Assembly (NCBI RefSeq): GCF_024453815.1
Contig: NZ_CP072934.1
Location: 248,001-312,000 of the forward strand
Direction: 5' to 3'
DNA from: Corynebacterium pseudogenitalium
Lineage (GTDB): Bacteria > Actinomycetota > Actinomycetes > Mycobacteriales > Mycobacteriaceae
Length of the DNA stretch: 64,000 bases
Each line of letters starts with the position of its first letter. Within the stretch, counting starts at the first letter, position 1. Below, piece after piece: positions 1 to 64,000 of the stretch. The notes below the pieces were generated by a model. That model made no database searches, was not told where the DNA came from, and saw nothing but the letters and a program-made list of their open reading frames with translations. The position numbers and the translations under genes were made by a program.

Positions 1-1168
1 GTCACCGGGTGTACCTGTGCGGGGTCCTTGCCCATCCCGATGAACACCGCCATTGCGATCTCGTCGCGGCCCACCGAATCCCCATCCGAGGTGATGTTGT
101 ACACCCCGTACGCAGCCTCGTTGGCGAGCAGGTGGCGGATGCCCTTCGCCAGGTCCTCCGCCGACGTCGGCCGCCCGCGCTGGTCCTTCACCACCCGCGG
201 CTTTGCGCCGGCCTCCGCGAGGGAGCGCATCGTCGCCATAAAGTTCGCCCCGTCCCCGAACACCCACGACGTGCGCACCACGTAGTGCTTGCGCGCCACC
301 TGCGCCGCCGTCTCCCCGGCAGCCTTCGACGCCCCGTAGCGGCTCAGCGGGCTCGGCAGCTCGTCTTCCGTGTGCACCTCGTGCGTGCCGTCGAAGATGT
401 AGTCGCTGGACACGTGCACCAACACCAAGTCGTGCTCATTGGCCACCCGCGCCAGCTGCGCCGGGGCCTCCGCGTTCACACGCCACGCGCCCGCCGGGTC
501 ATCCTCTGCGCCATTGACGTCGTTGTACGCCGCGCAGTTGATCACCGCCCAATACTTCGACCAGTCCACGCCCTCCAGGTTCGTGATGTCCAGCTGGTCC
601 CGCCTGCAGAACTCCGCCTCATCCGGCCCGTACAGTTCCTGCAGCGCCCGGCCCAGCTGCCCGTTCGCGCCCGTCACAAGGATTTTGCGCTGGGGGACTG
701 GGGTGGCGTCGACAAGCATGGGGTGAGTGAGGTCGGCCTCCGAAAGCTCCGTGGGCTCCAGCGGCCACTCGACCTCTTTGTAGGAGCAGTAGGCGTAGCG
801 CGCGCCGGGCTGGTAGCGCTCGTTGACCAGGTAAATGTACGTCGTGTCGTCCTCGAGCGCCTGGAAGCCGTTGGCCACCCCGCGCGGCACGAACACCGCC
901 GTCTCCGGGCCGATCTCGCAGCTGAACGTCTCCCCGAACGTCGCTGAGCCCTCGCGCATGTCCACCCACGCCCCAAACACGCGGCCCGACGCCACCGACA
1001 CCCACTTATCCCACGGCTCCGCGTGCATGCCGCGAGTCGCCCCGCGCCGCGCGTTGAAGCTCACATTCTGTTGCACCGGCACCAGCTTCTGTCCAGCCCA
1101 GTTTTCCTTGAACCAGCCGCGGTTATCGCGGTGCACCGCAAGCTCGTGGACTTCCAACCCAGCAATCA

Positions 1169-1169
<1 letters not shown>
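1..1169 (-). CDS. dTDP-4-dehydrorhamnose 3,5-epimerase / dTDP-4-dehydrorhamnose reductase fusion (RmlC-RmlD), 3' end outside window
   Basis: The reading frame starts at the ATG at 1169 and runs open through the left edge, so 389 codons are visible and the C-terminus is missing. Residues 1 to about 158 look like the RmlC cupin epimerase (RGMHAEPWDK with its histidine, then a Tyr-rich segment). From about residue 160 a Rossmann reductase begins with ILVTGANGQLG and later shows the YGASK pair typical of RmlD. Together these carry out the last two steps of dTDP-L-rhamnose synthesis, which supplies the rhamnose linker joining arabinogalactan to peptidoglycan. The start overlaps the rmlB stop as TAATG, so the two are translationally coupled. 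An RmlC-RmlD fusion is the usual corynebacterial arrangement. Confidence 0.92.
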
Positions 1170-2161
<992 letters not shown>

Positions 2162-3343
2162 CTACCTTAGCCGGAGCGCCACCAAATGTACCGCCGCCCC
2201 CGCCAGCGGGCCCGCGAACAAGGCCGTGACCACGACGGAGTGGACGTCGACACCCACGAGCCGCGGCATCACCCCCAGCACCGCGAACGCCACTGCCGTC
2301 GCCGTCAACCACCCCGCGACGTACCAGCCGTGCCGCTCTAGCGACAGCACCGCCACCCCCGTAATAATCAGCGCGCCCATAAACGCCGACGCGAACGTAA
2401 GCACCCCAAGCGTGAGCCCATCGACGTAAAACTCCGGGTCAAACGCCAGTTTTAGAATCCAGGGGCCCACCGCCCACGCCGCGGCGAAGCCCACAACGCC
2501 CAAGCCGAGCACGGCAGCAACCGGCTGCACCAACGCCGCAAACAACGCTTCTCGACGCTCCACAAACCTCACCACCAGCGCCGACTGGAACCGCTGCAAC
2601 GGCACCAACACCGGCGCCCGCGTCAAAATCACCGCGTTCATAATCGCTGCCACCGACGCCTCAGGGAATGCCGCGTTCACCGCCGTCGGGAAGCCCGTAA
2701 TCAACGCCGCCGACGCCCCCGACGCCACCATCGCCGTCAACACCCGGCGCACAAACACCCCACGATGCACATCCAGCGGCACCCGCAAATGCTCCCGACG
2801 CAACACCACCAGCCAACTCAACGCGCCGACCACCGTAATCACCAAAAACGCAGGCAGGCCCCACCCCAGCGCCCACGCCAGAAGCGCCAACACCAGCCGC
2901 ACACCCGAATCCAGCGCCACCAGCGCCGCGTAGCGCTCCCACAACTGCGCCCCCGACAGCACCCCGCCCAGCACCGCCTGGAACACGTACATCACCAGGC
3001 CAACCTGCAGCAGGGCAGTGGCCGTCAGCGTACTTCCGGGAACAACGGTGCCAATGAACAGTGCGCCCGCGACCGTTGCCGCGACGACCACCACCAGCGC
3101 CGTCCACGCCCCCAACCGCCACGGATTCGCCGAACCCCGCCGGCCATCCTCGCGCGCCGCCGCGACGGCACGCGTGGTCTCGTGGGTGAGGCCGTCGATA
3201 AGCCCGGTGGACGCGAAGAACAACCCCCAGTACGCAGCGAAGTAGCGGTAGGCCGTGTCGGCGTCGAGTGCCTTCGACGCCACCCACAACACCACAAAGC
3301 CACTGACCGCCGCGAACAGCGTGGCAAAAGAAAGGTGCTTCAC
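2162..3343 (-). CDS. polytopic membrane protein, flippase-like (MATE/Wzx type)
   Basis: This 393-residue protein is almost entirely hydrophobic, with about ten to twelve predicted membrane segments and short basic loops. Composition and spacing resemble polysaccharide-export flippases of the Wzx/MviN type, but I see no diagnostic motif. It lies six bases upstream of rmlB on the same strand, so it is probably co-transcribed with the rhamnose genes and may move a lipid-linked sugar. Function is inferred from topology and neighbours only. Confidence 0.6.
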   Translation of the reverse strand: MKHLSFATLFAAVSGFVVLWVASKALDADTAYRYFAAYWGLFFASTGLIDGLTHETTRAVAAAREDGRRGSANPWRLGAWTALVVVVAATVAGALFIGTVVPGSTLTATALLQVGLVMYVFQAVLGGVLSGAQLWERYAALVALDSGVRLVLALLAWALGWGLPAFLVITVVGALSWLVVLRREHLRVPLDVHRGVFVRRVLTAMVASGASAALITGFPTAVNAAFPEASVAAIMNAVILTRAPVLVPLQRFQSALVVRFVERREALFAALVQPVAAVLGLGVVGFAAAWAVGPWILKLAFDPEFYVDGLTLGVLTFASAFMGALIITGVAVLSLERHGWYVAGWLTATAVAFAVLGVMPRLVGVDVHSVVVTALFAGPLAGAAVHLVALRLR

Positions 3344-3359
3344 CTGGCGTTACATCGCC

Positions 3360-4499
3360 TTACATTCCGAACGACGGCGCGATCGTGGTAAACCACGCCT
3401 TGTGCAGATCCTCGCGCCAGTACGGCCACGAGTGCGTCCCCGCATTCCGGAACTCATACTGCGCCGGAATATTCAGGCCCTCCAGCTTCGCGCGCAAATC
3501 ATGCGAACACTTATTAATCGCAGCCTCAATCACGCCGCCCTCAACCTGCAGAATCGCCGAACCGACACTCGCCGCAGGCTGCGGAAGCCCCTGGCCAACC
3601 AAGTAACTCACCTGATCCTGGCGGCCCGCCAGGCCCGTGCCCGTCGAAATATACAAGCTGGTCCCGCGCAGCTTCTCCGCATTCACAAGCGCATCGTTAT
3701 AGCGGTTATTCGGGCTACCCATCGGGCCCCACATCATCTCCGGCGTCACCGTGCGGTAATCCAACGTTCCCGACGCCCGGTTCACCGTAATCCGGCCAAA
3801 CTGGTACGCCTCAGGCGTCGACGTCGCCGCACACCCCGAGAAGGACGCCGCAGACTTATAGAACCCGGGGTAGTGTGTCGGCAACACCAGAGACGTGGTC
3901 CCCGACATCGAGAATCCCACAATCGAACGGCGATTCTTGTCCGCCCCCAACAGCCCCTCAATCGGCCCCGGCAACTCCTTGACCAGGAACGTCTCCCACT
4001 TCTGTGGGCCGCTAATGTAGCGCGAGCGCACATTGTCACTCACCCAGTCCGTGTAGTACGAAAACGCGCCCTCCTGCGGAATCACAACATTGACGCCCTT
4101 GCCTGCGAAGAACTCGCGAGCATCACTCATGCTCAACCAGTCCTGGTGCTGCTCCGCACCACCAGCGCCGTTGAGCAGGTAGATCGTCGGCGCGTTCTGT
4201 ACGCGCTGCCCCGCAGTATTCGTCGCAGGCAACACCGCCACCGGGATATCCCGGCGCATCGACGGCGAATACACCAAGAAGCTCAACACCTGCTTATGGT
4301 CAACCTTCTCGACCCACTTCTGTGGCTTCCCATCCGTCTTCGCCAACGGTGGATTCGCAATTGCGTTCCAGGGCTTCACCGTACCCACGGGCTGGGCCGA
4401 TGCTGCTGGCGTAACTGCTGGGATCGCCTGGAGTGCCGACAAAGGAATGGCTACAGCCATCGCTGTAGCCACAACCGAACGAGTGATGCGCTTCAACAT
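3360..4499 (-). CDS. mycoloyltransferase (Ag85/Cmt family, secreted)
   Basis: The 379-residue product begins with a basic, hydrophobic signal peptide ending near TPAASA. The mature part is an alpha/beta hydrolase of the antigen-85/corynomycoloyltransferase family: LNGAGG oxyanion-region motif, nucleophile in GFSMSG near residue 197, and a C-terminal histidine in GTHSWPYW. The family transfers mycolic acids onto arabinogalactan, trehalose monomycolate or proteins outside the cytoplasmic membrane. I chose the ATG at 4499 over the ATG at 4508 because TAGGAT lies seven bases before it, fitting a leaderless transcript. A second family member lies 0.6 kb away. Confidence 0.9.
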   Translation of the reverse strand: MLKRITRSVVATAMAVAIPLSALQAIPAVTPAASAQPVGTVKPWNAIANPPLAKTDGKPQKWVEKVDHKQVLSFLVYSPSMRRDIPVAVLPATNTAGQRVQNAPTIYLLNGAGGAEQHQDWLSMSDAREFFAGKGVNVVIPQEGAFSYYTDWVSDNVRSRYISGPQKWETFLVKELPGPIEGLLGADKNRRSIVGFSMSGTTSLVLPTHYPGFYKSAASFSGCAATSTPEAYQFGRITVNRASGTLDYRTVTPEMMWGPMGSPNNRYNDALVNAEKLRGTSLYISTGTGLAGRQDQVSYLVGQGLPQPAASVGSAILQVEGGVIEAAINKCSHDLRAKLEGLNIPAQYEFRNAGTHSWPYWREDLHKAWFTTIAPSFGM

Positions 4500-4506
4500 G
4501 GAAGCC

Positions 4507-4512
4507 ATCCTA
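4507..4512 (-). promoter_or_regulatory. -10 box for leaderless mycoloyltransferase transcript
   Basis: On the minus strand TAGGAT is followed by seven bases and then the ATG at 4499. No convincing Shine-Dalgarno sequence fits that start. This is one of many such arrangements in the window. Confidence 0.5.
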
Positions 4513-4625
4513 CTTTACAGATGTGGCAATTGGGGCTTCTGGTGTCACTTTGTTCGGCGTTTCGTGCAAGAATGTGGGAAGTATTTCGTTCTTACAGAAT
4601 TTCTCTTTGAAAGAAGGTAGTTGCA

Positions 4626-4736
4626 ATGAACCCGATCGAGTCCATGCAGGTCGCCATCAACAACGTCCTCGGTGAGCTGATCCACTTCGGCTCCTCGACG
4701 TCTTCCACCATCGCATACGGCATGGGCCTGTTCTAG
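4626..4736 (+). CDS. 36-residue small protein, candidate mycomembrane/porin-like peptide
   Basis: A complete short frame begins with ATG at 4626 and ends with TAG at 4734-4736. AAGAAGG is placed as a good ribosome-binding site and a strong hairpin terminator follows, so it looks like a free-standing, well expressed gene. The peptide starts MNPIESMQVAINN, is amphipathic, has no signal peptide, and carries a Ser/Thr run (FGSSTSST) before a short hydrophobic tail ending GMGLF. Corynebacterial PorA, PorH and ProtX are similarly small, lack signal peptides and are O-mycoloylated on serine. The gene is divergent from a mycoloyltransferase. Membership in that group is an inference; I recognise no specific homologue. 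Confidence 0.7.
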   Translation: MNPIESMQVAINNVLGELIHFGSSTSSTIAYGMGLF

Positions 4737-4753
4737 AGGCTCGGCCCGCTTGA

Positions 4754-4796
4754 ACCCGTCGCGCCACCTTTTGTTGGGTGGTGCGGCGGGTTTTGT
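4754..4796 (+). terminator. Rho-independent terminator of the 36-codon gene
   Basis: ACCCGTCGCGCCACC (4754-4768) pairs with GGTGGTGCGGCGGGT (4777-4791) with only G-U wobbles, followed by a T run. Confidence 0.85.
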
Positions 4797-4814
4797 GGTT
4801 CGTGCAGGGCGCTG

Positions 4815-5052
4815 CGCACCAAATTCCTTAATTTTTGGGGGGCAGGTTTGTGTTTCCCCAGGTCGCCGAGTGGGCGTGAGGGAATTTGGTGTCTTGTGGA
4901 AACGCTGGAGTGCCAAAGGGCGCAACCTTATTTAGGCTAGACATTCAAACCTGCAGGTGAGAAAAGCGCTAGATGTTAAGGGTTGCGTCCTTTGGCACTG
5001 GTCGACCAGGGGGGCGCGCCAAATTCCTAGTGTGGGAGGGAATTTGGTGTCT
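4815..5052. repeat. composite intergenic palindrome, copy 1 (A-B-A)
   Basis: This fills most of the 326-base gap between the convergent 36-codon gene and a mycoloyltransferase. Module A is CACCAAATTCC (4817-4827) facing GGAATTTGGTG (4881-4891). Module B is AGTGCCAAAGGGCGCAACC (4909-4927) facing its complement at 4981-4999 with one mismatch, around a 53-base core. A second, shorter A module has arms at 5017-5027 and 5039-5049. Related copies lie at about 23315, 48899 and 57551. I see no coding potential. Confidence 0.85.
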
Positions 5053-5062
5053 GGGGCGGGAG

Positions 5063-6340
5063 TTAGAGCCCAAGCGCCGGCTTGATGGTCTGCTTCCAGG
5101 ACAGCTCCAGGTCTTCCTTCCAGATGCGCCATGAGTGGGTGCCGGTGGCGCGCAGGTTGGCGTTGTATGGGATGTCGTTGGCTTTCAGCTTGACCAGCAG
5201 GTCGTGGGTGCAGGCGTTCATGGCGGCTTCGATCACGCCGCCCTCGACGATGAGGGTTTGGGCGTTTGCGGAGGCCTGGACGAAGTCCATGTCGCGGGTC
5301 TTGCGGAGGAAGCCGACGGTGTCACTTTCGGCGAAAAGGCCCGTTGCGCTGGAGATGTACAGCTTGGTGCCCTTGAGCTTCTCGGCGTTGACGAGGGCGT
5401 CGTTGTGTCGGTTGTACTCGCTGCCGGCGCGGCCCCACATCTCCTCGGGCTTGGCGCCGCCGCGGTTGACGGTGAGGTTGACCCAGCCGTTCGGGATGCC
5501 CGTCGAGGTAGCGGCGCAGCCGGAGAAGGAGCCGACGGCGGCGTAGCGGCCAGGGTTGTGCTCAGCGAGGAGGAGGGCTGAGGTGGCGGACATGGAGAAC
5601 CCGACGACGGCGCGTTTGTCGTTGTTGGTGCCGAGGTAGGGCTCGATGGCGTCAGGGAGCTCGGAGCCCAGGAACGTGGACCACAGCTGTTTGCCTTGCA
5701 GGTAGCGGGAGTTCGGCTCGTAGAGCCAGTCGATGTAGTAGGAGAACGCACCCGCCATCGGGATGACGACGTTGACCGGCTCGTCTTCGAAGACCTTCTT
5801 CACCACGGTGCCCGCTTGCGCGATCCAGTCAGTATCCTGCTCGGAGCCACCGGCGCCGTTGAGGAGGTAGATGGTCGGTGCGTTCGGTACGCCAGCGCGG
5901 ATCACACCGACGGGGATGTCGCGCTCCATAGCGGGGGAGTAGACGCTGAGCTTCTCGGAGCCTTTGATGCCGTCGATGTTGGTGAACCAGTACTGATCGC
6001 CGCCGCTGGGTTTTTGCGGTGCGGTTTCCAGCTTCTTTACGCGCGCGATGGCATCGTTTGTGGTTTCGGCACCCTCTGCTGTGGGGATGTCGGCGTCATC
6101 AAGCGTGGGTTCGGTGCTGTCTTCCTCTACGACTTCGACGACCGTCGTTTCCTCAACCTTGGTTGTGGTCGTGGTGGTCTTCGAGGAAGAGGTCGTCGTC
6201 GCCTCACTTATCGACGTCTCCTCTACGCTCTGGGCGGCAGAAATAGTCGTTGCCTGTTCGGATGGTGCAACGGCATACCAGCCTCCTGCAGCGATCGCGA
6301 CGGCAGCGGCTCCGGCGATAGCTGGACGCGCAATATTCAC
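5063..6340 (-). CDS. mycoloyltransferase with Thr/Glu-rich N-terminal linker
   Basis: The GTG at 6340 is preferred because GAGGAG sits six bases upstream; a longer frame to 6385 lacks such a site. The 425-residue product has an N-terminal hydrophobic export segment ([18 protein letters not shown]) and a low-complexity linker of about 90 residues rich in Thr, Ser and Glu. The antigen-85 fold follows: LNGAGG, nucleophile in GFSMSA near residue 247, and GTHSW near residue 404. The catalytic part is closely related to the mycoloyltransferase at 3360-4499. The linker could span cell-wall layers or keep the enzyme tethered. It is divergent from lpd. Confidence 0.9.
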
Positions 6341-6434
6341 GGGGTGCTCCTCAACTTTTTGTAGGTGGTGAAGGGTGTCCTTCAAGCATTCTATTAAAGT
6401 GTCCGATATTGAAGCGAAAACGTTACAAGCAACG

Positions 6435-6440
6435 TATTCT
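6435..6440 (+). promoter_or_regulatory. -10 box for leaderless lpd transcript
   Basis: TATTCT is followed by seven bases and the GTG start at 6448. This supports the GTG over an in-frame start 13 codons upstream. Confidence 0.6.
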
Positions 6441-6447
6441 ATGGGGC

Positions 6448-7860
6448 GTGACTAAAGAGCATTATGACGTTGTTGTCCTCGGCGCTGGCCCTGGTGGCTA
6501 TGTCGCCGCCATCCGAGCAGCGCAGCTGGGCCTGAAGGCTGCGGTCATTGAGAAGCAGTACTGGGGAGGTGTGTGCCTCAACGTTGGGTGTATCCCGTCG
6601 AAGTCGTTGATTAAGAACGCGGAGATCGCCCACATCTTCAACCATGAGGCGAAGACGTTCGGCATCAAGGGTGATGTCGAGTTTGATTACGAAGACGCCC
6701 ACAAGCGCTCCCGCAAGGTCTCCGAGAAGATCGTCGGCGGCGTGCATTACTTGATGAAGAAGAACAAGATCCAGGAGATCCACGGTCTTGGCTCCTTCAC
6801 CGATTCCAACACGATCGAGATCACCGAAGGCGACGACAAGGGGAAGACCGTCACCTTCGACAACTGCATCATCGCGACGGGCTCCGTCGTGCGTACCCTG
6901 CCAGGCATCGAGCTGAGCAAAAACGTTGTGTCCTTCGAGGAGCAGATCCTCAACGAGGACGCACCGAAGTCCATGGTCATCGTGGGTGCGGGCGCTATCG
7001 GCATGGAGTTTGCGTACGTGCTGTCCAACTACGGCGTGGATGTCACCGTTATCGAATACATGGACCGCGTTCTGCCGAACGAGGACAAGGACGTGTCCAA
7101 GGAGATCGCGAAGGCGTACAAGAAGCTCGGCGTCAAGCTCATGACCGGCCACGCAACAACTGCCGTTCGCGACAACGGCGACTCGGTCGAGGTGGACGTC
7201 AAGAAGAATGGCACCGACAAGACTGAAACGCTCACCGTTGAGCGCGTCATGATCTCTGTCGGCTTTGCCCCGCGCGTCGAGGGCTACGGCCTGGACAAGG
7301 CTGGTGTCGAGCTCACCGAGCGTGGCGCCATCGCTATCGATGACCGCATGCGCACCAACGTAGACGGCATTTACGCCATCGGCGACGTCACCGCGAAGCT
7401 GCAGCTCGCGCACGTTGCGGAGGCGCAGGGCATCATCGCCGCCGAGACCATCGCGGGTGCTGAAACCCTCGAAATCGAGGACTACATGATGACGCCGCGC
7501 GCCACCTTCTGCAACCCTCAGGTCGCCTCCATGGGTTACACCGAGGAGCAGGCGAAGGAGAAGTGGCCAGACCGCGAAATCAAGGTTGCGACCTTCCCGT
7601 TCTCCGCGAACGGCAAGGCGGTCGGCCTGGCTGAGACCGCGGGCTTCGGCAAGATCGTCGCCGACGCCGAATACGGCGAGATCCTCGGCGCTCACCTGGT
7701 TGGCGCCAACGTTGCCGAGCTGCTGCCAGAGGTCGTCCTCGCCCAGCGCTTTGACCTCACCGCCGGCGAAATCGCCCGCTCTATCCACATTCACCCAACC
7801 CTGTCTGAGGTGCTGAAGGAAGCGGCCCACGGCATCGAAGGCCACATGATCAACCTGTAG
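6448..7860 (+). CDS. lpd: dihydrolipoyl dehydrogenase (E3)
   Basis: The 470-residue flavoprotein has the FAD motif GAGPGG at residues 12-17, the redox-active disulfide CLNVGC (Cys43 and Cys48), a central NAD-binding GAGAIGMEF motif and the C-terminal HIHPTLSE with the catalytic histidine. It reoxidises dihydrolipoamide of pyruvate and 2-oxoglutarate dehydrogenase complexes. The GTG start matches where the family begins ([10 protein letters not shown]) and has a -10 box seven bases upstream. A terminator follows directly, so it appears monocistronic. Confidence 0.97.
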
Positions 7861-7877
7861 CCTTTTTCTTCTCGACG

Positions 7878-7909
7878 CCCGGTCCCGCCTGTTGGTGGGA
7901 CCGGGTTTT
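7878..7909 (+). terminator. Rho-independent terminator of lpd
   Basis: CCCGGTCCCGCC (7878-7889) pairs with GGTGGGACCGGG (7894-7905), followed by TTTT. Confidence 0.85.
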
Positions 7910-7980
7910 GCGCTGTGTGGGTGGGGTTCTCGCTCAGTTGCCCTGCCTTCGCGCCTTCATACATTGCTCCGGTTGAGGCG

Positions 7981-8058
7981 TTAGAGGAGTGCGATGCTGG
8001 TCGCCTCTTTTGGCTGACCCTATCCGATTTTTGCCGACCTGCATCGCACGCTCCTAAG
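7981..8058. repeat. intergenic inverted repeat between lpd and sdhC
   Basis: GTGCGATGCTGGTCG (7989-8003) faces its complement at 8035-8049 with a single mismatch, around a 31-base spacer; GGAG/CTCC and TTAG/CTAAG extend the stem outward. The lpd-sdhC gap is 541 bases and holds the lpd terminator, this palindrome, a GlxR-like site and the sdh leader, with no credible gene. Confidence 0.7.
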
Positions 8059-8199
8059 CCCACGCTTCGAACGTTTTGGGGCGCGCTGACGGGGTAGTAA
8101 AAGGACCGCTCACCCTCCCATTTCCCGATGTTTGAAGCAGACTCTTGACTACCGACCTTTGGGGGTAGTTCGAAGATTTTATAGACGTTACGCGCAGGT

Positions 8200-8215
8200 C
8201 GTGAGTAACATCACA
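8200..8215 (+). promoter_or_regulatory. GlxR (CRP-type) operator upstream of sdhCAB
   Basis: CGTGAGTAACATCACA differs from the corynebacterial GlxR consensus TGTGANNTANNTCACA at two specified positions. It lies about 190 bases before sdhC. cAMP-GlxR control of sdhCAB is established in C. glutamicum. Confidence 0.65.
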
Positions 8216-8401
8216 AATTAGGTTTACCTTGGTTTGTTCTCATACTGAATATGTGCAGGGTGTCGCCATGCTTAAAATTTCGAAAATTTGCCAAGCGCGT
8301 CCAGGCGGTGAATTTTGGGTGAAAATCAGGCGAAAGAAACATGCTCTGACTAGGCAATAGTGAAGAATGGTGCCTAAAGTGGTTACGACACTGGAGGTGC
8401 C

Positions 8402-9175
8402 ATGACTGTACAAAAAACAGACCGTGAAGCAATTCGTCACGGAAAAATTACTGAGAAGCCGCTACGAGAGCGGCCAGGGTTCCCAACATGGGCAGTAAAG
8501 CTCGAGATGGCCATCACTGGCCTCATCTTCTCGCTCTTCCTTCTTGTTCACATGGTGGGCAACCTGAAGATTTTCATGCCGCTCAAGGCTGATGGCGGCG
8601 CACACATTGATGATTACGGCGAGTGGTTCCGTACGTTCGGCGAGCCGCTGTTCCCGCGTGGGGGATTCCTATGGATTCTCCGCATCGTGCTGCTGACGTG
8701 CTTGATCCTGCACGTGTATGGTGCGTTCACTCTGAAGAAGCGTTCCGCCGAGTCGCGCGGTACGTTCAAGCGCACGAACCTGATGGGGGGCTGGCAGTCC
8801 ACCGCGACGCGTTGGATGCTGGTGACCGGCGTCATCCTGCTGTTGTTCATCATCTTCCACATCCTGGATCTGACCGCGGGCACGGTTGTTGCTTCTGAGC
8901 AGTTCGTTCATGGCAATGTCCGTGACAACCTGATTGCAACCTTCGCTCCTGAGCGTTGGTACGTGACCCTGTTCTACCTGGTTGCCATGCTGGCGCTGCT
9001 GCTGCACCTGACGCACGGTGTGTACTTGGCAGTTTCTGACCTTGGATGGCTCGGCGAGCGTGGGCGCGGCGTAATGGTCGTGTTGGGGTACGTACTGCCG
9101 TTCATCGTTGTTCTTGGAAACGTCATCATGCCACTGGCCATCATGGCTGGTCTTATCCCGGGGTACACCCGCTAA
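8402..9175 (+). CDS. sdhC: succinate dehydrogenase cytochrome b subunit
   Basis: The 257-residue protein has five hydrophobic segments and conserved histidines in membrane positions (LVHMVGNLK, LHVYGAF, IIFHILDL, LHLTHGVYL), as in single-subunit diheme anchors of menaquinone-linked succinate dehydrogenases. GGAGG sits five bases before the ATG. It starts the sdhCAB operon, with 22 bases to sdhA. Absence of an sdhD gene is typical for this type. Confidence 0.95.
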   Translation: MTVQKTDREAIRHGKITEKPLRERPGFPTWAVKLEMAITGLIFSLFLLVHMVGNLKIFMPLKADGGAHIDDYGEWFRTFGEPLFPRGGFLWILRIVLLTCLILHVYGAFTLKKRSAESRGTFKRTNLMGGWQSTATRWMLVTGVILLLFIIFHILDLTAGTVVASEQFVHGNVRDNLIATFAPERWYVTLFYLVAMLALLLHLTHGVYLAVSDLGWLGERGRGVMVVLGYVLPFIVVLGNVIMPLAIMAGLIPGYTR

Positions 9176-9197
9176 CGGCTGATTAGGAGAAACTTTA

Positions 9198-11216
9198 ATG
9201 ACTACCTCTTTGAACCAGACGCAGGACGAGGTGTTCCGCCAGCCGGAGTCCTCGGCTCCTGGCGTCACCATTGGCCGCATTCTTGATAATGCAATGCCGG
9301 ACCGCCACAAGGTCCGGATGAAGGACATGTGGGAGTACCAGAAGGACCACATGCAGCTGGTGTCCCCACTGAACCGTCGCAAGTTCAAGGTGCTCGTTGT
9401 GGGCACGGGCTTGGCTGCCGGTGCTTCTGCCGCCGCATTGGGCGAGCTGGGCTACCAGGTACAGGTCTTCACGTACCATGACGCTCCTCGTCGTGCACAC
9501 TCCATTGCAGCGCAGGGTGGCGTCAACGCTGCTCGCGGCAAGAAGGTTGATAACGACGGCGCGTACCGCCACGTGAAGGACACTGTCAAGGGTGGCGACT
9601 ACCGCTGCCGTGAGGCTGACTGCTGGCGCCTGGCCGTCGAGTCGGTCCGCGTGATTGACCACATGAACGCGATTGGTGCTCCGTTCGCGCGTGAGTACGG
9701 TGGCTCCCTGGCTACCCGTTCCTTCGGTGGTGTGCAGGTCTCCCGTACCTACTACACCCGTGGCCAAACAGGCCAGCAGCTGCAGCTGTCCACCGCTTCG
9801 GCGCTGCAGCGTCAGATCCACCTGGGCAACGTTGAGATCTTCACGCACAACGACCTGATCGATCTGATCATTACTGAGGAAGACGGCAAGAAGCGTTGCC
9901 GCGGTATTGTTACCCGCAACCTGATTGACGGCTCCCTGACCCCGTTCACCGGCCATGCTGTTGTGCTGGGTACTGGTGGTTACGGCAACGTGTACCACAA
10001 GACCACGTTGGCGAAGAACTCGAACTCCTCCGCGATGATGCGTGCGCACGAGCTTGGTGCGTACTTGGCGTCGCCGGCGTTCATTCAGTTCCACCCGACC
10101 GGCCTGCCGCTGAACGCGAGCTGGCAGTCGAAGACGACGCTGATGTCCGAGTCCCTGCGTAACGACGGCCGCATTTGGACCCCGAAGGAAAAGGGTGACG
10201 ACCGCGACCCGAACACCATTCCAGAGGACGAGCGCGATTACTTCCTGGAGCGTCGTTACCCGGCGTTCGGTAACCTCGTGCCGCGTGACGTTGCGTCTCG
10301 TGCTATTTCGCAGCAGCTTAACGCCGGTTTCGGTGTTGGCCCGCTGCACAACTCGGCGTACCTGGACTTCAAGGATTCCATCGAGCGCCTCGGTGAGGAC
10401 ACTATCCGTGAGCGTTACGGCAACCTCTTCGAGATGTACGAGGACTCCACCGGCGAGAACCCATACAAGGCTCCGATGCGTATTGCGCCGACGGTGCACT
10501 TCTCCATGGGTGGCCTGTGGACCGACTTCAACGAGATGACGTCTATCGACGGCCTCTTCGCAGCCGGTGAGTGCTCCTGGACCTACCACGGTGCGAACCG
10601 CCTGGGCGCGAACTCGCTGCTGTCCGCATCGGTCGACGGCTGGTTCACCATTCCGTTCACGGTGCCGAACTACCTGGCGGATCACCTGAACGAGCCGGTG
10701 TACGCAGAGGATGCACCTGCATCCGTTGAGGCTGTACAGCGTGCGCAGAAGCGCATTGACAGCCTGATGAACATCAAGGGCTCCGACCCGCACGGTCCGG
10801 AGTACTACCACGTCAAGCTGGGCGAGATCCTCTACCTGCACTGTGGCGTGGCACGTACCGCGGACAGCCTGCGTGAGGGCATCGACAAGATCCGCGCACT
10901 GCGCGATGACTTCTGGGCGAACCTCCACATCCCAGGCCGCGCTGATGAGATGAACCAGGTCCTCGAGGCTGCGCTTCGCCTGGTTGACTACATCAACCTC
11001 GGCGAGCTGATGTGCATCGACGCACTTGACCGCGACGAGTCCTGTGGTGCTCACTACCGCATGGACCACCTCACCGAAGACGGCGAGGCCCGCCGTGACG
11101 ACGAGAACTGGTGCTTCGTCTCCGCATGGGAGACCGTGGGCAACGACCAGTTCGTGCGTCACGCCGAGCCACTGTACTTCGATTCGATCCCACTGATGAC
11201 GAGGAACTACAAGTAA
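9198..11216 (+). CDS. sdhA: succinate dehydrogenase flavoprotein subunit
   Basis: The 672-residue product has the FAD-binding GTGLAAG at 69-75, the HSIAAQGGVN segment at 101-110 with the histidine that carries covalent FAD, and the substrate-site motifs HPTGLP and HGANRLGANSLL. It oxidises succinate and passes electrons to SdhB. AGGAGAAA provides the ribosome-binding site. The stop overlaps the sdhB start by one base. A long antisense frame across this gene is a codon-bias shadow. Confidence 0.97.
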   Translation: MTTSLNQTQDEVFRQPESSAPGVTIGRILDNAMPDRHKVRMKDMWEYQKDHMQLVSPLNRRKFKVLVVGTGLAAGASAAALGELGYQVQVFTYHDAPRRAHSIAAQGGVNAARGKKVDNDGAYRHVKDTVKGGDYRCREADCWRLAVESVRVIDHMNAIGAPFAREYGGSLATRSFGGVQVSRTYYTRGQTGQQLQLSTASALQRQIHLGNVEIFTHNDLIDLIITEEDGKKRCRGIVTRNLIDGSLTPFTGHAVVLGTGGYGNVYHKTTLAKNSNSSAMMRAHELGAYLASPAFIQFHPTGLPLNASWQSKTTLMSESLRNDGRIWTPKEKGDDRDPNTIPEDERDYFLERRYPAFGNLVPRDVASRAISQQLNAGFGVGPLHNSAYLDFKDSIERLGEDTIRERYGNLFEMYEDSTGENPYKAPMRIAPTVHFSMGGLWTDFNEMTSIDGLFAAGECSWTYHGANRLGANSLLSASVDGWFTIPFTVPNYLADHLNEPVYAEDAPASVEAVQRAQKRIDSLMNIKGSDPHGPEYYHVKLGEILYLHCGVARTADSLREGIDKIRALRDDFWANLHIPGRADEMNQVLEAALRLVDYINLGELMCIDALDRDESCGAHYRMDHLTEDGEARRDDENWCFVSAWETVGNDQFVRHAEPLYFDSIPLMTRNYK

Positions 11217-11965
11217 TGAAACTGACACTTGAGATCTGGCGTCAGGCCGGACCCGAAACTGAAGGCCACTTCGAAACCGTCGAGGTGCCGGACGCAGTTG
11301 AGCAGATGTCTATCCTGGAGCTGCTTGACCACGTCAACAACCAATTTGTTGAGGAAGGCAAGGAGCCTTTCACCTACGCTTCTGACTGCCGCGAGGGCAT
11401 CTGCGGTACCTGTGGTTTGACCATCAACGGTCGCCCACACGGTGCGGACCAGAACGTCCCTGCATGTCTGCAGCGCCTGGTGAACTACAACGACGGCGAC
11501 ACCCTCAAGATTGAGCCGTTCCGCTCCGCTGTGTTCCCGGTAATCAAGGACCTCGTGGTTGACCGCTCCGCGCTCGACCGCGTGATGCAGCAGGGTGGCT
11601 ACATCTCCGTCTTCCCGGGTACCGCCCCAGACGCAGACACCCTGTCCGTCAACCACCACGACTCCGAGCTTGCGCTCGACTACGCAGCCTGCATCGGCTG
11701 TGGCGCTTGTGTGGCTGCGTGCCCGAATGGCGCCGCGCACCTGTTCACTGGTGCTAAGCTGAAGCACTTGAAGCTGCTGCCACTGGGCAAGCTGGAGCGT
11801 AGCCGTCGTGCACGCAAGATGATCGACGAGTTGGAAACCAACTTCGGTCCTTGCTCCCTGTACGGCGAGTGCGCAGACGTCTGCCCTGCAGGCATCCCGC
11901 TGGACGCGGTTGGCGCGATTAACGCCGAGCGTGTCCGCGCGGCCGCCCGCGGCGGCGACGACTAA
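11216..11965 (+). CDS. sdhB: succinate dehydrogenase iron-sulfur subunit
   Basis: The start ATG at 11216 overlaps the sdhA stop (TAATG). The 249-residue protein carries the [2Fe-2S] cysteines in CREGICGTC (Cys58, 63, 66), then CIGCGACVAACP near residue 159 and CADVCPAGI near 222 for the other two clusters. It bridges SdhA and SdhC. Length and motif order match the actinobacterial type. Confidence 0.96.
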   Translation: MKLTLEIWRQAGPETEGHFETVEVPDAVEQMSILELLDHVNNQFVEEGKEPFTYASDCREGICGTCGLTINGRPHGADQNVPACLQRLVNYNDGDTLKIEPFRSAVFPVIKDLVVDRSALDRVMQQGGYISVFPGTAPDADTLSVNHHDSELALDYAACIGCGACVAACPNGAAHLFTGAKLKHLKLLPLGKLERSRRARKMIDELETNFGPCSLYGECADVCPAGIPLDAVGAINAERVRAAARGGDD

Positions 11966-11995
11966 ACAGAGAATAAAACGAGGAAGGAAACAACG

Positions 11996-12364
11996 ATGGC
12001 GTCCCAACATGCTGTAGCTGATATCCGCAGTGAATCGTTCCCTGAGTATGAGGGCAAGATTCAGGACCTGTACGTCGAAGGCTACGACCCGGTGTCGTAC
12101 TCCGCGCCGCACTCTTCGCTGCTGCGCTACTCCACGTGGGTAGCGATGGGCCTGATCTTGGCGTCACTGTTCGGTATGGGGCTTGCCATCTGGGGCGCAA
12201 CTGTTGGCACGTACGGGTATGGTGCGTCTGCTGAGGTCAGCAGCCAGCTCATCCTGTACGGCCTCGTAGAGGCGGTTGTGACGTTAGTGCTCGGCGCGTT
12301 CCTTATCGTGAAGGGTCGCGCGGCCTACCGTCAGTACCGCGAGCAAACCGGTCGCGTCAACTAG
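11996..12364 (+). CDS. small membrane protein at the end of the sdh operon
   Basis: The 122-residue protein has an approximately 40-residue polar N-terminus followed by two membrane segments and a basic tail. It has a ribosome-binding site (AGGAAGGAAA), lies 30 bases after sdhB and before a strong terminator, so it is the last gene of the operon. Corynebacteria carry a small membrane protein at this place; I know of no assigned function. Confidence 0.8.
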   Translation: MASQHAVADIRSESFPEYEGKIQDLYVEGYDPVSYSAPHSSLLRYSTWVAMGLILASLFGMGLAIWGATVGTYGYGASAEVSSQLILYGLVEAVVTLVLGAFLIVKGRAAYRQYREQTGRVN

Positions 12365-12378
12365 CGGCTACCTCCAGG

Positions 12379-12422
12379 TCTCCCCGTCACCACGCTCAAT
12401 ATGGTGGCGGGGAGATTTTTGC
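12379..12422 (+). terminator. Rho-independent terminator of the sdhCAB operon
   Basis: TCTCCCCGTCACC (12379-12391) pairs with GGTGGCGGGGAGA (12403-12415), followed by TTTTT. Confidence 0.9.
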
Positions 12423-12435
12423 TTTAATCAAGTGC

Positions 12436-13716
12436 ATGGCTACACACGCGTTAATGGAGCTCACCGAGGCGGACGAACAGCGCCGCAGGACACTGCGGAA
12501 GTACAAGATCGGGGTGACGGCCCTGCTGGGGCTGATGGCCGTGATCTTCCTGACGTGTTCGTGGTGGCAGTCGCAGGGCACCGCGCCGTTGTGGGTGGGG
12601 TACGTGCGCGCGGCGGCGGAGGCCGGGATGGTTGGCGGGCTGGCGGACTGGTTCGCGGTCGCGGCGATCTTTAAGCACCCGATGGGGCTGCCTATCCCGC
12701 ACACGGCGCTGGTGCCGAACAAGAAGGACCAGGTGGCTGACGCGCTGAGTGACTTCGTGAGTGAGAACTTCCTCAACGCGGAGACCATCACCGAGAAGGT
12801 GATGGCGGCGGGCATCCCGGAGCGTGCCGGAAGGTGGTTGTCGCTTGAGAAGAACGCGAAGCGGGTGTCGGAGGAGGTCGGCAAGTTTACGGTCAAAGCC
12901 GTCGAGGCGGTCGACCCTGCGGAGGCTGAGGAGTTCCTCAACTCGCAGGTCATTGACCGGTTCGCGGAGCCGATCTGGGGCCCGCCGATCGGGCGCGCGC
13001 TGGAGGGCTTCATCGCGGACGGCAAGATCGAGCCGGTGGTCGACGACATCGTCGCCTGGGGCAACGAGCGCCTCGCCGGCATGGAGGACGCCATCGTCCG
13101 CACCATCGATGAGCGCATGCCCGCTTGGGCCCCGAAGTTCGCCAAGGACCTGGTCGGTGCGAAGGTCTATAACGAGCTGGTGGCGTTCATGGCGGACGTC
13201 GATAAGGACAAGGACCACGAGGCTCGCCGAGCTATTCGACGCCAAATCAACCAGTTCGCGCAGGACCTGCAGTTCGACGGTGCCATGATTACGCGAGTGG
13301 AGGAGCTGAAGGCGGATGTGATGGCGTCGAATGCGGTGCAGAACGCGGCCGCGGGGCTGTGGGGGCAGGTGTCGGCGGCGATTATTGAGTCGGCGTCGGA
13401 TCCGGAGAGTTTGGTGCGTCGAAAGATAGCCCTGACGGTGCACGAGTGGGGCGAGAAGCTAGTCAACGAGCCGGCGACGCGTGAGGCGGCCGAGCGCAAC
13501 CTGCAGAAGTGGACGCACTTCGCTGCGGAGAACGGTGCGGGGCAGATCGTCGGCATTATTTCGGAGACTATTCAGAAGTGGGACGGGCAGGAAGCCGCCG
13601 ACAAGATCGAGCTGATGGTGGGCAAGGACCTGCAGTACATCCGCGTGAACGGCACGATCGTGGGTGCATTGGCCGGACTTGTTATATACGCTGTGTCACA
13701 GTTGCTGTTTTTCTAA
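12436..13716 (+). CDS. DUF445 family membrane-associated protein
   Basis: The 426-residue protein has an N-terminal membrane segment (VTALLGLMAVIFLTCSWW), the DUF445 hallmark block GMVGGLADWFAVAAIFKHP near residues 68-86, a long helical middle part, and a C-terminal membrane segment. Members are widespread but uncharacterised. It precedes a helical protein with only a few bases between, so they are likely co-transcribed. Confidence 0.85.
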   Translation: MATHALMELTEADEQRRRTLRKYKIGVTALLGLMAVIFLTCSWWQSQGTAPLWVGYVRAAAEAGMVGGLADWFAVAAIFKHPMGLPIPHTALVPNKKDQVADALSDFVSENFLNAETITEKVMAAGIPERAGRWLSLEKNAKRVSEEVGKFTVKAVEAVDPAEAEEFLNSQVIDRFAEPIWGPPIGRALEGFIADGKIEPVVDDIVAWGNERLAGMEDAIVRTIDERMPAWAPKFAKDLVGAKVYNELVAFMADVDKDKDHEARRAIRRQINQFAQDLQFDGAMITRVEELKADVMASNAVQNAAAGLWGQVSAAIIESASDPESLVRRKIALTVHEWGEKLVNEPATREAAERNLQKWTHFAAENGAGQIVGIISETIQKWDGQEAADKIELMVGKDLQYIRVNGTIVGALAGLVIYAVSQLLFF

Positions 13717-13729
13717 AAGGAGAATGATG

Positions 13730-14119
13730 ATGTCTGAGAACAATTCTGGTTTGCGCGATATTGCGGATGCGTTGCTGGTTGCTGGGCAGTCGGTCGGGGA
13801 GGCCGTCGGCAAGCTTGGTGGCGATGTGACTGAGCAGCTGAAGCAGGCTGTGGACAACGCTCGTAGCACGTTTGACGGTGCGGGCGACGACAAGGAGCTG
13901 AAGGACGCTGTGTCCTCCTTTGCGAGCGACGCCGAGTCCATCGTGCGCAACATCGGCGACTCCGCCGAGGCCGGCGAGGCGAAGGATGCGTTCAAGCTGG
14001 TCGCTGAGGAGATCCGCGACGCGTTCGGCAACATTGACGCTGATGACGCGAAGCAGCGCATCGAGTCCGTGGTTGCGCGTGTGCAGGAGCGCATCGCTGA
14101 CCTGGGCGGCAAGAAGTAA
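13730..14119 (+). CDS. small helical protein, HbhA position
   Basis: Three consecutive ATG codons occur; the third (13730) lies seven bases after AAGGAG and is preferred, giving 129 residues. The product is entirely helical, acidic to neutral, starts SENNSGLRDIADALL and ends GGKK, with no signal peptide or membrane segment. It is followed by a DUF2516 gene, the place that hbhA (Rv0475) holds before Rv0476 in mycobacteria. It lacks HBHA's long Lys/Ala-rich tail. Relationship to HBHA is a positional inference only. Confidence 0.75.
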   Translation: MSENNSGLRDIADALLVAGQSVGEAVGKLGGDVTEQLKQAVDNARSTFDGAGDDKELKDAVSSFASDAESIVRNIGDSAEAGEAKDAFKLVAEEIRDAFGNIDADDAKQRIESVVARVQERIADLGGKK

Positions 14120-14424
14120 TGTCCCTCACTGCTGAGCAGCTGATCATGTCGCTGCCCGTGATGGCGAACGCGCTGCTGTTTTGGGTGCTGGCCATCGCGG
14201 GCATTGTGGCGGCGGTGATGGCGGCGTCGACGCGCCCGGACGCGTTTGAGGCGGCGGGGCGTCAGTCGAAGGGCACGTGGGTGGCCATTCTGGCTGGTTC
14301 CGCGTTCGCTTGCATGCTGTCGTTGCCGTTCGTGGCGTGGATTGGCGCGGTCGCCATCGGTGTGTACTACTTCGATGTGCGGCCGCAGATCAACAACATT
14401 TTGCGGGGGAATTACGGCTGGTAA
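14119..14424 (+). CDS. DUF2516 family membrane protein
   Basis: The 101-residue protein has two to three membrane segments and the C-terminal YYFDVRPQINN block typical of DUF2516. Its start overlaps the previous stop (TAATG), so translation is coupled. Order matches Rv0475-Rv0476 of mycobacteria. No biochemical role is known to me. Confidence 0.85.
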   Translation: MSLTAEQLIMSLPVMANALLFWVLAIAGIVAAVMAASTRPDAFEAAGRQSKGTWVAILAGSAFACMLSLPFVAWIGAVAIGVYYFDVRPQINNILRGNYGW

Positions 14425-14430
14425 GCAGGC

Positions 14431-15159
14431 CTACTGCTGGTAGGCCTGGAGTTCGGCGAAGTCCACGTTGTGGCCCTGCATGGTAACGCGGAGGCCGCCG
14501 GGGACGACGTCGAAGCCGGTGATGCGCATCGTCTGGTCGGTGTACTCGGCCACGCCGTTGGTGAGTGCCTCGGTAATCGCGGAGGAGATCTCATCCGGCA
14601 GCGTGTTGCCGAACAGCGAGGTGTCGACGGCCTGGACGGAGAATCCGCCGGCGTCGTCAATTTCGGGGCGAAGTGAAACCGCAGCGGCGCCACCGCTGAA
14701 CTCGACGGTGAAGGTGCCGTCCTCGGGGGAGGTGGTCACCTCGGACACGTTGATGAGCGCGGAGAGGAAATCGCTGCCGATGTTCTGCTGCAGCTGCGTG
14801 TTCAGCATCGCGCGCACGAACTCGCTCGGAACCTCGGTGGTGGCGGTCAGGGTGTCCGCGACGGACTTGCCGCTGGCGTCGACCTTGATGGAGTCCATCT
14901 CCACGGTGGAAGCCGGCTGGCCGGTGGTTTCGTCGCCGTTCACCACCAGCGTGGAAGGCGTGGTCACCGTGATGTGGGGGATGGTGCCACTCAACATGCC
15001 GAGCGTCAGTGGGGAAGCGCCGAAGGAAACCTCGGTGCCCTCCGGGGCTTGGTCACGCATCTGGCTGCCGATGTAGGCGCGTGAGCCGGCTTCGGCGGCG
15101 ATGAACAGGACCAGGATGGCGGCGAGGATGCCGATCAGGACTTTCCAGACGGTTTTCAT
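14431..15159 (-). CDS. LmeA-like (DUF2993) phospholipid-binding envelope protein
   Basis: The 242-residue product has an N-terminal membrane anchor or signal (WKVLIGILAAILVLFIAA) and an extracytoplasmic beta-rich domain of the DUF2993/LmeA type, whose mycobacterial member binds phosphoinositides and supports lipomannan elongation. The ATG at 15159 is preferred over the GTG two codons earlier because TACACT lies seven bases upstream, fitting a leaderless message starting just past the stop of the methyltransferase. Confidence 0.8.
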   Translation of the reverse strand: MKTVWKVLIGILAAILVLFIAAEAGSRAYIGSQMRDQAPEGTEVSFGASPLTLGMLSGTIPHITVTTPSTLVVNGDETTGQPASTVEMDSIKVDASGKSVADTLTATTEVPSEFVRAMLNTQLQQNIGSDFLSALINVSEVTTSPEDGTFTVEFSGGAAAVSLRPEIDDAGGFSVQAVDTSLFGNTLPDEISSAITEALTNGVAEYTDQTMRITGFDVVPGGLRVTMQGHNVDFAELQAYQQ

Positions 15160-15164
15160 GCGCA

Positions 15165-16049
15165 CTAGTGTAGCGACTCACCTTTGGGCGCCACAGCCGC
15201 CCAGTCGACGGTGACGGTGTTGTCGCTGAGCCGACGGCGCACCGGGGCGATCGGCCAGTCGCGGGCAAGGGCCTCGCGGGCGTGGCGCCACCGCACCCGG
15301 GGGCCGTGCGGCTCCCACCCGGCGGCGTGTTCCCAGGCGGAGTCGGCGTCGCGAAGAAAGTCGTGGATGGGCTCGCCCGGAACGTTGCGGTGGATGAGCG
15401 CCTTCGGCAGGCGTTCGGCCAGATCGCTTGGCGTGGCAACGTCGAATGGGTCCCAGGACAGGGTGAGGGTTTGGGGGCCGGTGGCGTCGAGAAGCACCCA
15501 GGTGCTGCGGCGGCCGAGCTCGTCGCAGGTGCCCTCGATGAAGAGACCTCCGGGGGCGAGCTTGGAGGTGACGGTGCGCCACACGTCGGGGACTTCCGCG
15601 ACGTCGTACTGGCGCAGCACGTTGAACGCGCGCACAAGCTGCGGCTGGTAGCCGGCGAGCTCAAACCCGCCGAGCTCGAAGCGGACGCCGTCGCGCGGCG
15701 GGAGGACCCGCTCGGGGTTGATCTCGAGGCCCACGACCTCGACGTCGGGGTTGATGCGCCGCAGCCAGCCCGCCCACTCGCAGGTGGTGGTGTGGGAGGC
15801 GCCGTAGCCGACGTCGAGTGCTAGTGGGGTTCCTTCGCGCAAAAGCGAAATGACCCGCGCGTTGTGGCGGGTCCATCGATCGCAGCGCCGCAGCCGGTTG
15901 ATGCCAGTCGTCCCCCGGGTGATGACCCCGTAGGGCTGCCCGTGGCCCGCCTGCGAGCGCAGATTGTGGTGGTGCTTAGAGATTGTTGGAGATCCATTCC
16001 TCGGTGAGCTTCGCCTCGTTCTCGACGATCTCCTCGAGCGCCTCAGCAA
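15165..16049 (-). CDS. class I SAM-dependent methyltransferase (start uncertain)
   Basis: The conserved protein begins around HHHNLRSQAGHGQP, corresponding to base 15975 and below, and continues with ITRGTTGINRLRRCDRW, the SAM-binding block ALDVGYGASHT, and VVGLEINPERV. It resembles actinobacterial methyltransferases of unassigned substrate. The only common start codon upstream in frame is TTG at 16049, which would overlap the DUF2505 gene by 74 bases and add an Arg/Ser-rich stretch that looks like out-of-frame translation. The true start may be non-canonical near the DUF2505 stop. Confidence 0.7.
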   Translation of the reverse strand: MLRRSRRSSRTRRSSPRNGSPTISKHHHNLRSQAGHGQPYGVITRGTTGINRLRRCDRWTRHNARVISLLREGTPLALDVGYGASHTTTCEWAGWLRRINPDVEVVGLEINPERVLPPRDGVRFELGGFELAGYQPQLVRAFNVLRQYDVAEVPDVWRTVTSKLAPGGLFIEGTCDELGRRSTWVLLDATGPQTLTLSWDPFDVATPSDLAERLPKALIHRNVPGEPIHDFLRDADSAWEHAAGWEPHGPRVRWRHAREALARDWPIAPVRRRLSDNTVTVDWAAVAPKGESLH

Positions 16050-16452
16050 CCTTCGGCTCCAGCGCAGCGCCCATGAACGGGATGTCTACCTTGGCCTCGT
16101 TGTCGTAGGCCAGGGAGGTGGTGTCGCCGTTGTCGGTCAGCGTGATCTCGCCGCCGAAATCGACCGGAGTGCCCTTGACGTCACCGGTGAAGGTGATCGG
16201 GTCCGTGCCGGTGTTGACGGTGCGCTTCAGCTTCAGGTCCTGCGAAATCATGGCCTGCGCTGCCTCAGGCAGGATGGACTTCGGCAGGATCTCGAAGAGG
16301 ACGGCAGTGGAGCCGTCGAACTCGTGGAGCTCGCCCGGTTCGGGGGAGAGCTTCTCCGCGATGAACGCCCAGTAATCCTTGCTTGCAAAGGCGTCGCGCA
16401 CCTTCTGGGCAGGATGGTTGATGGTTACGGTGATTTCACTACGTGCAGTCAT
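15976..16452 (-). CDS. DUF2505 domain protein
   Basis: The 158-residue protein has the SRPBCC-like pattern of DUF2505 (TINHPAQKVRDAFASKDYW, then ILPEAAQAMISQDLK). Ligand and role are unknown. TAGTCT lies seven bases before the ATG, fitting a leaderless transcript divergent from murB. Rv0481c holds the same position beside mycobacterial murB. Confidence 0.85.
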   Translation of the reverse strand: MTARSEITVTINHPAQKVRDAFASKDYWAFIAEKLSPEPGELHEFDGSTAVLFEILPKSILPEAAQAMISQDLKLKRTVNTGTDPITFTGDVKGTPVDFGGEITLTDNGDTTSLAYDNEAKVDIPFMGAALEPKVAEALEEIVENEAKLTEEWISNNL

Positions 16453-16459
16453 AGTGAAC

Positions 16460-16469
16460 AGACTACCGT
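16460..16469. promoter_or_regulatory. overlapping divergent -10 boxes for DUF2505 gene and murB
   Basis: TAGTCT on the minus strand (16465-16460) and TACCGT on the plus strand (16464-16469) share two bases. Each lies seven bases from its start codon. Confidence 0.5.
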
Positions 16470-16476
16470 TGATGGG

Positions 16477-17472
16477 GTGTCTGATACATCTTTTGCCTCA
16501 ATGACAACTCTGCGCGTCGGCGGCACCCCCGCTGATGTGATCCGCTGCGACACCGCAGAGGACCTCGCTGCGACGGTCGCGCGTCTCGACGCCGCAGGCG
16601 CGCCGCTGCTCGTCGTGGGCGGCGGCTCCAACTTGGTGGTCGCCGACGGCCCGCAGGCAGTCACTGCTGTGCTCGTGCGCAACGCCGGCATCGAACTTAT
16701 CGACGCCACCACCCTCCGCGTCGGCGCCGGCACCGTGTGGGACGACGTGGTTGCCTACGCCGTGGAGCACGGCCTGGCGGGCATTGAGGCCCTGTCCGGC
16801 ATCCCCGGCTCCGCTGGGGCCACCCCGGTGCAGAACGTGGGGGCCTACGGCGCCGAGATCGCTGACGTGCTGCACCGCGTCCGCCTGTGGAACCGAGAGA
16901 CCGGCGTGGACGAGTGGGTCACCCCGGAGTCGTTGGAGCTGGCGTACCGCTACTCCAACCTGAAGTTCACCCACCGTGCTGTGGTCCTCGAGATCGAGCT
17001 GAAGCTGACCGAGTCGGACCTGTCGGCGCCGCTGCGCCACCTCGGCGGAAAGCGGGTCCCACTCGCGGAGGCACGCGCATCCGTCCTGGAGACGCGCCGG
17101 TCAAAGGGCATGGTGCTCGACCCGGCCGACCACGACACCTGGTCCGCGGGCTCCTTCTTCACCAACCCGGTGGTGGACGCCTCGGTGGCGGACGCAATCG
17201 GTATTGAGGGGATGCCGCGCTACCCACAGGAGGACGGCCGCGTGAAGCTCTCCGCCGCCTGGCTCATCGAGCGCGCCGGGTTCCCACGCGGCTACCCCGG
17301 CGAGCACGCCCCGGCCCGCCTGTCCACCAAGCACACCCTGGCGCTGACGAACCGGGGCAACGCCAAGGCCGACGACATCGTGGCCCTGGCCCGCGACGTG
17401 CAAGCCGGTGTGGAGCGCGCATTCGGCGTCCGGCTGGTGCCGGAGCCGGTGTGGGTCGGGATGTCGATCTAA
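16477..17472 (+). CDS. murB: UDP-N-acetylenolpyruvoylglucosamine reductase
   Basis: From the GTG at 16477 the protein is 331 residues. It shows the FAD domain signature TTLRVGGTP, GGGSNLVV, IPGSAGATPVQNVGAYG, the catalytic serine region GSFFTNPV and the C-terminal glutamate in VPEPVW. It reduces enolpyruvyl-UDP-GlcNAc to UDP-MurNAc for peptidoglycan. The start is supported by TACCGT seven bases upstream. Confidence 0.95.
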   Translation: MSDTSFASMTTLRVGGTPADVIRCDTAEDLAATVARLDAAGAPLLVVGGGSNLVVADGPQAVTAVLVRNAGIELIDATTLRVGAGTVWDDVVAYAVEHGLAGIEALSGIPGSAGATPVQNVGAYGAEIADVLHRVRLWNRETGVDEWVTPESLELAYRYSNLKFTHRAVVLEIELKLTESDLSAPLRHLGGKRVPLAEARASVLETRRSKGMVLDPADHDTWSAGSFFTNPVVDASVADAIGIEGMPRYPQEDGRVKLSAAWLIERAGFPRGYPGEHAPARLSTKHTLALTNRGNAKADDIVALARDVQAGVERAFGVRLVPEPVWVGMSI

Positions 17473-17476
17473 TCAC

Positions 17477-19198
<1,722 letters not shown>

Positions 19199-19222
19199 GG
19201 CCCTACCCTACGCTACCGTAAC

Positions 19223-20926
19223 CTATTGTGTGGACTGCAGCATGGCGACCAGTTCCTGCTGGACCGCGCGGCGTCGGATCTTGCCGGTCTGGTCCCGGTT
19301 CAAGTCCTCGAAATGGTAGAAGGTGCGCGGCACCTTGTAGCGGGTCAGGCGCTGGCGAGCGTGCTCCTTCAACCCTTCCGGGTCGAGCGGGGCGCCGTCG
19401 CGAAGTGTGACGCACGCGACGACGTCCTCGGAGCCGTCCTCGCGCGGGCGGCCGACGACGGCGACGTCCTCGACGTCTGGGTGCGTGCGCACCGCCTCCT
19501 CGACCTCGTCCGGGTAGACGTTGAATCCGCCGGTGATGATGATTTCCTTGATGCGCGCCACCAGGCGGATGAAGCCGTCGGGCTCCATGACGGCCATGTC
19601 GCCGGTGCGGAACCAGCCGTCGTGGAAGGCCTGCTCGGTGGCCTCTGGGTTGTTGAGGTAGCCGGAGAACACCTGCGGGCCGCGCGCGAGCAGCTCGCCG
19701 GGTTCGCCGTCGGGCATGGTCTCGCTGGGGTTGTCCGGGTTGGCGATGCGGATCTCGGTGTTCGGGAATGGTACACCGATGTAGCCGGGGCGCCGGTTGC
19801 CGTCGAGCGGGTTGCCGCACAGGATCGGGGAGGTTTCGGTGAGGCCGTAGCCTTCGATGAGCTGCCCGCCGGTCACGCGTTCCCACAGCTCAATGGTGCT
19901 TTGCGGCAGCGTTGCGGCGCCGGAGATCGCGCTGTGGAAGGAGGAGAGGTCCACATGCTTTTCGACGGCCCACTGCGCAATCCGCTCGTACAGCAGCGGC
20001 ACGCCGGGCAGCAGGGTCGGGCGAGTCTTCAGGATGGCCTGCTGGTAGAGCTTCGGCTTCGGTGCCGGGACGAACACCATCTGGCCTGCGACGGTCAGGG
20101 GGAACCCGTAGTTCAGGGCCAGACCGTAGATGTGGAACATCGGCAAGATGGCGAGCACCTTCTCGTTGACGGCGCCCCAGTCCTTGACCCACTGTGCGCC
20201 GGCGACCAGGACGGAGAGCACGTTGGCGTGCGTCAGCGGCACGCCCTTGGGGGTGCCGGTGGTGCCGGAGGTGTACAGGATGAACGCGGTGTCGGACTGC
20301 GCGATGGTCGGCAGGTTCGTTGGTGTGGCGGGCTTCGCCACGAGGGATTCCCACGAGATCGCCTTTGGTGCGGGCTTGTGCAGTTCCTCGCGCTGGCTGC
20401 GCACCGACCCGAGCGGCACCTGCAGGGCGAGCTGCAGGTGGCGGGGCATGGCGTCGATAAGGTTGACGGCGATGACGGTCTCGAGCGCCGTCGTTTCCTG
20501 CAGCGTGTGGAAGGTGTCGGCCTCCCGGTCGAACACGATGGCCACGCGCGCGCCGTGGTCCAGGAACTGTTTCTCCAGCTCGTAGGCGGTGTAGAGCGGG
20601 TTGTGCTCGATGGCGACGGCCCCGATGCGCAGGATCGCGGTGATGGCGATGACGTGCTGCGGGCAGTTCGGCAGCGCGATGACAACGCGGTCGCCTGGTG
20701 CGACGCCGAGTCGCTGCAGGGCGGCAGCGAGGCGGTTGACCTGCTCGTTGAGGGCTTGGTAGGTGAGTGTTTTGCCCATGAACCAGGTGGCGGTGCGGCC
20801 CGGGTGGGTGGTTGCGGCGGTATTGAACAGGCTGACGAGGGTGTCGCTGCCGACGATCGGGTGCGGGTCGGTCCATTCGGGGTAGTGCGTAAGCCAGGCT
20901 TTGGTTTCGTAGGCTCCCATAAACAC
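19223..20926 (-). CDS. long-chain fatty acid-CoA ligase (FadD type), copy 2
   Basis: The 567-residue paralogue shows YTSGTTGTPKGVPLTHAN, GYGLTETSP, YLNNPEATEQAFHDGWFRTGD and DQTGKIRRRA. It lies directly upstream of copy 1 on the same strand. AAGGAG lies close before the ATG. N-terminal halves differ more than the C-terminal regions, suggesting tandem duplication with later divergence of substrate choice or gene conversion at the 3' ends. Confidence 0.93.
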   Translation of the reverse strand: MFMGAYETKAWLTHYPEWTDPHPIVGSDTLVSLFNTAATTHPGRTATWFMGKTLTYQALNEQVNRLAAALQRLGVAPGDRVVIALPNCPQHVIAITAILRIGAVAIEHNPLYTAYELEKQFLDHGARVAIVFDREADTFHTLQETTALETVIAVNLIDAMPRHLQLALQVPLGSVRSQREELHKPAPKAISWESLVAKPATPTNLPTIAQSDTAFILYTSGTTGTPKGVPLTHANVLSVLVAGAQWVKDWGAVNEKVLAILPMFHIYGLALNYGFPLTVAGQMVFVPAPKPKLYQQAILKTRPTLLPGVPLLYERIAQWAVEKHVDLSSFHSAISGAATLPQSTIELWERVTGGQLIEGYGLTETSPILCGNPLDGNRRPGYIGVPFPNTEIRIANPDNPSETMPDGEPGELLARGPQVFSGYLNNPEATEQAFHDGWFRTGDMAVMEPDGFIRLVARIKEIIITGGFNVYPDEVEEAVRTHPDVEDVAVVGRPREDGSEDVVACVTLRDGAPLDPEGLKEHARQRLTRYKVPRTFYHFEDLNRDQTGKIRRRAVQQELVAMLQSTQ

Positions 20927-20966
20927 TCCTTTTGTTAGCTAGTCGAAAGTAGGTGAGGGAAAGTAT

Positions 20967-20986
20967 AACCTACGGTTTGGTAGGTT
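20967..20986. promoter_or_regulatory. 20-bp palindromic operator upstream of the fadD pair
   Basis: AACCTAC (20967-20973) and GTAGGTT (20980-20986) form perfect 7-base arms around six bases. The site sits in the divergent gap before the acyl-CoA ligase and the EspI-like gene, as expected for a TetR-type lipid regulator; the binding protein is unknown. Confidence 0.5.
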
Positions 20987-21048
20987 TTGCTAGTTTTCCA
21001 CATCAGGTACGCTCGTGAGCCACTGGGGAAACACAAGGGGGGATTCCA

Positions 21049-22017
21049 TTGACCACATTTTTCGACGCCACCACCGACCTCACACCGCCAACCGGCCTCG
21101 ACCAAAGCAACTTGGTCGATCCCGTGAAAGCACCGCCAAAACAGGGCTGGCGCAAACTCGTCCACAGCGCCAGCCGCGGCCGCATCAACCCTGGGCGCTC
21201 CCGCGCCCAAGCCGAACGCGACGAACTCATCGACGCCATCCGCGCACCCCTGCGCGGCGACTACCGGATTGCCGTCATGTCGCTGAAAGGGGGCGTCGGC
21301 AAGACAACAACAACCATTGCTCTCGGCGGTGTCTTCGCCGAAACCCGTGGCGACCGCGTCATCGCCATCGACGCCAACCCGGACCTCGGCACGCTCGCGC
21401 AACGCGCCACCGCCAACTCACCCGCCACCATCCGCGACCTCCTGCTCGCGCAGGACACCTCGCGGTACCCGCAGGTCCGGGCATTTACCAACCAGGCCAG
21501 CTCCCGCCTCGAAGTCATCGGCTCCGAACGCGACCCGGCCGTCAGCGAAGCCTTCTCCGAACTCGACTACCGCAAAGCCATCGACATCCTGCAACACCAC
21601 TACAACGTCATCCTCACCGACTGCGGCACCGGCCTCATGCACTCCGCCATGGCTGGCGTCCTCGACCTGGCCAACGCGCTCGTCCTGGTCACCTCACCAG
21701 CCCTCGACGGCGCCCAGTCCGCCGCCGCAACCCTCGACTGGCTCAGCCTCCACGGCTACGACCAGCTCGCCTCCAATGCGGTCGTCGTCATTAGCGCGGG
21801 CGCGCCGGGCAAACCCACCATCGACATGGAGCGCCTTACCGAGCACTTCGCCGCCCGTACCCGCGCCGTCCACGCCATCCCATACGACCGCCACCTCGCC
21901 GAAGGTGCCGTCGTCGATATGGACCGCCTCGCACCCGACACCCTGCGCGCCTACCAGCAGCTCGCCGCGACCGTCGCAGCGGACTTTGGGTCGTGGCACC
22001 GCCACGCGGTGATGTAA
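21049..22017 (+). CDS. EspI/MinD-like P-loop ATPase
   Basis: A TTG start behind AAGGGGGG gives 322 residues. A short N-terminal segment ([17 protein letters not shown]) leads into a deviant Walker [12 protein letters not shown], at residues 79-89, then [16 protein letters not shown] and [11 protein letters not shown]. This layout matches the C-terminal ATPase half of mycobacterial EspI (Rv3876) and related type VII-associated MinD-like proteins more than chromosomal ParA. No type VII genes, parB or partner are nearby. The role is unknown. Confidence 0.8.
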
Positions 22018-22023
22018 TACGCT
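22018..22023 (+). promoter_or_regulatory. -10 box for leaderless mshA transcript
   Basis: TACGCT is followed by seven bases and the ATG at 22031; it overlaps the end of the preceding gene's stop region. Confidence 0.5.
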
Positions 22024-22030
22024 GGCGGGC

Positions 22031-23296
22031 ATGCGCGTCGCCATGATTTCAATGCACACCTCGCCCCTCGAGCAGCCCGGCATCGGGGATGCCGGGGGGA
22101 TGAACGTGTACATCCTCAATATCGCCCAGCAGCTCGCGCGCCAGGGCATCGAAGTCGACGTGTTCACCCGCGCCACGCGCCCCAGCCAGCCACAAATCGC
22201 CGAGGTCGAGCCCGGCTTCCGGGTCATCCACATCGTCGCCGGCCCCTACGAAGGCCTGCCCAAAGAGGAACTGCCCACGCAGCTCGCCACGTTCGCCGGC
22301 GGCATCGTACAGTTCTGCCGAATTTACGACGCCCACTACGACATCATCCACGCCCACTACTGGCTCTCCGGCCAGGTCGGCTGGCTGCTTGCCGAACTTA
22401 GCGACGTCCCCCTCATCTACACCGGCCACACCTGGGCCGCCGTCAAAAACGCCTACGCGTCTGGCGCCGAAAGCTCCGAAAGCGAAGCCCGCCGCATCTG
22501 CGAACAACAACTCGTGGACAACGCCGACCGCCTCGTGGTCAACACCGAAGACGAAATCACCGAACTGTCCCGCCACTACGACGTCGACCCCGCCAAAATT
22601 GCCGTGGTCACCCCCGGCGCCGACACCGAGCTCTACACCCCCGGCACCAACCGCAACACCGAAATGTCACGCCGCCACCTCGGCATCCCCGTCCACGCCA
22701 AAGTGGTCGCCTTCGTCGGCCGCCTCCAAGAATTCAAAGGTCCGCAGGTGCTCATCCGGGCCATCGGCCAACTCGTTCGCGACGGCGTCGACTACCCCCT
22801 GCGCGTCCTTATCTGCGGCGGCGCCTCCGGTGGCGGAGTGAGCGTCGATACGTATCAGCGCCTCGCCGAGGAGGAGGGCGTGGGCCACATCGTGCGCTTC
22901 CTCGGGCCGCGGCCGCCCCAAGAACTCGTGAACGTCTACCAAGCCGCCGACATCGTCGCCGTGCCCAGCTACAACGAATCCTTCGGCCTCGTCGCCGTCG
23001 AAGCCCAAGCCACCGGCACTCCTGTCGTCGCGGCAGCCGTCGGCGGCCTGCCGATCGTCATCGCCGATGGCGAAACCGGCACCCTCGTCCCCAGCCACGA
23101 CCCCGCCGACTGGGCCAACGCCATCGGTGAGCTCCTCGGTGACGACGACACCCGCATCGCCATGGGCCAAGCCGCCGTCGCCCAAGCCAGCAAGTTCAGC
23201 TGGCGCGAAAGCGCCCACGACCTGACCGGCATCTACCAGGACACCCTCGACCACTTCGACCGCGGCCTCTGCGACCGGAAGGCCATCGGGAGCTAG
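22031..23296 (+). CDS. mshA: D-inositol-3-phosphate glycosyltransferase
   Basis: The 421-residue GT4-family protein begins [13 protein letters not shown] and has [10 protein letters not shown] for inositol-phosphate binding, [30 protein letters not shown] and the donor-site [12 protein letters not shown]. It transfers GlcNAc from UDP-GlcNAc to 1L-myo-inositol-1-phosphate, the first step of mycothiol synthesis. The start is universal in the family. Confidence 0.96.
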
Positions 23297-23314
23297 CTGG
23301 GCGTTTGGGGGAGC

Positions 23315-23580
23315 TGCACCAGATTCCTGCTTTTCGGGAGGGCGCCGTCGCGTTTTCCCAGGTCACTGGGTTTGCGTGCGGGAATGTGGTGTCACCCCGG
23401 CCGGCCCGAGTGCCAAAGGACGCAACCCACTTTTCGTGGCCTGGCCTTTTGCCGGGATTGGCGGACAGGATTGCGTCCTTTGGCACTGGCTCCCACCCTC
23501 TGCACCAAATTCGATGTTTTCGTTTTAGCGTTGGCGCGTTGTCCCAGGTCGCCGACGTTGCGTGAAGGAATGTGGTGTCA
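23315..23580. repeat. composite intergenic palindrome, copy 2 (A-B-A)
   Basis: The gap between convergent mshA and a protease is filled by an A module (arms near 23317 and 23381), module B (AGTGCCAAAGGACGCAACC at 23409-23427 facing 23469-23487, one mismatch) and a second A module (23503-23512 facing 23567-23576). CCCAGGTC is conserved inside A modules. The 41-base B core differs from copy 1. Confidence 0.85.
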
Positions 23581-23595
23581 CCCAGCCGCCCCGGA

Positions 23596-24711
23596 CTACC
23601 GCCCGATCGCCTCCACTGCCGCGGCCGCGCCCCACTTGCCGAGCTGCTGTGTGTGGTGGTCGATGGCACCTGAGACGTCGGCGGCGAGGCGTTGCGCCTG
23701 CTCAACGGTGCGGACCTGGCCGGCGCGCTGGGCGGCAACGTCGGCGTCGCGTTGGGCGGCGGTGACGGCCTCGTCGAAGCCCTGCTTGCCGGTCTTGCGC
23801 GGTTTCAGTTCGGGGTTGTCCTGCATGATCTGGCCCATCAATGCCCCTTGCTCCTGATTGAGCGGGGTGAAGTCGGCGTGGGGCGCGGTGGAATCGGGGA
23901 GTGTGAAGGCTTCGTTGACCTTGCCGTCGGGGACGTTGAAGGCGTCTTCGATGATGCGATCAGCACGCTGGGCTTTGCCGAGAGGCCCTATGCCCATGGA
24001 GCTGACGCCGAGGACGGCGCCGTCGCAGGGGTCGTAGTTGATGCCGCCGGAGTCGCCGTGTTCGTAGCGCAGGCCCCAGGAGTAGATGCTGTTGCGGGAG
24101 CGGGCGAGCTGGTGGCCGCAGGTGCGGCCGGTGGTGGCGCCGTCTTTGCAGATGGGCTGGCCGAAGTTGGAGGTGTCGAAGTAGTTGTAGGGCAGGTTGC
24201 GGGTGTCCTGGATGTAGCGCAGTTCGCGAGGTGCGCCGTGGGCGTGGCCGTTGGCGTCGCGGGAGAAGGACATGCGGGTGGCCGGGGCGTCGGGGGCGGC
24301 GGTGACGACGCCCCAATCCGGGGTGTTGACGGTGTCCCAGAAGAACTGTGAGGGGAGGTAGACGTCGGCGTAGTCGGTGGAGGGCTTGAGTTTGGTTGGG
24401 GTGCCGATGGGGCGGTAGCTGGCGTCGATAGGTACTTCGACGCGGTGGGTGCGCATGACGTCGGTGGGTTCGTTGTCGACACCCTCGGAGAGGTCGAAGC
24501 AGTGGCCGGCGGTGAGCATGACGAGCTGGCCGTTGATGGTGCCGCTGAAGCCTTGGGAGCAGGACGCGGCGCTGGCGTGTTCGGGGATGGAAATTGTGTG
24601 ATTGCCCACTCGTATTGTGGTCGGTGGTTGCTCTGGGAGGACACGAAATGGTGCCCCAGGTGCGAGAAGTGCGACGGAGAGCGTGGCGGCGACGGCGTTG
24701 GCGTGGATCAT
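23596..24711 (-). CDS. secreted trypsin-like (S1) serine protease
   Basis: From the ATG at 24711 the product is 371 residues with a signal peptide (NAVAATLSVALLAPGAP). Catalytic residues are visible: His70 in LTAGHC, Asp near 134 in TPDWGVV, and Ser near 220 in HGDSGG. Paired cysteines suggest disulfides. About 110 residues after the protease domain are helical and Ala/Gln-rich, perhaps for wall association. Its -10 (TATGAT) overlaps that of gpmA. Confidence 0.88.
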   Translation of the reverse strand: MIHANAVAATLSVALLAPGAPFRVLPEQPPTTIRVGNHTISIPEHASAASCSQGFSGTINGQLVMLTAGHCFDLSEGVDNEPTDVMRTHRVEVPIDASYRPIGTPTKLKPSTDYADVYLPSQFFWDTVNTPDWGVVTAAPDAPATRMSFSRDANGHAHGAPRELRYIQDTRNLPYNYFDTSNFGQPICKDGATTGRTCGHQLARSRNSIYSWGLRYEHGDSGGINYDPCDGAVLGVSSMGIGPLGKAQRADRIIEDAFNVPDGKVNEAFTLPDSTAPHADFTPLNQEQGALMGQIMQDNPELKPRKTGKQGFDEAVTAAQRDADVAAQRAGQVRTVEQAQRLAADVSGAIDHHTQQLGKWGAAAAVEAIGR

Positions 24712-24732
24712 GAGACCCAACCTTAAAGAAAA

Positions 24733-24742
24733 ATCATACGAT
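24733..24742. promoter_or_regulatory. overlapping divergent -10 boxes for protease and gpmA
   Basis: TATGAT on the minus strand (24738-24733) and TACGAT on the plus strand (24737-24742) overlap by two bases. The gpmA ATG at 24750 is seven bases from its box. Confidence 0.5.
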
Positions 24743-24749
24743 TCGTGGC

Positions 24750-25508
24750 ATGATTGGTGCCATGACGAATGGAAAGTTGATTCTTGTCCGTCACGGACAA
24801 AGTGAATGGAACAAGTCCAACCAGTTCACCGGCTGGGTCGATGTCAATCTGACTGAGCAGGGTGAGCAGGAAGCCGTCAACGCCGGTAAGTTGATGGCAG
24901 AAAAGGGCGTGCTGCCGGACATCGTGTTCACGTCGCTGCTGCGTCGTGCGATCCGCACCGCGAACATCGCGCTGAACGCTGCGGACCGTCACTGGATCCC
25001 AGTTGTGCGTAACTGGCGCCTCAATGAGCGTCACTACGGCAAGCTGCAGGGCCTGAACAAGGCCGAGATCCGTGAGGAGTACGGTGAAGAGCAGTTTATG
25101 AGCTGGCGCCGTTCCTACGACACTCCGCCACCAGAAATCGACGCCGACAACGAGTACTCCCAGACCGACGACGTGCGTTACGCGTTCCTCCCAGAGGTGC
25201 CACGCACGGAGTGCCTGAAGGACGTTGTGGAGCGCTTCCTGCCGTACTACATCGACGTCATCCTGCCTGAGGTTCTCGACGGCAAGACGGTCATGCTGGC
25301 TGCGCACGGTAACTCGCTGCGCGCCCTGGTGAAGTACCTGGACAACATCTCCGACGATGACATCGCTGCCCTGAACATCCCGACCGGCATGCCGTTGGTC
25401 TACGAGATTGACAGCAAGGGCAAGGTGCTCAACCCAGGCGGCACGTACCTCGATCCGGAGGCGGCTGCGGCAGGTGCTGCTGCGGTTGCTAACCAGGGCC
25501 AGAAGTAA
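24750..25508 (+). CDS. gpmA: 2,3-bisphosphoglycerate-dependent phosphoglycerate mutase
   Basis: The 252-residue enzyme has the catalytic LVRHGQSEW (His15 from this start), [17 protein letters not shown] and the second histidine in [10 protein letters not shown]. It interconverts 3- and 2-phosphoglycerate in glycolysis. The family consensus begins at the ATG at 24762 (MTNGKL); the ATG at 24750 is chosen because TACGAT lies seven bases before it and no Shine-Dalgarno precedes 24762. Order gpmA-senX3-regX3 is conserved in actinobacteria. Confidence 0.95.
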
Positions 25509-25517
25509 GTAGCCACA

Positions 25518-26657
25518 TTGTCCCCGCTACTGGCGTTTTTAGGGGGCGTAGTTCTCGCAGCGCTTGCTGCACCGTTGGTGCGGCGGGCGCTGCGTTGGCG
25601 TTTACGCAACCGGGTTGATGGTGGTTCGGATTCCCGTAGGGCGGCCACGATTAGTGAGGTGCTGCAGTTGGCGGTGCAGGGCTCGCCGACGGGGATTGCG
25701 GTGATGAACCAGGAGGGCAAGGTGCTGCTCTCGAACGCGAGGGCGCACGATATGTCGCTGGTGTATGACCGCACGGTGCAGCCGGAGGTGTGGGAGACCG
25801 CCCAGCAGGTCTTTGAGGATCAGGAGACGCACGTCCTTGACCTTGACCTGCCGATTCGCGCGACGGGGTCCCGCATTCGGAATGTACGCGTGGTGGTCAA
25901 ACCGCTGACGCTGACGGAGAACTCCTACGTGATTGCTTACAGCACGGACGAGTCCGAGAACGTGCGGATGGAGCACGCGCGCCGCGACTTCGTGGCGAAC
26001 GTCTCGCACGAGCTGAAGACGCCGGTCGGCGGGATGGCGCTACTCGCGGAGGCGCTGCTGCAGGACCCGGATGACCCGGAGATGGTGGACTACTTCGGCA
26101 CGAAGGTGCTGAAGGAGGCCCACCGGATGGGCGACATGATCACGGACCTGATTTCGCTGTCGAAGCTGCAGGGTGCGGAGGCGTTGCCTGAGATGTCGCC
26201 GGTGAGCCTCGACGAGGTGATTGACGACGCCATCACTCGCAATCACGTCACCGCCGAGGGCCGCAACATCGACCTGATCCGTGGGGAACCCACCGGGATT
26301 ACGGTGATGGGGGACCAGTCCCTGCTGACGTCCGCGGTGAGCAACCTGGTGTCGAACGCCATTAACTACTCGCCGGACGGCCAGCCGGTGAGTATTACGC
26401 AGCAGGTGCGTATGTCCGGGAAGCAGAAGGTGGCGCTTGTGCGCGTCACTGACCGCGGGATCGGGATTGCGCTGGAGGATCAGAAGCGCGTGTTTGAGCG
26501 TTTTTACCGCGTCGATAAGGCGAGGTCTCGCTCGACTGGGGGGACTGGCTTGGGTTTGGCCATCGTGAAGCATGTGGCGCAAAACCACGGGGGTACTATC
26601 AGAGTGTGGTCGCGCCCGGGGACCGGGTCGACTTTCACGCTCGAGTTGCCGATGTAG
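25518..26657 (+). CDS. senX3: sensor histidine kinase SenX3
   Basis: A TTG start nine bases after gpmA gives 379 residues: one N-terminal membrane segment, a PAS-like domain (about 50-145), the HisKA phosphoacceptor VSHELKTPVG with His near 163, and an ATPase domain with NLVSNAINYSP, DRGIGIALED and GTGLGLAIVKH. It is the phosphate-responsive partner of RegX3. The signal reaches it through PhoU/Pst in mycobacteria; those genes are not here. Confidence 0.93.
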   Translation: MSPLLAFLGGVVLAALAAPLVRRALRWRLRNRVDGGSDSRRAATISEVLQLAVQGSPTGIAVMNQEGKVLLSNARAHDMSLVYDRTVQPEVWETAQQVFEDQETHVLDLDLPIRATGSRIRNVRVVVKPLTLTENSYVIAYSTDESENVRMEHARRDFVANVSHELKTPVGGMALLAEALLQDPDDPEMVDYFGTKVLKEAHRMGDMITDLISLSKLQGAEALPEMSPVSLDEVIDDAITRNHVTAEGRNIDLIRGEPTGITVMGDQSLLTSAVSNLVSNAINYSPDGQPVSITQQVRMSGKQKVALVRVTDRGIGIALEDQKRVFERFYRVDKARSRSTGGTGLGLAIVKHVAQNHGGTIRVWSRPGTGSTFTLELPM

Positions 26658-26682
26658 CTTTTGCAGGAGGGTTTCCCTAACC

Positions 26683-27378
26683 GTGTCTACGAAGATCCTG
26701 ATCGTTGAAGATGAAGAGTCCCTGGCGGATCCGCTTTCTTATCTGCTGGAAAAGGAGGGCTTTTCCACGGTGTGGGCGGCCGACGGCCCGGCGGCGCTCG
26801 AGGCGTTCGAGGCCAACGAGGTCGATCTTGTCCTGTTGGACCTGATGCTGCCGGGCATGAGCGGCACGGATGTGTGCCGGAAGCTGCGCGCGAGTTCGTC
26901 GGTGCCGATCATTATGGTCACGGCGCGTGACTCGGAGATCGATAAGGTGGTGGGCCTCGAGCTCGGCGCGGATGACTACGTGACCAAGCCGTACTCGACC
27001 CGCGAGCTCATTGCGCGCATCCGGGCGGTGCTGCGCCGCGGCGGGGAGTCGGCGGCGGAGGAAGCCGAGCCGAGCCGCGACGTACTCATCGGCGGCCGCG
27101 TCACCATGGACGTCGAGCGCCACAGTGTGCTTGTCGACGGCCAACCAGTCCGCATGCCGCTCAAGGAGTTCGACCTCCTGGAGTACCTGATGCGCAACGC
27201 CGGCCGGGTGCTTACGCGCTCCCAGCTCATCGACATGATCTGGGGCGCTGACTACGTCGGCGACACCAAGACCCTGGATGTACACGTGAAACGGCTGCGC
27301 TCAAAGATCGAGGAGGAGCCGTCGAAGCCGAAGCAGCTGGTGACGGTGCGCGGCCTGGGCTACAAGTTCGAGGCCTGA
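26683..27378 (+). CDS. regX3: response regulator RegX3
   Basis: The GTG at 26683, behind CAGGAGG, gives 231 residues. The receiver domain has Asp10/Glu11, phosphoacceptor Asp53 in LLDLMLPG and the TKPY lysine; an OmpR-type winged helix follows ([32 protein letters not shown]). It controls phosphate-starvation genes with SenX3. Its 3' end overlaps the convergent next gene by 19 bases. Confidence 0.95.
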
Positions 27379-28235
27379 TCGCTAGCCGGGTGCGTGGTCT
27401 TCGCCTCACGCGGGAGTTTCGCGCGGGCGGCGCAGTGCGCGGCGAGGACCTCGTAGGGCTTCTCGCCAATGAGCTGCTGTAGCTCCTGCTTCATCGACTG
27501 CCACACGGGGGTGCCGCCGGTGTGGCAGGCGGGCGCGTCGGTGCACCACCAGTCGAAGTCTTCGCCGCCGCCACCCCACTGGCGCCGGTCGTACTCGCCG
27601 ATGGTGGTGCGCAGGATCTCCTGGCCGTCGGCGCGTTCCTCCCAGGAGTCCTCCCGGGAAAACGGCACTTGCCAGCACACTTCCGGTTTGGATCCGATGA
27701 TGTTGCGGCCTTCCGCCATCGCCCACTGGTGCAGGGAGCAGCCCGGGCCGGTCTCGGCGCCGTTGCGGTTGGCGAAGATGCAGGCGCCATCCACCACGCG
27801 CGTCTTGATGTGTGGGCCGTCGTCCTCTTCTTCGGTGTCGTCCCATTCCAGCCAGGGCTCGAGGATGGTGGGGTCGGCGGCCGCGATGTAGGAATCGACG
27901 TCGCGGGGGCGCAGCTGCCAGTACTTCGCAGGCATCTCCGCGACCGCATTATAGAGGTCGTCGCGGTCCGTTTCGTCGGAGAGGTACGCGCCGTGGATGC
28001 AGCAGCCGACAACGGAGAAGTCCTCATCAATCCCGTGGCATTGCGGTGTGCCGAACCGGCAGGACCAGGTGGATTCCACCCACGTCAGGTCGATGCTGAA
28101 GTAGTGCAGCGGGTCCTCCGGGTGCATGAACACGAACCATTCGCGGGGGAAGTCGGTGGGCACTTCGCGTCCCGCGAGGATCGAGCGGCCGGCGGGGGAT
28201 TCGGCGGGGAATCCGAGAAAAACTGGTTGATTCAC
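27360..28235 (-). CDS. Cys-rich conserved actinobacterial protein (Rv0495c position)
   Basis: From the GTG at 28235 the product is 291 residues, soluble, acidic and with about eleven cysteines clustered in pairs ([44 protein letters not shown]). The spacing suggests metal or iron-sulfur binding, but I recognise no characterised family. Mycobacterial Rv0495c occupies the same place between regX3 and ppx. TACGGT eight bases before the GTG supports a leaderless start. Confidence 0.8.
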
Positions 28236-28243
28236 ACCAACAC

Positions 28244-28262
28244 ACCGTAGACGCACTACGCT
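28244..28262. promoter_or_regulatory. divergent -10 boxes for Cys-rich gene and ppx
   Basis: TACGGT on the minus strand (28249-28244) lies eight bases from the GTG at 28235. TACGCT on the plus strand (28257-28262) lies six bases from the GTG at 28269. Confidence 0.5.
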
Positions 28263-28268
28263 GAGGGT

Positions 28269-29225
28269 GTGCGATTAGGTGTATTAGACGTAGGCAGTAA
28301 TACGGTGCATCTCGTGGGGGTAGATGCCCGCAGCGGTGGCCGCCCCACCCCGATGAGTGACTGGAAGCAGCCGCTCCGGCTCGTCGAACTCCTCGACGAC
28401 GAGGGCAATATTGAGCCTCGGGGCGTCGACAAGCTTGTCGACGCCGTGGGGGAAGCCGCAGGCCTAAGCAGCAAGCTGAAGTGCGAGGAGTTCCTCGCCT
28501 TTGCGACGTCCGCCGTTCGCTCGGCGACGAATTCCGAGGAAGTGCTAAAGAAGGTCGAGAAGAAAACCGGCGTGCGCCTCGAAGTCCTCTCCGGCGAGGA
28601 AGAGGCGCGGCTGACGTTCCTCGCGGTGCGCCGCTGGTACGGCTGGTCCGCCGGGCGCATCACCAACCTGGACATCGGCGGCGGCTCCCTGGAAATGTCC
28701 ACCGGCACCGAAGAAAGCCCCGACCTGGCCGTGTCCCTCGACCTGGGCGCCGGGCGGCTCACCCACGAGTGGTTCGAATCCGACCCGCCCGAGCGCAAAA
28801 AGATCAACCTTTTGCGCGACTACATCGACGCTGAACTCGCCGGGCCCGCCCGCGAGTTCCACGCGCTGGGGGAGGCGGGGCTGGCCGTCGGCACCTCGAA
28901 GACGTTCCGCTCCCTCGCTCGGCTAACCGGTGCTGCACCCTCCTCAGCTGGGCCTTTCGTGAAGCGAACCCTCACCGCGCCGGGCCTGCGCCAGCTCATC
29001 GCGTTCATCTCCCGCATGACCGCAGCCGACCGTGCGGAGCTCGAAGGCATCAGCGCCGACCGCTCCCACCAGATCGTTGCGGGTGCCCTAGTTGCAGAGG
29101 CTGCCATGCGAGCGCTTAAGCTTGATAAGTTAGAGATCTGTCCATGGGCGCTACGAGAAGGCGTGATCCTCCGTTGGATCGACCAAGGGCATGACTTAGG
29201 AGATGACGAAGGAGACAACGACTGA
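28269..29225 (+). CDS. ppx: Ppx/GppA-family exopolyphosphatase
   Basis: The 318-residue protein has the ASKHA-type phosphate loops [15 protein letters not shown] near the N-terminus and [12 protein letters not shown] near residue 138. It hydrolyses polyphosphate or (p)ppGpp pentaphosphate; at this length it lacks the C-terminal HD-like half, as with the short mycobacterial Rv0496. GTG start with a -10 box six bases upstream. The next gene overlaps by one base. Confidence 0.9.
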
Positions 29226-29992
29226 TGTCTGAGGACAAGCAGCTGACGGTTGCGGAGCTCCTCGCCCGGGCGCAGAAAACCAACCCGGACGTGGGTAAGC
29301 GTCCCCGCCGACGCCGCAGCTTGGAGGAAGGCGGCGTCTCGGTCGCGGAGCTGACCGGCTCCTTCAAGGCTGTCGACGCCCGCCCGGCCGAAGCGAAGCA
29401 CTCCAGCGTGCCACTCGACGCACCAGCCGAACCAACACCAGCGAAGCCTGCTGCTGAAAAGGCAGAGCCCGCAGCTGCAAAGCCTGTTGCAAAGCCTGCG
29501 GTTCCGGCTGAAAAGCCGGTTGACCCGCCCGTCGCGAAGGCCGCGCAGGACAGCCCTTCCGAGGACGAAACGACGCAGATCCGCGTCGTGGAGGACACCA
29601 ACGAGCCAGTGCAGCGCACCAAGCCTGAGGTGGCTGAGAAGCCCGCCGAGGAAGACGCGCTCGACCTCTTCGACGACGAGCATGCTGAGGATGTGGACGT
29701 CGAAAAGACTGAAGCCGCCGAGGTCGCCGAAATCGATGATGACGGCGCCGTCAACCCCATCATGCTGGTGCTCTTCGTGTTCATCGGCGTGGTTCTGGGC
29801 GTGCTCGGGTTCATGCTGTTCAGCTGGATCTGGGCGAACCTGGCAACCGCACTCGCAGCCATCCTGGGCGCCGCCGCTGTTGCGGGCGTCGTCTTCGGTG
29901 TGCGCGCGATGCACACTGGCCGCGATGGTCTGACCATGACGCTCGCGGGCGTTGCCGCCCTGGTCATGGCGTTCGGCCCGGCCCTGCTCTAA
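29225..29992 (+). CDS. Pro/Ala/Glu-rich protein with C-terminal membrane segments (Rv0497 position)
   Basis: The ATG overlaps the ppx stop (TGATG). The 255-residue product has an acidic, Pro/Ala/Lys-rich cytoplasmic part of about 175 residues (with repeated AEKP/AKP units), then two or three membrane helices at the C-terminus. Order ppx-membrane protein-proC parallels Rv0496-Rv0497. Its role is unknown. Confidence 0.82.
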   Translation: MSEDKQLTVAELLARAQKTNPDVGKRPRRRRSLEEGGVSVAELTGSFKAVDARPAEAKHSSVPLDAPAEPTPAKPAAEKAEPAAAKPVAKPAVPAEKPVDPPVAKAAQDSPSEDETTQIRVVEDTNEPVQRTKPEVAEKPAEEDALDLFDDEHAEDVDVEKTEAAEVAEIDDDGAVNPIMLVLFVFIGVVLGVLGFMLFSWIWANLATALAAILGAAAVAGVVFGVRAMHTGRDGLTMTLAGVAALVMAFGPALL

Positions 29993-30037
29993 GGGCGTTT
30001 TCCACCACAGTGCCCCCGTGGCGCTAGTGTGTGGTGC

Positions 30038-30841
30038 ATGGAAAAAATCGCAATCATTGGCGTTGGCAATATTGGCGAGGCCCTGCTGCAGGGGCTGATC
30101 GCCTCCCAGGTCGAACCGCACCACATCATTGCCACCTGCCGCTCCGAGGAGCGCGTGGCGGCGCTCGCCGAGCGCTACGCCATCCAGGCCACGACGGACA
30201 ACGTCGAGGCCGCCGCCGACGCCGACGTTGTCTTCCTGTGCGTCAAACCCAACCAGATCATTGACGTGATCGGGGAGATCGCGGAGACTGTCGCGAGCAA
30301 TTCGGTGCCCACCGTGCTCGTCTCGATGGCCGCCGGCGTCGACATCGCCGACATGGAAGAGGCAATCTCGTCCGCGGGCACTCCGATCATGCGCGTGATG
30401 CCCAACACCCCGATGCTCGTGGGCAAGGGCGTGCTCGCCGTCTCCGCCGGCCGCTATGTGGAAGACGAGCAGCGGGAGGCCGTCGAAAAGCTGTTGACGT
30501 CCGCGGGCCGCGTCGTCGCCGTCCCCGAAAAGGCAATGCACGCCGTCACCGCGCTCTCGGGTTCGGGGCCCGCCTACTACTTCCTGCTCACCGAAGCACT
30601 TATCGACGCCGGCGTTGCCCTCGGACTGCCCCGGGACCTCGCCACGGAACTGGCCACCCAAACCTGCGCCGGCGCCGGAGCGCTCCTGGACCAGCACCCC
30701 GACCCGGTTGGCCTGCGCGCTGCCGTCTCCTCACCGGGCGGCACCACTGTTGCCGCGATCCGTGAACTCGAGGAGTCCGGCCTACGCGCAGCGATCTACC
30801 GCGCCACCGACGCCTGCGCGACGCGCTCCGAGGAATACTGA
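30038..30841 (+). CDS. proC: pyrroline-5-carboxylate reductase
   Basis: From the ATG at 30038 the enzyme is 267 residues with the NADP loop IGVGNIGEA, MPNTPMLVGKG, the central ALSGSGPAYYF motif and SSPGGTTVAAI near the end. It makes the last step of proline synthesis. TAGTGT seven bases upstream supports the start, three codons into the longest frame. Confidence 0.95.
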   Translation: MEKIAIIGVGNIGEALLQGLIASQVEPHHIIATCRSEERVAALAERYAIQATTDNVEAAADADVVFLCVKPNQIIDVIGEIAETVASNSVPTVLVSMAAGVDIADMEEAISSAGTPIMRVMPNTPMLVGKGVLAVSAGRYVEDEQREAVEKLLTSAGRVVAVPEKAMHAVTALSGSGPAYYFLLTEALIDAGVALGLPRDLATELATQTCAGAGALLDQHPDPVGLRAAVSSPGGTTVAAIRELEESGLRAAIYRATDACATRSEEY

Positions 30842-31032
30842 GCCTTTTGAGCCACAGCAGTCACCGCTTTCACACCAGATACGGGGTGTTTCTCCAGGCA
30901 CTTTGAAAAATTATCGGCACATGAGTCGCATTAGGCCCAGTGTTCACGATAAGGTTGTTTGAAGCACGTGCGTGTTTCGTCCTGCAGGAGGGGAAGCCTG
31001 CAGCGCGACCGTGCTGAAGGGTTTATGAATTA
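30842..31032. other. gap with structured leader before the excisionase-like gene
   Basis: No gene is seen. CTGCAGG and CCTGCAG form a 7-base stem around eight bases near 30980-31005, within the probable 5' leader of the next gene. A possible -10 (TAAGGT) lies near 30950. Confidence 0.4.
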
Positions 31033-31224
31033 ATGGCAAATGAAGATAAAGGCAAGTTCTTAACCGTCGCTGAAGTCGCCGAAATTATGCGCGTCTCCAA
31101 GATGACGGTCTACCGCTTGTTGCACTCGGGTGAGCTGCCGGCAGTACGCGTCGGCCGCTCCTTCCGTGTCAACGAAACGGCGGTCAGTGAGTACCTTGAA
31201 TCCTCCGTGTACGACGTCGGATAA
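31033..31224 (+). CDS. excisionase-family (BldC/Rv0500A-like) DNA-binding protein
   Basis: The 63-residue protein is a single MerR-like winged helix: LTVAEVAEIMRVSKMTVYRLL, then a wing (GELPAVRVGRSFRV) and VSEYL. Actinobacterial relatives (BldC, Rv0500A) are chromosomal regulators, not phage excisionases. It is followed by the bS22 gene as in mycobacteria (Rv0500A-Rv0500B). Confidence 0.9.
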   Translation: MANEDKGKFLTVAEVAEIMRVSKMTVYRLLHSGELPAVRVGRSFRVNETAVSEYLESSVYDVG

Positions 31225-31351
31225 ATAGCACTCACCTTGCCCGAACCTTTTTGAGTGCCAAACACCTTGGTTGTATGCTTACACCCATTGCGTACACCAC
31301 GAGTGAATGCTGGCACGTCAAGAACGTACTACGAAGAAACGAGGAAACCTT

Positions 31352-31453
31352 ATGGGTTCAGTGATTAAGAAGCGCCGCAAGCGTATGTCCAAGAAGAAGC
31401 ACCGCAAGATGCTTCGCCGCACGCGTGTTCAGCGTCGTAAGCTTGGCAAGTAA
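31352..31453 (+). CDS. small ribosomal protein bS22 (AURKAIP1/COX24 domain)
   Basis: The 33-residue, extremely basic peptide begins [19 protein letters not shown] and ends RRKLGK. It matches the small actinobacterial protein found on the 30S subunit, equivalent to Rv0500B. GAGGAAA provides a ribosome-binding site and a strong terminator follows. Confidence 0.93.
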
Positions 31454-31463
31454 GCTTTTGCAG

Positions 31464-31497
31464 CGCCCGCACCACATGGTTGGAGCGGGCGTTTTTT
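31464..31497 (+). terminator. Rho-independent terminator after bS22
   Basis: CGCCCGC (31464-31470) pairs with GCGGGCG (31485-31491), followed by six T. Confidence 0.85.
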
Positions 31498-31582
31498 CAT
31501 GCGTGTGGCTCGCGCTCCATACCGGTGAGCGAGCGAATTAGCCTGGGGAAATGCGGTTGTGGGCGTGGCTAAAACCCAAATG

Positions 31583-31651
31583 GTAGTAACAGGATTGTAG
31601 TAATCCCCGTTTTGGCCCCCTTTTCGAGGATTACTACATTCCTGTTACTAC
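31583..31651. repeat. long near-perfect intergenic hairpin
   Basis: Two 24-base arms (31583-31606 and 31628-31651) match with one mismatch around a 21-base spacer; the left arm begins GTAGTAACAGG and ends TAGTAATCC. It lies in the 392-base gap between bS22 and bioB, which has no gene. Confidence 0.8.
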
Positions 31652-31702
31652 ACTTTGCAGGTCAGGCGGGTGTTCGGGCGGGTGGAGTACCCCGAAATTG
31701 CG

Positions 31703-31739
31703 AAAAGTTCCTCGGATTTCTGTGATCGCGGGAACTTTT
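31703..31739. repeat. inverted repeat upstream of bioB
   Basis: AAAAGTTCC (31703-31711) faces GGAACTTTT (31731-31739), perfect 9-base arms. It may be a terminator or operator. Confidence 0.5.
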
Positions 31740-31771
31740 TGATGTGGGTGGAGGTTGGGGCACGAAACACC

Positions 31772-31784
31772 TGAACGGTGTTCA
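31772..31784. promoter_or_regulatory. BioQ-like operator of bioB
   Basis: TGAAC-GGT-GTTCA is a perfect palindrome of the TGAAC-N3 type recognised by corynebacterial BioQ. It lies directly upstream of a probable -10 box (TACACT, 31794-31799), where binding would block transcription. Confidence 0.7.
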
Positions 31785-31845
31785 ATTGCGGTCTACACTG
31801 ATGCGTACTTACAACACGTCCCCGCACTGAACGGAGCGCATTACC

Positions 31846-32910
31846 ATGACCGACATCCTCGATATCGCACGCGAAAAAGCCCTTGAGCGCGGCGAAGGCC
31901 TGAACAAGGAAGAGCTCGTGCAGATCCTCACCATCGAGGACGAGCGCCTGCCGGAACTGCTCGACCTTGCCCATCAGGTTCGCATCAAGCACTGTGGCGT
32001 CGACGTCTCCCTGGAGGGCATCATCTCCTTAAAGACCGGCGGCTGCCCCGAGGACTGCCACTTCTGCTCCCAGTCCGGACTGTTCGAGTCCCCGGTCCGT
32101 GCCGTCACCCTGAATATCGACGAGCTCGTGGAGGCCGCGAAGCAGTCCGAGAAAATGGGCGCCTCCGAGTTTTGTATTGTCGCCGCCGTGAAAGGCCCGA
32201 CGCAGGACCTGCTGGACCAGGTCGCGGCGGCGGTGACTGCCATTCGGGAGGAGGTGGACATCTCTATTTCTGCCTCGCTTGGCATTCTGACCCGTGAACA
32301 GGCGCGCCAACTCGCGCAGATGGGCGTGTCCCGCTATAACCACAACTTCGAAACCGCCGAATCCTTCTTCCCGAACGTGGTCACCACCCACACCTGGCAG
32401 GAGCGCAAAGACACTCTCGAGCACGTGCTCGCTGAGGGGATGGAGACCTGCTGTGGCGGGATCATTGGTCTGGGGGAGACGATCGAGCAGCGTGCCGAAT
32501 TCGCCACGCAGCTTGCCGAGATCCAGCCTCACGAGGTGCCGATGAACTTCCTCGACCCACGTCCCGGCACCCCGTTCGCCGACCGGCCACTCGTCCCGCA
32601 GGGGGAGGCGCTTCGTGCCGTTGCGGCGTTCCGCCTGGCCATGCCCACAACCCAGCTCCGTTTTGCCGGTGGCACGGAGCTCGCGCTTGGCGACGACGGC
32701 ACCGAAGTCGGCCTGATGGGCGGCGCGAACGCCATCATCGGCGGTAATTACCTGACCACGTTTGGCCGTCCGATAGAGAAGGACCGCGACGCCGTGGACC
32801 GCGTCCTCGACGGGAGCTCCCGGCCGCGCATCAACCTGGGTATTACACCCGTCGGCCAGAAGGTGAACTCCGGCCACGGCATCCTCTACGACACGATCAA
32901 GTCACTCTGA
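31846..32910 (+). CDS. bioB: biotin synthase
   Basis: The 354-residue radical SAM enzyme has the cluster cysteines in CPEDCHFC (Cys67, 71, 74), [11 protein letters not shown], and YNHNFET. It inserts sulfur into dethiobiotin. GGAG lies before the ATG and a BioQ-like operator precedes the promoter. The stop overlaps the start of the next small gene (TGATG), linking their translation. Confidence 0.96.
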
Positions 32911-33113
32911 TGCGCATTCCAGACAACACCGATCTTGCCGACGCCATCCTCTCTGGCGACATCGCCTGGCCCCTCGACCCGGCCCGCCCCTACGACGCGC
33001 CACGTATCTGCCCGCTGTGTCAGCGGCGGATGGTGGTGAAGATTTCGCCGATGGCGTGGTCGGCGGCATGCTCCCGCCACGGATTGCTGCGTTCGGAGTG
33101 GCTTGAGCGGTGA
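32910..33113 (+). CDS. biotin synthase auxiliary protein, BsaP-like
   Basis: The 67-residue protein overlaps the bioB stop by one base and carries CPLC and a third cysteine in AACSRHG, with a conserved PYDAPRICPLCQRRM block. Actinobacteria pair bioB with a small iron-sulfur protein (Rv1590/BsaP) needed for biotin synthase activity. Position, size and cysteines fit; assignment is by context and pattern. Confidence 0.78.
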   Translation: MRIPDNTDLADAILSGDIAWPLDPARPYDAPRICPLCQRRMVVKISPMAWSAACSRHGLLRSEWLER

Positions 33114-33129
33114 TGCCCGCACCAAAAAA

Positions 33130-34152
33130 CTACCGTCGACGCAGCGCCACCACGCCAGCCGCGACACCGGCAGCGAGCGCGCCGCCCGCCAGAGCGCCGA
33201 GGGCCGGGAGCATGTACCGGCGTAGGGAGCGGTAGTCCTCGATGGTCCAGCCTTGGCCTGTCGCGTAGCGGCGAAGTGCGCGGTCCGGGTTGATGGCGAC
33301 GGGGTTGCCGACCATGGAGAGCATCGGCAGGTCGTTGATGCTGTCGGAGTAGGCGGTGCACTTTGCCAGGTCGAGCTTCTGGATGGCAGCCAGTGCGGCG
33401 ACGGCGTGTTGCTTGCCGGGGCCGTGGAGGATGTCGCCGACGAGGCGGCCGGTGAACTTGCCGTCTTCCTCTTCGGCGACGGTGCCGAGGGCACCGGTGA
33501 AGCCGAGGCGTTCCGCGAGCGCCTGGCCGATTTGGACCGGGGTGGCGGAGACCAGCCAGACTTGTTGGCCTTGGGCGATGTGGCGGGACGCGGCGTCGAT
33601 AGTTGATTGGTAGGTCTTGTCGAGCATTTGGCGGTCGACGATTTCGGCGCAGAGCTCTTTGAGCTGCTCGACGTTCTTGCCTTTGACTACTTGGAGGGCC
33701 TGCTCGCGGCCTTTGGCGATGTCTTTGGCGCTTTCGGAGCCGGAGACGCGGTAGCGGATTTGCTTGGTCAGGGCGGGCAGGAGCTCGCGAAGGGTGATGA
33801 AGCGCTGCTTGGCCAAGCCTTTGGCCAGCAGGATGAGCGAGGAGCCCTGGATGAGGGTGTTGTCGATGTCGAAGAACGCGGCCGCCTCGGTGTCTTGGGG
33901 GACGTCGGGGTCGGGCTGGGTGATTTTCTCCCGGCCGGCGGTTTTGAAGGCGCCGCCGACGGAGTCGACGCCGGTGGCGAATTCTTCGATGCTGATGCCG
34001 AAGGTTTCTTCGATGGCGGCGGCTGCGGCGGCGTTACCGGCGGTGCGTTGGGATTCGGCGTCGAGAGGTGGGAGGGCAACTTCTTCGAGGAAGCGGCGAA
34101 GGTTGCCTTGGGTGAGTGACCATTGGGCCAGGAGTTCTTTGTGGTCGGACAT
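33130..34152 (-). CDS. HAD-IB family phosphatase-like protein (SerB1/Rv0505c type)
   Basis: The 340-residue product has a helical N-terminus of about 85 residues, the HAD motif FFDIDNTLIQGSS with Asp95 and Asp97, SATPVQIGQALA and YSDSINDLPML, then a C-terminal membrane segment. Substrate is unproven; Rv0505c relatives are annotated as phosphoserine phosphatases or lipid phosphatases. The ATG at 34152 is preferred over a GTG six codons upstream. Confidence 0.85.
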   Translation of the reverse strand: MSDHKELLAQWSLTQGNLRRFLEEVALPPLDAESQRTAGNAAAAAAIEETFGISIEEFATGVDSVGGAFKTAGREKITQPDPDVPQDTEAAAFFDIDNTLIQGSSLILLAKGLAKQRFITLRELLPALTKQIRYRVSGSESAKDIAKGREQALQVVKGKNVEQLKELCAEIVDRQMLDKTYQSTIDAASRHIAQGQQVWLVSATPVQIGQALAERLGFTGALGTVAEEEDGKFTGRLVGDILHGPGKQHAVAALAAIQKLDLAKCTAYSDSINDLPMLSMVGNPVAINPDRALRRYATGQGWTIEDYRSLRRYMLPALGALAGGALAAGVAAGVVALRRR

Positions 34153-34218
34153 TGCCAGCGAGCCTTTCACCGTGTGGCAGACGTGATAGCTTGTATCGTA
34201 AACAAGATTGGCGGAGAG

Positions 34219-34455
34219 ATGAAACAGGTTGAACTGATGGTGCGCGCGACCTGCGGGTCGTGCGAGCGGGTGGCTGCGCAGATCGCCCCGGTGGTCGAGC
34301 AGTGCGGCGCGCAGCTCACGCTTGTTGATGTCGACGCCTCTCCGTCGCTCAACGCCGAGTTCGGGGATCGCGTCCCGGTTGTGGTGATTGATGGGGACGA
34401 GTTCGCGTGTTGGGAAGTGGATAACGCGGACCTGGCCGAGGCGCTGTCAGAGTGA
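34219..34455 (+). CDS. glutaredoxin-like thioredoxin-fold protein
   Basis: The 78-residue protein has the redox pair CGSC (Cys12, Cys15) and a cis-proline motif RVPVVVIDGDEF, typical of the glutaredoxin/DUF836 fold. It lies 44 bases before hemA, as Rv0508 does in mycobacteria. It may protect a thiol in tetrapyrrole synthesis, but that is inference from position. Confidence 0.85.
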   Translation: MKQVELMVRATCGSCERVAAQIAPVVEQCGAQLTLVDVDASPSLNAEFGDRVPVVVIDGDEFACWEVDNADLAEALSE

Positions 34456-34499
34456 CGCGCTATCCTTTGGTTTGATTCACGGCTGACTGGAGGGATTGA

Positions 34500-35825
34500 G
34501 TGAGTGTTCTCGTTGTAGGGATGTCGCACCGCTCGGCGCCCGTTGCGTTGTTGGAACGCTTGAGTATGGATGATGCGGTGCAGCATTCGGCGGCGTCGGC
34601 GCTGGTGGAGCGCCCGTCGTTGTCTGAGGCGATGATCATTTCGACGTGTAACCGGCTGGAGGTGTACACGGTTGCCAACGCGTTCCATGCGGGTGTGCAG
34701 GATGTGTTGGCGGTCCTGGCGGAGGTCTCCGGGGTGAGTGAGGCGGAGCTGCGCGGCTACCTGTACGTGCGGTATTCGGACGCGGCTGCGGAGCACTTGT
34801 TGACGGTCGCCTCCGGCCTGGATTCCATGGTGGTGGGGGAGCAGCAGATCATCGGGCAGGTGCGTACCGCGTATACGCACGCGGCGGAGCAGGGCACGGT
34901 GGGCCCGGCGTTGCATTCGCTGGCGCAGTCGGCGTTGCATACGGGCAAGCGTGTGCACACGGAGACGTCGATTGATGATGCCGGCGGCTCGATGGTGACC
35001 TTCGCGCTGGATACGGCGATGGAGACGATGGGGGTGGACACGCTGGAGGGCCAGACTGCGCTGGTGTTGGGGGCTGGTGCAATGAGCTCGTTGGCGGCGA
35101 CGCATTTGGGCAAGAGGGGCGTCGATAAGTTGATTATTGCGAACCGCACTCGCTCGCGCGCGGAGCGGTTGGCGGAGCATGCCCGGGAGGCCGGGGTGGC
35201 TGCGGAGGTCGTGGACTTTAATGCGCGCGCGGGGGCGTTGGGGCGTGTGGATATTACGGTGTCGGCGACGGCGTCAGATGGGTTCACCATTTCGGGCGAG
35301 GACATCTCGGGGCCGACGATGCTGATTGACTTGTCGCTGCCGCGCGATATTGACAATTCGGTACTGGAGCACGAGGGCGTGCACTTGATCAACATCGAGT
35401 ACCTGCACGAGCAGCTGCACAACGCGGACTCGGAGGACTCGAAGGCGCTGCAGGCCGCGGAGGCGATCGTGGCCGAGGAGGTGCAGGCGTTTAGCTCCGA
35501 GCAGCGGGTGCGCGAGGTGGCGCCGGCGGTGGCGCAGCTGCGCCGGATTGGCGCGGAGATCTCGGAGGAGGAGCTGGCGCGGCTGCGCAAGCGTCTTCCT
35601 GACCTGGGTGAAGAGGACTTCCAGCAGGTGGCGCGGTCGGTGAAGCGTGTGGTGGATAAGCTGCTGCATAAGCCGACGGTGAAGATTAAGGAGCTGGCGG
35701 CGAGCTCGGACTCGATTAGCCTGGAGACCGCCGTTGAGGAACTGTTTGGGGTGCGCCCCGTGTCGGCTGCTACTGATATGGACCGGTTGCCGAGTCCCGA
35801 CGAGTTGAAGTTGAAGGAGTCGTAA
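34500..35825 (+). CDS. hemA: glutamyl-tRNA reductase
   Basis: A GTG behind GGAGGG starts a 441-residue enzyme with [12 protein letters not shown], the active cysteine in STCNRLEVY (Cys50), [13 protein letters not shown] for NADPH, and a C-terminal dimerisation helix. It reduces glutamyl-tRNA to glutamate-1-semialdehyde, the entry of the C5 heme pathway. It starts the hemA-C-D-B run. Confidence 0.96.
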
Positions 35826-35830
35826 TTTAC

Positions 35831-36712
35831 ATGCTGAAAATTGGTACGCGGGGTTCGCACTTGGCCACGACGCAGGCGGGTCACATGCGTGACGCCCTGA
35901 TCGCGCACGGTTACCCGTCTGAGCTGCACATTGTGAAAACCGCCGGGGATGTTTCCCACGCGCCGGTGGAACGCATCGGCGTCGGCGTGTTTACGTCTGC
36001 GCTTCGCGACGCCCTCTTCGACGGCGAGGTGGACGTTGCCGTGCACTCCTTCAAGGACTTGCCGACGGCCCCAGAGCCCCGCACCTACCTGATCGTTCCG
36101 GAGCGCGAAGACCACCGCGAGGCACTCATCGCCCGCGACGGCCTGACGCTGGACACGCTGCCGAAGGGCGCGAAGGTGGGCACCTCGGCGCCGCGCCGTG
36201 TTTCCCAGCTGCGCGCGCTGCGTCCTGACCTGGAGATCCTCCCGCTGCGAGGCAACATTGAGACGCGCATGGGCCGGGTGGAAAGCGGCGAGATGGACGC
36301 GATTGTCCTGGCGTATGCGGGCTTGGTCCGTGGTGGGTTCGCGGACCGCGCCACCCAAGTCTTCGATGCTGAGGTGTTCATGCCCGCCCCGGCGCAGGGT
36401 GCGCTGGCGGTGGAGTGCCGCGTCGACGACACCGCGCTGCGTGAGGGCCTGGACAAGCTGTTGGACGCAGATTCTTTTGCGTGCGCGGCGGCGGAGCGTC
36501 AGGTGCTGGCGACTTTGGAGGCAGGCTGCACGGCCCCGGTTGCGGCGCACGCGACCATCGCTGACGGCACCATTACCTTGCGGGCGGGGGTATTCGCCCT
36601 GGATGGCTCCAAACAGCTGATTGAGGAGGCTTCAGGTAAGGACGCCCGTGAGCTGGGAACACAGCTTGCGCAGACGCTGATTGGCCGCGGGGCGGCAGAA
36701 ATTATGCAGTAA
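35831..36712 (+). CDS. hemC: porphobilinogen deaminase (hydroxymethylbilane synthase)
   Basis: The 293-residue enzyme has [38 protein letters not shown] and the dipyrromethane-binding cysteine in [10 protein letters not shown] near residue 233. It links four porphobilinogens. Six bases separate it from hemA. Confidence 0.96.
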
Positions 36713-36723
36713 GTTTTCAGACT

Positions 36724-36747
36724 GGTTTTGAAACAGGTTTTGAAACA
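36724..36747 (+). repeat. 12-bp tandem duplication upstream of hemD
   Basis: GGTTTTGAAACA occurs twice in direct succession in the 163-base hemC-hemD gap, upstream of a possible -10 (TATACA, 36850-36855). Confidence 0.5.
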
Positions 36748-36875
36748 CGGCGTATGCAAATTAAGGTGTAACTACCATACGTCCAATCGTCTCGGTGTAT
36801 AGGGGTCCCTTTGGGGCTCGCTGTACGCCGGGACACTTCTTTACGCCTTATACAAGACCAGAAAAGACCATTTTG

Positions 36876-38588
36876 ATGACACTGCCCTCAATCACGCCCC
36901 AGCCGGGGAAGGTGATCTTCGTCGGTGCCGGACCTGGCAATCCCGATTTGCTGACGATTCGCGCTCGCCAGGTGATGGAACGCAATTCTATCGCGTTGGT
37001 GGAACCGGATGTTCTTGAGGGTGTCCGAAACGTTCTTGCCGCAGCGTGCGCGGTGCCGCAGGAGAAGATCGACGCTGCTGAGGCGCAGTACGAGGCGATG
37101 TGTGCGGAGGCGAAGGCCTCGGGGGCGCGGCGCCGCCCGCCGAAGCCTGCGGACCCGACCGCGGCTGAGGTTGAAGAGGTGCCGCTTGGCACGGACGATA
37201 TTGTTGCGCGGTTGCGCTCGGCGCTGCAGGCGGCGGCCGAGGTGATCCGCAAGGGGGATGACGGTGACGGGGATGTGATCCGTCTGGTCAGCGGGAACCC
37301 GCTGACGCGCGATGCGGTGCGGGAGGAGATCGCCGCGGTGGCGGCCGCCGGCCTGGAGTTCCAGATTGTGCCGGGGATGTCGCTGCCGTCGACGGTGCCG
37401 TCCTTTGCGGGTATCGCGCTTGGTTCAACGTATACGGAAGCAGATCTGGCGAACGGGCCGGTGGACTGGGACCAGTTGTCGCAGGCGCCGCAGCCGTTGG
37501 TGTTGCAGGCGGTGCGCGAGCAGCTGCCGGAGATGGCGTTGCAGTTGATGCAGCGCGGGTTCCCGGGTGAGCTGGCGTGCAGCGTCACGGCCAACGGAAC
37601 GACGCGGCTGCAGCGCACGGTCGATGCGACCCTGGAGACCCTGGCAACCATGGACTCGGTGACGGCGGATCTGCCTGGTTCTTTGGTGGTGACGCTCGGT
37701 ACTGTGAATGATGATCGATCGAAGTTTTCGTGGTGGGAAAACCGTCCTTTGTACGGGTGGCGAGTGCTGGTGCCGCGTGCGAAGGAGCAGGCGGAGGCGA
37801 TGAGCAGCCGCCTGGCGTCGTACGGGGCGATCCCGCAGTCGGTGCCGACGATTTCTCTGGAGCCACCGCGCAACCCGGCGCAGATGGACCGCGCGATTAA
37901 GGGCATCGTGGAGGGCCGCTACCAGTGGGTGGTGTTCACCTCGACGAACGCTGTGCACGCGGTGTGGAAGAAGTTCGAGCAGCTTGGCTTGGACGCCCGC
38001 GCGTTCGCGGGTGTGCACCTGGCGGCGGTCGGCCGCAAGACGGCGGAGGCGCTGCGCGCGCTAGGGATGAGCCCGGAGCTGCTGCCGCACCGCACGAAAC
38101 AGAACGCCGCTGGCCTGGTGGAGGTGTTCCCCGAGTACGTCGAGGACATCGACCCGGTCTCGCGGGTGCTGCTGCCGCGGGCGGACATCGGAACGAACGT
38201 GCTGGTGGATGGCCTGATTGAGAAGGGCTGGGACGTCGAGGACGTCGTGGCGTACCGCACGGTGCGCGCGGCCCCGCCAGCTCCTGAAGTACGCGACATG
38301 ATCAAGACCGGCGGGTTTGACGCGGTCTGTTTCACGTCCGGCTCGACGGTGCGCAACCTGGTTGGCATCGCAGGCAAGCCGCACCAGCGCACGATCATCG
38401 CGTGCATCGGCCCAATGGCGGCTGAGGCAGCGCGCGAGCAGGGGCTGCGTGTCGACGTCGTACCAGAGGTTGCGGACGTGCCGTCGCTGGTGGACGCGCT
38501 TGCCGAGCACGTCGCCGCCCTGCGGGCAGCTGGGGAGCTGCCGCCGCCGCGGAAGAAGCGGAGGGCGCGTCGGAAACCGGCGTTATGA
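36876..38588 (+). CDS. hemD: uroporphyrinogen-III methyltransferase-like / uroporphyrinogen-III synthase fusion
   Basis: The ATG at 36876 gives 570 residues. The N-terminal 280 resemble siroheme-type methyltransferase (GKVIFVGAGPGNPDLLTIRA), but the usual GDPF segment reads SGNPLTRDAV and an insertion of about 50 residues is present, so activity is doubtful. From about residue 290 a HemD-type synthase follows (LYGWRVLVPRAKEQA, FTSTNAVHAVW, VCFTSGSTVRNL). The synthase closes the tetrapyrrole ring. This fusion is standard in actinobacteria. Confidence 0.92.
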   Translation: MTLPSITPQPGKVIFVGAGPGNPDLLTIRARQVMERNSIALVEPDVLEGVRNVLAAACAVPQEKIDAAEAQYEAMCAEAKASGARRRPPKPADPTAAEVEEVPLGTDDIVARLRSALQAAAEVIRKGDDGDGDVIRLVSGNPLTRDAVREEIAAVAAAGLEFQIVPGMSLPSTVPSFAGIALGSTYTEADLANGPVDWDQLSQAPQPLVLQAVREQLPEMALQLMQRGFPGELACSVTANGTTRLQRTVDATLETLATMDSVTADLPGSLVVTLGTVNDDRSKFSWWENRPLYGWRVLVPRAKEQAEAMSSRLASYGAIPQSVPTISLEPPRNPAQMDRAIKGIVEGRYQWVVFTSTNAVHAVWKKFEQLGLDARAFAGVHLAAVGRKTAEALRALGMSPELLPHRTKQNAAGLVEVFPEYVEDIDPVSRVLLPRADIGTNVLVDGLIEKGWDVEDVVAYRTVRAAPPAPEVRDMIKTGGFDAVCFTSGSTVRNLVGIAGKPHQRTIIACIGPMAAEAAREQGLRVDVVPEVADVPSLVDALAEHVAALRAAGELPPPRKKRRARRKPAL

Positions 38589-38589
38589 T
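38584..38589 (+). promoter_or_regulatory. -10 box for a leaderless hemB transcript
   Basis: TATGAT overlaps the hemD stop codon and lies seven bases before the hemB ATG, giving hemB a possible promoter of its own. Confidence 0.5.
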
Positions 38590-38596
38590 GTAGCAC

Positions 38597-39607
38597 ATGA
38601 CTACATATCATCTTCCACGCCGTCCACGTCGCCTCCGCCAGAATCCTGCGATTCGGCAGCTCACCGCGGAGACGCGACTGGCTCCGGCCGATTTTATTTT
38701 GCCGTTGTTCGTGGCTGATGGCATCACCGAACGCCGAGAGATTGCCTCCATGCCGGGCGTGTACCAGCACACCACGGACACCCTGAAGGCGATCTGCCAC
38801 GAGGCACTCGAGGAGGGGATCCGCTGCGTGGACCTCTTCGGCGTGCCGCTCGACGAGGATAAGGACGCCACGGGTTCCGTCGCGTGGGACCCGGAGGGCA
38901 TCCTGAACCGCAACGTGTGTGCGCTGCGCGAGGAGTTCGGCGAGGACCTGCTGATTATGGCCGATACCTGCCTGGATGAGTTCACGGACCACGGGCACTG
39001 TGGTGTAGTGGGCGTCGATAAGTATGGCAATCAGGTGGTGGATAACGATGCAACCTTGGACCTCTACCGCGATATGGCGCTGTCGCAGGCTGCCGCGGGC
39101 GCGCACATCGTGAGCCCGTCGGGGATGATGGACGGGCAGATCGGTGTGATCCGCGAGGCACTCGACGCCGAGGGCTACCAGGACGTGGCCATCATGGCGT
39201 ACTCGGCGAAGTACGCGTCGAAGTTCTTCGGGCCGTTCCGCGACGCGGTCGGCTCCTCCCTGAAGGGCGACCGCCGCACGTACCAGCAGGACCCGGCGAA
39301 CGCGCGCGAGTCCCTGCTCGAGACCGAGCTCGATATTGAGGAAGGCGCGGATTTCGTCATGGTCAAGCCTGCGCTGCCGTACCTGGATGTGCTCAGCCGC
39401 GTGGCGGACATGTCGCCGGTGCCGGTGGCGGCGTACCAGGTTTCGGGCGAATACGCGATGATGGTGGCCGCTGGCCAAAACGGTTGGATCGATTTCGAGG
39501 CGACCATGATGGAGTCGCTGACCTCTATCAAGCGTGCTGGCGCGGACCAGATTTTGACGTACTACGCAATCGAGGGCGCGCGTGCGCTGAAGGAGCTTCA
39601 TGGCTAA
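38597..39607 (+). CDS. hemB: delta-aminolevulinic acid dehydratase
   Basis: The 336-residue enzyme shows [21 protein letters not shown], the Schiff-base lysines in MAYSAKYAS and [10 protein letters not shown], and YQVSGEYAM. It condenses two aminolevulinates to porphobilinogen. The stop lies eight bases inside the next gene. Confidence 0.96.
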
Positions 39608-40169
39608 CACACCTCCCGCAGCGCAGGCCCCGGCCCTGCCACCGAGACACCGGAAGGACGAGCCGACGCAGCAACAGCCCGAGGCGGTGCGCTATCTCCT
39701 CGGCGCGTGGGCAGTGATGATCCTCGGTGAGCTCCTGCACCAGATCCTCGCCGTGGTGGTGACGGTGCTCGACCCGGCTGCGCTGCGCGAGGCGGCGAAG
39801 CAGGCCGCGAAGAACCAGTCGGAGGCGCTGCCGGAGAACATGATGCAGGCGAGCATGTACGCCACGGTTGTGCTGATGGCGTTGCTGCAGCTGGGCATCA
39901 TCGTGGTGTTTTGCCTGGCGCTGCGCTCAGTGCAGCGCCGCGGAAAGTGGATGCTCAACGCCACGCGGGTGCTGCAGGTCTTCTCGGTCTTCTTCGCGGT
40001 GCGCGTGCTCACGCTCTTCTTGATGACGCCCGCTGCGACTAAAGTGCCGGTTGCGCTGTTCGCCGTCGACGGTGCGGTGCAGATCGTGGTCGGTGTGGCG
40101 GGAGCATTGGGGCTGTTCTATGCTTCCCGGAAGGAATCGCAGGACTATCTGCGTCCGGCTGAGCAGTAG
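39600..40169 (+). CDS. membrane protein of the hem cluster (Rv0513 position)
   Basis: The 189-residue protein starts inside hemB, has a Pro-rich polar N-terminus and four hydrophobic segments. Mycobacterial Rv0513 is also a small membrane protein after hemB. No motif indicates function. Confidence 0.8.
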
Positions 40170-40200
40170 CAGCAGTAGGGAAGAAGTGGAGTAACGGCGC

Positions 40201-42759
40201 ATGGCTGATAATGTGACGCGCTCAATTGACGACGCCCGCCTGGCGGCCAAGGACGCCGGGTTCGACCCGGACTCGCGCCACTCCGAGGACAGCAACGGCA
40301 ACCCGTTGCGCCCCCACGCTTCCTACGCGTTCGAGCTCGAGGGCCTGGAGGACGGCGCGCAGCTGCGCGACATCGAGGAGGCCCTCGAAGAGCTGCCAGG
40401 CGTGCAGGCGCGCCTGGTGTACCCGACGAAGATGGCGTGGGTGACCGCGCCGGACACCACGGCACCGCACACGATCGCCGAGGTGATGCAGCGCTTCGGG
40501 GTGGAGGTGCAGCTGACGGATTCGACGCTGCGCCGCCGCGCCCAGGGGCATTCGGTGGTGGATCACACGCTGCCGCGGCGTGGCACGCGCGGCATGTCCG
40601 GCCGGATGCGCCGGATGAAGGAACACGAGCAGCGCTCCCTGCGCACGGCGCGCGCGAGCGGGTTCGTGCGCACTGCCCGACGGCGCCGTGGCATGATGCG
40701 CGGCCAGGACGTGCTGTTTACCGCCCGCGACTTGGTCACGCCGCTTCGCATGTGGATCGCTATTGTGCTGAGCATCCCGGTCGTCCTGATGGCGTACGTG
40801 CCGCAGTTTCAGTTCCCGGGGTGGCAGTGGTGCTCGCTGGCGTTGTCCACGCCGGTGGTGCTGTGGTGCGCGTTCCCGTTCCACCGCGCGATGCTTGGTG
40901 GCGTGCGCCGCGGGATTTCCGCGCTGGACGGCGCGAGCTCGATCGCGATTTTGGCCGCTTGGCTGTGGTCGCTGGTCGCGGTGGTGCTGACGTCCGCTGG
41001 GCAGATCGGCTGGACTACCAGTAGTGGCTGGGTGCCGCACCAGATGGGCCACGACGTTGAGATCTTCTTCGAGGTCTCCTGCGCCGTGACCACGTTGTTG
41101 CTGGTGGGACGCTACTTCACCATGCGCGCTCGCCCCCGCCTCATGGAGGATTTGCAGGCCCGCAACCCTGATCCGGACGCGGTGTACAAGGTGGTGCGTC
41201 GTTCGCGGGCGGGCAACGTGACGGAGGAAGACTTCCCGGCAGTCGAGCTGAACAAGGGGGATGACGTCTACGTCCACGCGGGCGAGATCATCCCTGCCGA
41301 CGGCGAGGTGGTCGGCGGCTCTGGCGTGTTGAACCCCCAGATTATCGACGCCCGCGAGCCTTCCGAGGTGAAAGTCGGCTCAACGGTGCGCGCCGGGTCG
41401 GTGCTGCGCAGCGGCAAGATCAAGATGCGCGTGGAGCGCGTCGGACACACCACCCGCCTGGGCGCGGTGGAGCGCTGGGTGGACGCGGTGCTGCGCCACC
41501 AGAACGAGGCCACGTTGATGTCCACGCGCGCGGCGGGCCTGCTCATCCCGGCGGCCTATGCGCTGGCTATCTTAGATTTTGGGCTGTGGGTGCTGCTGAC
41601 CGGCAACTACAATGCTGGCTTTTCCACGGCGTTGGCCATCTTGGTGGTGGTGGCGCCGGTGGCGCTGGCGATTTCGCCTTCGCTGGCGATCCGCCTCGGC
41701 ATTGAGTCGGCGGTGCGAAACGGCATCCTGATCCGCGACGGCGAAACCTTCCGCGCGCTGGAGTCGACGGACACGGCCGTGTTCAACCGCGTGGGCACCC
41801 TTGTCAAGCCGCAGATGACGGTGGAGACCGTCACCGCCGAGCGCGGCGAAAGCCCGGAGATGGTGATGCGCGTGGCGGGTGCGCTGTCGGTGGAGTCCAA
41901 CCACCCGTCGGCACGCGCAATGGTGAAGGCGGCGCGTGAGGCGCGCGATGGGCGCACGAAGAGCGCCGATGTGCCGTCGTGGATCGAGATGAGCAACGAG
42001 GAAATCACGCCCGGCGGCGAGTTCCGCGGCCGCCTCACCTTGACCTACGGCGACGAGGACGAGGACCGCACCGAGTCCTTCGACGCCTGCCTGTGGCGCC
42101 CCACGAACCTGTCCCAGCTGCACGGCCGCCTCGCGATGGCCGCGACCGCCGGAGGCACCCCTGTAGTGGTGCGCTGGCGCGGCAAGGACCGCGGCGTGAT
42201 CACCCTCTACGACCCCGCGAAGGACGACGCCCACGAGGCCATCAACCGCCTGGAACAGATGGGCGTAGAGACGGTGATGCTCACCCGCGATACCTACCCG
42301 GTGGCCCGCCGCTTTGCCGACTTTTTGGGTATGTCCAACGTGCTCGCCGGCATTACCGCGCCGGACAAGCCGGGGGCGGTTCGCGCCATCCACACGAAGG
42401 GCGCCACGGTTGCCATGATCGGTGACGCCACCGCGCTTCCCACTATCAAGGTGGCGGACGTCGGCCTGCTCTACGCCACCGACGACATTATCGACGCCCA
42501 GTCCTCCACCATCGCCCGCGCCTGCAACGCCGTGCTGATCCGCGACGACGTCTCCGCCGTCCCGCAGCTCATCGCGCACGCGCGCCGCGTGTGCCACATC
42601 ATCGACTACAACATGATCTTCGCCTGGGCGTACAACTCCACCGCGATCGTGCTTGCCGCGATCGGCGTGCTGCCCCCGGTGGGGGCCACGCTGCTCATGC
42701 TCGGCAGCTCGCTCGTGATTGAGGCGCACTCCTCGCGGGCAAATCATTTTCCCACCTAA
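40201..42759 (+). CDS. P-type ATPase-like protein lacking all catalytic motifs
   Basis: The 852-residue protein has the layout of a heavy-metal (P1B) ATPase: HMA-like N-domain, membrane helices, actuator, phosphorylation and nucleotide domains. Every hallmark is altered: no CxxC in the N-domain (LEGLEDGAQL), actuator TGES replaced by AREPS (384-388), CPC replaced by SPS (492-494), phosphorylated DKTGT replaced by NRVGT with Asn529, TGDN replaced by TRDT (695-698) and GDGVND replaced by GDATAL (741-746). The HP motif (SNHPSA) remains. The frame is intact and codon use is normal, so this looks like a maintained pseudoenzyme. It lies between hemB and hemE, suggesting a non-pumping role connected to heme or metals. 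Confidence 0.85.
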   Translation: MADNVTRSIDDARLAAKDAGFDPDSRHSEDSNGNPLRPHASYAFELEGLEDGAQLRDIEEALEELPGVQARLVYPTKMAWVTAPDTTAPHTIAEVMQRFGVEVQLTDSTLRRRAQGHSVVDHTLPRRGTRGMSGRMRRMKEHEQRSLRTARASGFVRTARRRRGMMRGQDVLFTARDLVTPLRMWIAIVLSIPVVLMAYVPQFQFPGWQWCSLALSTPVVLWCAFPFHRAMLGGVRRGISALDGASSIAILAAWLWSLVAVVLTSAGQIGWTTSSGWVPHQMGHDVEIFFEVSCAVTTLLLVGRYFTMRARPRLMEDLQARNPDPDAVYKVVRRSRAGNVTEEDFPAVELNKGDDVYVHAGEIIPADGEVVGGSGVLNPQIIDAREPSEVKVGSTVRAGSVLRSGKIKMRVERVGHTTRLGAVERWVDAVLRHQNEATLMSTRAAGLLIPAAYALAILDFGLWVLLTGNYNAGFSTALAILVVVAPVALAISPSLAIRLGIESAVRNGILIRDGETFRALESTDTAVFNRVGTLVKPQMTVETVTAERGESPEMVMRVAGALSVESNHPSARAMVKAAREARDGRTKSADVPSWIEMSNEEITPGGEFRGRLTLTYGDEDEDRTESFDACLWRPTNLSQLHGRLAMAATAGGTPVVVRWRGKDRGVITLYDPAKDDAHEAINRLEQMGVETVMLTRDTYPVARRFADFLGMSNVLAGITAPDKPGAVRAIHTKGATVAMIGDATALPTIKVADVGLLYATDDIIDAQSSTIARACNAVLIRDDVSAVPQLIAHARRVCHIIDYNMIFAWAYNSTAIVLAAIGVLPPVGATLLMLGSSLVIEAHSSRANHFPT

Positions 42760-42786
42760 ACCGCAACGGCGGTAGGGTGGGAGACT

Positions 42787-43833
42787 ATGACCAGACGCGA
42801 CCTTTCTTCTGCCCCGTTCATTGAGGCCGCCAACGGCCGCACGCCCTCACGCACCCCGGTGTGGTTCATGCGCCAGGCCGGGCGCTCGCTGCCGGAATAC
42901 CGCAAAGTCCGTGAAGGCATCTCCATGCTGGACTCCTGCTTCATACCGGAGCTCCTCGCCGAGATCACGATGCAGCCGGTGCGCCGCCACGACATGGATG
43001 CGGCGATTCTCTTTTCCGATATCGTCGTGCCGCTGAAAGCGGCGGGTATCGGCGTGGAGATCGTGCCGGGCCGCGGCCCAGTGATGGAGAAGGCGATTAC
43101 GACGAAAGAGGACGTCGATAATTTGCCGGTGCTGGACCACAACGTTGAGGAAGTGGCCAAGGGCATCGAGATGATTCTCGACGAGCTCACCGACACCCAG
43201 GCCCTGATCGGCTTTGTCGGCGCGCCGTTTACGCTGGCCAGCTACCTCATCGAGGGCGGGCCGAGCAAGAACCACGAGAAGACGAAGGCCATGATGCACG
43301 GCGACCCGGACACGTGGCACGCCCTGATGCGCCGCCTCGTGCCGACCATCAGCGCGTTCCTGCGCACGCAGGTCGACGCCGGCATCGACGCCATGCAGCT
43401 CTTCGACTCCTGGGCAGGCTTCCTCACCGAGGCCGACTACCGCGAGCACGTCCTGCCGTACTCCGCCGAGATCCTGAAGGAGGTCGAGGGTGTGATCCCG
43501 CGCATCCACTTCGGTGTGGCCACGGGTGAGCTGCTCGGCGCGATGTCGGAGGCGGGTTCCGAGGTGATGGGCGTCGACTGGCGCGTGCCGCTCGACGTCG
43601 CCGCGAAGCGCTTCGCGTCCCCGCGCGTGCTGCAGGGCAACCTCGACCCGGCGATGCTCTTCGCTGGCCCCGCCGTGGTGCAGGAGGAAGTGCGCCGCAT
43701 CAAGGCGGAGGCCGCCCGAGCTATCGACGCAGGCACCGCCACCGGCCACATCTTCAACCTCGGGCACGGCGTCTTGCCGACCACCGATGCAGGCGCCATC
43801 ACCGACGCTGTCGCAATGATCCACGAAGCATAA
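42787..43833 (+). CDS. hemE: uroporphyrinogen decarboxylase
   Basis: The 348-residue enzyme has the signature PVWFMRQAGRSLPEYR, FSDIVVPL, GFVGAPFTLASYLIEG and FNLGHGVLP. It makes coproporphyrinogen III. TAGGGT eight bases before the ATG suggests a leaderless start. Confidence 0.97.
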   Translation: MTRRDLSSAPFIEAANGRTPSRTPVWFMRQAGRSLPEYRKVREGISMLDSCFIPELLAEITMQPVRRHDMDAAILFSDIVVPLKAAGIGVEIVPGRGPVMEKAITTKEDVDNLPVLDHNVEEVAKGIEMILDELTDTQALIGFVGAPFTLASYLIEGGPSKNHEKTKAMMHGDPDTWHALMRRLVPTISAFLRTQVDAGIDAMQLFDSWAGFLTEADYREHVLPYSAEILKEVEGVIPRIHFGVATGELLGAMSEAGSEVMGVDWRVPLDVAAKRFASPRVLQGNLDPAMLFAGPAVVQEEVRRIKAEAARAIDAGTATGHIFNLGHGVLPTTDAGAITDAVAMIHEA

Positions 43834-43848
43834 CGAAGGAGATCCCCA

Positions 43849-45255
43849 TTGAATATCGCCATTGTCGGTGCAGGGCTTGCCGGGCTGACCGCAGCGTTTG
43901 AGCTGCGCAACTCCGGCCACACCGTCGACGTCTACGAGGGCAACGACCGCATCGGCGGCAAGCTGTACACCGTTGCGTTCGACGGCGGCCCCACCGATAT
44001 GGGGGCCGAAGCCTTCATCGCGCGCCGCCCGGAAGCGAAGCAGCTCGTCGAGGAGCTGGGTCTGCAGGACTCGCTGGTCTCCCCGTCGGGGATGCGCTCC
44101 CTGCTCTACGTCGACGGTGAGACCCGCGCCATGCCGGCTGGTGGCACGATGGGCATCCCTTCCACCTCCGAGCCGGTCGCGCACCTGGTCAGTGAGGAGA
44201 CCGCGCGGCGCATCGACACCGAGGCGCAGCGCGAAGGCTTCGAGTGGACCATCGGTGGCGACATGAGCGTCGGCGCCCTGGTCCGCGAGCGCTACGGCGA
44301 CGACGTCGTGGACAACATCGTCTCCTCCCTGCTTGGCGGGGTGTACTCCTGCACCGCCGACGACCTGGGCGTTCGCGCCACCGTGCCGCAGCTCGCCGCC
44401 GAGTTCGACCGCCTGGCCGCCGACGGCCCCGTGCACCTTTCCACGGCGGTCGCCAACTTGGAGGCGGCCCGGAAGAAGGCCGTTGCCGCGGCTGGGTCTT
44501 CTGATGCCTCGAAGCCTTCGAAACCGGCACCCATTTTCGCGTCCTTCCGCGAGGGCTACCAGGAACTCTACGAGGCACTCGCGGAGCAGTCCGGCGCAAA
44601 CATCTACGTTGACGCGTTCATCCCGTCCATCAGCCGCGAGGGCGAGGGGTTCCGCCTCAAGGGTGGCGAGGACACCGTCTACGACCGCGTGCTGTTGGCC
44701 ACCCCGGCGCCGACGACCGCGCTGCTGCTTCGCGACATCGCCCCCGAGGCCTCCGAAGCGCTTCGCTCCGTCGAGTTGGCGAACTCCGCCGTGGTGGGCC
44801 TGCGCTTCGCCACCGACGAGGGCCTGCCGGAGAACTCCGGCGTGCTGGTCAGCACCGATGCGAAGGACGTGCACGCCAAGGCGTTCACGCTTTCGTCGCG
44901 TAAGTGGCCGCACCTCGCCGAGCGCGGCGGCGCCCTTGTACGCGCCAGCTTCGGCCGCTACGGCGATAACATCGCCCTGACTGCCAGCGAGGACGACCTC
45001 GTGGACTGGGCCCTCGACGACCTGCAGACCATCACCGGCTTCGACGGCCGCGCCGCCGGCGTCGAGGAGATCTTCGTCCAGCGCTGGCTCGGCGGCCTCC
45101 CGCGTTACGACGCCACCCACCTGGCCACCGTGGCCAAGGTCCAGGACGCCCTCGCCGGTATCGACGGCGTTGGTGTGACAGGCGCCTGGGTTGCCGGGGT
45201 TGGGGTCCCGGCAGTGATCGGCAACGCGCGTCAGGCGGCGCAGGATCTCCTCTAG
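43849..45255 (+). CDS. hemY: HemY-type coproporphyrinogen III oxidase
   Basis: A TTG behind AAGGAG gives 468 residues. The FAD motif VGAGLAGLTAAFEL lies at the N-terminus and GVTGAWVAGVGVPAVIGNA at the C-terminus. In actinobacteria this family oxidises coproporphyrinogen III in the coproporphyrin-dependent heme route. The last four bases overlap the convergent transporter gene at a shared CTAG. Confidence 0.93.
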   Translation: MNIAIVGAGLAGLTAAFELRNSGHTVDVYEGNDRIGGKLYTVAFDGGPTDMGAEAFIARRPEAKQLVEELGLQDSLVSPSGMRSLLYVDGETRAMPAGGTMGIPSTSEPVAHLVSEETARRIDTEAQREGFEWTIGGDMSVGALVRERYGDDVVDNIVSSLLGGVYSCTADDLGVRATVPQLAAEFDRLAADGPVHLSTAVANLEAARKKAVAAAGSSDASKPSKPAPIFASFREGYQELYEALAEQSGANIYVDAFIPSISREGEGFRLKGGEDTVYDRVLLATPAPTTALLLRDIAPEASEALRSVELANSAVVGLRFATDEGLPENSGVLVSTDAKDVHAKAFTLSSRKWPHLAERGGALVRASFGRYGDNIALTASEDDLVDWALDDLQTITGFDGRAAGVEEIFVQRWLGGLPRYDATHLATVAKVQDALAGIDGVGVTGAWVAGVGVPAVIGNARQAAQDLL

Positions 45256-46571
45256 ACGAGCACTTTGCCCTTCTGCTCCGGCAGGACGAACGCCGCCACG
45301 GCGGCCACGGTGAACGCCACCGCGAAGACTACGAACACGCTGGCGTGGCCGCCGAAGGACAGGACCGGCGGGACGATCAGCGGCGCCAGGATCGAGCCGA
45401 CGCGGCCGAAGGCCGCCGCGGCACCCGTGCCGGTCGCGCGGATCTGGGTGGGGTAGAGCTCAGGACCGATGGCGTAGAGGGCACCCCACGCGCCCAGGTT
45501 GAACAGGGAGAGCAGGCAGCCTGCGGCGATGATCTGCCAGGGCGCGGTGGCGAACCCGTAGAGCCCCGCCGACACCGCCGACCCAGCCAGGAAGACGGCG
45601 AGGGTGGTGCGGCGCCCCCAGACCTCAATGAGCCAGCCTGCCAGGGCGTACCCGGGCAGCTGGGCCAGCGTGATGATCAGCGTGAAGCTGAAGGAGCGCA
45701 CGAGGCTGAAGCCTTGGTCCACAAGCAGGGAAGGGATCCAGGTGAACGCGCCGTAGTAGGCGAGGGAAACGCAGAACCAAACGGTCCAGAACGCGGCGGT
45801 GCGGGCGCGCAGTTCGGGGCCCCAAATGTGATGGCTAGAACTTGCATCGGGATCGGTGGTGGTGGCGATGGGTGCGTCGGTAAGTAGTTCGGGCGGGACT
45901 TGCTCCTCGAAGCTGCGGACCACTGCCTCTGCTTCCTCGTCGCGGCCGCGCGACTCCAGGAAGCGGACCGATTCCGGCAGCTGCATGCGCACGTACAGTG
46001 CGTAGAGCGCAGGCACGGCGCCGAGCGCAAGCCCCCAGCGCCAGCCGTTTTCGCCCTCGGCGACGACGAACGTGCCGATGACCGCCGCCAGGATCCAGCC
46101 CGCCGCCCAAAACGCCTCGAGCCAGACCACCATCCGCCCGCGCACCTTCAGCGGCGCGAACTCGCTGACCAGCGTGGACGCGACGGGCAGCTCCGCGCCG
46201 AGGCCCAGTCCGGTGAGGAAACGGAAGACGAGCAGGACAGCGACCGACCCGGCGAGCGCTGAAGCGCCCGTGGCCACGCCGTAGATCAGGAGCGTGAGGG
46301 CGAAGACCTGGCGGCGCCCCAGCTTGTCCGCGAGCAGCCCGCCGAGGGAGGCGCCGACCGCCATCCCGATGAACCCCACGGACGCGATCCAGCTCGTGGT
46401 GGTTTTCTCCAGGTCCCAGTGCACGGCCAGCGCCGCGATGACGAAGGAAACCAGCCCGACGTCCATCGCGTCGAGCGCCCACCCCACCCCCGATCCGACG
46501 AGGAGCTTCTTGTGCTTCGGTGTAACCGGCAGCCTATCGAGGCGCTGCGTGCGGGTCAGTGCTGTTTTCAT
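45252..46571 (-). CDS. MFS transporter, sugar/aromatic-acid symporter type
   Basis: The 439-residue protein has twelve membrane segments, the MFS motif GGLLADKLGRRQVF between helices 2 and 3, PESVRFLESRGRDEEA in the central loop and GYALAGWLIEVWGRRTT. The pattern fits the metabolite:H+ symporter group. Substrate unknown. The ATG at 46571 is supported by TAAGGT seven bases upstream; a TTG two codons earlier is less likely. Confidence 0.88.
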   Translation of the reverse strand: MKTALTRTQRLDRLPVTPKHKKLLVGSGVGWALDAMDVGLVSFVIAALAVHWDLEKTTTSWIASVGFIGMAVGASLGGLLADKLGRRQVFALTLLIYGVATGASALAGSVAVLLVFRFLTGLGLGAELPVASTLVSEFAPLKVRGRMVVWLEAFWAAGWILAAVIGTFVVAEGENGWRWGLALGAVPALYALYVRMQLPESVRFLESRGRDEEAEAVVRSFEEQVPPELLTDAPIATTTDPDASSSHHIWGPELRARTAAFWTVWFCVSLAYYGAFTWIPSLLVDQGFSLVRSFSFTLIITLAQLPGYALAGWLIEVWGRRTTLAVFLAGSAVSAGLYGFATAPWQIIAAGCLLSLFNLGAWGALYAIGPELYPTQIRATGTGAAAAFGRVGSILAPLIVPPVLSFGGHASVFVVFAVAFTVAAVAAFVLPEQKGKVLV

Positions 46572-46641
46572 GGGCAAAACCTTAGACCAACCCTGTCGCT
46601 TATTTGGGAAAATTACTAAAGTTTCCTGCTAATCTGCCGGT

Positions 46642-48165
46642 ATGAAGAAGCAGCTTGGACTCATGCTCGTTACTACCTGCTCAGCGGCCATGTTGGTGGC
46701 CCCGCAGGCCATGGCGGAGGACACCGCCCAGCTCACGGAAGCTCGCTGCGTGGCACTTGTCGACGCGGTGAAGGACGCCACCGCGAAGCAGCGCGATGCG
46801 CAGGACCGCGAGCGCGCCACGCAGCAGACGCTCGATGCGGCGCAGCGCGACGTCGCCGCCGCCCAGGAAGAACTCAAGGCAGCAAAGGGCATGGTCGCCG
46901 CCGCCCAACGCCTTCTTGACGACGCCACCACCGACCGCACCGCGAAACAGTCCGCAGTGCCCGCCGGCGTGACGGCGGAATCTGCACAGCAGGCGCTCGA
47001 GGACGCGAAGGCGCGGGCCGCCGAAGCAGCCGCCGCCCTCGAAGCCAGCAAGGCCGAGGCGCAACAGCAGTTCGACCGCGGCTCCCTCGGCTTCTTCGAA
47101 GCCATGGGCGCAACCGACGCCGTCGCCGAACTGAACACCGACTTCCGCTTCAAAGAAGAAGACCCGGTGGCGGGGCAGACGGGCTACCGCATCGCGGACG
47201 ACACCCACATCGGTGAGACCGACGACGCCACCCACCTGGACAACATGAAGACAGCCATCGGCTGGCTGCCCGAGGCCAATGAACTCCGCGAAAGCGACGG
47301 CCAGCCCGCCCTGCCCGTCTCCGACTTCCTGATGGCGCAGGCCCAGGTAAACGTGAACTGGTCGCACCAGCTGCCGCGCGGGCACTCGAAGAACGGATGG
47401 GACAACCTGTCCTGGAACTACGACAACCCGTTCAAGGGCTGGTTCCACGAGGAGCGCGTCGCGTACTTCGAGGCGATTGAGAAGGGCGAGAAGCCATTCG
47501 AGGCGGGCGCTGGCCACTACATGGCGATCGTCAACCCGGACATGCGCGCCACCGGCTTCGCCGTGAACACCAAAGCCTTCCGGTACCAGGGGTACCCGTG
47601 GCGTATTGCACACGCGCAGACCTTCGCCACCCACTGGATGAAGCAGGGCACTCCACTGTTCACCGTCGACGAGTACACCGAGCGCTTCAATACCTACTAC
47701 GACGGCCTCAAGCACGCCATCGAGTTTGGCGACGCCACCAAGCGTCAAACGCTCGAGGAGCGCGAAGGGGACGTCGACAAGGCGGAGCGGACCCTGGAAG
47801 CCGCACGCGCGCTGCGGGCCGCGGAGGAGCTCGTGGCAAAGCGTGAGCAGGAGCTTTCCGCCGCCAAGGAGGCGCAACCGGCCCGACAGACCGCAGCCGA
47901 GGAAGCGCTGACCGCGGCGAAGCAGGCGCAGGAGGATGCGGCTGCTGCCGCTGCGACCGCCAAGGCAGCCGCAGCCGAGGCCCGCGCAGCCACCGAACGC
48001 GCCGAAGCCGAATACAAGCCTGTGCAGGCGGAGTGCGCCACGCTGGCCGCCCCGGAGAAGGACGGCTCCTCCACCGGTGGCATCATCGCCGGCGTAGTGC
48101 TCGGGCTGCTGGCGATCGTCGGAATCGTGGTAGCCACCAACCCAGGAGTTCTCAATATGTTCTAG
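46642..48165 (+). CDS. surface protein: signal peptide, coiled coil, CAP-like domain, coiled coil, membrane anchor
   Basis: The 507-residue product has a signal peptide cut near APQAMA, a helical coiled coil (about 35-150), and a globular block (about 185-330) with ANELRESDGQPALPVSD, RGHSKNGW.NLSW and GAGHYMAIVNP resembling CAP/SCP and surface-exclusion proteins. A second Ala/Glu-rich coiled coil (360-470) and a C-terminal membrane helix follow. It probably projects from the envelope. TAATCT six bases before the ATG suggests a leaderless message. Confidence 0.82.
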   Translation: MKKQLGLMLVTTCSAAMLVAPQAMAEDTAQLTEARCVALVDAVKDATAKQRDAQDRERATQQTLDAAQRDVAAAQEELKAAKGMVAAAQRLLDDATTDRTAKQSAVPAGVTAESAQQALEDAKARAAEAAAALEASKAEAQQQFDRGSLGFFEAMGATDAVAELNTDFRFKEEDPVAGQTGYRIADDTHIGETDDATHLDNMKTAIGWLPEANELRESDGQPALPVSDFLMAQAQVNVNWSHQLPRGHSKNGWDNLSWNYDNPFKGWFHEERVAYFEAIEKGEKPFEAGAGHYMAIVNPDMRATGFAVNTKAFRYQGYPWRIAHAQTFATHWMKQGTPLFTVDEYTERFNTYYDGLKHAIEFGDATKRQTLEEREGDVDKAERTLEAARALRAAEELVAKREQELSAAKEAQPARQTAAEEALTAAKQAQEDAAAAAATAKAAAAEARAATERAEAEYKPVQAECATLAAPEKDGSSTGGIIAGVVLGLLAIVGIVVATNPGVLNMF

Positions 48166-48184
48166 GTAGGTACACTCTCTGCTT

Positions 48185-48889
48185 ATGCAAAGCGAGGAGC
48201 AGACCACACCCGAACCAGAATGGTGGGAACAACCAGGCATGCCCTGGAACAGCAAACCAACCAAGGCTGACTACTGGTGCCTTGGCTGGTTCGGCTTCGT
48301 AGGCCTCTTCGGCCTCGCCATGATCCCGCTTCGTGCCTGGCTACTCGGCCTGCACCCGCCCATCATGCTGGCGATTACGGGTTCTCGGATTGGTGCGGCG
48401 TCGACAGGCGCGCTCGCCGCCGTTGGCGAGGTGCAGCACTGGCTGGGCTACCTGCTCATCGGCACGCTGATGGCCATCAAGTTCGACTGGATCTACTGGT
48501 GGGCCGGCAAACTGTGGGGGCGCGGCATCCTGGACGTGCAGGCGCAGAACTCCAAACGCAGCGCCCGCAACATCGCGCGCGTGGAAACGTGGGCCCTCAA
48601 ACTCGGCTGGCTGGGCATCTTCCTCGCCTACGTACCGATCCCGCTGCCCATCGCCTTCGTCGTCTTCGTCCTGATGGGCATGACCGGCATGCCGCTGTGG
48701 AAGTTCATGGTGCTGGACTTCATCTCGAAAACCCTGTGGTCACTGGGCTATTTCGCCCTCGGTTGGTGGATCGGGGAGCCCGTCGTGTACGTGCTGGAGC
48801 AGTACGCGAAGGTGGCCAACTGGATCGCCATCGGGCTGATCGTGGTGATCATGTTCGGCGCGTTCCGGAGGCAGGCGAAGAAGTCGTGA
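48185..48889 (+). CDS. DedA/SNARE-associated family membrane protein
   Basis: The 234-residue protein has several membrane segments and the DedA-type central region LGIFLAYVPIPLPIAFVVFV with a downstream SKTLWSLGYFALGWW. Family members flip or scramble lipids such as undecaprenyl phosphate. TACACT eight bases before the ATG suggests leaderless transcription. Confidence 0.82.
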   Translation: MQSEEQTTPEPEWWEQPGMPWNSKPTKADYWCLGWFGFVGLFGLAMIPLRAWLLGLHPPIMLAITGSRIGAASTGALAAVGEVQHWLGYLLIGTLMAIKFDWIYWWAGKLWGRGILDVQAQNSKRSARNIARVETWALKLGWLGIFLAYVPIPLPIAFVVFVLMGMTGMPLWKFMVLDFISKTLWSLGYFALGWWIGEPVVYVLEQYAKVANWIAIGLIVVIMFGAFRRQAKKS

Positions 48890-48898
48890 GCGGATGCG

Positions 48899-49085
48899 TG
48901 CACCACATTCCCTCTTTTTGGGATGGCGGTGTGGCGTTTCCCCAGGTCGCCGATTGTCCAGACAGGATAAAGGTGCGCAGAACTGGCGCCGAGTGACAAA
49001 AGACGCACTTGGATTTGATATGTACATTCATAGTTGCAGGTCAGAAATGGGCTATCTTTTCCTAGTTGCGTGATTTGGCACTCGC
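48899..49085. repeat. composite intergenic palindrome, copy 3 (decayed A-B)
   Basis: Left A arm CACCACATTCC is at 48901-48911 with CCCAGGTCGCC inside, but the right A arm is missing. Module B arms (48991-49010 and 49065-49083) are degenerate. The B core contains CATTCATAGTTGCAGGT, similar to copy 1. It lies between convergent genes. Confidence 0.65.
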
Positions 49086-49096
49086 TCCCCAGAAAA

Positions 49097-49942
49097 TTAG
49101 CGGTACACCACCACTGAGGAGAAGTCCTCGTCCCCGTGGCCCTTCTTCTGCTGCTCCTGCAGGGAGGCAACCGCGGCTGCCACGGCGGGCAGCTCCTTGC
49201 CGGCGGCCTCGGCGGTGGCGAGCATCAAACGCGCGTCCTTCTCGATGGCGTCGGTGGAGAAGTCGCCGGGGTTGGTGTCGCGCTCGCCGAGTAGGAAGGG
49301 GGACTTCATGTTCACGATGAACTCGAGGCCGGTGGAGGCGAGCATGTCGACGATGGTGGCGTCGTCAAGTCCTTGGGCGTTGCCGATGTGCAGTGCTTCC
49401 TTGAAACCCTGCATGGTCACCGCGAGGGCGAGGTTAGCGATGAGCTTGCCCGTCGCGGCCTGGGCGGCGGTGTCGACGACCTTGAGGCGTTCCGGGTTTG
49501 CGGCGGCCCACGGCGCGACGACCTCGGCGACTTCCTTGCGGCGCTGTTCGGAGGCGCCGCCGACGTAGACGCCGAGCTTGCCGGCGCGCGCCGGGATGAG
49601 CGAGCCGACTACGGGGGTGTGGACGAAGGTGGGGACGGCGGCGGCGAAGGAGTCGGCGTCGGCGGGGGAGATGGTGGTGGCGTCGGCCCAGGTGACGCCG
49701 TCGGGGATGAGGCCGGGTTCGATGACGACTTCGCGGACGGTGTCGGGGCCGAAGAGGGAGGTGATCACGAGGTCGGCGCCTTTCACGGCGTCTGCGGGGG
49801 TGTTGGCGGCGGTGGCGCCGCGCTCCACGAGCGGGGCGGTTTTTGCCGCGGTGCGGTTCCAGACCGTGAGGTCGTGGTCACTGACAAGCTTGAGTGCTAA
49901 TTCGGTACCCATACGGCCGAGGCCTAAAAATCCAATTCTCAT
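49097..49942 (-). CDS. 3-hydroxyisobutyrate dehydrogenase-family oxidoreductase
   Basis: From the ATG at 49942 the protein is 281 residues with an NADP loop (MRIGFLGLGRMG), a catalytic lysine region GKLIANLA and the family's helical C-terminus. Substrate unknown. TATCCT seven bases upstream supports the start. Confidence 0.88.
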   Translation of the reverse strand: MRIGFLGLGRMGTELALKLVSDHDLTVWNRTAAKTAPLVERGATAANTPADAVKGADLVITSLFGPDTVREVVIEPGLIPDGVTWADATTISPADADSFAAAVPTFVHTPVVGSLIPARAGKLGVYVGGASEQRRKEVAEVVAPWAAANPERLKVVDTAAQAATGKLIANLALAVTMQGFKEALHIGNAQGLDDATIVDMLASTGLEFIVNMKSPFLLGERDTNPGDFSTDAIEKDARLMLATAEAAGKELPAVAAAVASLQEQQKKGHGDEDFSSVVVYR

Positions 49943-49948
49943 ATGACC

Positions 49949-49955
49949 TAGGATA
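49949..49955. promoter_or_regulatory. overlapping divergent -10 boxes for oxidoreductase and hemL
   Basis: TAGGAT on the plus strand (49949-49954) and TATCCT on the minus strand (49955-49950) share five bases. They are eight and seven bases from the respective ATG codons. Confidence 0.55.
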
Positions 49956-49962
49956 GGCAACT

Positions 49963-51288
49963 ATGACGAAGACGAATCTGACTTCAGAAAACACTGCTCG
50001 TTCTGCTGAGTTGTTTGCGCGCGCTCAGCGGGTCACGCCGGGCGGGGTGAACTCGCCGGTGCGCGCGTTTGGCTCGGTGGGTGGGCAGACGCGATTTATT
50101 GAGAAGGCGTTCGGCAGCACGCTTGTAGATGTCGACGGCAACTCCTACGTCGACCTGGTGGATTCGTGGGGTCCGATGATCCACGGGAATGCGCACCCGG
50201 CGATCCTGGAGGCCGTCGAGAAGGCGTTGGTGAACGGGTTGAGCTTCGGTACGCCGACTGAGGCTGAGGTGGAGATCGCGGAGATGATCACGAAGCGTAC
50301 GTCCGTGGAGGAGGTGCGCATGGTCAACTCGGGTACTGAGGCGACGATGTCGGCGGTGCGCCTGGCGCGCGGGTACACGCAGCGCCCGAAGATTATTAAG
50401 TTTGATGGCTGCTACCACGGCCATGTGGATGCGTTGTTGGCGTCGGCGGGTTCGGGGATTGCGACGTTCTCCCTGCCGGATTCCCCGGGGGTGACCGGTG
50501 CGCAGGCGGCGGACACGATCGTGGTGCCGTACAACGACATTGAGGCAGTGAAGCGGGCGTTCGCGGAAAACGAGGGCCAGATTGCCGCCGTGATCGCGGA
50601 GGCGGCCGCCGGCAATATGGGTACGGTGGCGCCGCAGGACAACTTCAACGCGAAGCTGAAGGAGGTCTGCCACGCCAATGGTGCCCTGCTCATCCTGGAT
50701 GAGGTGATGACGGGCTTCCGCACCTCCTACTCCGGCTGGTACGGGGTCGACGGTGTTGCGGGTGACCTGACGACCTTCGGCAAGGTCATCTCTGGTGGGT
50801 TGCCGGCGGCGGCCTTTGGTGGGCGTCGAGAAGTAATGGAGAAGCTTGCGCCGAACGGGCCGGTGTACCAGGCAGGAACCCTGTCCGGAAACCCGGTGGC
50901 GATGGCTGCGGGCATGGCGTCGTTGCGCCTGGCCAGCGAGGATATTTACCCGGTGCTGCACCGCAACGCGGACAGGCTGGAAGATCTGGTCAGCTCGGCG
51001 CTGACGCGTGAGGGCGTGGCGCACCACATCCAGCGCGCGTCGACGATGCTGTCGGTGCGCTTCGCGGAGGGCGAGGGCCACAACTTCGACGACATGAAGG
51101 CGGCGGACACGTTCCGCTACGCGCCGTTCTTCCACGCGCTGCTGGACCACGGAGTGCACGCGTCCCCGAGCCCGTTCGAGACCTGGTTCGTCTCCACAGC
51201 GCTGACCGACGACGACTTCGCCACCATCGAGGCCGCGCTTGTCCCGGCTGCGAAGGCCGCGGCCGCCGCGACCCCGGAGGGCCAGTAA
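49963..51288 (+). CDS. hemL: glutamate-1-semialdehyde 2,1-aminomutase
   Basis: The 441-residue PLP enzyme has [45 protein letters not shown] and the PLP lysine in [13 protein letters not shown] near residue 273. It converts glutamate-1-semialdehyde to aminolevulinate, complementing hemA. It leads an operon into cytochrome c maturation genes. Confidence 0.96.
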
Positions 51289-51891
51289 ATGACGCGAACT
51301 GTTGTCCACCTGGTGCGCCACGGTGAAGTGTTCAACCCGAAGAAGATCCTCTACGGGCGCCTGCCGGGCTACCACTTGAGCTCCCGCGGCTACTCGATGG
51401 CCGCTGCGACCTCGAAGTTTTTCGAAGGCCGCGACGTCACCTACCTGGCGGCCAGCCCGCTGCTGCGCGCGCAGGAGACCGCGCAGCCGATTGCGGAGGT
51501 CACCGGTCTGGAGATCGATACCCGGGAGGAGATCCTGGAAGCCGGCAACACCTTTGAGGGGCTGCGCACCAAGGGGTGGCGCTCCCAGCTGTGGAACCCG
51601 ATCCGGTGGCGCCACATGCTCAAGCCCTGGGAGCCGAGCTGGGGCGAGTCCTACGAGGACATCTTCGCCCGCATGGACGTCGCGATTGAGGACGCCCGCC
51701 AGCGCGCCGAGGGCCACGAGGCCGTGTTGGTGAGCCACCAGCTGCCGATCGTGACGGTGCAGCGCTACGTGCAGGGCAAGCCCTTCGCGCACGCGAGCCG
51801 TCGCTGCGAGCTGGCCAGCGTGACGTCACTTGTGTTCGATGATGACGTTGTTGTTGACTGGTCATACTCAACCCCCGCATCCGCGATCTAA
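51289..51891 (+). CDS. histidine phosphatase family protein
   Basis: The 200-residue protein has the phosphoglycerate-mutase-like LVRHGE, GRLPGYHLSSRG, SPLLRAQETA and VSHQLPI motifs. It starts one base after the hemL stop, so it is coupled. Substrate unknown. Confidence 0.88.
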   Translation: MTRTVVHLVRHGEVFNPKKILYGRLPGYHLSSRGYSMAAATSKFFEGRDVTYLAASPLLRAQETAQPIAEVTGLEIDTREEILEAGNTFEGLRTKGWRSQLWNPIRWRHMLKPWEPSWGESYEDIFARMDVAIEDARQRAEGHEAVLVSHQLPIVTVQRYVQGKPFAHASRRCELASVTSLVFDDDVVVDWSYSTPASAI

Positions 51892-51905
51892 CCTGGAAGG
51901 ACCCC

Positions 51906-52484
51906 ATGACCGTGCGCCGCAGCCTTGTCCCATTCGTTGCCGCAGCCGTGCTGCTGAGCGGGTGCTCGAGCGCCAGTGACAACGGCGGGTCCTTCGCGTT
52001 CCACTCGCCGGGTGGGCAGGTGGAACTGTTCTACCCGCAGGAGGAGCGTAAGCCGTTGCCGGACTTTTCCGGCGAGTCCCTGATGGAGCCGGGCAGTGAG
52101 ATCTCGCTCAGCGACTTCGACGGTGAGGTCGTGGTGCTCAACGCGTGGGGGCAGTGGTGCGCGCCGTGCCGCGCGGAGGTCGACGACCTCCAGGAGGTGC
52201 AGGAGTCCATCGAGGGCTTCGGCACCGTCCTCGGTATTAACGTGCGGGACCACAACGCGGACATCGCGCGCGACTTCATGAAGGACAACGGGGTGACCTA
52301 CCCATCCATTTACGACCCGCCGTTTAAGACCGCCGCGTTCTTGGGCGGCGTGCCCAGCTCCGTGATCCCAACGACGATCGTGCTGGACACCCAGCACCGC
52401 CCGGCGGCGGTGTTCCTGCGGGAGGTCACCGCCCAGGAGATCATCGACCTGGCGAATACGCTGCACCAGGAGGCGGAGGCCTAA
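51906..52484 (+). CDS. ResA/TlpA-type thiol-disulfide lipoprotein
   Basis: The 192-residue product has a lipobox LLSGC (Cys20), a thioredoxin fold with WGQWCAPCRAEV near residues 81-92 and the cis-proline at SSVIPTT. It reduces apocytochrome c cysteines before heme attachment, working with the CcdA and ResB/CcsB proteins encoded next. Confidence 0.9.
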   Translation: MTVRRSLVPFVAAAVLLSGCSSASDNGGSFAFHSPGGQVELFYPQEERKPLPDFSGESLMEPGSEISLSDFDGEVVVLNAWGQWCAPCRAEVDDLQEVQESIEGFGTVLGINVRDHNADIARDFMKDNGVTYPSIYDPPFKTAAFLGGVPSSVIPTTIVLDTQHRPAAVFLREVTAQEIIDLANTLHQEAEA

Positions 52485-53264
52485 GTGGGGGAGGCGTTAT
52501 CGGAGCTGGTTTCCCAAGGCCCGCTGCTGCTGGGAATGCTGGCGGCTGCGCTGGCCGGGTTGGCGTCCTTCGCCTCGCCGTGCGTGGTGCCGCTGGTGCC
52601 GGGCTACATGTCGTACCTGACGGGCATCGTGGGCGGGGAGCTCAACGTGGATGAGCACGGGGTATCTGTGACGCGGCGCCGCTGGGCCGTCGCCGGCGCG
52701 GCGGGCCTGTTCATCCTCGGGTTCACCGTGGTGTTCCTGCTGGCCACCGTGACCGTCTTCGGCGCGGTGAGCGCGGTGGCGCTCAACGCGGAGACCCTCA
52801 TGCGCGCGGGTGGGGTGGTCACGATTGTGATGGGCCTGGTGTTCGCCGGTTGGGTGCCCGCGCTGCAAAACGACACGCGGCTGCGACCGAAGAAGTGGAC
52901 CACGCTGCTGGGCGCGCCGCTGCTCGGCGGGGTGTTCGCGCTCGGGTGGACCCCGTGTTTGGGACCGACGCTCGCCGCCATCGTGTCCGTTTCTGTGGGG
53001 ACGGCGGGCATGACCGCGGCGCGCGGCGTGCTGCTGGTCATCGCGTACTGCCTCGGGCTGGGGCTGCCGTTCTTGCTGGTGGCGCTTGGCTCGGCGAAAG
53101 CGGTGCGTAGCATCGAGGTGCTGCGAAAGCACTCGCGCACCATCCAGGTGATCGGCGGGGTAGCGATGGTCATCGTCGGCCTGCTGCTGCTGACCGGGGC
53201 CTGGAACGTGTTTATCGGCTGGACGCGCCAGCTCGTCTTCGGATATGGAGCAACGGTGATTTAA
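52485..53264 (+). CDS. ccdA: cytochrome c biogenesis protein CcdA
   Basis: A GTG directly after the preceding stop gives 259 residues with six membrane segments and the two redox cysteines in SFASPCVVPLVPGY and LGWTPCLGPTLA. It carries reducing power across the membrane to the ResA-type lipoprotein. Confidence 0.92.
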   Translation: MGEALSELVSQGPLLLGMLAAALAGLASFASPCVVPLVPGYMSYLTGIVGGELNVDEHGVSVTRRRWAVAGAAGLFILGFTVVFLLATVTVFGAVSAVALNAETLMRAGGVVTIVMGLVFAGWVPALQNDTRLRPKKWTTLLGAPLLGGVFALGWTPCLGPTLAAIVSVSVGTAGMTAARGVLLVIAYCLGLGLPFLLVALGSAKAVRSIEVLRKHSRTIQVIGGVAMVIVGLLLLTGAWNVFIGWTRQLVFGYGATVI

Positions 53265-54893
53265 ATGAGCACTGCATGGACGTGGCTACGCAGGTCGTGG
53301 CACTGGCTGACCAGTATGCGCACCGCGCTGCTGCTCCTGTTCTTACTTTCGCTCGCCTCCATACCGGGCGCGCTGTTGCCACAGCGCACGGTCTCCGCGA
53401 CGCTGGTAGACGACTACCTGCGCGCCAACCCAACCATGGGGCCCATCTACGACAAGCTGCAGCTTTTCGACGTCTTCGATTCCACCTGGTTCGTCGCCAT
53501 CGTCACGCTGCTGATGGTGTCGCTGGTCGGGTGCATCATCCCGCGCTCGATTGACCACTGGCGCGCGTACCGGGCCACGCCGACCCGGGCACCGAAGTAC
53601 CTGTCCAGGATGCCGCTGCATGCGGAAGGGGACGTCGATACGCCGAAGGAAGAGCTGGAGGCGAAGGCGCGCGCAGTGCTGCGCAAGTGGCACGTGGCTT
53701 CCTACCAGCCGGAGGAGGACCGCGCCGGGGTGTTCTCCATCTCGGCGGAGCGCGGCTACTCCCGCGAGCTGATGAACCTGCTGTTCCACATCGGGCTGGT
53801 GGGCATGATTGTGGCGTTCGCGGCGGGCCGCATGGTCTTCTACGAGGGCCAGGTCATCATGGTGACCGAGTCCGAGTCGCAGTACGCGGTGCCTGTGGAG
53901 CAGCCGCGCCAGTTCTGTAATACGTCGCCTGCGAACTTCGACGTCTTCCGCGCCGGCCCGCTTTTCGACGGCACTGGCCTGCACCCGTTCTGCATCGAGT
54001 CGAAGAACTTCCGCGCCGAGTACCTCAACACTGGACAGGCGAACGGGTTCTGGTCGGACGTGGCCTACACCCCGGACGTGGCCGCCCCGCGCGAGCAGTG
54101 GCAGGACTTCACGCTGCAGGTCAACCACCCGCTGCGCGTGGACGGCAACCGCGTCTACCTGCAGGGGCACGGCTTTGCCCCCCAGGTGACCATCACCTGG
54201 CCGAACGGGGAGTCGCGCACCCAGATGGTGCAGTTTAGGCCCACGGACGTGCAGAACTTCCTGTCCGCCGGCGTGATGCGCTTCGACCCGCCGGCCGGCA
54301 TGTACCCGGACCTCACCGAGCGCCGCGAGCACCAGATCGCCATCGAGGGCAACTTCGCGCCCACCGCCCAGTGGACCGGCGTGAACGGCGACATGCTGCA
54401 GTCCGGCTTCCCTGCGATGCAGGACCCGGCGATGGCAGTAGACATCTACGTCGGCGACGTCGGCCTGGACACCGGCCGCCCGCAGAACATCTTCGTGCTG
54501 GACCAGAACCTGATCGCCGAGGGGCGCCTGCAGAAGGTGGAGCGCGTCAACCTGGTGCCGGGGGAGGAAACCACCCTTGAGGGCGGCATCCGCGTGCGCT
54601 TCGATGGCGCAGCCGAGTACGCCAACTACCAAATCTCCCACGACCCGACCCAGGGCTGGATGCTGGCCACCTCGGTGCTCATGCTGGCCGCGCTGGCCGG
54701 CTCGCTGACCATCAAGCGCCGCCGCCTGTGGATCCGCCTGACCCCGACGGCCACCGGCACTCACGTGGAGCTCGCCGGCCTGGCGCGCACGGACCGCGCC
54801 GGGTGGGGCGCCGAGTTCGACGAAATCGTGGAGGAAATCCTGGGCGTTTCGGAGGAGGAGAACCCCTCCTTCGAGGTTGATGACCTTGGCTAA
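53265..54893 (+). CDS. resB: cytochrome c biogenesis protein ResB
   Basis: The 542-residue protein has an N-terminal membrane helix (MRTALLLLFLLSLASIPGALLPQ), two central helices, a large outer domain and a final helix near residue 465. With CcsB it forms the heme-handling part of the system II cytochrome c synthase. It begins at the preceding stop codon. Confidence 0.92.
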   Translation: MSTAWTWLRRSWHWLTSMRTALLLLFLLSLASIPGALLPQRTVSATLVDDYLRANPTMGPIYDKLQLFDVFDSTWFVAIVTLLMVSLVGCIIPRSIDHWRAYRATPTRAPKYLSRMPLHAEGDVDTPKEELEAKARAVLRKWHVASYQPEEDRAGVFSISAERGYSRELMNLLFHIGLVGMIVAFAAGRMVFYEGQVIMVTESESQYAVPVEQPRQFCNTSPANFDVFRAGPLFDGTGLHPFCIESKNFRAEYLNTGQANGFWSDVAYTPDVAAPREQWQDFTLQVNHPLRVDGNRVYLQGHGFAPQVTITWPNGESRTQMVQFRPTDVQNFLSAGVMRFDPPAGMYPDLTERREHQIAIEGNFAPTAQWTGVNGDMLQSGFPAMQDPAMAVDIYVGDVGLDTGRPQNIFVLDQNLIAEGRLQKVERVNLVPGEETTLEGGIRVRFDGAAEYANYQISHDPTQGWMLATSVLMLAALAGSLTIKRRRLWIRLTPTATGTHVELAGLARTDRAGWGAEFDEIVEEILGVSEEENPSFEVDDLG

Positions 54894-54921
54894 CCTGCGA
54901 TGACGCGGTAGATTGTTCCCC

Positions 54922-55923
54922 ATGCTTGTCGATTCCACGATGGCGGACCTTTCAGACCTCACGTTCCGCACCGCGTTCATCCTGTACCTGGCTGCGCTGA
55001 TCATGTCCTGTATCTACTACGGGCGCATGTTCGGCGTGCTCGACATGCGCCGCGAGCGCGCCCGCATGGATCAAAAAGTCGCCGTGGGGGCCGGGGGCGG
55101 CTCCGAGCTTATCGACGCCCCCTCCGACTCCTTCGACCAGGCAGAGTACGACCGCCGCGTCGCCGGCGCTCGCAAGTGGGCGAACATGACGCAGGCGCTG
55201 ATCTGGTTCGGCATCGTGTTGCACGTGGCGTCCTTCATTACGCGCGGGCTGGCGGCGAAGCGCTTCCCGCTCGGCAACCTGTACGAGTACATCCTGGCCA
55301 TGACGGCCGTCGTGATGGTCGCAGCCGCGATCGTGGTGCAGCGCAAGAACTGGCACACCATCTGGCCGTGGCTGCTCGCCCCGATGGCGATCGCGATGTT
55401 CTTGAACTCCACGGTGTTCCACATGCACGTGGCGCCGGTGGTGCCGGCGCTGCAGTCCTACTGGCTGCCGGTGCACGTTTCGTCGGTGTCGGTGGGGGCG
55501 TCGATAGGTATTGTGTCGGGCATCTTTGCGCTGCTGTACTTGCTGCGCATGTGGCAGCCGCGCGGCGAGGAGCATGGGTTTTTCGGCGCGATTGCGAAGC
55601 CACTGCCGAGCGCGAAGACGCTCGACCAGATCACCTACAAGACGGCGATTATTACGCTGCCGCTGTTCGGAATCGGCATTGTGTTTGGCGCGATCTGGGC
55701 TGAGGTCGCCTGGGGTCGCCCGTGGGGCTGGGACGCGAAGGAAACCGTGTCCATGATCACGTGGATTCTGTACGCCGCCTACCTCCACGCGCGCGCCACC
55801 GCCGGCTGGAAGAACTCGAAGGCCGCGTGGATCAACGTTTTTGCCTTGGCCATGACCATCTTTAACATGACCTATGTAAATACTGTCATTGCTGGACTTC
55901 ACTCGTACGCAGGATTGAACTAA
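54922..55923 (+). CDS. ccsB: cytochrome c biogenesis protein CcsB (ResC)
   Basis: The 333-residue polytopic protein has the heme-binding tryptophan-rich motif WGRPWGWDAKET and conserved membrane histidines (HVSSVSVG, LHARATAGW). It exports heme and ligates it to apocytochrome with ResB. The ATG at 54922 has TAGATT seven bases upstream. Confidence 0.93.
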   Translation: MLVDSTMADLSDLTFRTAFILYLAALIMSCIYYGRMFGVLDMRRERARMDQKVAVGAGGGSELIDAPSDSFDQAEYDRRVAGARKWANMTQALIWFGIVLHVASFITRGLAAKRFPLGNLYEYILAMTAVVMVAAAIVVQRKNWHTIWPWLLAPMAIAMFLNSTVFHMHVAPVVPALQSYWLPVHVSSVSVGASIGIVSGIFALLYLLRMWQPRGEEHGFFGAIAKPLPSAKTLDQITYKTAIITLPLFGIGIVFGAIWAEVAWGRPWGWDAKETVSMITWILYAAYLHARATAGWKNSKAAWINVFALAMTIFNMTYVNTVIAGLHSYAGLN

Positions 55924-56915
55924 TGAAAACACTGATTACAGGAGGGGCCGGCTACATCGGCTCCACAATTGCATCGTGCTGCTCCGACGCAGGCATCACC
56001 CCGGTCATCTTGGATGACTACTCCACTGGCCTGCGCGTCTTCGCAGAGCGCTTCGACCACTACGAGGGCGACATCGCCGACACCGAGCTGCTCAACAAAA
56101 TTTTCGACGACCACCCCGACATCGAAGCCGTCATCCACTGCGCGGCCAAGATCATCGTGCCGGAGTCCGTCGCGCAGCCGCTCGAGTACTACGACGTCAA
56201 CGTCGGCCGCGCAACCAAGATGCTGCAGGTCCTTCGCGACCGCGGCGTCAAGCGCGTCATGCTCAGCTCGACCGCCGCAATGTACCAGGCGGACGAGGAC
56301 TTCACCGTCAACGAGTCCTCCGTTGTGGCGCCAACCAGCCCGTACGCCGCGTCGAAGTGGATGCTGGAGCGCGTCATGGCTGACGCCGCTGCCGCCGGCC
56401 AGATCCAGGCTGTGGCCCTGCGCTACTTCAACCCGATCGGCGCCGACCCACAGCTGCGCACCGGCCTGCAGAACCCGCTGCCGTCCCACGCGCTGGGCAA
56501 GATGATCACCGCCCACCAGAGGGGTGAGGCGTTCACGGTCACCGGCGTCGACTGGCCAACCCGCGACGGCTCCGGCCTGCGCGACTACGTCCACGTTTGG
56601 GACCTGGCCCGCGCCCACGTCGCCGCCCTCAAGGCCGACCTCGCCCCATACGAGGTCATCAACCTAGGCACCGGCACCGGCACCACCGTCTTCGAGCTCG
56701 CGGAGGCGTTCAAGTCCGCCAGCGGCTCCGACATGGAGGTCACCACCGCACCACCACGCGAGGGCGACGTCGCCGGTTGCGCACCGCGCATCGACAAGGC
56801 GCGCGAGGTACTCGGCTGGTCCCCAGAACTCACCATCGAGCAGGGCGTCCGCGACTCCCTGGCCTGGGCAGAGAAGCTGCCCGAGGTCCTCGCCGAGGAA
56901 GCAACGCGCAGCTAG
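55923..56915 (+). CDS. galE: UDP-glucose 4-epimerase
   Basis: The 330-residue SDR enzyme has GGAGYIGST at residues 7-15, LSSTAAMYQ, the YAASK Tyr/Lys pair near 140 and RYFNPIGADP. It supplies UDP-galactose for the galactan. The start overlaps the ccsB stop (TAATG); the last four bases overlap a convergent gene. Confidence 0.93.
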   Translation: MKTLITGGAGYIGSTIASCCSDAGITPVILDDYSTGLRVFAERFDHYEGDIADTELLNKIFDDHPDIEAVIHCAAKIIVPESVAQPLEYYDVNVGRATKMLQVLRDRGVKRVMLSSTAAMYQADEDFTVNESSVVAPTSPYAASKWMLERVMADAAAAGQIQAVALRYFNPIGADPQLRTGLQNPLPSHALGKMITAHQRGEAFTVTGVDWPTRDGSGLRDYVHVWDLARAHVAALKADLAPYEVINLGTGTGTTVFELAEAFKSASGSDMEVTTAPPREGDVAGCAPRIDKAREVLGWSPELTIEQGVRDSLAWAEKLPEVLAEEATRS

Positions 56916-57175
56916 TCTTCGCCGCGCTTCCTCCGACGCTCCTCCTCTTCACGACGCCGGCGCTCCGCCTCCTCGCGGGCCCGGCGTTCTTTAAACCTAT
57001 TCTTCTCGATCTCCCACAGGAACTCCTCATCATCATCCGGCCCCTTAATAACCGGTGGCTGTTCCTGCTGCTGCACCCCGTACCCTCCATACCGTGCATT
57101 CGACCCCGGGCCGAACGCGCGCCACATCAAGTACACAGCCAGAATGATCAGAGCGATGAGTAGAAGCCTTCCCAT
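56912..57175 (-). CDS. small membrane-anchored charged protein
   Basis: The 87-residue product has one N-terminal membrane helix (LLLIALIILAVYLMW), a Gly/Gln/Pro linker, an acidic patch and a long Arg/Glu-rich helix at the C-terminus. The ATG at 57175 is supported by TATGTT seven bases upstream. I recognise no family. Confidence 0.7.
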   Translation of the reverse strand: MGRLLLIALIILAVYLMWRAFGPGSNARYGGYGVQQQEQPPVIKGPDDDEEFLWEIEKNRFKERRAREEAERRRREEEERRRKRGED

Positions 57176-57182
57176 GCCCTCT

Positions 57183-57211
57183 AACATACTGGTCCACCTT
57201 TGCGTTAGGCT
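57183..57211. promoter_or_regulatory. divergent -10 boxes for two small membrane-protein genes
   Basis: TATGTT on the minus strand (57188-57183) and TAGGCT on the plus strand (57206-57211) lie seven and eight bases from their ATG codons. Confidence 0.5.
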
Positions 57212-57219
57212 AAGTCCCC

Positions 57220-57534
57220 ATGGCCCCCATGAGTGAAGCACCCGAAGTTGACCCGAGCGCGAAGCGTCGCGCAAACAAAGCCGCCGCCATCTACGGGTTG
57301 TACCGGCTCCTCCTCTTCATCGTCCTCACCGTGGTGATCCAGCTGCTAGCCGTCGCGGTTGGGGCGCCCGTCCCGCTGATCATGTCGGCCCTGCTGGCCC
57401 TCATCGTGGCGTTCCCGCTGTCCATGCTGGTGTTCAAGAAGCAGCGCATTGAGGCCGTCCAGGCGCTTGCACATTGGAAGGAGCAGCGCCAGGCCCGCAA
57501 GGCGTGGATCGAGGCCGAGCTGGCCGAGCGTTAG
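57220..57534 (+). CDS. DUF4229 family membrane protein
   Basis: The 104-residue protein has two membrane segments and the block AFPLSMLVFKKQR followed by a basic helix, typical of DUF4229. Function unknown. TAGGCT precedes the ATG by eight bases. Confidence 0.82.
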   Translation: MAPMSEAPEVDPSAKRRANKAAAIYGLYRLLLFIVLTVVIQLLAVAVGAPVPLIMSALLALIVAFPLSMLVFKKQRIEAVQALAHWKEQRQARKAWIEAELAER

Positions 57535-57550
57535 TTCTCTCGTGGGACGG

Positions 57551-57742
57551 TGTGCACCACATTCCTGCATTTTGGCGTCGTGGGTTCGCAAAGCCCAGGT
57601 CGCCTGTTCTGCGCGAGGGAATTTGGTGTCAGGCAGGTCGGTTCGAGTGCCAAAAGACGCAATCGAATAAGGTCTATTGCTTCAAAGTTGCTGGCAAAAA
57701 ATGTGCTAGACAACAAACGATGTCAGATTTGGCACTGGCGCC
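57551..57742. repeat. composite intergenic palindrome, copy 4 (A-B)
   Basis: A module: CACCACATTCC (57555-57565) facing GGGAATTTGGTG (57618-57629) with CCCAGGTCGCC between. B module: AGTGCCAAAAGACGCAA from 57646 facing a degenerate arm at 57721-57736. The B core resembles copies 1 and 3 (TTCAAAGTTGCTGG). It lies in the 276-base gap before the potassium transporter gene, which has no gene otherwise. Confidence 0.75.
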
Positions 57743-57810
57743 CACTCCACAGCCACTCAGGGACAAGAAAACCCTTGCCACCCGCACCCCGCTGGCGTAA
57801 TGTTCCGCTG

Positions 57811-59148
57811 GTGCCTGCTGACATTCGGCACCGCCAGCTCAATAGCGCGGCGGTGATCTTGTTCGGCTTCCTGGTAGCCCTGTTCGTGGGCACCGTGTTG
57901 CTGATGCTTCCGGCTTCCACTGTGAATCCGGGTGGGTTGCCGCTGTTGCCGGCGTTGTTTACGGCGACGTCCGCGCTGTGTGTAACCGGCCTAGCCATTG
58001 TGGATACGGCGACGTATTGGACTACGTTCGGCAAGGTGGTCATTGCCGTGTTGATCCAGGTTGGCGGGTTCGGGGTGATGAGCTTCGCGACGATTCTGGG
58101 TCAGGCGGTGGTCCGCAAAGCGAATTTGAGTGCGAATGTGATTTCGGCGGTGGAGCGTCGTACGGCGGTGGGCGGGATCGCGCCGCTGTTGAGGCGGGTC
58201 CTGCTGGTGAGCATCGTGGTGGAGGCGCTGGTCGCGCTGGCGTTGACGGCGCGGTTCGTGGCGTTGGGCTACCCATTGCCGCGCGCGTTGGGGCATGGGG
58301 TGTTTCATGCGGTGTCGGCGTTTAACAATGCGGGGTTCGCGCTTTATTCGGACAACATGACCGGCTTCGTGGGGGATTGGTGGGTCTGCGTGCCTATCAT
58401 GGCGGCGATCATTATTGGTGGTTTGGGGTTTCCGGTGCTGTTTCAGTTTCGGCGGGACGTGTTTCACCTGCACCGCTGGACGTTGAATACGCGCATGGTG
58501 GTTGCCGGTACGCTCTTCCTTCTTTGCTTTTCGACGGCCACCATCCTCGCCATGGAGTTGAACAACCCGCGCACGCTGGGTGGGTTGCCGGCGTCGGATG
58601 CGGTGTTGGCGGGGCTGTTTCAGGCGGTGCAGACCCGCACGAGCGGGTTCAACTCTGTCGATATTGGCGGGATGCACGAGCCGACGCTGTTTGCGATGGA
58701 CCTGTTCATGTTTGTGGGGGCGGGCCCGGCTGGCACGGCGGGTGGCGTGAAGATCACGACGGTGTTGGTGTTGGTGTCGGCGGTGTCGGCGGTGGTGCGG
58801 GGTCGCACGCAGCCGGTCATGCTGGGCAAAGGTGTCCCGGTGGAGGTGGTGCACCAGGCGATCACGGTGGTGATGCTCAGCGGCGCGCTGGTGGTGGCGG
58901 CGACGTTCGCGTTGTTGGCACTGACGCCGTTTCACCTGTCGGAGGTGTTGTTTGAGGTGCTGTCGGCGTTTGGCACGGTGGGGTTGTCCACGGGTATTAC
59001 GCCTCATCTGGATGCGCCTTCGTTGTTGGTCATTATTTTTATGATGATTGTTGGCAGGTTGGGTCCGATTACTGTGGCGACGGCGTTCGCGTTTGCGGAG
59101 CCGGCGTCGAAAATTTTGCTTCCTTATGAAAGGCCGATCATTGGTTAA
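57811..59148 (+). CDS. TrkH/KtrB-type potassium transporter subunit
   Basis: The GTG at 57811 gives 445 residues with filter-like repeats (TSALCVTGLAI, SAFNNAGFALY, QTRTSGFNSVDIG, SAFGTVGLSTG) of the Trk/Ktr K+ channel fold. TAATGT seven bases upstream supports this start. The cytoplasmic NAD-binding partner follows directly. Confidence 0.93.
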   Translation: MPADIRHRQLNSAAVILFGFLVALFVGTVLLMLPASTVNPGGLPLLPALFTATSALCVTGLAIVDTATYWTTFGKVVIAVLIQVGGFGVMSFATILGQAVVRKANLSANVISAVERRTAVGGIAPLLRRVLLVSIVVEALVALALTARFVALGYPLPRALGHGVFHAVSAFNNAGFALYSDNMTGFVGDWWVCVPIMAAIIIGGLGFPVLFQFRRDVFHLHRWTLNTRMVVAGTLFLLCFSTATILAMELNNPRTLGGLPASDAVLAGLFQAVQTRTSGFNSVDIGGMHEPTLFAMDLFMFVGAGPAGTAGGVKITTVLVLVSAVSAVVRGRTQPVMLGKGVPVEVVHQAITVVMLSGALVVAATFALLALTPFHLSEVLFEVLSAFGTVGLSTGITPHLDAPSLLVIIFMMIVGRLGPITVATAFAFAEPASKILLPYERPIIG

Positions 59149-59812
59149 GTTTGCAACGCCCACGTACGCGGTGCTTGGGCTCGGGAGGTTTGGCTCGGCG
59201 GTGGGCCGGGAGCTCATGTTTGACGACGCCACCGTCGTCGGCATCGATCTGGAAGAGTCCGCCGTGAAACGCAACAACGGGCTGCTGTCGAAGGTGGTGC
59301 AGGCGGACTGCACGGACGTGGCCACGATTGAAGAGTTGGGCATTTCGGAGTTCGACGGCGTCGTCGTGGCGATCGGCGGGGCGCACGTGGAGGCGTCGAT
59401 TTTGACGTGTTCGTTGTTGGTGGATGTGGGCGTCGAGAATTTGTGGGCGAAGTCTTCCGGCAATGCACACGGGCGCATCCTGGACCAGATTGGTGTGCCG
59501 CATGCGGTGCACCCGGAGGAGGCGATGGGGCGGCGTGTGGCGCACCTGGTGCGTGGCGCGAACCTCGACTATGTGGAGTTGTCCTCGGGCACGGCGATTG
59601 TGCACACGGTGGTGCCGACGCACGTGGCGGGCCCGCTCGACGAGCAGGCGTTGTGGCAGAGCCACGGCGTGAAGGTGATTGCCGTGCGCCGGGAGGACCG
59701 CTGGCAGCCCGTCCTCGGGCACATGGCTTTGGAGGCTGGCGAGCAGGTGCAGATCTATGGGGATTCGCGCCGGGTGGAAAAGTTCAGCCGCATGGCGGCA
59801 CGGCGACGCTAA
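59126..59812 (+). CDS. TrkA/KtrA-type regulatory subunit (RCK domain)
   Basis: The protein starts at ATG 59126 (228 residues) or TTG 59141, which has AAAGG seven bases upstream and may be better. It has the Rossmann VLGLGRFGSAVGREL, acidic D at the end of beta 2 (VVGIDLEE), and a C-terminal RCK_C-like part. It gates the potassium channel and overlaps its 3' end. Confidence 0.9.
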   Translation: MKGRSLVKFATPTYAVLGLGRFGSAVGRELMFDDATVVGIDLEESAVKRNNGLLSKVVQADCTDVATIEELGISEFDGVVVAIGGAHVEASILTCSLLVDVGVENLWAKSSGNAHGRILDQIGVPHAVHPEEAMGRRVAHLVRGANLDYVELSSGTAIVHTVVPTHVAGPLDEQALWQSHGVKVIAVRREDRWQPVLGHMALEAGEQVQIYGDSRRVEKFSRMAARRR

Positions 59813-59822
59813 CCTGGGCTGC

Positions 59823-61226
59823 ATGTCAGTACAGCACGCTTTCGACACTGCACGCGCGGCACAGCGCGCCTGGGCGACGACACCTCTTCGCCAGCGCAGC
59901 CGCATCTTCCTGCGCTACCACGACCTGATCCTTGCCCACCGCGACGAATTGGTGGACCTGATCCAGCAGGAGACAGGTAAGGCGAAACACAACGCGTTCG
60001 ACGAGGTCATGGATGTTGCGATTACCGCCCGCCACTACTCGTACCGCGCGAAGGCGCTGCTGACGCCAGCCCGAGTGCGGGGCGCTATGCCGGTGGCGAC
60101 ACGGACCGAGGTGCACCGGGCGCCGAAGGGTGTGGTGGGGGTGATTGCGCCGTGGAACTACCCGCTCTCGTTGGCGGTGTCGGATGCGGTGGCGGCACTG
60201 ATCGCGGGCAACGCGGTGGTGCTGAAGCCGGATACGCAAACCCCGCGCACCGCGCAGCGCGCCCACCAGCTGCTGGTGCAGGCTGGGCTGCCAGCCGACC
60301 TGTTCCAGGTTGTGGAGGGAAGCGGGCGGACGGTGGGGCAGGAGATCGTGAAGCGGTGCGATTTCCTCATGTTCACAGGGTCCACCGCCACCGGCAGGAA
60401 GCTTGCCGCGCAGGCCGGGGAGCGTCTGATTGGGTTTTCCGCTGAGCTGGGCGGGAAGAACCCACTGCTGGTTTTAGCCAGCGCGGACCCCGAGACGGCG
60501 GCACGTGGCGCCGCTGACGCGTGCTTCAGCAATACCGGTCAGCTGTGCATTTCCGTGGAGCGGATCTACGTGGACCGCGCCGTGGCAGAAGTGTTCCTTG
60601 AACAGTTTGTGGCGCTGACGAAACGCCTGCGCATTGGGCACGGGTGGGGTGACGATGTTGGCTCGCTGATTTCGGCGGAGCACCGCTCGCGTGTCGACGC
60701 CTTTGTCCACGACGCCGTGGACAAAGGCGCCACCGTCCTGGCTGGTGGGGAGGCGTTACCCCAGCTCGGGGATACGTTCTACGCACCGACCATCCTCGTG
60801 GACGTCCCGGAGGACGCCGATCTGTACCGCAAGGAAGTGTTCGGGCCGGTCGTCTACGTGGAGGTGGTGGATGGGCCGGAGGTGGGCGTCGAGAAGATGA
60901 ATGACACCGACTACGGGCTCAACGCCTCGATTTGGGGCGCGGAGGACGAGGCGCGCGTGGTCGCGGCGCACGTGCACGCCGGGACCGTGAACATTAATGA
61001 GGGGTACGCGGCCGCGTGGGCATCGATGGACGCGCCGATGGGCGGGTGGAAACAGTCAGGCGTGGGGCGACGCCATGGCGACGAAGGCCTGCTGAAGTAC
61101 ACCGAGGCGCGTACCGTGGCGGCGCAGCGTTACGTGCCGCTCGGCGGGGTCGGCGCTGGTGGCGGCAAGCCGGTCGCGGACGCGATGGCGCTTGCGCTGC
61201 GGCTGGGGAAACGCCTGCTGCGCTAG
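59823..61226 (+). CDS. aldehyde dehydrogenase, succinate-semialdehyde type
   Basis: From the ATG at 59823 the enzyme is 467 residues with APWNYPLSLAVSDA, FSAELGGKNPLLV (catalytic Glu near 208) and NTGQLCISVERI (Cys near 242). The closest group I recognise is NADP-dependent succinate-semialdehyde dehydrogenase, but substrate is unproven. TAACCT seven bases upstream overlaps the preceding stop. Confidence 0.85.
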   Translation: MSVQHAFDTARAAQRAWATTPLRQRSRIFLRYHDLILAHRDELVDLIQQETGKAKHNAFDEVMDVAITARHYSYRAKALLTPARVRGAMPVATRTEVHRAPKGVVGVIAPWNYPLSLAVSDAVAALIAGNAVVLKPDTQTPRTAQRAHQLLVQAGLPADLFQVVEGSGRTVGQEIVKRCDFLMFTGSTATGRKLAAQAGERLIGFSAELGGKNPLLVLASADPETAARGAADACFSNTGQLCISVERIYVDRAVAEVFLEQFVALTKRLRIGHGWGDDVGSLISAEHRSRVDAFVHDAVDKGATVLAGGEALPQLGDTFYAPTILVDVPEDADLYRKEVFGPVVYVEVVDGPEVGVEKMNDTDYGLNASIWGAEDEARVVAAHVHAGTVNINEGYAAAWASMDAPMGGWKQSGVGRRHGDEGLLKYTEARTVAAQRYVPLGGVGAGGGKPVADAMALALRLGKRLLR

Positions 61227-61232
61227 GCCCGG

Positions 61233-62012
61233 CTAGGACTTGCTCTCTGTGCTGTGGCCGGTGGCGTGCGCGATGGCGTCGGCGAGCCACTGCGCCAGGC
61301 CGGGTTGGCGTTCTTCGTAGTAGCGCTTGAAGCGTTCATCGGCGATGTAGCCGCGCGAGATCTGGAACTGCATCTCCGGGGTGACGTCGAAGAACTGCCC
61401 GATCACCTTCCGGTGTTCCTCGACGAGTTCGGCGGCTTCCGCGCTGTCGGTGGGCACGTCGCGGCGAACAGCGTCGGCGAGTTTGGTATCGATGGCGTCG
61501 AAACGCTGCTTGCTGTCCTCCCAGTCGCTCGCGCCCCAGTTGCCGGTGCGACCCTGGTACTGCGCCCAGCCGGGCGTGTCGCCGTAGGCCTCTTGCGCCT
61601 CGGCTTGGTGTTCGGTGTAGTTCGGGTCGCCGAGGATCTCGCCGACTTCTTCAAGGGTTGGTTTGTGGTTATTCATTGCTTGCTCCAATAACTTTTCGAC
61701 GGCCACCACCATCCCATCGATCCGCGAACGCTCCTCAAGCAGGCGTTCGTGTTGCCTGCGCAGGTGCTCCCGGTTCGAGGTGGGGTGGGAGAGTACTTCT
61801 TTGATTTCAGACAGTTTCATGCCAGTGGTCCGGTAGACCAGGATGTGCTGGATGCGCTCCAGGTCATCTGGCGTGTACAGCCTGTAGTTTGACCAGCTGC
61901 GATACACAGGTTCGACGAGGCCGGCCTGCTCCCAGTGGTGCAGGGTGCGCACCGTGATCCCGAATGCGTTGGCTACTTCGCCGACTGTGTACAGCGCTTC
62001 GTTGTTGGTCAT
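61233..62012 (-). CDS. MerR-family regulator with TipAS-like domain
   Basis: The 259-residue protein has an N-terminal MerR helix-turn-helix (YTVGEVANAFGITVRTLHHWEQAGLV), a coiled dimerisation helix (about 75-115), and a C-terminal TipAS-like ligand-binding region with GPxxTEH-type residues (DPNYTEHQAEAQEAYGD) and WxxF-like repeats. TipA relatives bind thiopeptides or other drugs. The ATG at 62012 is favoured by the promoter described below. Confidence 0.88.
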   Translation of the reverse strand: MTNNEALYTVGEVANAFGITVRTLHHWEQAGLVEPVYRSWSNYRLYTPDDLERIQHILVYRTTGMKLSEIKEVLSHPTSNREHLRRQHERLLEERSRIDGMVVAVEKLLEQAMNNHKPTLEEVGEILGDPNYTEHQAEAQEAYGDTPGWAQYQGRTGNWGASDWEDSKQRFDAIDTKLADAVRRDVPTDSAEAAELVEEHRKVIGQFFDVTPEMQFQISRGYIADERFKRYYEERQPGLAQWLADAIAHATGHSTESKS

Positions 62013-62019
62013 GGCAGCC

Positions 62020-62050
62020 ATTGTGCAGTCTGACGTTACGTCAGGGTCAA
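62020..62050 (-). promoter_or_regulatory. MerR-type 19-bp spacer promoter with palindromic operator
   Basis: On the minus strand TTGACC (62050-62045) and CACAAT (62025-62020) are exactly 19 bases apart, and the spacer contains the palindrome CTGACGTAACGTCAG (62044-62030). The ATG at 62012 lies seven bases past CACAAT, so the regulator probably controls its own leaderless message. Confidence 0.75.
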
Positions 62051-63924
62051 GCTTTGCTCTCGTCGATCTTGGAAAGCAGCTCGTCCGGGCCATACAGACC
62101 GGAGATTTCGACGGGGATGAAGAAGTCTTCGGTGAAGAACTGGCCCTTGGATGCGAACTCCCTGTTCACCCACGCGCCGAATGCATCCACTGGGATGAGT
62201 GGTATGCCGTACTGGCTGGCGGTCAGGTCGTCAGTGATGAGGGCGTCGCAAAGTGAGATGGGGATTTCCGGGCTGTACACGAGGCCGAGCTCGTCGCACA
62301 GGAGCGCCATGCGTGCACCGTCGGTGATGTGGATCCCGTTGATGACGATCGACCCACGGAACGCCACCTGGTGGCCTTCCTCGAGGATGTCGGCGAGGAA
62401 GGTCTCGTAGGGCGAACCCGTGTAGTACCTATACCAGTCCTCAAAATCGGCGAACGAGACGATCGGGATGCCCAGCTCCCGGGCGGTTCTTGCCTTGCGC
62501 GACATGGATGCCGGGTCCCACGCTACGAGGACATCGCACGTGGTTGCAGAGACGCTGTCTTCGAAGATGAGCCCGCACGAATCGCAGGCGGAGATGAGCT
62601 GCTCTTCGCCGTCGTAGAAGCTGATGGCTTCGCGGCAGCCCGTAAACACCACCCTCATGCCTGGGGAGAGCAGCGCAGCAATGTCGATGTTTTGCTCTTT
62701 GCCCTCCGGGAGGGACACCTGCGTCAGCCCTGTCATGATGGCGCGTTTGCGCACCTCCTCTTCGGCCCGCTTCGTCCAAACGCCGCGAGACATCCCCCAG
62801 GAAGAAAGCCGCAGGGCAGTCTGCTGGAGCATGCGTTGGTCGCTGACTTCCACGCCGGAGCCGGAGAAGGCTGCCCATGCGTTATCGGAGTCGGTCGCGC
62901 GAGTTTGATCGAGCTTGAGAGGAGCGGCGGGCGCCCAAAACGGCTGGAAGAGTGCGCCTTCTTGTGTATCGGATGCGTCGGGTACCGGCCGCACGTAGGG
63001 GATCTCGACGTCCCCCGAGAGGAAATCGAGCGCCATGGAGTGCGCGCGTTCGATGACGTCGCTGCCCTCAATGATGATGTCGAGTGCCTCGGCGTCGATA
63101 CCGTCGCCGAGTTCCATGTCGAGGCCTCGTGCCTGGTAGCGGCCGGCGTCCTGGGCCATCTCCAGGCGATCGCCGACGACAATGCCACCTGCAGCCTGCC
63201 GTAGCAGCAGCGGCCAAAAGTCCTCGAGCTGCGGCGCGATAGCAACCCCACCCGGAGGAACCTCGTTGTCGAGGCCGAACTGCCCCAAGTCAGACATCGG
63301 GTTGAGCCACGTGCCAAAGTCCGCAACGACCTGGCCACGCTCCACAACCACCGCGTGAACGCGAACCACGTGGTAGCTCACATTAAAACTGACACCGTCA
63401 AAGGAGAGGAACACGTAACGCTCGGGATCCTGCCTTGCCTCCTCCAGCATCATCTCCAGCGGTGAGTCGGGCCCAGCCAATTCTCCCGCAGCGATGAGTT
63501 GCACGCCCCCAAACGGTTCGTTGTTCTTTCGCACGCGCTGCAGGGCGACGCTCATCATCAACAGGAGCTCGGTGTTGAGGTTGTGGGCGTCGTCGATAAT
63601 TAATGTCTCAGCCAAGCTGAGCAGCAGCTTGGCATCGTTGATGTCCCAGGAACCGCCCGGCAGGACATCGCCGAGCGTCATGAAGGGATCGAAGTTGAAT
63701 GCAGAGTCGATCGTCAGCCCGCTGATGCCGCTCGCCGCGGGTTCCAGCAGCGCGACGGGCAGCACCCGTTTGCGCAGGTTATCCGGTAGCGCGTCATTCG
63801 CTTCCATGAACGTGCGCAGCAGCGTGGATTTGCCGGTGCCGGGCGCGCCATCGATCACAACGCTTTCGCCGTTGTACATCAACGTAAGCGCATGCTCGAA
63901 GTCCTGCGGCATCGAAATGGCCAT
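62047..63924 (-). CDS. Pif1-like ATPase / degenerate DnaQ exonuclease / tandem BRCT fusion
   Basis: The ATG at 63924 behind GAAAGG gives 625 residues. Residues 20-150 match Pif1 helicase core 1A: Walker A GAPGTGKST (26-34), EPAASGISGLTIDSAF in place of the PTGVAA-THS motif, a weak Walker B LIIDDAHN (108-115) and LQRVRKNNEPFGGVQL (128-143). Residues about 170-290 resemble a DnaQ fold, but the metal-binding DxE reads SFD. Two BRCT domains follow (about 420-500, VVFTGCREAI and KARTARELGIPIVS; about 512-592). No second helicase domain is present. Likely a DNA-repair scaffold or ATP-gated sensor; I know no described counterpart. Confidence 0.75.
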   Translation of the reverse strand: MAISMPQDFEHALTLMYNGESVVIDGAPGTGKSTLLRTFMEANDALPDNLRKRVLPVALLEPAASGISGLTIDSAFNFDPFMTLGDVLPGGSWDINDAKLLLSLAETLIIDDAHNLNTELLLMMSVALQRVRKNNEPFGGVQLIAAGELAGPDSPLEMMLEEARQDPERYVFLSFDGVSFNVSYHVVRVHAVVVERGQVVADFGTWLNPMSDLGQFGLDNEVPPGGVAIAPQLEDFWPLLLRQAAGGIVVGDRLEMAQDAGRYQARGLDMELGDGIDAEALDIIIEGSDVIERAHSMALDFLSGDVEIPYVRPVPDASDTQEGALFQPFWAPAAPLKLDQTRATDSDNAWAAFSGSGVEVSDQRMLQQTALRLSSWGMSRGVWTKRAEEEVRKRAIMTGLTQVSLPEGKEQNIDIAALLSPGMRVVFTGCREAISFYDGEEQLISACDSCGLIFEDSVSATTCDVLVAWDPASMSRKARTARELGIPIVSFADFEDWYRYYTGSPYETFLADILEEGHQVAFRGSIVINGIHITDGARMALLCDELGLVYSPEIPISLCDALITDDLTASQYGIPLIPVDAFGAWVNREFASKGQFFTEDFFIPVEISGLYGPDELLSKIDESKA

Positions 63925-64000
63925 GACCTGCACCTTTCGCATCAACTATCACTTGTTGATTTATTGAAGCATGCAGCCCCGACATTGCGCGGGCGGTGTT
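63925..64000. other. upstream region, right window edge
   Basis: No gene is seen in the last 76 bases; they hold the leader and probable promoter of the Pif1-like gene. Confidence 0.3.

Follow-up and report, generated by a model that had tools for sequence, protein, structure and literature searches.

A P1B-type pseudo-ATPase retained in the heme gene cluster of Corynebacterium

The heme gene cluster of Corynebacterium pseudogenitalium contains an intact gene for a P1B-type (CopA-like) ATPase that lacks both the residues of the known P-type cycle and those of the copper path. The 852-residue protein, named PATP here (40201..42759 on the + strand of the window, that is, the whole stretch of 64,000 nucleotides analysed), keeps an intact predicted fold and evolves under purifying selection. 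The same replacement residues are fixed among its orthologues, and the gene is linked to hemB on one side and to hemE or hemL on the other. PATP is therefore a pseudoenzyme under selection. We consider it very probable that it is functional without being a pump, and its task probably lies in heme synthesis and involves no pumping.

The phosphorylated aspartate is the defining feature of P-type ATPases. A bacterial branch without this residue, in which new residues have been fixed and which is kept in a heme operon, would show what the P-type fold can be used for without turnover. In Corynebacterium, which has industrial uses and includes species that live on humans, PATP is a specific candidate for the part that the membrane plays in controlling heme synthesis, and a gene that many entries of the genus annotate as a heavy-metal or copper pump probably pumps no copper.

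A CopA-like ATPase without its catalytic motifs

The open reading frame starts with ATG and runs over 852 codons with zero internal stops, as the initial annotation had described. Its codon use, also said to resemble that of the neighbours, correlates at 0.955 (RSCU) with that of seven pooled hem genes (GC3 0.891), the three antisense frames giving 0.11-0.71 in the same comparison. Furthermore, a protein 100% identical to PATP is encoded in Corynebacterium sp. NML98-0116, which rules out a sequencing or annotation artefact. Two Pfam families score over their cut-offs, E1-E2_ATPase (residues 334-506) and HAD Hydrolase (residues 528-743), and the heavy-metal P-type ATPase family TIGR01525 matches residues 247-845 with a score of 271.5, below its cut-off of 346.25. 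Copper ATPases were the top-scoring solved sequences. With homology extending across the A, P and N domains and the P1B helices, PATP is by descent a P1B-type, CopA-like ATPase. Among 120 orthologues and relatives, most of the named entries carry the label heavy metal translocating P-type ATPase; some are annotated as copper-exporting ATPase (copper or metal labels include P0004, P0006 and P0084), and some as HAD hydrolase only. Two P-type ATPases with DKTGT are encoded elsewhere in the genome of the window. The third P-type ATPase of this genome when PATP is counted, L009 (G000:C1:882915-883448), has DKTGT, TGES and GDGIND and no CPC.

The motifs were called from an alignment with LpCopA (3rfu) and 17 CopA-like proteins, and followed in 159 orthologues, namely that of the window and 158 others (the omitted loci were the duplicate L004, L011, which is the window itself, and L198, whose sequence was too short). 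The phosphorylated Asp426 of LpCopA, which is Asp in 17/17 CopA-like proteins, corresponds to Asn529 of PATP and is Asn in 159/159 orthologues. In the former DKTGT motif, now N529-R-V-G-T (41785..41799), the catalytic lysine has become R530 and the first threonine V531, and N, R and G are invariant. The TGD motif has become T695-R696-D697 within T695-R696-D697-T-Y699 (42283..42297), where R696, D697 and Y699 are present in all 159, and GDGVND now reads G741-D742-A-T-A-L (42421..42438). In the actuator loop, TGE is replaced by D383-A384-R385, the former TGES being DARE (383-386; 41347..41358), which drifts among orthologues.

These alignments bear out the losses of the aspartate, TGES, TGDN and GDGVND that had first been read from the window, and correct two others. 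The SPS proposed in place of CPC sits a few residues beyond the true position, which is A485-P486-V487 in M4 (41653..41661). The loss of a CxxC is real; it belongs, however, to the N-terminal HMA domain (D51..Q54) and not to the N-domain. In addition, the cytoplasmic copper-entry ligands of LpCopA, Met148, Glu205 and Asp337 (PMC11213822), are L242, T307 and T442 in PATP.

Within the family the losses are nearly complete. The ancestral Asp and Lys of DKTGT, Asn and Asp of GDGxND and Gly of TGD occur in 0/159 orthologues, as do both HMA cysteines and each of the three entry ligands. GDGxND as a whole is likewise absent from all 159, its GD portion being mostly retained. The first CPC cysteine persists in one orthologue (L121) and the second in none; the Thr of DKTGT persists in one (L051). 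Six orthologues have a Glu in the TGE column, and a [TS]GE[SP] motif was found in the actuator loop of none of the 159 aligned orthologues. Judged from these residues, PATP has neither the features of a P1B-type enzyme (DKTGT Asp, TGE(S) and GDGxND) nor those of a P1B-1 copper pump (CPC, Met/Glu/Asp entry ligands and HMA CxxC).

The earlier statement that every catalytic motif had been lost holds for the motifs, but part of the active site survives: D697, K723 (42367..42369; retained in 158/159), G741-D742, the N-domain His568 and, in the membrane, Tyr811-Asn812 are retained, together with Met833 and Ser837. The mostly retained residues of the ATP/phosphate site (D697, K723, G741-D742 and His568) are those that an active pump with a different nucleophile or with migrated catalytic residues might use. 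However, no orthologue retains the nucleophile, the catalytic lysine or the Asn and Asp of GDGxND, the DKTGT threonine survives in a single one, and the six actuator glutamates lie outside any [TS]GE[SP] motif; pumping by such alternative chemistry appears very improbable.

The domains of the P1B family are present in the predicted model, with additions. An N-terminal helix (residues 2-18; 40204..40254) with the consensus AIxxAxxAAxxAG lies outside the P1B domains; A12, A15, A16 and G20 in this region are near-invariant in 90 sequences. The HMA-like domain (residues 39-105; 40315..40515) is predicted as beta-alpha-beta-beta-alpha-beta without CxxC, and the Pfam HMA family gave a weak match only, in 2/25 family members (best E 0.014). 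It is followed by a helix (residues 107-121; 40519..40563) with a conserved LTDSxLRRR, whose R112 is found in 158/159 orthologues and whose end is modelled with low confidence. According to the alignment and the model, the transmembrane helices MA, MB, M1 and M2 occupy residues 181-310 (40741..41130) and M5-M6 residues 786-848 (42556..42744). The actuator domain spans residues 328-413 (41182..41439; Pfam and model) and the nucleotide-binding domain residues 546-660 (41836..42180; alignments and model). In the latter, the His568 of the HP motif is retained in 149/159, GxG is gone, and a new W632 (156/159) adjoins R633.

In the membrane part, an outward-side set of residues partially persists: position 291, equivalent to E189, is E or D in 159/159, M833 is retained in 154, and three residues past position 291 a new cysteine, Cys294 in M2 (41080..41082), is found in all 159 pseudo-ATPases, where 16/17 CopA-like proteins have Ala. 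Y811 and N812 are retained in 158 and 155 orthologues, S837 of M6 in 139, and a new E841 appears in 148. Constraint on these membrane residues, and on P486 (159/159), could indicate an ATP-independent carrier or channel, in which the membrane part passes a metal, a porphyrin precursor or heme down its gradient and is gated by the cytoplasmic domains. Since the entry ligands are lost in all orthologues and the CPC cysteines in 158/159 (ligand roles in PMC11213822), the inner copper gate is gone, and we regard this reading as unlikely. Slightly less likely still is that PATP acts solely as a receptor for extracellular or membrane metal or heme, signalling to the heme enzymes through its A, P and N domains. 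The persistence of E/D291 and M833 with the invariant C294 adjoining, and cytoplasmic domains that are complete in the predicted model, would suit such a receptor; against it, the HMA cysteines are lost throughout, and the conserved His/Cys positions that stood out were His228, His568 and Cys294. Sensing of copper or metal in the ancestral manner, a role close to one initially suggested, is disfavoured by the joint loss of HMA cysteines, entry ligands and, in 158/159, CPC cysteines. The other roles initially suggested, membrane scaffold or heme sensor, may still apply.

Conservation, selection and origin

Among the positions that are invariant in the 159 orthologues are N529, R530, G532, R633, R664, R696, D697, Y699, P486, L242, C294, W426 and H228. 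The presence of N529, R530 and R696 in all of them argues that the motif replacements are not due to chance. In a second alignment of 90 protein-database sequences, which overlaps the first in species, N529, R530, R696, D697 and K723 occur in 90/90. The commonest residue has a mean frequency of 0.94 across residues 528-534 and of 0.90 across residues 693-703; the corresponding values are 0.54-0.65 in whole domains, 0.64 in the GDGVND region and 0.40 in the former TGES loop. Thus, constraint acts on the phosphorylation pocket and not on the dephosphorylation motif. Among the positions that do not vary in the 17 CopA-like proteins, the pseudo-ATPases keep 59 and have fixed a replacement at 18; another 87 drift, and 77 show an intermediate pattern. 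From this pattern it appears that the phosphorylation chemistry was lost and a working P-domain pocket retained, which may bind something or lock the domains together; the conserved Arg/Asn pocket may also be structural and bind nothing.

Selection was estimated from Nei-Gojobori dN/dS ratios, which were 0.016-0.163 in 15 of 16 hand-chosen pairs of orthologues and 0.331 in the remaining, highly diverged pair (dS 1.2); the frames were taken from stop to stop, and some carry in-frame bases 5' of the start, which would push the ratio upward. For the close pair L011/L014, eight windows of 100 codons gave dN of 0.009-0.027 and dS of 0.24-0.38, with a low ratio in each. Such values are far from the ratio near 1 that would have argued against function. 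No homologue with an intact DKTGT, and hence no intermediate form at the hem locus, was found among the 159 aligned orthologues. Together with the absence of the DKTGT aspartate throughout, these ratios strongly support the original proposal of a repurposed pseudo-transporter.

The gene was found in 158 of the 201 Corynebacterium genomes searched. The 150 best matches of this search, down to E 1.9e-177, were taken; in the other 51 genomes the stretch from hemB onward was read, which gave eight more, including L198, where the gene is truncated at the end of its contig. Of the 43 remaining genomes, one is unscorable owing to a run of N between M189 and hemE (L187, genome G195); in the others, absence refers to the hemB region and to the genome-wide search, of which lesser matches were not read singly. 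The motif losses themselves, and nothing else, would suggest a decaying pseudogene or an annotation artefact; the occurrence in 158/201 genomes, the intact frames, the low dN/dS and the identical replacement residues rule out a recent pseudogene and leave this explanation refuted, with a practically negligible probability.

In a tree of HemB, HemE and HemY covering 189 of 202 loci, parsimony with a midpoint root gave presence of PATP as the root state, with seven changes. Two of these fall on the unscorable L187 and on L169, which is a short piece from a contig end in a genome that carries the gene on another contig. A single loss spans a clade of 35 genomes (support 0.999) in which hemB, M189 and hemE are still present at the locus; PATP is therefore dispensable in some species.

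Outside the genus, no orthologue was found at E <= 1e-97 among 394 genomes from 137 genera of the class, with two candidates scored per genome; the two matches at this cut-off both belong to the genus of the window. Similarly, a search of 251 genomes from 31 genera of the family (three candidates per genome) gave nothing outside the genus better than 2e-92 (34% identity). Both negative results hold for the E cut-offs used, beyond which more distant relatives would be missed. The 14 best-scoring outgroup loci of the family search, the loci of Flaviflexus and Cellulomonadaceae and the window genome's own CopA all have intact DKTGT, CPC, TGES, TGD and GDG[VI]ND; L007 (Acidipropionibacterium), whose frame is disrupted past a visible DKTGT, was left out of the comparisons. 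In a tree of 29 pseudo-ATPases (that of the window and 28 taken at random) and 18 other P-type ATPases, a branch with support 100 separated the pseudo-ATPases from the others, with a stem of 1.48 changes per column, as estimated by a quick method that warns of long branches.

The heme locus

In the window, PATP lies in a same-strand run of hemA, hemC, hemD, hemB, M189, PATP, hemE and hemY. The names hemB, hemC, hemD, hemE and hemY are assigned from the translations, hemA having been checked against Pfam. On the + strand, hemB (38597..39607) is followed by the reading frame of M189 (39600..40169), a hydrophobic protein of 189 residues which has no Pfam or NCBIfam match and which, by its sequence, is probably embedded in the membrane. 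M189 is separated from PATP by 31 bp; hemE (42787..43833) begins 27 bp past PATP, and hemY (43849..45255) 15 bp past hemE. Two further genes near the cluster were recorded. A small glutaredoxin-like (DUF836) protein is encoded directly upstream of hemA (34123-34455). At 46642-48165, a 507-residue protein weakly matches the CAP domain (E 0.0005); parts of it are rich in Ala, Glu and Lys, and it has a hydrophobic stretch at its C-terminus.

Linkage was followed in 160 loci, 158 from the genus search with L213 and L224 from the family search. Within the fetched flank, hemB lies upstream of PATP in 151/160 and M189 in seven more (158/160 combined); when the eight loci found by way of hemB are excluded, the unbiased count for hemB is 143/152. 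The first heme gene 3' of PATP is hemE in 103 loci, hemL in 46 and hemY in two, a total of 151/160; of the nine loci with none, three (L042, L174 and L198) end within 333 bases. The gap between PATP and hemE has a median of 48 bp and reaches 1534 bp (n=102). The downstream partner varies by lineage yet remains a heme gene, hemL standing in place of hemE in part of the genus (for example L160, L128, L147, L142 and L209). The conserved linkage, which survives this swap, upholds the suggested connection with the heme genes, although shared regulation by itself could explain the synteny.

A second small hydrophobic protein of about 180 residues, S180, often with a DYNR motif, is encoded between M189 and PATP in many loci (e.g. 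L046:1484-1969) and is missing from the window; it was matched by tblastn in 89/158 loci with the PATP gene and in 36/44 loci without it. The charged C-terminal tail of M189 has a median of 66 residues in loci without PATP versus 24 in those with it (n=41 and 125), the long and highly charged tail occurring mainly in one clade (relatives L161-L212). Compensation of PATP loss by this tail was considered and rejected, most losses outside the large clade having no long tail (L165/L166, 16 residues; L205, 12; L210, 27); the tails of 76-79 residues and similar sequence in L191/L193 leave it as a lead only.

In Corynebacterium glutamicum, the PATP gene is presumably one of cg0513-cg0515. The heme regulator HrrA of this species binds at hemE (cg0516) and hemA (PMC7337898), so that the hemE/hemA region is heme-regulated there. 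Copper induces hemL and cytochrome c genes (PMC3140484); in the main text of that report, hemL (cg0518) and cg0519 are the only cg051x genes named.

A proposed role and related systems

The following scheme would account for these observations. A CopA-type copper ATPase would have joined the heme operon in the ancestor of most or all Corynebacterium, would then have lost phosphorylation and copper transport, and would have persisted in the membrane with a part in heme synthesis that involves no pumping. PATP, with M189 and S180 encoded beside hemB, may form a platform in the membrane on which heme enzymes are docked or held back, beginning with HemB and followed by HemE or HemL. The pocket rebuilt in the P-domain, which would comprise N529, R530, R664, R696, D697, Y699 and K723 with R633 of the N-domain, might bind an anion, for instance a nucleotide without Mg or the carboxylate of a tetrapyrrole, or, alternatively, might be a fixed interdomain latch; its state would set that of the platform without turnover.

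We give this platform or regulator role, with its heme enzymes, M189, S180 and anion pocket or latch, an even chance. It is favoured because the pocket residues are present in all 159 orthologues (K723 in 158) while the TGES loop drifts, dN/dS is low, the hem synteny is conserved and the same-strand spacing in the window is tight. Furthermore, the pseudo-ATPases form one group on a long stem, two P-type ATPases with DKTGT sit elsewhere in the genome, and the copper ATPases reported in C. glutamicum are CopB and CtpV, both termed putative (PMC3140484). Its loss in the clade of 35 genomes counts against this role, as do the chances that the synteny is due to co-regulation and that the pocket is purely structural. 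More tentatively, and somewhat short of even, PATP may represent a family of bacterial pseudo-P-type ATPases, widespread in Corynebacterium, in which the pocket was rebuilt as a fixed, basic ligand-binding switch (Asp to Asn, Lys to Arg, TGD to RDxY), turning a copper pump into a membrane-embedded allosteric controller or scaffold of tetrapyrrole synthesis.

A search of the open-licence PubMed Central literature for the PATP gene or for an inactive P-type ATPase gave no report of this gene, and a term search of a review of P-type ATPases (PMC10654040) found no mention of inactive members. Three known systems can be compared. The P1B-1 copper ATPase CopA (LpCopA, 3rfu and 4bbj; AfCopA, 7r0g) has the domain order and fold of the PATP model, with an HMA-like domain, helices MA, MB and M1-M6, and A, P and N domains; the model superimposes on AfCopA 7r0g over 613 residues at 3.3 A. 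His568, the YN of M5 and the Met/Ser of M6 are mostly kept. Unlike CopA, PATP has no DKTGT, TGES, CPC, GDGxND, CxxC or entry ligands, its model shows extra N-terminal and linker helices, and its gene lies among heme genes.

Human TMEM94 (ERMA) resembles PATP in having a P-type-like fold without TGES, and a structural paper reports no phosphorylation cycle and no detectable ATPase activity (PMC12134183); it is the nearest reported P-type-like protein without a phosphorylation cycle in the sources consulted. Its status is disputed, a 2026 paper presenting it as an ER Mg ATPase (PMC13322241). In contrast to PATP, TMEM94 is eukaryotic, has ten membrane helices and, by description, keeps an Asp (D417) at the proposed site. 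For the platform role of PATP, HemX of S. aureus and other bacteria offers a precedent: this integral membrane protein holds glutamyl-tRNA reductase at a low level and thereby limits heme synthesis, and its gene is frequently located near heme genes (PMC5801465). Its likeness to PATP would be one of functional analogy, in the control of heme synthesis from the membrane.
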